Part shown: positions 1 through 20,985 of the stretch, piece by piece
Layout: the number at the start of each line of letters is the position of its first letter
Numbering within the stretch: position 1 is the first letter of the stretch
Source of the DNA: a virus
DNA length: 20,985 bases
Strand: one strand, 5' to 3'
Virus record (IMG/VR): IMGVR_UViG_3300025128_000427
Span: 1-20,985 of that record
Position numbers and translations under genes: made by a program
The notes under the pieces: model-generated
Told to the model about the DNA's origin: nothing
Seen by the model: only the letters and a program-made list of their open reading frames with translations
Database searches by the model: none

Positions 1-1576
1 CTTCTTCAAACCATTCCTCCAGTTCTTCTATTGTTTCAAATTCTAAAAATTCCGTAGGCGCTTCTTCAAAAACTTCAGTAAGTTGTTCATGTTCAAAATT
101 AAACATAAGGTCTTCTTCCGAAGCAATAAGCGTATACTCTTGTTCAGGCTCAAATAGATAAACTTCTTCATATGTTTCTTCATACACTTCTTCATATGTT
201 TCTTCTAAGTAAACCTCTTCATAGACTTCTTCATATGTTTCTAAGTAAACTTCTTCATAGACTTCTTCGTACACTTCTTCTAAGTAAGTCTCTTCGTATG
301 TTTCTTCGTATGTTTCTAAGTAAACTTCTTCCTCAAATATTCTCTGTTCTTCTTGCCAAGCTAATTCTTCAGCAGCCCAGATAGCTTCTTGCTCTATATC
401 ATATTCATCCATTAATACATCTACATCATCATAAGAGTCCATGGTCGTTGTTTCCCATTCAACCATACCTTCATCACTAAATTCTACATCTGTGCCAAAC
501 CACTCATCGACTTGTTCCTGACCAAACTGTTCTACATCTAACTCGTACCAATCCTCATCCGTGAAACCTTCACAGGCGTTTTCATAACAAGGATCATTTG
601 GGTCCAACCATTCATCGTATTCTTGGTCATACCACATATCATCTTCGGTATACCCATAGTCATAGTTCTCTTCATAAGAAGTGTCATAAACAAGAGTTTC
701 AACTACATAACCAGGACACGACACAGAAGACTGAGGGTTTTGAGTACATTCATAATCAAACAAATCATCCCAATAACTAGGGCACTGCGTTGAATACAAC
801 CCATCTAAACCACATTGTTGTGTTAAATAAGCGGCAGCATAGCCTGGACAAGCAGTATTATTTAAAGCACTGGTACAGTCTAAAGCATTCCCAGAACCTA
901 ACCCATATAAAGAACCACCATCCTCCAGTAAAGTATTGTAGGAATTACTGCTAGAGTTCCAATCATAACTTACACAAGTTCCTGAAATATTAGTAGTGCC
1001 TGTATTACACTTATCAAAAAATAAGTAAGTATAAATATCTGAAGTAGTTGGACCCTGCTCTCCAATAAGAACGTCATGTGTTTGAATATCCAATTCACCA
1101 TATCTATATTCAAATGTGTTATTGGGATATAACCAGACTTCTATACTGTTATCAGAATTGGCACGATTATATTCCCTCATGTTATACCAGCCAAAAATAG
1201 TATAATCATCAAAGGCTTTAGCCCTCATAGCTGAACCGCCATCTTTTATCAGGTCAGTCCAGAATGGAAATAAAGTATTGGTGTATTGAGGCAGTGGGTC
1301 GGGGGTGTAGTCCCCACAATAACTGCCCGTCAGGTTAAAATGCAGACAACCATTGGTAGCCATTCTTGCTTGGGTAAAATCATTACCATAAAAGGTAAAG
1401 GTAAAGCCTAAGTCAAAAGCTGCCGAAACTGCATCATCATTTGAACCTAATCCTGTAGAACCCGCTGAATTGGTTTGTAAATCGTATAGGGGTTGGTTTG
1501 ATTCGTAAATGTATGTTGCGTTAACTGTAGGGACAAACAAAAACGCAAATAAGCTAACTGCCCTTATTAAATTCAC
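1..1576 (-). CDS. Exported protein with nidogen-like domain, CPGY cysteine motifs and acidic Glu/Tyr/Val repeats (3' end cut by window edge)
   Basis: The frame is open for 525 codons from a GTG at 1576 to the left edge, with no stop. AGAGGA lies about 10 bases upstream of the GTG, and the gene overlaps the preceding one by 23 bases. Residues 1-20 form a signal peptide (hydrophobic AVSLFAFLFV, then VNA before TYIYES). Residues about 45-165 resemble a nidogen-like (NIDO) beta domain: FTFTFYGNDF, ATNGCLHF, LFPFWTDL, then IEVWLYPNN and FEYRYG. Residues about 230-295 hold cysteine motifs of CPGY or CPSY type. The rest is very acidic and ends in tandem EEVYEETY-like repeats. It is inferred to be exported to the periplasm or cell surface. 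No enzymatic motif is seen and the function is unknown. A tail or adhesin component is an alternative, although a signal peptide argues against a cytoplasmically assembled virion part. Confidence 0.85.
   Translation of the reverse strand, partial: MNLIRAVSLFAFLFVPTVNATYIYESNQPLYDLQTNSAGSTGLGSNDDAVSAAFDLGFTFTFYGNDFTQARMATNGCLHFNLTGSYCGDYTPDPLPQYTNTLFPFWTDLIKDGGSAMRAKAFDDYTIFGWYNMREYNRANSDNSIEVWLYPNNTFEYRYGELDIQTHDVLIGEQGPTTSDIYTYLFFDKCNTGTTNISGTCVSYDWNSSSNSYNTLLEDGGSLYGLGSGNALDCTSALNNTACPGYAAAYLTQQCGLDGLYSTQCPSYWDDLFDYECTQNPQSSVSCPGYVVETLVYDTSYEENYDYGYTEDDMWYDQEYDEWLDPNDPCYENACEGFTDEDWYELDVEQFGQEQVDEWFGTDVEFSDEGMVEWETTTMDSYDDVDVLMDEYDIEQEAIWAAEELAWQEEQRIFEEEVYLETYEETYEETYLEEVYEEVYEEVYLETYEEVYEEVYLEETYEEVYEETYEEVYLFEPEQEYTLIASEEDLMFNFEHEQLTEVFEEAPTEFLEFETIEELEEWFEE
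161..331 (-). repeat. Tandem acidic repeat (Glu-Glu-Val/Thr-Tyr) inside the exported protein
   Basis: On the minus strand GAAGAAGTATATGAAGAAAC-like units recur, encoding YEEVYEE and YEETYLEE patterns with an occasional Leu. The units are short and imperfect. The array would give a highly negatively charged, tyrosine-spaced segment. Boundaries are approximate because the repeats decay on both sides. Confidence 0.8.
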
Positions 1577-2969
1577 GTTTACACGTTCCTCTGGATTTCT
1601 TTATCCCAGAACTATTTAATGTGCCTACACACTGGTTAAGAAAATCGGCTTTAGCCTCTTTATAATCAGGTCGATCCTGTGGGTTTTGTTGCCATGCTAA
1701 ACTAGCTTCTGCCCCGATTTTTCCTTGATACGGACAAGGTGTACCTGCCATAGTCATAGCCTTATGGACTCTTACATCTTGGCAAAGGAGCGCCACACTT
1801 GCGACCTTCATACCCATATCGTACAAATACTTAGATAACTTTAAGCGCTCACAGTTCTCATCCCTTACAGTACGACCAGCCGATAAACCAAACACTTGTC
1901 CTTGAAATGCTCCAGAGCGACCCACAGTACATAGGTCTTGGCTATAACTCATAATACTAGGAGCAATCGCAGAAGCAGGCGGTGCTTTTTGCGTGATATT
2001 TTGATTAATAGTCTGTTCAGACTTTGACTCATTAATGTTTCTATTAGTGTTGTCAGAAGTTGATTCATTTACATTTTTATTATCGGTCTTAACATTTGAA
2101 TCAGAAGTCGACTGATTAACATTAGTGTTCTTATTATCACTAGAGCTAGTGCTGTTATTGGTGTTTGTATTATTACTGGTACTATTGTTTGTGTTGGTAT
2201 TATTACTGGTACTATTGTTTGTGTTTGTATTATTACTGGTACTATTGTTTGTGTTGGTATTATTACTGGTACTATTGTTTGTGTTGGTATTATTATTGGT
2301 GTTGGTACTGTTGCTGGTGCTATTGTTTGTGTTGGTATTATTATTGGTACTATTATTGGTATTTGTACTGTTATTAGTGTTGGTGTTGGCATTAGTGTTA
2401 GTCGAGGTTGACGTATTAGTGTTGGTGTTGGCGTTGGTGTTCGTAGCTGTTGACGTATTGTTATTAGTGTTGGCGTTGGTATTGGTATTAGTCGCAGTTG
2501 AAGTATTAGTGTTGGTGTTGGCGTTGGTGTTCGTATTAGTCGCTGTTGACGTATTGTTATTAGTGTTGGCGTTGGTGTTCGTATTAGTCGCTGTTGACGT
2601 ATTAGTGTTGGTGTTGGCGTTGGTGTTCGTATTAGTCGCTGTTGACGTATTGGTGTTGGTACTCGTATTATTATTGGTGTTAGCGTTGGTATTGGTATTC
2701 GTATTGGTGTTAGTTTGAGTGCCCGTTGTAGTTGTTGTATTAGTATTCGTATTTGTGTTGGCGTTAGTGTTGGTGTTTGTATTGGTGTTGGTATTGGTGT
2801 TGGTGTTTGTTCCAGTTGTAGTAGTAGTTGAAGTTGTAACTAAAGTATTTTGTTCACAATACTCCCCTGTAGTACAATCACCAGTTTGGTCTGCCTTTAC
2901 CGCAGTCGCACTAAATAAAATGCCCCCTATAATCAAATAAAAATATAACCATGTTTTATGTAACTTCAT
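1554..2969 (-). CDS. Exported Thr/Asn-repeat protein with six-cysteine C-terminal domain
   Basis: This encodes 471 residues. Residues 1-26 are a signal peptide (basic start, hydrophobic core YFYLIIGGILF, and AVKA before DQTGD). Residues about 44-325 are almost only Thr, Asn and Ser, with Ala at intervals, and are built from 10- and 16-residue units. Residues 328-471 form a compact domain with six cysteines (for example SQDLCTVG, DENCERLKLSK, GMKVASVALLCQD, AGTPCP), an even number that would suit disulfides outside the cytoplasm. From memory, the KLSK...GMKVAS...LCQD...AGTPCP pattern recurs in marine phage proteins of unknown function. The start overlaps the nuclease gene by 14 bases without a clear ribosome site, so translation is probably coupled. 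The role is unknown; a flexible stalk presenting the C-terminal domain is an inference. Confidence 0.9.
   Translation of the reverse strand: MKLHKTWLYFYLIIGGILFSATAVKADQTGDCTTGEYCEQNTLVTTSTTTTTGTNTNTNTNTNTNTNTNANTNTNTNTTTTTGTQTNTNTNTNTNANTNNNTSTNTNTSTATNTNTNANTNTNTSTATNTNTNANTNNNTSTATNTNTNANTNTNTSTATNTNTNANTNNNTSTATNTNANTNTNTSTSTNTNANTNTNNSTNTNNSTNNNTNTNNSTSNSTNTNNNTNTNNSTSNNTNTNNSTSNNTNTNNSTSNNTNTNNSTSNNTNTNNSTSSSDNKNTNVNQSTSDSNVKTDNKNVNESTSDNTNRNINESKSEQTINQNITQKAPPASAIAPSIMSYSQDLCTVGRSGAFQGQVFGLSAGRTVRDENCERLKLSKYLYDMGMKVASVALLCQDVRVHKAMTMAGTPCPYQGKIGAEASLAWQQNPQDRPDYKEAKADFLNQCVGTLNSSGIKKSRGTCKREFNKGS
2161..2290 (-). repeat. 30-bp tandem repeat (10-residue Asn/Thr/Ser unit)
   Basis: Four near-identical 30-bp units start at 2161, 2191, 2221 and 2251, differing mainly at one base (GTGTTT against GTGTTG on the plus strand). 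They encode repeats of the type NNSTSNNTNT in the exported protein. Degenerate copies continue on both sides. The near identity at DNA level indicates recent expansion or ongoing slippage or recombination. Confidence 0.9.
2401..2690 (-). repeat. 48-bp tandem repeat (16-residue Thr/Ser/Ala/Asn unit)
   Basis: The landmark tgacgtatt (once tgaagtatt) recurs at 2409, 2451, 2499, 2547, 2595 and 2643. Spacing is 48 bases except for one 42-base step. The unit encodes TSTATNTNTNANTNTN, and the last residues alternate between TNTN and TNNN in successive copies, which suggests a 96-bp higher-order duplication. Confidence 0.9.
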
Positions 2970-3378
2970 CTGGATTAAACAGCCTTTTTTCTATTAAAGT
3001 CTGACGATTAACTAAATGCTCATCTTCGATGTCTTTTTTGCTTTGTCCTTCGTATTTAACGGCAAGAGACTCGTCAACCATTGTTAGGTTTATATTAGTG
3101 CCTTCAACATACATTTCACCCAGGACACGACCAAACTTACCTTTTTTGTCCCGATGAGTTTTAATAACAACCGGGCCTTTTGATAAAGCATCTATGAGAT
3201 ATTTTTTACTCATTAATCCCCTAACCTTTTCGTCTTTGTTTCGGGTTCTGCTTTCTGGGGTGTCAATACCATATAGGCGAACACGACTGGCATAATGAAT
3301 AGAAAAACCAAGATCAATAACAACATCAACAGTGTCGCCATCCACCACCCTTTTAACTTCACAGCTATATTCGTACAT
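2956..3378 (-). CDS. Thermonuclease (staphylococcal nuclease-like, SNase fold)
   Basis: This is a 140-residue calcium-dependent phosphodiesterase-type nuclease. All key residues of the staphylococcal nuclease family are present: VVDGDT with Asp15, RLYGIDTPE with Arg34, Asp39, Thr40 and Glu42, and KFGR with Arg84. These match Asp21, Arg35, Asp40, Thr41, Glu43 and Arg87 of the S. aureus enzyme. The ATG at 3378 is chosen because it shares its A with the TAA of the preceding small gene (TAATG). A longer version from a TTG at 3435 would add 19 residues that overlap that gene. No signal peptide is seen with this start. In phages such nucleases may degrade host DNA or act in packaging or lysis; the position after small membrane proteins does not settle this. 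Confidence 0.9.
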   Translation of the reverse strand: MYEYSCEVKRVVDGDTVDVVIDLGFSIHYASRVRLYGIDTPESRTRNKDEKVRGLMSKKYLIDALSKGPVVIKTHRDKKGKFGRVLGEMYVEGTNINLTMVDESLAVKYEGQSKKDIEDEHLVNRQTLIEKRLFNPDEVT

Positions 3379-3509
3379 TACAACCAACCAAAAGCATGGA
3401 ACAAGTCCCAAAGGACATAGATAAAACAAATCCAAAATGCCTTACGATAGAAAACATATTTATTGTAAATAGCGTCAGGTATTTTGCCAAGTTTATATAA
3501 TTCTTCCAC
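3378..3509 (-). CDS. Small membrane protein, 43 residues, possibly the second half of a TAG-interrupted gene
   Basis: GTG at 3509 follows AGGA by 7 bases and opens 43 codons ending in TAA, which overlaps the nuclease ATG as TAATG. The product has an amphipathic N-terminal part (VEELYKLGKIPDAIYNKY) and one aromatic membrane segment (FWICFIYVLWDLFHAFGWL) at its end. The frame is the same as that of the upstream 55-residue gene and only a TAG and three codons separate them, so it may be the C-terminal half of one 102-codon product. Its place among small membrane proteins suggests a lysis role, but this is an inference. Confidence 0.6.
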   Translation of the reverse strand: MEELYKLGKIPDAIYNKYVFYRKAFWICFIYVLWDLFHAFGWL

Positions 3510-3518
3510 CCATGCTTC

Positions 3519-3686
3519 CTACCCCTTGTCCTTTGCTTTGCCTATGTTCAGGGCACATATATCAATAAACTTATAGAGCTTACCGATCCATACATCGTCT
3601 TTAGGTGTTTTAGTCACAGCAGCAATTAAACTGCTCACACTGATTATTGCCATTATTAAGGCTAAAAAATTTGCAAATGTTTGCAT
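3519..3686 (-). CDS. Small single-span membrane protein, holin-like
   Basis: This encodes 55 residues from an ATG with a strong AGGAG 7 bases upstream. Residues about 4-25 form a membrane helix (FANFLALIMAIISVSSLIAA), followed by a charged tail (KTPKDDVWIGKLYKFID...KAKDKG). It ends at TAG, beyond which the same frame stays open to 3378. Size, topology and position in a run of three small membrane proteins fit a holin or holin-associated protein. No sequence signature proves this. Confidence 0.7.
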   Translation of the reverse strand: MQTFANFLALIMAIISVSSLIAAVTKTPKDDVWIGKLYKFIDICALNIGKAKDKG

Positions 3687-3710
3687 TCTTTATCTCCTAT
3701 TATTAAAAAA

Positions 3711-3881
3711 TTATGTTCCAAATATTATTCCTGCCATTCCAACCACTAAGGTAATCAGTGTGGCAACAATAAAGTGTTCAAGTCTTTTGACTCTGTTGAT
3801 GACTTCCAGCCAACGCTCTGCACAGACAGCTTCGTGGCTCTCTATTTTGGTATTAAGTGTGGCCACAGTCATCTTGCTCAT
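3711..3881 (-). CDS. Small coiled-coil plus C-terminal membrane helix protein (XhlA-like arrangement)
   Basis: This encodes 56 residues. The start overlaps the oxygenase stop as ATGA, and GGAGG lies just upstream inside that gene. Residues about 10-36 are a charged helix (TKIESHEAVCAERWLEVINR) and residues about 38-55 a membrane helix (HFIVATLITLVVGMAGIIF). This layout resembles XhlA-type proteins of phage lysis cassettes, a known small family with an amphipathic N-terminus and a C-terminal anchor. Assignment rests on architecture, not on conserved residues. Confidence 0.7.
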   Translation of the reverse strand: MSKMTVATLNTKIESHEAVCAERWLEVINRVKRLEHFIVATLITLVVGMAGIIFGT

Positions 3882-4654
3882 GCAGCCTCCTCAACCTCCC
3901 AACAGTTCATATTGGAAGCCACTGTTCGTCTTTCGCCTTCGCCCCTAAATGGATAAACCATGTGCGATAGCCAAGCAGGAAAAATATATAACTTGCCGAC
4001 TTCGGGCTTTACTTCAAAACTTTGTGGTGGTCTAAGTCGTTCCACATTCATTATCTCGTTACGCCCATAGTTAAAGCATAAGTAACCATCACAAACCCCT
4101 GAAGAATTATATTTACTATATAACGAATCCCCAGCAGTCGGTTGATCGAGTATTTGTTGTGGCACTTTAGTCCAAGAAGTTGTCGATAGTCCCATAATGG
4201 TTTTCGTTCCATGATCGTGTATCGGGTTGTAATCGCCCGCATAACTATGCACTGACCAAGTTTCATCAACCGCCACTTGTCTGTTCTTAGATAACATAGA
4301 CCCTGTGTTTTGCATAAAATGATTGATGTATTGTGCACCCAAACTGGTTATAAACTTAGAATAAGACCTAACCTTTTCATGCTCTGGGTCCATGTTTAAT
4401 TGCTCACCATGAGCAATCTGCCCTACTAGAGTACCTGCTAATGATTCTTTGTCCTCGGATTCTCGTAATTCATCCAAGTATTCGTTTAAATCATTAACCA
4501 TTGCCTCTGGCATCTGGGTTTCCAATACGAAAACCGCAGGCATATTCCAGATATTGACATTAATATCTGTCTCTTCAACAGGCTTCGCTTCCTTCTTATC
4601 AGAATTATCATCCCAATAAACGAAATCTGTATCAGGCTCCTTCTTCTTAGCCAT
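3878..4654 (-). CDS. 2OG-Fe(II) oxygenase-like protein
   Basis: This encodes 258 residues. The double-stranded beta-helix metal site is visible as YNPIHDHG (His146-Asp147-His148) and a distal WLSHMVYPF (His231), followed by ERRTVASN with Arg242 and Arg243, one of which would bind the 2-oxoglutarate carboxylate. The common proximal motif is HxD. Here it reads His-Asp-His, which resembles the HxH form I associate with one phage and bacterial subfamily. The N-terminal 30 residues are charged and probably flexible. In this family the reaction is hydroxylation of a protein or small molecule with 2-oxoglutarate and oxygen; the substrate is unknown. The gene lies between tail and lysis genes. No clear ribosome site is seen before the ATG. 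Confidence 0.8.
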   Translation of the reverse strand: MAKKKEPDTDFVYWDDNSDKKEAKPVEETDINVNIWNMPAVFVLETQMPEAMVNDLNEYLDELRESEDKESLAGTLVGQIAHGEQLNMDPEHEKVRSYSKFITSLGAQYINHFMQNTGSMLSKNRQVAVDETWSVHSYAGDYNPIHDHGTKTIMGLSTTSWTKVPQQILDQPTAGDSLYSKYNSSGVCDGYLCFNYGRNEIMNVERLRPPQSFEVKPEVGKLYIFPAWLSHMVYPFRGEGERRTVASNMNCWEVEEAA

Positions 4655-4656
4655 TT

Positions 4657-4995
4657 TTAGCTAGGAATTACATAGTCAGTATCAGGTACAGGATCGTCAG
4701 GCGGACTAGTAATCACGCTATCGTACTGACTGGCGAATATTGTATCCCACTGACTTGTCGGGCAAAGTGCCTTTAGTTCCGATAATGTCCATGAACCTTC
4801 TGCTTTGGGTGTAAAATTCGTAGCCCCTGATACTGGATCAGTCGCGGAAACCTCTGCATTAAAAAAAGACTCGTAATAAGTCGATGGACTAGCGCTTTTA
4901 CTGCCCTGATTATACTTCATCGTAAAATCCCATTTCTGAACTTTGCTGGACTTGTTATAAGGCACAGCTTTCGTTAAAGTTTTTGTTACTGCCAT
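4657..4995 (-). CDS. Conserved-looking small protein of unknown function, 112 residues
   Basis: ATG at 4995 has AGAGGA about 6 bases upstream and the stop lies two bases before the oxygenase gene. The product starts MAVTKTLTKAVPYN and has KVQKWDFTMKYNQG, an aromatic stretch TYYESFF, and an acidic Pro-rich end (PPDDPVPDTDYVIPS). There is no signal peptide or membrane segment. Its position directly after the tail fibre suggests a fibre-associated or chaperone-like accessory protein, but no family is recognised. Confidence 0.75.
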   Translation of the reverse strand: MAVTKTLTKAVPYNKSSKVQKWDFTMKYNQGSKSASPSTYYESFFNAEVSATDPVSGATNFTPKAEGSWTLSELKALCPTSQWDTIFASQYDSVITSPPDDPVPDTDYVIPS

Positions 4996-5008
4996 TGTTT
5001 ATTCCTCT

Positions 5009-8000
5009 TTATTTATCACACTTTTCATGTGCTTTAGATTTTAATTCCTCGACTTCTGACGAGAGTTCTTTCACTGCGTTTATAAGTGGATATACAAAAT
5101 CTGCTGGTGAAATTCTTTGTACATCATCAACACTAGTATCGTTCCAACCACCAAAAGTATCTACACCAACTTCATCAAGAGCAGCTTTTACTTCTTGAGC
5201 AATAAGTCCGTGTTTTAGTTTACCACTGTCTGCTTTATTTTCTTCTGCGTTATAGTGTTCTGTAAGGCTTGGGTCAACTTCTTGTGATGGTTTTAGTTCG
5301 TATGTCGCAGGTCTTAGTTTGTTGATAAACTCTAGTCCTAACGTATCTGTGTTTATATTCTTTTTAAGCCTTTCATCTGAAGTCCAAGACCAAGAACTAC
5401 CGCCTGCAAAACCTGTACTGACATTATTACCACCAACACCAATATATGCCGTATTATTTGCAGTTAATGTTAGGTCGTTTCCAAGACCAATTCTGCTTCC
5501 AGAATCAGTTGCTTGTACATCACAATTGTGACCAACACATACATTATCACTACCTGTCGTACAAGTATCGCCTGCAGTTGCACCAATAAATGTATTGTCT
5601 CCGCCTGTAGTTACTGCTGAACCTGAATTAGAACCCACGGCTGTGTTATTTGCGCCAGTTGTATCAGCACTTAAAGTTGATCTACCGATTCCGACATTAT
5701 GATTGGCTGTATTAACATCCAAAGAATAAGTACCGATTGCAACACAATCTGTACCCGTTGTGATTGCATCTAAAGCTAAATACCCCATAGCAATATTACC
5801 AGTTCCTGTGGTGCAAGCACGCAAAGCACTGTTACCAACAGCTACATTTTCTGAGCCTGTGGTGTTTGAATACAATGCGTTCCAACCAACTGCTGTATTA
5901 TTTGTCGAAGTGGTGTTTGATGTTAAAGCACCATAACCTACTGCTGTGTTGTTAGATGCGGTTGTATTAGCGTCTAAAGCATTTGTTCCCACAGCAGTGT
6001 TTCCAGCGCCTGTGGTGTTTGCCGTCATCGCAGAGTGTCCAATTGCGGTGTTGTTATCTGCTGTGGTGTTGGCATCAAGGCAATAAGCACCCACTGCAAC
6101 TAAACCAGCACCTGTGGTGTTAACTTGTAATGCTCCTTTACCCACTGCTGTATTAGCGCTTGCTGTCGTGTTAGCAGTCAACGCTTCAAAACCAATCGCA
6201 GTATTAGAATTTGCTGTTGTGGTTGCTGCTAATGTTTTATATCCCATTGCAACATTGTCCTCACCAGTTGTTTGTAACAACATGGAGTTCCAACCCACTG
6301 CTGTATTATTTGTCGCAGTGGTGTTTGCTCCAAGTGCGTTGTGTCCAATAGCTGTTAAGTAATTACCTGTGGTTGCTGCATCTAGTGCTGCGTAACCCAC
6401 TGCGGTGTTTTGTCCACCTGTGGTGTTTGCTCCTAAAGAACTTATACCAACAGCAACATTAGCTGTTCCTGTGGTATTAGCTGTCATAGAGGAATGACCT
6501 ATTGCTGTGTTATTAGATGCTGTTGTTTGAGCATCTAAAGCGAGTCCGCCTATTGCAACATTAGCTGTGCCAGTTGTTAAAGAAGCGGCTGCACCTTTAC
6601 CAATCGCTACATTATGTGTATCTGCATCCGATGTATAGTTAAATGCTGTTAATGCGTTATAACCAACCGCTACATTAGAAGCGCCTTGTGTATTTGCGTC
6701 TAGTGCTGCTGCACCAACTGCTACATTCGAGCCACCTGTGGTGTTTGCTCCTAAAGCCTGATCGCCTACTGCTGTGTTACTCGCTCCTGTGGTATTGGCT
6801 CCAAGAACATCATTACCAACTCCTGTGTTATAACTAGCCGTTGTTATTGTTTTTAACGCACTAGCACCTACGCCAACATTTCTTGTTCCTGTGGTGTTTG
6901 CTAACAAAGCATCTTTACCGATTGCTGTGTTACTATTCGCTGTCGTGTTTGCTGCTAAAGCAGATGTACCAAGTGCAACATTCGCTGTACCTGTAGTGTT
7001 TGCTCCTAAAGAACCATAACCAACCGCTACGTTATTTGATGCTGTAGTGTTTGCATCTAAAGCTGCATTACCAACTGCTACATTTGATGCGCCTGTGGTG
7101 TTTGCTACCATTGCGTTCAAACCAATAGCCACATTGTTAGATGCTGTCGTGTTCGCTCCTAAAGCTGCATAACCAATACCTGTGTTGTTAGAGCCTGTGG
7201 TGTTCGCATCCATTGCTAAAGAACCCATAACAACATTATTATCACCTGTGGTGTTTGCTGCTAGAGATGACCTTCCAATAGCTGTGTTGTTTGAAGCAGT
7301 TGTATTTGCTGCTAAGGCTTCTCTTCCTACGGCTACATTATCCGCTCCTGAAGTATTAACATATAAAGCACCTCTACCTATTCCAATATTTGAATCGGCT
7401 GTGGTGTTTGCTCCTAGAGCATCTAAACCAACTGCAACATTTGAGCCACCAGTTGTATTCGCATCAAGAGCGTTAGTACCTATAGCAACATTGTTTGATC
7501 CCGTTGTAAGAACGCCAGCAGCAGCATCGCCCACTGCCACATTGTCCGAGCCAGTTGTAAACGCATCAAGAGCGTTCTCCCCTACGGCAACATTGTTTGT
7601 TCCTGTGGTCATGGCTGTACCGAGTGCGCCAGAACCCAGTCCGATATTACCTGTACCGCCTGTCATATCGAGTACGTCAGTTACGGCAGCACCTGCTCCC
7701 GCGCCATCAGCGACCACCATCTTGATTCCGCCATTCGGAATAACGACATTAGCGCCTGTGCCTTGAGATATTGTTACTTGATAACCCGCACTATTTTGAA
7801 TAATCCAAGTTTTATTAACGGTATTCGGTGCGAGAGTTACGGTGTTGGTTGCGGTGATTGAGCCTGCAAGAGTAAGAGAATAGGCCCTGGCGGCATCTGA
7901 GGTGCCGTCTTGCATGGTAATGGTATGGGAAGTTCCAGTAATTGTTTCGGAACCACTGCCCCAGGCCTCTGCGATGAGCTCTAAATTTGTGTTGGTTGAT

Positions 8001-8071
8001 GTGCCCCAGGTTCCCGATTCGTCACCTGTAGCAATTTCTTTTAATCTTAGATCGTTTACATAGGTTGCCAT
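5009..8071 (-). CDS. Tail fibre with long beta repeat shaft and C-terminal peptidase S74 chaperone domain
   Basis: This encodes 1020 residues. Residues 1-135 form the N-terminal attachment region (ATYVNDLRLKEIATGDESG, then ITATNTVTLAPNTV), a type I recall from many marine phage fibres. Residues about 142-872 are about 42 copies of a 17-residue repeat, typically NNTAVG..AL.ANTTGA, resembling the trimeric left-handed beta-roll repeats of YadA-type adhesins. Residues 898-1020 are a peptidase S74 intramolecular chaperone: SDERLKKNI at the expected self-cleavage site, LRPATYELK, KHGLIAQEV and a final coiled coil. In this family the domain drives trimer folding and is then released by autocleavage, here predicted just before Ser898. 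AGAGG precedes the ATG by 7 bases. It probably binds the host receptor. Confidence 0.92.
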   Translation of the reverse strand: MATYVNDLRLKEIATGDESGTWGTSTNTNLELIAEAWGSGSETITGTSHTITMQDGTSDAARAYSLTLAGSITATNTVTLAPNTVNKTWIIQNSAGYQVTISQGTGANVVIPNGGIKMVVADGAGAGAAVTDVLDMTGGTGNIGLGSGALGTAMTTGTNNVAVGENALDAFTTGSDNVAVGDAAAGVLTTGSNNVAIGTNALDANTTGGSNVAVGLDALGANTTADSNIGIGRGALYVNTSGADNVAVGREALAANTTASNNTAIGRSSLAANTTGDNNVVMGSLAMDANTTGSNNTGIGYAALGANTTASNNVAIGLNAMVANTTGASNVAVGNAALDANTTASNNVAVGYGSLGANTTGTANVALGTSALAANTTANSNTAIGKDALLANTTGTRNVGVGASALKTITTASYNTGVGNDVLGANTTGASNTAVGDQALGANTTGGSNVAVGAAALDANTQGASNVAVGYNALTAFNYTSDADTHNVAIGKGAAASLTTGTANVAIGGLALDAQTTASNNTAIGHSSMTANTTGTANVAVGISSLGANTTGGQNTAVGYAALDAATTGNYLTAIGHNALGANTTATNNTAVGWNSMLLQTTGEDNVAMGYKTLAATTTANSNTAIGFEALTANTTASANTAVGKGALQVNTTGAGLVAVGAYCLDANTTADNNTAIGHSAMTANTTGAGNTAVGTNALDANTTASNNTAVGYGALTSNTTSTNNTAVGWNALYSNTTGSENVAVGNSALRACTTGTGNIAMGYLALDAITTGTDCVAIGTYSLDVNTANHNVGIGRSTLSADTTGANNTAVGSNSGSAVTTGGDNTFIGATAGDTCTTGSDNVCVGHNCDVQATDSGSRIGLGNDLTLTANNTAYIGVGGNNVSTGFAGGSSWSWTSDERLKKNINTDTLGLEFINKLRPATYELKPSQEVDPSLTEHYNAEENKADSGKLKHGLIAQEVKAALDEVGVDTFGGWNDTSVDDVQRISPADFVYPLINAVKELSSEVEELKSKAHEKCDK
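5456..7648 (-). repeat. About 42 tandem 51-bp (17-residue) fibre shaft repeats
   Basis: The unit alternates a beta strand ([NS]N[VT]AVG or AIG) with a turn (ALDANTTG, SLAANTTA). Nearly all copies keep exactly 17 residues. Exceptions include one 22-residue copy (about residue 465, with FNYTSDADTH) and a few 16-residue copies. DNA identity between copies is only moderate, so the array is old and selected at protein level. Confidence 0.9.
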
Positions 8072-8113
8072 TATGTGCCTCTATTTATTTAATTGATTAT
8101 AGTCTTTATACAT

Positions 8114-8947
8114 CTATGCCGCAACATCTGTCCAATCCGGGGACTGAGATTCATCTATTTCCGACCAGTTTGGTGTTTGAGAATCATCAATTACGGCCCA
8201 TTCAGCGTCTTGCCCTGGAATTATCTCACCCCAAATCAATAATTGACTAATATGCCCGGTTCCTGCAAGTCCTGTAACCGCAATGGTTACATGCGTTGTG
8301 GCCGTTATATCACCTAAAGCGCTTGTCCCCGCTAGACCCGTTATTGAAACAACATTAGTGGTCTCTAAGGTTAAACTTCCTAAAGCGCTGGTTCCTGCTA
8401 ATCCTGTAGGATAAACATTTGCAGCCGCCGTTACCGTCTCATCACCTTGAGAAACTGTCGATGCTGTTCCACTAACACCAACAAGAGCTACACCATTAGC
8501 AACAACTGTGCCAACTGCCCCTGTCGCCGCTACTCCGGTTTCTGCAACATTTGCATCACCACTAACCGTTTCAGTACCTAAAGCAGTGGTTCCTGCTAGT
8601 CCTGTGACCGAAAGATTTGCAGCACCGGTAATAGTAAGGGAGCTTATTGCCCCTGTACCTGCAAGCCCTGTTTCCGCTACATTTGCAGCCCCGGTAATGG
8701 TTAAAGAACTTATCGCACCAGTGCCCGCAACCCCTGTCTCGGTAACAATTGCAGCACCTGTCGCAACAACTGTGCCAACAGAGCCTGTGCCATATACGCC
8801 CGTCTCTGCGACATTAGCGTCACAGCTAACGGTTTCAGTGCCTAAAGCCGAAGTACCTGCAAGTCCTGTTAATGTAACTGTTACACTAACAACAGCAGGT
8901 TCACCCCAAGGACCTGTTCCCCAAGTAGATCGACCCCAACCAGCCAT
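8114..8947 (-). CDS. Repeat-containing virion or tail protein, 277 residues
   Basis: The N-terminus AGWGRSTWGTGPWGEP is aromatic and Gly-rich. Residues about 27-246 are ten tandem 22-residue units of the form TGLAGTGAISSLTITGAANV, predicted beta. The C-terminus has two Trp-centred repeats (WAVIDDSQTPNW and WSEIDESQSPDW). It sits between the tail fibre and a small virion gene, so it is probably a tail or appendage component. I recall similar GWGR...GPWGEP proteins in marine phages without an assigned role. It ends in TAG. Confidence 0.8.
   Translation of the reverse strand: MAGWGRSTWGTGPWGEPAVVSVTVTLTGLAGTSALGTETVSCDANVAETGVYGTGSVGTVVATGAAIVTETGVAGTGAISSLTITGAANVAETGLAGTGAISSLTITGAANLSVTGLAGTTALGTETVSGDANVAETGVAATGAVGTVVANGVALVGVSGTASTVSQGDETVTAAANVYPTGLAGTSALGSLTLETTNVVSITGLAGTSALGDITATTHVTIAVTGLAGTGHISQLLIWGEIIPGQDAEWAVIDDSQTPNWSEIDESQSPDWTDVAA
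8210..8869 (-). repeat. Ten 66-bp (22-residue) repeats
   Basis: Ten units begin with TGLAGT or a variant. Copies 3 and 4 are nearly identical (TGLAGTGAISSLTITGAAN), while copies 6 and 7 have diverged (VSGTASTVSQGDETV). Regular Gly-Thr turns and alternating Val/Ile/Thr predict a repetitive beta structure. Confidence 0.85.
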
Positions 8948-8954
8948 AACTGGT

Positions 8955-9386
8955 TTACGCTATTCTAATAACAGCGTTACTTGCGTCTGCAGTTGGGAAA
9001 GATATGGTAAAGCTACCAGCCGTACTTGTTTTATCGCCACCGAAATCAAAAACTGCAACTGCTGGATCACCAGTAGCTGTGTCGTTGAAAATCATGCAGC
9101 CTCTTGCCGTAATTGTGCAAGTACCAAAAGTCAAGTCAGCAAAATCAGTAAACGCAGTGGTTCCCGATGTAGTCGGGTCGATTCTGGTTAAACTTCCACC
9201 TTTAGCGGTGTAGTTTGTTCCTGTTGCTTCTTGGCTAGTGGAATAAGCTGTGGTAGCAGCACTCATAGTAGCTGAACTGGTATACAGGGCTAACTTGAAG
9301 GTGTCACCTCCAGAAAGTAAAAAATCGTGCTTCGCTTCTAAAAGTTCTTTTTTAAAAGAGGTACACATAGCCTGAGTTATAGCCAT
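8955..9386 (-). CDS. Small virion-type structural protein, 143 residues
   Basis: It starts MAITQAMCTSFKKELLEAKH, followed by a beta-rich Thr/Ser/Ala body including DTFKLALYTSSATM and AVAVFDFGGDKTSTAGSFT. I recognise this as a type found repeatedly in marine phage structural clusters, but no precise role is known to me. The ATG is fused to the upstream stop as TAATG and has AGGAG inside the upstream gene. No membrane segment or enzymatic motif is seen. Confidence 0.8.
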   Translation of the reverse strand: MAITQAMCTSFKKELLEAKHDFLLSGGDTFKLALYTSSATMSAATTAYSTSQEATGTNYTAKGGSLTRIDPTTSGTTAFTDFADLTFGTCTITARGCMIFNDTATGDPAVAVFDFGGDKTSTAGSFTISFPTADASNAVIRIA

Positions 9387-9676
9387 TATAGTCTCCTAAT
9401 AATTTCCGCAAGGTCTTTATTCCCTTGCGCCTCTAATTGATTACCTATTGTACACATGTGGTTTTTAATTGCCTCCTGCATATAATAAGTAATTACCGTA
9501 TGACACGTTTTTTTGAAGGCATGGGCTTGTGCTCTAATTGGATCCGGCGCTGTGTCGCTCACCGAAACCAGTTTATTAGTAGCCATTTCAGCGATTTCTT
9601 CTACTGTATGGCCTCTACCATGTGTTGTCTTTACTCCAAGGTTTCCTATGGAGATTGTAAATGAATCAGTTTCCAT
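9386..9676 (-). CDS. Small conserved-looking phage protein of unknown function, 96 residues
   Basis: The start is taken as ATG at 9676, which shares its A with the upstream TGA; a TTG one codon earlier is less likely. It has a short beta N-terminus (DSFTISIGNLGVKTTHGRGH), then helices (EEIAEMATNKLV, RAQAHAFKKTCHTVITYYMQ, GNKDLAEIIRRL). I recall small proteins with a similar helix pattern and a closing AELIRRL in other marine and cyanobacterial phages. It is translationally coupled to both neighbours in the connector and tail block. Confidence 0.8.
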   Translation of the reverse strand: METDSFTISIGNLGVKTTHGRGHTVEEIAEMATNKLVSVSDTAPDPIRAQAHAFKKTCHTVITYYMQEAIKNHMCTIGNQLEAQGNKDLAEIIRRL

Positions 9677-10380
9677 CAATATTTCTCTGGTTCTGGTGGA
9701 CCAATGTCTTGTCTTCCTGAAATTCCTGAAGGCTTCTCTTCCTTAACAATATCGGAAAATTTTCCAACAACTAATTCACCTTTGTTTAAATATACTACAG
9801 GAGGATTATCAAGTCTATGATAGCCATAGAGCTTTTCCTTTAAAGGAATATTGGTATCTAACATTGGGGAGTGACCGGCAATAGACACATCCATCCCTGC
9901 TTCCATACATTTAGATAACCAAAACTCGCAGCATCCTCTCCCCGACTCACCAAAATAAACGTTCGATTTATAAGCAAAGTCTGCTCCAAAAAGACTGAGC
10001 TTCCCTACTTTTTTCCATAAAGCAAATGCAATAGCATAAGCAATCGTGTTGTTTAAATAGGCACATCCCAAGTCTTTAACAACTTCCTCCAGGGGAAATA
10101 ATTCGATAGCCGGAACTCGATTATCTAGTTCACAAGAATAGACAGGAATTTCTAGTTTTGGTAAAATTCTTCTCATCACTTGAGTTTGTGGCCCCGCATC
10201 AAAGGTGTCAAAAAACCGAGAAACAGGGTCCATTATAAACACACGATCACACTTAGTAACTGCACACATGGAATTAATGCCCCAAACTTCATCGTACTCC
10301 TGACTGTGGCTAATAGACATGTGAAAATCCAGTTGACTTTGCCCCATAGCAACCAGTGCAATGTGTTTATTCTCAAGCAT
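9676..10380 (-). CDS. Rossmann-like protein of unknown function, possibly related to DUF115/Maf-type proteins
   Basis: This encodes 234 residues. It opens with a beta strand and Gly/Ser turn (IALVAMGQSQLDF), then YDEVWGINSM and CDRVFIMDP, as in a nucleotide- or sugar-nucleotide-binding Rossmann half. A later block has NNTIAYAIAFALWKKVGKLS, LFGADFAY and EFWLSKCMEAGMDVSIAG, which recalls the DUF115/Maf layout of a glycosyltransferase-like core. The resemblance is by eye and weak. It lies between adaptor-like and tail genes, so it could modify a virion protein or have a structural role. The C-terminus is polar and Pro-rich. Confidence 0.75.
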   Translation of the reverse strand: MLENKHIALVAMGQSQLDFHMSISHSQEYDEVWGINSMCAVTKCDRVFIMDPVSRFFDTFDAGPQTQVMRRILPKLEIPVYSCELDNRVPAIELFPLEEVVKDLGCAYLNNTIAYAIAFALWKKVGKLSLFGADFAYKSNVYFGESGRGCCEFWLSKCMEAGMDVSIAGHSPMLDTNIPLKEKLYGYHRLDNPPVVYLNKGELVVGKFSDIVKEEKPSGISGRQDIGPPEPEKY

Positions 10381-10383
10381 TTA

Positions 10384-11046
10384 TTATTGTTGTTGAGGAT
10401 TAACAAAAACCCTTGGTCTATCAAAACGGTTTTCGTCTCTTGTGGCTCTTCCTTCCATTAATGTGGTTGTTCTAACTAGGTTTTCCTGAAAACGTTGCTC
10501 AAACATATTAGTCTCAGTAAGCTCCTGCTTCATAAAAATACTGGCCTCTACTAAAGAACCGTATAGCAATAAATCCGGGGTATTGTCTGAAATCCAAGTC
10601 GTACCACTGTCCCCTGCTGCGGTTAATGAGGCGGGTTGATACAGATAATGTAGCTCAAAAGTTAGGTTAGCGTTCGGTGTTGGCGCTAAAATAAAGGTGT
10701 CATCATCAAACTGACCATAGTATTTAGGTACCCCGGTTGTTGCAGCAGCTCGTATGTAATTGCGCATAAAACTAGGGTGCTTTAATAATAAATAAGTGTA
10801 CTCACTATCACTGTTTAAAACAGCTAAACTTAAAGGAGCCACGAAATCTGTGGGTGATGAAAGGTAGGGGTTCCCGGATGCAGCGGTTCCAGTAACGTTT
10901 TTACGAAACACATTAAGTTCAATTGTATTAAATATACGGTTCTCCGCCTGTTTAATAAAGGTGTCAAGCGTATTGGTAAACGTGGTCTCAGAATTATCCA
11001 TATAATTCTGAATCGCTGTTTTCATTCCACTATAGGTAAAACTCAT
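10384..11046 (-). CDS. Adaptor or tail-tube-like virion protein, 220 residues
   Basis: It begins with helices (YSGMKTAIQNYMDNSETTFT, FIKQAENRIFN), then FRKNVTGTAASGNPYLSSP, DFVAPLSLAV, TGVPKYYGQFDDDTFILAP, FELHYLYQPASL and a helical end with LLLYGSLVEASIFMKQE. This order resembles the adaptor or tail tubular A-like proteins that bind beneath the portal in short-tailed phages, and I recall close look-alikes in marine phages. The ATG overlaps the upstream TGA as ATGA. Confidence 0.8.
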   Translation of the reverse strand: MSFTYSGMKTAIQNYMDNSETTFTNTLDTFIKQAENRIFNTIELNVFRKNVTGTAASGNPYLSSPTDFVAPLSLAVLNSDSEYTYLLLKHPSFMRNYIRAAATTGVPKYYGQFDDDTFILAPTPNANLTFELHYLYQPASLTAAGDSGTTWISDNTPDLLLYGSLVEASIFMKQELTETNMFEQRFQENLVRTTTLMEGRATRDENRFDRPRVFVNPQQQ

Positions 11047-11804
11047 GTTGTCGGCCCTGCGGTTACTGTAGAACCACCACCAGTAATATCACCGGTAGTA
11101 GCGGTTCCTGTTGAAGTAAATTTATATTCGTTGCTATCCACAACCGTTATTGTATACCCATCAGAGCTTTCAAGCACAGTTGTTGTTATTCCATCAAAAG
11201 CCTCGGTACTACGAAAACGAACGGTATCCCCTGTGGTTCTAACATGTTTAAACTCGGTTACACGAATCACTGCATTTGCTCCAGAGGCTTCAGCTCTAAA
11301 AGGGTTTAATGGTAAAAGCGCTTGTGCCGGACCTACTGAAACAAAGGGTCCTGCACCCCTTGCCCCACTTGTGCCGGTTCCAGAAACAGCAGAGAAGGTA
11401 TAGGTGTCGTCATCTACTTTTGTAATTGAATAAGCATCTGGATCAGTCAATGTTGCAACAGTAAACCCATCGAACACTTCTGCTCCTCTAAAGCGTACTT
11501 TATCCCCGGTGCTTCGACCATGATCGTCTTCAAAAACTTTAATAACCGCACTCCCCGCTGTTGAAAGAAAGGGGTTGTTGGTCAACAAAGCCTCTGCAAC
11601 GGGTTCTGTTCTAGCGGGACGGGGGTTGCGCAGAGCTACTGGGTCCGCTGCAAAATGAGGCGGGTTTAATTGAGGTTGTTTTGGACTCCATTGATCGGGC
11701 CCAACTAATAAGCCGTCCCAGGTCATTTTCATGTCCCTTAAACGGTAACGGAACCCCGATATATCACATATACCCCATGCTTTTTTCCCCGCTGCAAAAG
11801 CCAT
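11043..11804 (-). CDS. Virion protein with a duplicated beta domain and a zinc-ribbon-like N-terminus lacking its cysteines
   Basis: This encodes 253 residues. Residues 1-50 (KKAWGICDISGFRYRLRDMK, then TWDGLLVGPDQW) have the layout of a short N-terminal ribbon I recall from related phage proteins, but only one cysteine remains, so zinc binding is unlikely. Two copies of one beta domain follow, starting with NPF at residues 77 and 167. They share AVIKV or AVIRV, TGDKVRFR or TGDTVRFR, FDG, YSIT or YTIT, VDDDTYTF or VDSNEYKF, and a Thr/Gly tail. The start overlaps the upstream stop as TAATG. It lies between two adaptor-like genes, so a connector or tail role is probable. Confidence 0.8.
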   Translation of the reverse strand: MAFAAGKKAWGICDISGFRYRLRDMKMTWDGLLVGPDQWSPKQPQLNPPHFAADPVALRNPRPARTEPVAEALLTNNPFLSTAGSAVIKVFEDDHGRSTGDKVRFRGAEVFDGFTVATLTDPDAYSITKVDDDTYTFSAVSGTGTSGARGAGPFVSVGPAQALLPLNPFRAEASGANAVIRVTEFKHVRTTGDTVRFRSTEAFDGITTTVLESSDGYTITVVDSNEYKFTSTGTATTGDITGGGSTVTAGPTT

Positions 11805-12475
11805 TAGATGATGGTCCTAGAAGGTAAAAAACGAGAGCTTACCGTGTCAATATTTTCAGAAGCGGCTCGTTGCCATTCCTCGTCATATATTTGTTTGAGC
11901 ATCTGCACGCGGTCTGGAACCCTTTTAATAGCTATATAATAAGCCAGTCCTGCTGCCATCGCGGGGAGAAATTCAAACGTTATTTCTAAAGTATTGGTAT
12001 AAATGCCTGCGTCCTGTATACGCGTCAGCGCGTAATAACGAAAAACGTCCGTAGAGTTTTCCGGCGCCGGATACAAATACAGTTTCGGAGTTATGCTTTT
12101 TTCCACATAAAACTGCGTTGATCTTGATTTAGTGCTTTTGTTCGGAAGGTAATGATAATCACTCCTACTGATCCTGTTTACCTGATAATCAGTAGTGGTG
12201 CTTCCAGAAGTACGACGAATGACCGCAGACAAAACATTAACTAGGTCTGTGTCAAGATCGTAACTGGTGGTGCCTTCGGTCAACGCTTCTGTTCTTTCAA
12301 CAATAAGCCAGAGATTTAAGCCTCGGTTTGCCCATTCAGCAAACATAAGATTAAGGGACCGCCTAGCTGTTTCCAGATCGTAGCCGGTCCTTAATTCTAG
12401 TCCACAACGTTCAAACGATTCTTCGATCAACTCGTCGACGTTTAGATCGAACGTAGTTGTCCCTGACGTGGCCAT
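11804..12475 (-). CDS. Adaptor-like (neck) protein, 223 residues
   Basis: Features include a helical N-terminus (VDELIEESFERCGLELRTGY), ETARRSLNLMFAEWANRGLN, a beta section with the junction LPNKSTKSRSTQFYVEK, then LYLYPAPE, IQDAGIYT and a helical C-terminus (FLPAMAAGLAYYIAIKRVPD, LKQIYDEEWQRAASE). The helical bundle plus beta layout fits the adaptor family that binds the portal ring in podovirus-like virions. The gene is coupled by one-base TAATG overlaps at both ends. Confidence 0.82.
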   Translation of the reverse strand: MATSGTTTFDLNVDELIEESFERCGLELRTGYDLETARRSLNLMFAEWANRGLNLWLIVERTEALTEGTTSYDLDTDLVNVLSAVIRRTSGSTTTDYQVNRISRSDYHYLPNKSTKSRSTQFYVEKSITPKLYLYPAPENSTDVFRYYALTRIQDAGIYTNTLEITFEFLPAMAAGLAYYIAIKRVPDRVQMLKQIYDEEWQRAASENIDTVSSRFLPSRTII

Positions 12476-12897
12476 TAGTTGTTAGGCGCTTCGTAATATT
12501 TCAAAAACTCACACCAAACCGTGTATTCATTTCCTGCATCAGAGGTCGATGGAACAACAAACAAAACATCGCCAGTATAGCCAGACGCTTCCGTATTCAC
12601 TAAACCTCCTATGGAGCTAAAGTCAAACGTGTTGTCATAAGCCAGGGTCAAAAAAGTAACGTCCGTTGTTGCGTCCCAATCAAGTGATGCTGGTGCATCA
12701 GGGGCGCCGCTCACGGTGTACCATATTTTATTTAAAGCCACATGCGTGCATGTTTCTTTATTCGCCGACTGGTTCAAAGCTGAAACGTCGACTAAAGTGG
12801 TACTACTGGCACTTCCATCTGAATAAACAGAACAATATGTGACTAATTTCTTGCCATAATCATATTGAATAGTGGGTCCTGTGACTGTATTAGCCAT
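12475..12897 (-). CDS. Small beta-rich virion protein, 140 residues
   Basis: Landmarks are PTIQYDYGKKLVTYCSVYSD, VALNKIWYTVSGAPDAPASL, DWDATTDVTFLTL and GYTGDVLFV. This combination is one I recall in marine phage structural clusters, without known detail. It has no signal peptide. AGGGGG lies about 8 bases before the ATG, and the stop is fused with the next ATG (TAATG). Confidence 0.8.
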   Translation of the reverse strand: MANTVTGPTIQYDYGKKLVTYCSVYSDGSASSTTLVDVSALNQSANKETCTHVALNKIWYTVSGAPDAPASLDWDATTDVTFLTLAYDNTFDFSSIGGLVNTEASGYTGDVLFVVPSTSDAGNEYTVWCEFLKYYEAPNN

Positions 12898-12910
12898 AAT
12901 CTACCCCCTA

Positions 12911-13420
12911 TTAAGCGTCAGCAAATGGTGTTACTAAAGTTCCTGAACCAAGTAGCTGTGCTGCAACATGGTATTTAGCGCTTGCTATTGCGGTAATCAC
13001 CACAATACTTCCTGCTAAACCGCCTTTAGTTGTGCCGTTTTGTGTAAAAGTGTCATTAGAAGCACCGGAAATAAAGGTCTTCCCTGCTGCACTGTCATCA
13101 ATACCGGTATAAGCACCACCGACATATTTGTCAGTGCCATCGGTTGTGATGTCCATGTCTGTTGCCGCTGTAACAACTACGAAAGTGAACTGAGCACCTA
13201 AGTTACATAATTGATTTGGGTCGCCTTTGTCTGTAGGTTCTGTAACAACGATGCTGGGAAGTGTAAACACTCCGTCTGCATCATTACACAATAATATCCT
13301 ACCGGCATGAGACGCCACTGTGATAGTCGTGTTAGCTGTTAAACTAACAACCGAGCTATAGCCCGCATTTATAAGACCTGCTAAAGACCTTATAGGGCCT
13401 GAAAAGGTTGATTTTGCCAT
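12911..13420 (-). CDS. Virion protein, 169 residues, first gene after the capsid terminator
   Basis: The start is taken at the ATG at 13420 (MAKSTFSGPIRSLAGL) because GGAGGA ends just upstream; the in-frame ATG at 13432 would place that ribosome site inside the coding region. The protein is beta-rich and Thr/Ala/Val-dominated (SSVVSLTANTTITVAS, GRILLCND, LAGSIVVITAIASAKYHVAA). It resembles small head decoration or fibre-type proteins in composition. It is the first gene of the block after the terminator. Confidence 0.78.
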   Translation of the reverse strand: MAKSTFSGPIRSLAGLINAGYSSVVSLTANTTITVASHAGRILLCNDADGVFTLPSIVVTEPTDKGDPNQLCNLGAQFTFVVVTAATDMDITTDGTDKYVGGAYTGIDDSAAGKTFISGASNDTFTQNGTTKGGLAGSIVVITAIASAKYHVAAQLLGSGTLVTPFADA

Positions 13421-13441
13421 AATTTCCTCCATTGGAAATAA

Positions 13442-13486
13442 GTCCTACCGTCTTGGCTTGTCTGCTAGGTCAGTCTGTAGGACAAG
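13442..13486 (-). promoter_or_regulatory. Leader with two interlocking inverted repeats
   Basis: GTCCTAC (13442-13448) is complementary to GTAGGAC (13477-13483), and CTTGTC (13457-13462) to GACAAG (13481-13486). On the minus-strand transcript the order is arm A, arm B, partner of A, partner of B, with three shared bases. The stems are therefore either mutually exclusive or form a pseudoknot. It lies between the capsid terminator and the next gene. A convincing -35/-10 pair is not visible; TAATAT and TATAGT overlap near 13510. Confidence 0.35.
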
Positions 13487-13526
13487 TTTACCCTAGATAC
13501 AAGAACTATATTACTTGGAAAAAATA

Positions 13527-13558
13527 CAAAAAGAAAGAAAAAAGGGGCCGAAGCCCCC
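13527..13558 (-). terminator. Rho-independent terminator after the major capsid gene
   Basis: On the minus strand GGGGC-TTCG-GCCCC (arms 13544-13548 and 13553-13557) forms a GC-rich hairpin with a C(UUCG)G tetraloop, followed by TTTTTTCTTTCTTTTTG. It lies 56 bases downstream of the capsid stop codon and separates the head genes from the tail genes. Part of the transcription may pass it, since no strong promoter is seen downstream. Confidence 0.92.
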
Positions 13559-13613
13559 TTCTCTGTAATACTGAGTAAGAAAGTGTATTACAACTTCCAA
13601 TTTAGCTTATTGC

Positions 13614-14522
13614 TTATGCTCCGGGGCTGCCAAAGACTGCTCGGGGGTCAGACCACCCAAACGAATATCTTTCGCGAGCCTTGTATCGTACATTACCAGT
13701 ATCAAAATCCGCTTCCATTGAAGTCTTGATTGGTGAACGGTTAAACATTTTGAACCCGTTCGGACAATCAGTCTTAATGAACCACGCATCTGTATCAGTA
13801 AGATAATGATTTACGGTATAGCCTTCTGGGACCATGCCCATGTTGCGTATAGCGTTAATATCATTATCAGAAGTACCCACACGTCCTTGTGATTCCATCA
13901 AACGATCAGCGGTGAATTGAAGCTCTTTAGGAAGAATTAGTCTCATTCCTTGGAGAGCAACTTTTAGTCCCCGCTCATCAGTAAAGGCCGCAATGTCGAT
14001 TAGTGCTTGTTCTAATGAAGTCTCATTAAGGTCAGCAGACGTTGAAAGCTCATTACGCAAATTAGCGCCACCCACAGTTGGATGGTCTGTTGCGCAAAGT
14101 TCTTTCGTGTCGCCGCCTGGATAACTTGAATTGAACGCTCTATTCAGGACAGAGGCTGCTTTTACTTGCTTGGTGTTACTCATACTTCTAGCAAGCGCAC
14201 GAGTGTATCTTGCTGACAATTTGTCATAAAGATTATCCTCGATAGCTTCTTCAGTAATTGAAAACGCCAATGCAATCGTTTCATGGGTGTACCTAGACGT
14301 AAAGGCTTCTTGTGCTTGATCAAATGCAACTCCGGCTCCTTCTGATTTAACAGGTGCTGTATCGAAACCAGTGAGCATAACCTCTTCTTCAAAAGCTCGG
14401 TCACTAGACTCAGTATCATAAATTGCTTCATGTTCTTGGTCATAGCGACTGTACTCTAGTCCAAAGAGAGCATTCAAGCCAGGTAGCAATTCTTTTACGA
14501 GTTGCGCTCTACTTATAGCCAT
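13614..14522 (-). CDS. Major capsid protein (HK97-like fold, by type)
   Basis: This encodes 302 residues. It begins MAISRAQLVKELLPGLNALF and has an acidic helical N-terminal arm, FTSRYTHETIALAFSITEEA, AARKYTRALA-type helices (read here as SARYTRALARSMSNTKQVKA), LCATDHPTVGG, LKVALQGMRLILPKE, and a C-terminal strand block KARERYSFGWSDPRAVFGS. This matches major capsid proteins I recall from marine phages. Gene order (portal, scaffold, two small proteins, capsid, terminator) supports it. AAGGAG precedes the ATG by 6 bases. Confidence 0.88.
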   Translation of the reverse strand: MAISRAQLVKELLPGLNALFGLEYSRYDQEHEAIYDTESSDRAFEEEVMLTGFDTAPVKSEGAGVAFDQAQEAFTSRYTHETIALAFSITEEAIEDNLYDKLSARYTRALARSMSNTKQVKAASVLNRAFNSSYPGGDTKELCATDHPTVGGANLRNELSTSADLNETSLEQALIDIAAFTDERGLKVALQGMRLILPKELQFTADRLMESQGRVGTSDNDINAIRNMGMVPEGYTVNHYLTDTDAWFIKTDCPNGFKMFNRSPIKTSMEADFDTGNVRYKARERYSFGWSDPRAVFGSPGA

Positions 14523-14532
14523 TATTTACTCC

Positions 14533-15114
14533 TTATGTTCCAGCTACAGGACCTCTGTAAGCGTGCTCATTGATTATTACAACCAAATTTGCATTATTCG
14601 CTGTGAGATCCCCGTTAATATCATCTTGAACCGCACCCATAATCTTGAGCTGAAGCCCTTGAGTGGTGTTTATTGTGCTTGAATCAAGCTCCCGAGTGCT
14701 TACGCCCGTTGTTGTACTACCGCCAATACCGTCTGTGTCTGCATTTCTGCCTACACAAGTTACTGCTGAGGCACCATCTGCTTGTATTACAAACATTTGG
14801 TTAGGGTCGTCATAGATATATGCTTCTATGGCGCCACTTCCGAGTGCAGTCGTATCCGCTGGGTAATAATTCTTAAAGGTCGGGGTGCCGTCAGATGCAA
14901 CATAGTAGCAATGTGAAAATACGCCAACAAGGTTAGCAGAACTAGCTGCTGCCCTATTGATATAACCACCTGCGAATATAACTAAATCACCTTGAAAGAT
15001 GTTTGTGTCGTATCCAGAGGGAGAAATGTTGTATTTGTTTGCTTCTTGTACAGCCGAACCAACATTAAGACCTTTGTACGGACGAAGCCCGAAGGCTTTA
15101 TCTACGTTAGCCAT
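14533..15114 (-). CDS. Head-associated structural protein, probably decoration, 193 residues
   Basis: It begins MANVDKAFGLRPYKGLNVGS and continues as a Gly/Ala/Thr-rich beta protein with NIFQGDLVIFAGGYINRAAA, VGVFSHCYYV and DDPNQMFVIQADG. It directly precedes the capsid gene with an 10-base gap, a usual place for a head decoration protein. That role is inferred from position and composition. AGGAG lies 10 bases before the ATG. Confidence 0.82.
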   Translation of the reverse strand: MANVDKAFGLRPYKGLNVGSAVQEANKYNISPSGYDTNIFQGDLVIFAGGYINRAAASSANLVGVFSHCYYVASDGTPTFKNYYPADTTALGSGAIEAYIYDDPNQMFVIQADGASAVTCVGRNADTDGIGGSTTTGVSTRELDSSTINTTQGLQLKIMGAVQDDINGDLTANNANLVVIINEHAYRGPVAGT

Positions 15115-15164
15115 TTATTTAGTCTCCTAAATAACGATGAATTATTAATATTACCGATAAAAGA

Positions 15165-15659
15165 TTAGTTGTCGTCAACTGCTCTCTTACCGCCCAAAGT
15201 TACACGAGTTTGTCGATTTGGTTTTGAAACCGACATGGAGGGGTGCGAGCCGTCTCTAAAGTAGTCGTTATCAACAGCGTCCATTTGTCCTTCAGTTCTT
15301 GAATCAAAATGGTGTTGCCGTTCTTTTACGGTTTCTTCAGGTATACGAGCTAATATCAGCCCTCCTACCCCAATACATCCTGCGTGTTTGCCGTCTTCAA
15401 TGGTGGGAGCTTCAAAGTCCGGATATTCGTCTGCTCTCACAGGTTCGTATCCTTCACGGAGTCTTGCTGACATGTTTTTTGTGTCGGCTTGTCCGCGGAC
15501 CTCTGTTCTTACCCATCTATGTCGATAGCCTTCAGGGGCTGGGGGTGCATCCAATGCGGATGGTGGAGACCAAGGTCTACGTCGAGATTGTTTTTCTCGG
15601 GTATCGGTCCCGCGTGAAGCTCGAGTTGTTTCTTTTACGTCTGTTGTGGTTTTATCCAT
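15165..15659 (-). CDS. Conserved-looking head-region protein of unknown function, 164 residues
   Basis: The first 40 residues are charged and disordered (KQSRRRPWSPPSALD). The core is PPAPEGYRHRWVRTEVRGQA, MSARLREGYEPVRADEYPDF, then IGVGGLILARIPEETVKERQ and DAVDNDYFRD, ending in a basic tail. I recall this PEGYRHRW...RADEYPDF pattern next to scaffold genes in marine phages. No enzymatic motif is visible. AAGGAG overlaps the stop region of the scaffold gene, 4 bases away, so the pair is probably co-translated. Confidence 0.82.
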   Translation of the reverse strand: MDKTTTDVKETTRASRGTDTREKQSRRRPWSPPSALDAPPAPEGYRHRWVRTEVRGQADTKNMSARLREGYEPVRADEYPDFEAPTIEDGKHAGCIGVGGLILARIPEETVKERQHHFDSRTEGQMDAVDNDYFRDGSHPSMSVSKPNRQTRVTLGGKRAVDDN

Positions 15660-15662
15660 TTT

Positions 15663-16619
15663 TTACTCCTTCACGTATTTTGCGTACTCTTCTAGTGGCA
15701 CACCTAATTTTTTGGCGATTGCAACCTGTGATGGTGTGAGTCTCACAGTGTTCTTACCGCGCCCTTTTTTCGCGCTGCGCGTTGCAGATGCGACCGTTTG
15801 GGCGGGACGGTTGTCTTGTAAAGTAGCGTCTCCATTAAACTTATGTGGAAACTCCTCCCTTATTCGTTTGTCTATCTCATCATAATACGCGTCTTCCGAT
15901 CCGTCAAACCCTTCTTCTTCGGTTAATGTTCGATGCAATACAAAACTGGTCATGGTCATAGCGGCATCTTTTCCGAACCAATCATTTTTTACTGCCCAGG
16001 CTTCTGCCTTTGGATCAGGCGGCGCGGGAGCCGCTTCCGGAGGAGCTGTTTTTGTTGCTGCGGTTCTTGCAGCCTGTTCTGCTACATTAACCTGTAGTTT
16101 CCTTCTATCGTTCAAGGACTTAAGGTTTTGGGCCTCCACTGCTAATCGAGCCAGTTTTTGTTGAGCGTCTACCTGCTTATCCACTTCATCGTTTTCGGTA
16201 GCCTGTCTTAATTGTTGTTTAGCGGCTTCTGTTTCTGTGGTGATCCTGTTGGCAAACTCCACAATATAATTTCCGTCAAGTGTGGAATTTCTTGTTTTTA
16301 GTTTTGTGTTCTCTGTTTTTACGTTTTGTGCATATTCTGTAGCGGCTTTCTCTCTTCGTTCAGCCTCTCTTAGTTTCCCGGTTAATTTGTTAATCCGGGT
16401 TTTAACGCTTTTACTGTAGCTTTCAAGCTCATCGGGTTTTTCTTGCTCTGCCTCTATGACCTTTACTTGGGGTGTTTGTTCTTCTTCCTTAACCGTTTCT
16501 TGTTCGACTTCGGTTATTATGGCTCCTTCTTGGGGCAGTTCGACGTCGACGGCAGGGCCGGAAACATCCAGGTCCACCATTTTTTCTTCGTCTGTTTTAG
16601 TTAGTTCTTGTGCTGGCAT
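15663..16619 (-). CDS. Capsid scaffolding-like protein
   Basis: This encodes 318 residues. The N-terminus is acidic (VEQETVKEEEQTPQ). Residues about 65-190 form a long charged coiled coil (KTRINKLTGKLREAERREKA, TETEAAKQQLRQATENDEVD). A Pro/Ala linker (APPEAAPAPPDPKA) follows, then a helical domain with WFGKDAAMTMTSFVLHRTLT, and a basic C-terminal helix (KKLGVPLEEYAKYVKE) that could bind capsid protein. Architecture and position between portal and capsid genes fit an internal scaffold. There is no protease domain. GAGGA precedes the ATG. Confidence 0.85.
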   Translation of the reverse strand: MPAQELTKTDEEKMVDLDVSGPAVDVELPQEGAIITEVEQETVKEEEQTPQVKVIEAEQEKPDELESYSKSVKTRINKLTGKLREAERREKAATEYAQNVKTENTKLKTRNSTLDGNYIVEFANRITTETEAAKQQLRQATENDEVDKQVDAQQKLARLAVEAQNLKSLNDRRKLQVNVAEQAARTAATKTAPPEAAPAPPDPKAEAWAVKNDWFGKDAAMTMTSFVLHRTLTEEEGFDGSEDAYYDEIDKRIREEFPHKFNGDATLQDNRPAQTVASATRSAKKGRGKNTVRLTPSQVAIAKKLGVPLEEYAKYVKE

Positions 16620-16634
16620 GATTTAATCCTCATG

Positions 16635-17114
16635 TTAATAATTATGCAGAATTGCTTCTGGGTCGGTTACTTTCGCAATGATTTCGTCATCGTTCAATAT
16701 TTTGACTTCTCCGCCTTCTATTTCAAAGCGAGAGCCGGCATATCGTCCGAACAAAACCCAATCCCCGGCTTCACACCAAGGACCTGTTGGAAATTTGTTT
16801 TCGTCTTGATAAGCGAGTTCACCTGTTTTTAACACATAACCGAGGACCGTGGCTATTTGTTGCCGTTCCACGGTTTTCTCTGTTAAGTATATGCCTCCCT
16901 CTGTGCGGGCTTGGCCGCGGTAGGGAAGAATAAGGATACGCCAACCGGTGGGTTCAGGAAGCTGGCTTAATAGATCAGAAGACAGCTTTTCCGGATTAAG
17001 TTTTTCCTCATCCGTCTTCTTGTTGCCAACTTTTTCATAGGCTTTTTGTAAAGGGGCCTTATTGGCCTCTTCCTGCGCCCACTTTTGTTCAAGGGCGGAA
17101 TTTGCGTCACTCAC
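16635..17114 (-). CDS. GroES-like co-chaperonin (Cpn10 fold)
   Basis: This encodes 159 residues from a GTG start with AGGAG about 9 bases upstream. Residues about 50-150 follow the Cpn10 layout: GWRILILPYRGQARTEGGIY, with GGIYL at 73-77 as the mobile-loop tripeptide region that contacts GroEL; then QIATVLGYVLKTGE, EAGDWVLFGRYAGSRFEIEG, and LNDDEIIAKV. The first 50 residues are an extra charged helical extension absent from bacterial GroES (about 97 residues). By analogy with T4 gp31 it probably works with host GroEL to fold the capsid or another virion protein, which its place beside the scaffold supports. The host-partner role is inferred. Confidence 0.85.
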   Translation of the reverse strand: MSDANSALEQKWAQEEANKAPLQKAYEKVGNKKTDEEKLNPEKLSSDLLSQLPEPTGWRILILPYRGQARTEGGIYLTEKTVERQQIATVLGYVLKTGELAYQDENKFPTGPWCEAGDWVLFGRYAGSRFEIEGGEVKILNDDEIIAKVTDPEAILHNY

Positions 17115-17118
17115 AGGT

Positions 17119-17307
17119 TTAGTCTCCTTGTTTATCTAGTAACGTGTTTATCTCGGTCTTCACATAAGCCAAGGCTTCTGTTTGTCCGGTCAAGTGTCGA
17201 TAATGCTCCCAGTTCTTAACTTCACCGTTAAGCATCATCATTTTTACTCGTTCTTGTTTCTCTTCAACTATTTTTAATAGTTTATAAGCAAAATCTACCG
17301 TGTCAAT
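17119..17307 (-). CDS. Small helical protein, 62 residues, with apparent ATT start
   Basis: The frame IDTVDFAYKLLKIVEEKQER...EINTLLDKQGD is open between an upstream TAA and the stop at 17119. AAGGAGAGAAACT places a good ribosome site about 8 bases before ATT at 17307, and no ATG, GTG or TTG is available in frame until the ATG triplet at 17241. The N-terminal residues fit the helical pattern of the rest, so an ATT start is the simplest reading. The stop is 4 bases before the co-chaperonin GTG. The function is unknown; it is predicted to be a short helical hairpin. Confidence 0.6.
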   Translation of the reverse strand: MDTVDFAYKLLKIVEEKQERVKMMMLNGEVKNWEHYRHLTGQTEALAYVKTEINTLLDKQGD

Positions 17308-17319
17308 AGTTTCTCTCCT

Positions 17320-19530
17320 TTATCCACTATATGTGTTGAAAAAATCGGGATATATTGGGCCCTTTTCTTCTTTTCTTAGTGGGTCCTTGTGCGGGGGCAA
17401 AGGAAAGGGTTCTGGAACAGGATCAAAGTATCTTGGGTCTATTCCGGAAGGGTATAGACCGGATTGAGCTGTTATTGGAATATCGTAGTTATAAGCTGAA
17501 GCGTCCCCTAAATCTAGTCCGCTTATTCCAGATTGAGCTGCTCCCGTTGACACGCCTCCGCTAAAAGGGGTTGTCCCTCCAAACTGTTCAGGGCCCATCA
17601 TATCGTAAGGGCTCACCGATCCGTATGGGCTTGTATAATCCGTATAGGGCGTATAACTGGTTGGAATCGTGTAATTAGGTGCTGGCACTGGTTCAGTAGG
17701 TGTTGTCTCGCCACCGCCTGTTTCGCCACCGCCACCGGTCGCTTGCAGAGCTGCGGCTATTGCAGAGCTAATTGCTCCGCCTTCACCTAAAGCAGCGTCC
17801 AATGCCGCTTGTACTGAAGAATCCACGCCTTCTTGTCCTAAGTATCCTGACTCTGCCATCAAAGCATTGATCTGATCTGCTGTCATATAACCTGAATCCA
17901 ATAGTGCTTGAATATCTTCCATAGACAAACCTTCTCCGGTTTGTCCTGTTTGAGAGGCTGCGATTGCATCCGTGATCATTTGTTGAATAGTGGCTGGGTC
18001 TACGGCCCCCTCTGTAGCCGCCACTATCATGTCTTGTATTTGTTCTGGTGTTAAGCCGTCAGCGATGCCTTGGGCAATCATTTCTTGTATTTCGGCTTCG
18101 GTCAATCCGCCCAGGGACGCAAGAGTGGCTTGTGCATCAGCGATCATTTGTTGAATAGTAGCTGAGTCTACGACTCCGCCTGTAGCGTCAGCAACCATCT
18201 GTTGTATTTGTTCTGGAGTTAAGCCGTCTTTGAGGGCTTGAGTAATCATGTCTCTTATTTCGGTTTCGGTCAATCCGCCTAGCTCTCCAAGACTGGCTTG
18301 AGAATCAGCGATCATTTGTGCAATAACGGCTGGGTCCATACCACCGGCATATTGTTCGATCATAGTCTGTATTTCTGCTGGAGTTAAGCCGTTAGCAAGC
18401 CCGGCATCAATCATGTCTTGTATTTGCTCTGTGGTGAGTATGCTTTTTTGTGTTTCCTCTTGAGCGGCAGCGACCGCTTGCTCAATTGCAGAATTTATAT
18501 CGGCATCGCTCATACTGTCGCCCATGACAGTTTTAATCATGTCTCTAATCTGATCCTCGGTCATGCCTTGAAGCTGCGCGTTAGCAATCATTTGTTGGAG
18601 CACGTCTTCAGTAACATATTGAGATATGTCATAATCCTTTGTGAAGCTTGTCTTGAAGTCGTCGCCCCATAGTTTCATGGCGTCGCCTATTTGATCATCT
18701 ATGTTAAAATCTTGCAAAGCCGCTAGAATAGATGCGTCTACATCCCCTAGTTGAGCATAATCACCTAAACCAAGGTTCCCCAAAGCTGTTTCAATAGCTG
18801 TATCTACATCCTCTTTTTGAGTATAGCCGCCCATAAGTGATTGAAGATAAGGAGATTCTCCCATTTGTTGAAGAATAGGGTCTAAGTATTCTTGTTTTAA
18901 CGTGCCATCTGGGTTGAACCATTCTGTTTCCGTTGGAGTAGTTGCAGGTAAGTTTGGGTCTGTCTGCGGGTTATCCGGTCTGTCTGGTTCCGCAGGTGTT
19001 TTATTATGCGACAGTACAGGTACAGGGTTTTCTTCGGTGCCGCCTCGTAGCATATAGGTTTCCGCTTTATCAACTGAGAGACTGATAACAGGACCGTCGG
19101 GAAAAGACTTTTTGCTATCAACAACTAGCTCACCAATTACATCCCCTTTTTCTAAATCTATTACTTTTACAAAACCTTTGTCTTTTACAAAATAAGGGTG
19201 GCTATAGGAGGAAACAATACTGTCGCCCTCTTCAAAAAAGACCTCACATCTTGGAGAACCTTCAACTCTCTCTACTCGCGTTACTTTTTGGGTGTCTTCT
19301 GAAGTTGCTACTTCGTCACCTACTTTAAGGTCTCCGGCTAGTATCCAATCATTATTTGCCAACTGTATGTGTTCTTCGGGTCGAGCACATTGTTCCCACT
19401 CTTGTAGGAACTTCCACATAGAATAGTCCTCAAAACCAGGGTCCCCTAGCTGTGGTGGGTTTGCCAACCACGCATTTATTTGTTCAGTTGTAAACTGTTC
19501 TGTTCCGGCGTATGGAGGTTTCTCTGGCAT
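17320..19530 (-). CDS. Large virion-associated protein with N-terminal Hint (intein-like) domain and helical repeats
   Basis: This encodes 736 residues. Residues 1-47 are a short leader. Residues 48-176 are a Hint autoprocessing domain. Residues about 180-360 are polar and helical. Residues about 362-529 hold three 56-residue repeats. The end is Gly-rich, then Pro/Tyr-rich (YTIPTSYTPYTDYTSPYGSV) and closes with PIYPDFFNTYSG. There is no signal peptide or membrane segment. The ATG is fused to the portal stop as TAATG with AAAGGA upstream, so it is co-translated with the portal. Position suggests a head or internal virion protein that may be matured by self-cleavage. No protease, lysozyme or tape-measure motif is recognised. 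Confidence 0.85.
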   Translation of the reverse strand: MPEKPPYAGTEQFTTEQINAWLANPPQLGDPGFEDYSMWKFLQEWEQCARPEEHIQLANNDWILAGDLKVGDEVATSEDTQKVTRVERVEGSPRCEVFFEEGDSIVSSYSHPYFVKDKGFVKVIDLEKGDVIGELVVDSKKSFPDGPVISLSVDKAETYMLRGGTEENPVPVLSHNKTPAEPDRPDNPQTDPNLPATTPTETEWFNPDGTLKQEYLDPILQQMGESPYLQSLMGGYTQKEDVDTAIETALGNLGLGDYAQLGDVDASILAALQDFNIDDQIGDAMKLWGDDFKTSFTKDYDISQYVTEDVLQQMIANAQLQGMTEDQIRDMIKTVMGDSMSDADINSAIEQAVAAAQEETQKSILTTEQIQDMIDAGLANGLTPAEIQTMIEQYAGGMDPAVIAQMIADSQASLGELGGLTETEIRDMITQALKDGLTPEQIQQMVADATGGVVDSATIQQMIADAQATLASLGGLTEAEIQEMIAQGIADGLTPEQIQDMIVAATEGAVDPATIQQMITDAIAASQTGQTGEGLSMEDIQALLDSGYMTADQINALMAESGYLGQEGVDSSVQAALDAALGEGGAISSAIAAALQATGGGGETGGGETTPTEPVPAPNYTIPTSYTPYTDYTSPYGSVSPYDMMGPEQFGGTTPFSGGVSTGAAQSGISGLDLGDASAYNYDIPITAQSGLYPSGIDPRYFDPVPEPFPLPPHKDPLRKEEKGPIYPDFFNTYSG
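17944..18447 (-). repeat. Three 168-bp (56-residue) helical repeats
   Basis: Each unit contains GLTE.EI..MI, a helix, DGLTPEQIQ.M, an Ala/Gly linker, VD.ATIQQMIADAQATL and a short loop. Copies cover residues about 362-417, 418-473 and 474-529; the first is the most diverged. The LTPEQIQ.M helix pairs recall EF-hand or UBA-like helix hairpins, but no calcium loop is present. Confidence 0.85.
19003..19389 (-). other. Hint (hedgehog/intein-type) autoprocessing domain, residues 48-176
   Basis: It opens with Cys48 and LANNDWILAGDLKVGDEV, the usual first block. SSYSHPYFV gives the Ser-x-x-His form of the TxxH motif (Ser108, His111). VISLSVDKAETYML and VLSHN supply the last strands and the terminal His175-Asn176. 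The next residue is Lys177, not Cys, Ser or Thr. At about 129 residues it has no room for a homing endonuclease. Known Hint domains ending in HNK tend to cleave rather than splice; cleavage here is an inference. Confidence 0.85.
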
Positions 19531-20985
19531 TATTTTCCTTTAGGTTGGTTCATTTTTTCACGGGAGATAGAGGCTCTGAGCGCTGCGATGTCTTCTTGGC
19601 TTCTCATCTTCTCTTCGTCGGTTTCTTCCCGTACTTCCATTTTTTCTCGCTCAAGGGCTAATTTGTCTTCAGCAATACGTTTATCGTCTTCGTTCTCTTG
19701 TGATCTTATCATAAGTTCCTGTTGTTTCAATTCCAAAACACCTTCGTTATCTTGAGGAAGGTTCATTACTTCATTGATCCTTGGCATAAGTTCTTCCAAT
19801 AGATCCGCTTCCACCTGGGACTTCAATTGTTCCCTAAGAGGGTTAGGCGGCATAGGTTGTGGTGGCATGCCGCCTTGTTGAGCCATCATTTGCTGTTGCT
19901 GCATCATTTGCTGTTCTTGCATTAGCTGTTGTTGTAATTGCGGGTCCTGCTCTGCTAACTGTTGTACTTGTTGTTCCGCTATCTCCTCTGCTTTAAAAGC
20001 AACGTGTTGAAAAATGTCGGTTAGTAAAGAGGTGGCTACAGGAGGGTTCATAGACGCCATTGGATTTTCTAAAAACGTAATGTGCGATTCAATGTGCGCA
20101 TCGTGATCCTGTTCCGGAAACGCCTGCAAAGGAGAGCCCATCAAAGCCGCCGCATTCTCCAACGCCGGACTTGTCGGTTGTGGGGGCGGTGGATCCGGTA
20201 AGAGTAGCGTTTCAATGTTCTGTGAACCAAGGGCCGTGTACATTCGACGATAGGCTTCTTTAATATTGTGTATGTCTGGATTGCTTTGCACCAGTTGCAG
20301 TTCTTGTTGCGCGAGCGAAATTCGTTGGGCAAAAGAGAAAAAGTTTGGATCAGAGACCGGAATAACATCAACGCGACCATCAAAGTCTTGTTGCTTGATC
20401 ATTTGGTCTCCACCAACTACTTGATAAGGATACTCTGGTGGAAGGAACTCTGAGAACACTCTGGCTAATATTCTAAATTCTGTTTTTTGCGCATAGTGCA
20501 GTCGTTTGTGGACCGCGGACATGACCTTGGTCCCCTGTTCCATAAGCGCTAAGGTGGTACCGACTGCCGCTTGATCGTTGCCCTCACCCACTTGCATGTC
20601 GGTAATGGCGGCGAAGCGTTGTCCGGCTTCAACACAAAAACCCATTAATTGAAATAATGTGCCGCTTGGTTCTTTATAAGGTAGGGGCATCAAGGAATCT
20701 TTTAAGGCGCCTCCTGGTGCGTCTACGTCTCTAAATTCTCCGGGTTCTAAAGGCGTTTCGTCGTCTCTTATTCTTATGCCCCGAGCTTTAAAACCGGCGG
20801 GGAGATTGGACAAGGTTCCTGCGTCTATGAGTTGTCTGAGGGCCGCTGTTGCGGTTCTAGAGAGTCCCCCGATCATGTGAATTAAACCAAAGCCGTAGAA
20901 ACCCAGTCCTGGGAGAAATTTGTAGTGTACAAAATAGGTTATTTTGTGTCTAAGTGGATCGTCTTCATAATAGTTACGTCGAATG
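19530..20985 (-). CDS. Portal protein, N-terminus cut by the window edge
   Basis: 484 residues are visible and the frame runs open past the right edge; the ATG at 20876 is internal. Landmarks are ITYFVHYKFLPGLGFYGFGL, LSRTATAALRQLIDAGTLSN, IRIRDDETPLEPGEFRDVDA, SGTLFQLMGFCVEAGQRFAA, a MQVGEGNDQAAVGTTLALME helix and YPYQVVGGDQMIKQQDFDGR. I recall this series from marine phage portal proteins. The C-terminal third has a Gln/Met tract around residues 340-365 of the visible part, a Pro-rich linker and a long charged coiled coil, as expected for a portal barrel or crown extension. It is co-translated with the next gene through TAATG. Confidence 0.9.
   Translation of the reverse strand, partial: IRRNYYEDDPLRHKITYFVHYKFLPGLGFYGFGLIHMIGGLSRTATAALRQLIDAGTLSNLPAGFKARGIRIRDDETPLEPGEFRDVDAPGGALKDSLMPLPYKEPSGTLFQLMGFCVEAGQRFAAITDMQVGEGNDQAAVGTTLALMEQGTKVMSAVHKRLHYAQKTEFRILARVFSEFLPPEYPYQVVGGDQMIKQQDFDGRVDVIPVSDPNFFSFAQRISLAQQELQLVQSNPDIHNIKEAYRRMYTALGSQNIETLLLPDPPPPQPTSPALENAAALMGSPLQAFPEQDHDAHIESHITFLENPMASMNPPVATSLLTDIFQHVAFKAEEIAEQQVQQLAEQDPQLQQQLMQEQQMMQQQQMMAQQGGMPPQPMPPNPLREQLKSQVEADLLEELMPRINEVMNLPQDNEGVLELKQQELMIRSQENEDDKRIAEDKLALEREKMEVREETDEEKMRSQEDIAALRASISREKMNQPKGK

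Follow-up and report, generated by a model that had tools for sequence, protein, structure and literature searches.

Why some phages carry a GroES gene and no GroEL gene is usually explained by the example of T4, whose gp31 serves an oversized capsid protein; a survey of 2017 reportedly dealt with the chaperonins of the virioplankton. Two papers describe gp31 as having longer loops and no roof, which provides a larger cage for the ~56-kDa gp23 (PMC6318259, PMC3012670). According to the second paper, the gp31 homologues of T-even phages prefer their own gp23 (PMC3012670), so that even there cage size may be only part of the explanation. For the HTVC023P-type pelagiphages, GroES is counted among 13 core genes (82 genomes; PMC9599517), and a genome-comparison figure names GroES in the Roseobacter phages CRP-901 and CRP-902 (PMC10149686). 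In the mostly open-access literature that we searched, we found no discussion of an N-terminal extension or of a link to a capsid-protein lineage.

The DNA analyzed here (the window) is a fragment of 20,985 bases from a marine phage. Judged by its sequence, its groES-like gene appears to be another GroES of the type already known in pelagiphages; the linkage count and the comparison of roof, loop and extension are new detail within the literature searched. The gene and the parts of its product discussed below are as follows.

16635-17114, minus strand: cpn10 (groES-like) gene, 159 aa, GTG start, assigned from sequence, profile and predicted fold.
16959-17114, minus strand: N-terminal extension, residues 1-52, with an AlphaFold2 helix at residues 4-17, the motifs ALExKW, LxKxY and LNPxK, and constraint measured by dN/dS.
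16884-16898, minus strand: mobile-loop GGIYL, residues 73-77, from the branch alignment (n = 69).
16845-16856, minus strand: four residues (about 87-90) that follow the mobile loop and have no counterpart in bacterial GroES, from PDB and multiple alignments.
16767-16820, minus strand: roof-hairpin segment, residues 99-116, 18 residues (17 in E. coli), with F108, W113 and C114 invariant (69/69).
16638-16667, minus strand: C-terminal tail, residues 150-159, motif DPExILH, beyond the Cpn10 domain, with P152 in 69/69 and H157 in 65/69 proteins.

HTVC023P (gp36), HTVC027P (gp55) and DSL-LC04 share with the window the succession of cpn10, an ORF of ~310-350 aa, two ORFs and the capsid gene. Their capsid proteins are 68-77% identical to that of the window, and their Cpn10 proteins 48-55%. 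They differ in the length of the extension (39-49 residues versus 52 here) and in the start codon of a small gene upstream of cpn10 (ATG in all three versus ATT here); between the portal region and cpn10, HTVC027P has extra ORFs, whereas the window has a 736-aa ORF.

The GTG start of cpn10 at 17114 is preceded by GGAG 9 nt upstream. The PF00166 (Cpn10) profile matched residues 55-149 over profile positions 4-93 of 93 (42 bits, cut-off 21.1), PHROG 3188 ("co-chaperonin GroES") matched the 159-aa protein with 64.2 bits, and a sequence search of the PDB returned Cpn10/Cpn20 chains (best E 1.3e-11). The alignment of relatives comprised the window protein and 86 of 115 listed proteins, proteins shorter than 95 aa being excluded. 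AlphaFold2, with an input alignment of 87 proteins, predicted a Cpn10 barrel (mean pLDDT 81.9). In a Foldseek search with this model, human Hsp10 (E 7.4e-7) and bacterial GroES (E 1.2e-6) ranked at the top and T4 gp31 scored E 0.013, so that the predicted fold scores nearer to cellular Cpn10 than to gp31. VIA-align superimposed model residues ~48-151 on 8wuc (Z 9.8), 1aon (Z 8.1) and two gp31 chains (Z 7.0 and 7.5). By sequence and predicted fold, then, the product is a phage co-chaperonin of the GroES/Cpn10 family, with homology far above chance. The Cpn10 core that a first-pass annotation had recognized is confirmed by Pfam, PHROG, the PDB sequence search, and the combination of AlphaFold2, Foldseek and VIA-align; the beta barrel, whose absence from a prediction that annotation had named as counter-evidence, is present in the AlphaFold2 model. 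The 155-aa "Co-chaperonin GroES" A0A221S4I5 of an uncultured virus in BFVD matched over its whole length, including the extension (TM 0.79, 158 columns, 48% identity), and extended viral Cpn10s are therefore already in the databases.

Purifying selection was estimated from 38 unique close relatives, with means taken over pairs with dS below 1.5 only (354-460 of 703 pairs). The dN/dS ratio was 0.071 for the core (residues 53-149) and 0.089 for the extension, indicating that the extension is translated and constrained. These values contradict the idea that the gene is a captured host gene that is carried along without function. Cpn10 is a cellular family, as this idea would have it, but identity to the matched bacterial GroES chains is only ~18-32% in the structure searches, which speaks against recent capture from those, and the gene is kept across phages of wide recorded host range. 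We give functionless carriage almost no credence.

In GroES proteins, the hydrophobic GGI motif of the mobile loop docks on GroEL. The motif is nearly invariant among 69 members of the window branch (G73 in 65, G74 in 69, I75 in 67 and L77 in 57 of the 69), Y76 being variable. From G74 to G98 the spacing is 23 residues in 69/69 window-branch proteins and 24 in 18/18 proteins of a sister branch, whose reference is the ct2os315 phage capsid protein, versus 19 in E. coli GroES; the extra four residues after the loop are also seen in the PDB alignment. The roof segment from G98 to G117 has 18 residues here, 17-20 across the window branch (69/69) and 17 in E. coli GroES; in the sister branch it is shortened to 9-14 residues (18/18), the presence of a roof being judged from alignment length alone.

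The first-pass annotation had taken the stretch KTGELAYQDENKFPTGPW before the GDWV strand for an insertion longer than usual. This reading does not hold: in the PDB and multiple alignments, and by a net core length of 95 residues on 90 profile positions, these 18 residues are the ordinary roof hairpin, with a single residue more than E. coli GroES. Aligned pairwise with E. coli GroES under plain BLOSUM62 scoring, the protein shows gaps at other places (4 and 9 residues), which would imply a long insertion; we disfavor this alignment because the PDB alignment, the multiple alignments and the net core length disagree with it.

The phage protein thus shares with bacterial GroES and mitochondrial Hsp10 the barrel, the GGI mobile loop and a roof hairpin of nearly equal length, and differs from them in the 52-residue extension, the four additional residues after the mobile loop and the conserved tail. 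With T4 gp31 and RB49 CocO it has in common that it is a phage-encoded co-chaperonin with a lengthened mobile-loop region (here four more residues between G74 and G98). In T4 gp31, however, the roof loops are absent and the capsid protein has ~56 kDa, whereas the window phage keeps the roof and has a capsid protein of 33.5 kDa. The parallel to gp31 drawn at first therefore applies to the loop region and fails for the roof and the size of the capsid protein. A capsid protein of 33.5 kDa offers no size reason for an enlarged cage, and with the roof kept, the bigger-cage rationale of gp31 is not applicable here.

In the head region of the window, the following genes are relevant to the argument.

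19530-20985, minus strand: portal protein, cut at the contig end (phrog_1216).
17119-17307, minus strand: 62-codon gene with ATT start, AGGAG 7 nt upstream; phrog_32603, function unknown; predicted helical hairpin.
15663-16619, minus strand: scaffold-like ORF, 318 aa (phrog_28737, function unknown).
13614-14522, minus strand: major capsid protein, 302 aa, 33.5 kDa (Phage_capsid_4, PF25209; phrog_371).

The order is portal, 736-aa ORF, 62-codon gene, cpn10 and scaffold-like ORF. Placement of cpn10 between portal and scaffold, as originally described, is thus correct as an order, but the portal gene is not a neighbor, since the 736-aa ORF and the 62-codon gene intervene. The scaffold-like ORF has a weak match to the head scaffolding family phrog_8865 (E 0.0017). 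Downstream, cpn10 is followed in the window by the ORF in scaffold position, two ORFs and the capsid gene. This order is common to DSL-LC04, HTVC027P, HTVC023P, 023Pt_psg01, Pag-Yong1, CRP-901, QDWS535, ct2G2228, ct2os315, ctpbd312 and the Caulobacter phage RW, and is found with extra small ORFs in ct7L0027; sequence homology of the ORF in scaffold position was detected in 7 records only.

Several other features of the window were recorded. The 736-aa ORF (17320-19530, minus strand) contains a Hint/intein-like stretch with a weak PT-HINT match (22.7 bits, below cut-off). It has a C at its start and HN followed by K at its end, after which come repeats of the EIQxMI type; the stretch is 68-100% identical in 11 related loci and present in two copies in loci L055 and L077. 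At the other end of the window lie a protein with a long acidic EETYEEVYLE-like repeat (2-1576, minus strand), cut by the contig end, and an ORF consisting mostly of asparagine/threonine repeat (TNTN...; 1554-2969, minus strand), for which the opposite strand is also open. In a fiber-like protein of 1020 aa (5009-8071, minus strand), GxNNTAVG-like repeats are numerous, and a Peptidase_S74 chaperone domain (45 bits) lies at the C terminus. Downstream of the fiber gene are a 2OG-Fe(II) oxygenase-like gene (3878-4654, minus strand) and a staphylococcal-nuclease-like gene (2956-3435, minus strand).

A tblastn search with the 302-aa capsid protein of the window found relatives in 21 of 50,697 phage records. 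All 21, several of which are near-duplicates, contain a Cpn10 above the Pfam cut-off (14 + 7), and their recorded hosts include Pelagibacter, Roseobacter, Caulobacter, Alcaligenes, cyanobacteria and Methanomicrobiales. For comparison, E. coli GroES as a query had matches in 90 of the 50,697 records, a rough count, as divergent proteins escape it and some of the contigs counted are bacterial. Cpn10 matches also occurred in two short Listeria "phage" records that lack annotation; these are probably bacterial, have no capsid relative and lie outside the 21. Cpn60 (GroEL) was found in none of the 21 capsid-relative records (control genomes 14/14 positive) and in none of six IMG/VR contigs of relatives, which are possibly fragments. 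With relatives lacking a detectable GroEL, the phage Cpn10 would have to use the GroEL of the host.

The linkage was followed into the metagenomic contigs of IMG/VR, with every locus whose capsid gene is preceded by more than 4 kb of sequence (29 of the 80 fetched with the window capsid protein, 38 of the 80 fetched with that of ct2os315 and 16 of the 20 fetched with that of vir526). Cpn10 was present in 29/29 and 38/38 loci of the first two sets, and all 67 copies share the strand of the capsid gene and lie 1.95-2.35 kb upstream of it. Five of the 29 are on contigs that were also found by the Cpn10 search (L017, L026, L051, L067 and L228, the last being the contig of L015). Farther away, the vir526 capsid protein is ~26% identical to that of the window, and in this vir526-like branch Cpn10 was within reach in 3/16 loci, 6-8 kb upstream. 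In whole records of that branch, many of which are fragments, Cpn10 was found in 4/20; from the ct2os315 query, 22 of the 80 loci, picked by size or upstream flank, entered the whole-record check. The MT836833 fragment, found only via the vir526 capsid protein, contained no Cpn10. In vir526 itself, cpn10 lies upstream of terminase. In MW202601 and MW202604 it is located elsewhere in the genome but retained, in MW202601 one gene from the single-stranded DNA-binding protein gene and away from the head genes. That cpn10 is retained although displaced in vir526 and MW202601 lends slight weight to a functional connection, as opposed to the two genes simply being neighbors. Cpn10 accompanies the capsid protein without exception in the nearer lineage, and the link loosens among more distant relatives. 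For the linkage alone, shared ancestry of the whole head module is a sufficient explanation.

A genome scan for the host returned two loci, namely one relative in an uncultured Pelagibacteraceae assembly and one Trichococcus stretch of 46 aa with no Pfam match. In the former (L306, CACOCL010000012.1, 7905-8339), a phage-type Cpn10 accompanies a capsid protein 69% identical to that of the window, and a cellular GroES is encoded on another contig of the assembly, which may represent an infected cell or a binned phage. The mobile loop reads KTKGGIIL in the phage relative and KTAGGIII in the cellular protein, with the same four-residue gap between them.

The dedicated use in capsid folding that the first-pass annotation proposed receives indirect support from the linkage (21/21 records and 67/67 loci, but only 3/16 distant loci) and from the lack of a phage GroEL (0/21). 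We consider it probable that the protein is a lid for host GroEL and that head proteins, above all the major capsid protein, are its main clients. Alternatively, it could be a general GroES substitute or booster, which would supply more lid and raise the throughput of host GroEL for a broad range of phage proteins during the stress of infection; the capsid protein would then have no privileged place. The close resemblance of core, roof and loop to bacterial GroES is what such a protein would be expected to show, the position of cpn10 next but one to the gene for a single-stranded DNA-binding protein in MW202601 would fit as well, and T4 gp31 can replace GroES for E. coli proteins (PMC6318259, PMC3012670). 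A general booster would, however, hardly require a fixed site ~2 kb ahead of the capsid gene at all 67 loci from two branches, nor co-inheritance with one capsid lineage in 21/21 phage records, and we regard this alternative as distinctly less probable.

The extension of about 50 residues described at first was confirmed, with 52 residues preceding the domain. It is about twice as variable as the remainder of the protein (mean entropy 1.81 versus 0.95 bits in 69 branch members). Its length has a median of 51 residues in the window branch and 7 in the sister branch, and ranges from 3 to 49 in 13 named phages; some script-picked starts are wrong (e.g., in L055 and L077), and the lower end of these lengths includes artefacts. 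As far as the alignments tell, extension length is a lineage trait that is specific to the branch. In the sister branch, the extension has at most 8 residues and the capsid linkage is the same. It is therefore dispensable for whatever links Cpn10 to the capsid genes, which rules it out as the cause of that link and removes the basis for regarding it as a reason for dedicated capsid use. The DPExILH tail, which was absent from the first account, is likewise conserved outside the Cpn10 domain.

Extension and tail could also be seen as parts of a head-assembly factor, in which the Cpn10 ring serves as a platform, for example by holding scaffold or portal, and the partnership with GroEL has been lost. 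The scaffold-like gene adjoins cpn10, and both additions are constrained, as such a role would suggest. The near-invariant GGI motif (G74 and I75 above all) is at odds with a lost partnership, and so is the short extension of the equally linked sister branch with a platform built on it; we hold this to be very unlikely.

Returning to the lid for host GroEL, we infer a heptamer, GroEL binding, the capsid protein as the main client and a role for the extension. The most likely assembly would be a ring of seven Cpn10 copies that would dock on host GroEL through its GGI-x-L mobile loops. The roofed ring would then close the cage over phage proteins, chiefly the capsid protein from the same gene cluster. 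With the GGI loop kept and the roof closing the dome, it should act as a near-normal lid. The likelier benefit would be kinetic or specific, that is, more lid, or a lid tuned via its inner surface, loop affinity or extension, and the beneficiaries would be the head proteins made in bulk. Extension and DPExILH tail would be branch-specific additions that probably contact the client, a head protein or the neighboring subunit.

The 62-codon gene directly upstream of cpn10 was missing from the ORF list because it has no ATG, GTG or TTG start; none of these codons occurs in its frame from the stop codon that closes it upstream to the point where the conserved protein begins. Homologues at 105 loci could be aligned as far as the model start, and 15 further ones were partial matches. 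The first codon is ATT in 45, ATA in 37 and ATC in 5 of these loci (87/105), followed by GAC or GAT. In 86 of the 87, the frame is closed by an upstream stop with no canonical start nearby, and the remaining one runs off the contig. Once duplicates are collapsed, these 87 loci amount to 60 sequences and 48 different proteins. A Shine-Dalgarno-like motif precedes the start by 5-8 nt in every one of the 87; it is of the GGAG/AGGA type in 76 and GGGG, which the count accepts, in 11. ATG stands at the model start in 10/105 loci, for example in L051, the only clade member with an AUG start, and in the more distant L276 and L290; among the other 8, an ATG follows a few codons later in seven and the contig end cuts one. 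Ten named phages have a small gene annotated at this place; it starts with ATG in 8, GTG in 1 and TTG in 1.

The preceding gene occurs in all three frames relative to the small gene (49/28/7 of 84), which disfavors stop-codon readthrough or a fixed frameshift as its origin. In 21 loci the TAG stop of the preceding gene overlaps the start as ATAG. Codons 2-22 are constrained (dN/dS 0.17, versus 0.10 in codons 23-58), and a later in-frame start, from which they would not be translated, is therefore unlikely. The small gene therefore seems, from these comparisons, to start with AUU. Its product was modeled as a helical hairpin (pLDDT 93.6). A fold search of the PDB with this model returned nothing at E 0.001 or better; the best matches (E 0.6, not significant) were varied helical hairpins, including type III secretion chaperones.

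In 81/86 loci, the stop codon of the small gene falls no more than 11 nt from the cpn10 start, on one side or the other, making translational coupling plausible. In infC, an AUU start serves the autoregulation of IF3. The near-cognate start (AUU/AUA/AUC) might be deliberate in the same sense, with cpn10 translation perhaps tied to an inefficient or IF3-sensitive start and GroES metered as infC does for IF3; we consider this unlikely on the present analysis. When the window was scanned for other genes starting with ATT, ATA or ATC, nothing beyond the small gene itself came up; in two longer contigs the same scan yielded none and overlooked even the known one, indicating poor sensitivity. A narrow literature search on AUU/AUA/ATT starts found no such phage case in titles or abstracts. 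If real, the start would exemplify natural, conserved non-AUG initiation in phages, which escapes gene callers that accept only ATG, GTG and TTG.

For the GroES gene itself, the comparison identifies a lineage with a small capsid protein in which all of the nearer relatives examined have retained a lid of their own, across very different recorded hosts, and full and shortened roofs occur within one gene family. Together, the small-capsid lineage and the variation of the roof would make the question of why a phage needs its own GroES testable by comparison, beyond T4.

Follow-up and report, generated by a model that had tools for sequence, protein, structure and literature searches.

A 736-residue protein encoded beside the portal gene of an uncultured marine phage is interrupted by a Hint domain, which we read as an autoprocessing module of the A-type BIL kind that would be excised, with its flanks ligated in a sizeable share of molecules, and that would be mobile between genes. 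A probability of about 0.6 is given to this joint reading. The protein lies in a viral stretch of 20,985 nucleotides (IMG/VR record IMGVR_UViG_3300025128_000427), referred to here as the window. Together with its relatives, the module represents a conserved, mobile and probably active class of phage modules, A-type BIL-like in nature and flanked by lysine.

The Hint domain and its host gene

The open reading frame of the host protein (17320..19530 (-), from the ORF list and translation) begins with an ATG that overlaps the stop codon of the upstream portal gene (TAATG). The portal gene (19530..20984 (-); phrog_1216, E 5e-34) is truncated at its 5' end by the edge of the window, and the co-chaperonin GroES gene (16635..17114 (-)) forms the other border of a variable portal-GroES interval. 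An earlier description of the product as a virion-region protein is correct as a statement of gene position, and a location in the virion is plausible.

The codons of Cys48 (TGT, 19387..19389 (-)) and Asn176 (AAT, 19003-19005 (-)) place the 129-residue module at exactly 19003..19389 (-), between an N-extein of residues 1-47 (19390..19530 (-)) and a C-extein of residues 177-736 (17320..19002 (-)). Cys48 is module position 1 and the nucleophile of the N-junction. The block-B motif S-x-x-H is S108-Y-S-H111 (19198..19209 (-)), its Ser and His being invariant, and block G is His175-Asn176 at the C-junction (19003..19008 (-); His175 codon CAT, 19006-19008 (-)). The +1 residue is Lys177 (AAA, 19000..19002 (-)). 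All of these residues stand where a first-pass annotation of the window had placed them, including a +1 residue that is neither Cys, Ser nor Thr.

Residues 48-176 are confirmed as a genuine Hint domain. Scanned alone, the window domain matched PT-HINT (PF07591) with an E value of 1.2e-6 and 29.3-29.6 bits against a cut-off of 27.7; the full-length protein scored 22.7 bits, under that cut-off. The family was matched by 11/11 members of alignment A1, and a profile of relatives retrieved the C. thermocellum BIL 2LWY from the PDB (E 5e-14). Foldseek comparison of an AlphaFold model of the module (pLDDT 86, pTM 0.80) with the PDB gave Tetrahymena BIL2 (E 2.1e-8) and 2LWY (E 2.7e-8), with many inteins and Hedgehog Hint domains also among the matches. 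The first-pass annotation had predicted this domain, to be checked against Hint and intein profiles and abandoned if structure prediction lacked the fold; both PT-HINT and 2LWY were matched and the fold is present in the model, so the prediction stands. For the C-extein, the prediction shows helical repeats and then about 200 residues of low confidence (AlphaFold pLDDT 53 overall, a low value), and profile scans of the window protein found no toxin family in it. Matches of the full protein to Lgt1_N, IS256 transposase and ATP-cone (Pfam/NCBIfam) fell below cut-offs on the helical repeats and were taken as chance or low complexity.

The closest known system is that of the A-type BIL domains, with which the window module shares the Hint fold, Cys1, the C-terminal His-Asn, the lack of Cys, Ser or Thr at +1, and residence in hypervariable, non-conserved host proteins; to this, a lysine rule is added here. 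Every feature accessible from sequence or model agrees with this placement, for which 2LWY was the sole A-type reference BIL compared. The phage modules differ in their setting beside structural genes of uncultured marine phages, in a strong preference for Lys at +1 or +2, and in tandem arrays spaced by a single Lys. The best fold match, BIL2 from the BUBL1 locus in Tetrahymena (PDB 6Y75), is eukaryotic, lies in another genomic setting and shows 15% identity. Pretoxin HINT (PF07591) is the best Pfam family for the module, but no toxin domain follows it in the window, and Actinomycetota matches have S, T, C or N at +1. Hedgehog Hog domains are C-terminal, with a sterol-recognition region and no C-terminal Asn reaction. 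They share the fold (1at0, E 3e-5), and some relatives of the window module are likewise C-terminal after a Gly-rich linker; the window module, in contrast, is internal and ends in His-Asn-Lys, and the relatives keep His-Asn and a short Lys-containing tail.

Inteins have the fold, Cys1, block B and His-Asn in common with the module, and the presence of intein folds among the top structural matches, along with the logic of excision, would suit an ordinary class-1 intein whose junction is unusual. However, inteins require Cys, Ser or Thr at +1 and occupy conserved motifs of conserved proteins, whereas the window module has no such +1 residue, spans 129 residues without a homing endonuclease, and is inserted in a variable disordered segment, making this explanation extremely improbable. 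The earlier remark that the flanks are unlike a conserved enzyme motif is borne out by their mosaic and variable nature and by the existence of Hint-less versions of the gene.

The lysine at the C-terminal junction

To judge from its distribution, the +1 Lys belongs to the module as a conserved element and is not a degenerate residue. Relatives were collected by scans of IMG/VR, the first of which gave 46 loci and the later of which added more. The close set comprises 44 distinct DNA modules, of which 43 have Lys at +1 (AAA in 40, AAG in 3), and the +2 and -1 residues vary. All collected phage modules were also reduced at 60% identity to 32 clusters, of which 21 have Lys at +1 and six have it at +2 (I-K in four, A-K and F-K), hence 27/32 at one of the two positions; these counts still include shared ancestry, for which reason no P value is attached to the rule. 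The remaining clusters have Arg (one), an intein-like Cys (three) or V-Y (one), and at +3 to +10 the frequency of Lys across the 32 clusters is 0-7%. The rule is not a search artefact, because an HNK-containing peptide seeded the first scan alone and later scans used internal peptides. A cellular sample of 13 clusters contained K in three and x-K in three, all from Omnitrophota, and its Actinomycetota members had S, T, C or N. No description of a +1 Lys class, or of this phage module, was found in the literature searched, which excluded the original BIL papers, and the rule is provisionally regarded as new. As a separate observation, PT-HINT at Omnitrophota loci L143, L146, L154, L161, L163, L144 and L164 has HN-K or HN-L-K ends, as opposed to S/T/C/N in the sampled Actinomycetota.

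The module itself bears the marks of purifying constraint. Across aligned modules down to 33% identity, Cys1, the block-B His and His-Asn never vary, synonymous codon changes occur at the invariant active-site residues of the close set, and the median dN/dS of 35 modules of equal length is 0.10 (0.08 for less saturated pairs). Such constraint speaks against a relic. Variability at the classical block-F Asp position (S/H/D/R/Q) could point to a dead or purely structural Hint fold that no longer reacts, but the invariant catalytic residues with their synonymous changes, as well as a dN/dS of ~0.1, speak against such a loss, which is judged very unlikely.

Proposed excision, ligation and cleavage

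Autoprocessing by the module is likely. Cys48 would attack the preceding bond and hold the N-extein as a thioester, and Asn176, aided by His175, would cyclise and thereby cut the bond to Lys177. An amine of the C-extein would then take over the N-extein, with Lys177 conserved for that purpose. The module would thereby be excised, and a sizeable share of molecules would have their flanks joined, giving a protein of ~607 residues, with one- or two-sided cleavage as a side or main product. In A-type BILs, which have His-Asn ends and no +1 nucleophile, cleavage dominates, and splicing proceeds by aminolysis, in which the freed C-terminal amine attacks the N-terminal thioester (PMC4031507); one review describes A-type BILs as unable to ligate (PMC7765530). 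The first-pass label of "splicing-incompetent" goes too far, since A-type BILs without a +1 nucleophile are reported to splice as well as cleave (PMC4031507) and the Lys is conserved.

The junctions of the relatives bear on the choice between excision and simple release. The N-flank is "MA" alone in L042 and L043, and the C-flank is as short as "FK" in L198 and "KTLAP" in L068, with both junctions kept in every case. In 15/32 clusters, the module sits at the extreme C-terminal end, leaving a tail of 2-20 residues, and often follows a Gly-rich stretch; the two junctions are conserved here as well. In L121 (ORF 2-7618, residues ~1334-1790), three Hint domains stand in a row with one Lys between each, in the arrangement VHN-K-CFVAGT...VHN-K-CFIKGT...VHN-K-DPLAQTF. 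One-sided cleavage would leave one junction useless, while excision would not, and the retention of both junctions beside 2-residue flanks, together with the single-Lys spacing in L121, thus favors excision at both ends, possibly with ligation. The release of a short peptide by one-sided cleavage, as envisaged earlier, is a poor fit for this reason. Other relatives form neighboring gene pairs (L115/L116 and L118), each gene ending in its own Hint module with a short K or I-K tail, and some of these genes have tail-fibre or collagen-like N-parts.

Cleavage could also be the sole activity, with Asn cyclisation and/or thioester hydrolysis at 176/177 and 47/48 splitting off a peptide of 47 residues and leaving a 560-residue protein with Lys at its start. 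A +1 position without Cys, Ser or Thr, the tendency of reported A-type BILs mostly to cleave (PMC4031507), and a C-extein core that alone matches the product of Hint-less homologues are consistent with such an outcome, but it accounts poorly for the Lys rule, for junctions kept on both sides of 2-residue flanks, and for the single-Lys spacers of L121, and the Hint-less versions show that maturation is possible without cleavage. We regard it as somewhat unlikely that the module does nothing else; cleavage at either end is possible in the window protein.

Three roles are conceivable for the Lys: that of an amine, that of a charge, or one exerted via the N-terminus that cutting creates. A more specific proposal is that the side chain of the +1 or +2 Lys replaces Cys, Ser or Thr, either because its epsilon-amine attacks the thioester to form an isopeptide or because it assists aminolysis by the alpha-amine, so that phages would splice structural proteins via an amine. 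That Lys is tolerated at either +1 or +2 is easier to reconcile with a function of the side chain than of the alpha-amine, but the +1 Arg of three contigs (L122-L124) suggests that charge may suffice and speaks for charge rather than the Lys amine; the proposal is unlikely in this form. If the Lys rule does reflect chemistry, then a large phage Hint class processes proteins without the Cys, Ser or Thr of inteins at +1, and a testable answer is at hand to the question of how nucleophile-free BILs join their flanks. An amine-based splicing element, if real, would offer protein ligation a new tool. Lys chemistry aside, the findings show that marine phages shuffle hypervariable proteins of the structural region around a probably self-processing module.

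Hint-less homologues and mosaic flanks

A search with the C-extein revealed module-free versions of the gene at the same locus, beside portals that are 88-96% identical, which provides the comparison with homologues lacking the insert that the first-pass annotation had proposed. The domain is dispensable, because these syntenic homologues exist without it, and the proposed "maturation step" of the virion is accordingly not one that the protein needs. The proteins of L034 (with module) and L178 (without) run in step from DPGQGFNFSDFMTAADAEELFRNMDT onward; before this point, L034 has a 23-residue flank, the module and KLPPPESR, while L178 has an unrelated 34-residue start. The window N-extein shows a weak likeness to the start of the Hint-less L172 (52/5000 shuffles), as does that of L003 (4/5000), so that a single ancestral protein split in two by the insertion is not firmly established. 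The Hint domain thus appears as a presence/absence feature of a hypervariable N-terminus.

By comparison with named phages, too, the gene is accessory. The closest relatives of the portal are found in HTVC027P, HTVC023P and DSL-LC04, where other small genes fill the portal-GroES interval, and no annotated counterpart of the Hint protein lies beside the portal in HTVC023P, HTVC027P, DSL-LC04 or CRP-901. No named phage with the Hint protein was found by search, and a single scan of GTDB genomes gave two distant matches alone (26-28% identity). Within the phage group, modules occupy the portal-GroES interval, a position immediately preceding the counterpart of window gene 11804, another ~3 kb beyond the counterpart of gene 8955, and one near the large terminase gene. 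Six proteins contain two modules, and in five comparable pairs the copies are 77-93% identical to each other versus 85-100% to modules of other phages, which suggests that paired modules were acquired rather than duplicated in place.

A flank comparison, from which the L025/L071 line was left out as a gapped-alignment artefact, revealed mosaic flanks among relatives. L017 and L018 are alike in N-flank and module and differ in C-flank. Portals that are 99-100% identical accompany modules of 73-78% identity (L021/L007, L036/L007, L027/L009 and L016/L027), and modules of 97% identity accompany portals of 52% (L006/L007). L030 agrees fully with the window type in GroES and capsid protein, but its module has 74% identity and only ~14 residues follow His-Asn. 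T4-like relatives have a giant structural protein (VrlC/DUF4815, phrog_358) broken up by the module, and the named cyanophage homologues of this protein align in two pieces; collagen-like tail-fibre signatures occur in other relatives. Sequence comparison thus shows that recombination has carried the module from one disordered, hypervariable segment to another in proteins of the phage structural region, and has also removed it from such segments.

Such mosaicism, including the L017/L018 pair and the discordance of portals and modules, would also be expected if the module served at the DNA level, as a common stretch through which a hypervariable protein could have its ends swapped, with the chemistry maintained only for the viability of the carrier. 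Domain swapping at an intein has been suggested for the phiCbK TerL (PMC3556154), and BILs are thought to help rearrange hypervariable surface proteins (PMC3403396). A DNA-level role leaves the Lys rule unexplained in modules whose divergence is too great for recombination (33-38% identity) and does not by itself explain a dN/dS of ~0.1; it is quite unlikely to be the explanation, and it is compatible with, not exclusive of, excision of the module from the protein.

Several further features were noted in the relatives and in the window. Two Hint subfamilies interrupt what is apparently the same giant T4-like structural protein (VrlC/DUF4815, phrog_358) in L074, L108-L112 and L121-L124. Dockerin-like calcium-loop repeats (e.g. 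DVNQDGAIDLLDAIW) were seen by eye in the N-flanks of L009, L014, L016 and L027 and in the Hint-less L168 and L170; Pfam gave no confirmation of them. Elsewhere in the window, two SU10-adaptor-like genes (10384-11046 and 11804-12475 (-)) occur in one genome, and genes for an SNase-like nuclease (2956-3435 (-)) and a 2OG-Fe(II) oxygenase (3878-4654 (-)) are present. Long Thr/Asn repeats mark the gene at 1554-2969 (-), and an opposite-strand ORF of 197 residues at 2125-2718 is probably a by-product of the repeats. Finally, a 1020-residue tail spike with many repeats (5009-8071 (-)) ends in an intramolecular chaperone of the Peptidase_S74 family, which may be another self-cleaving domain of this phage.
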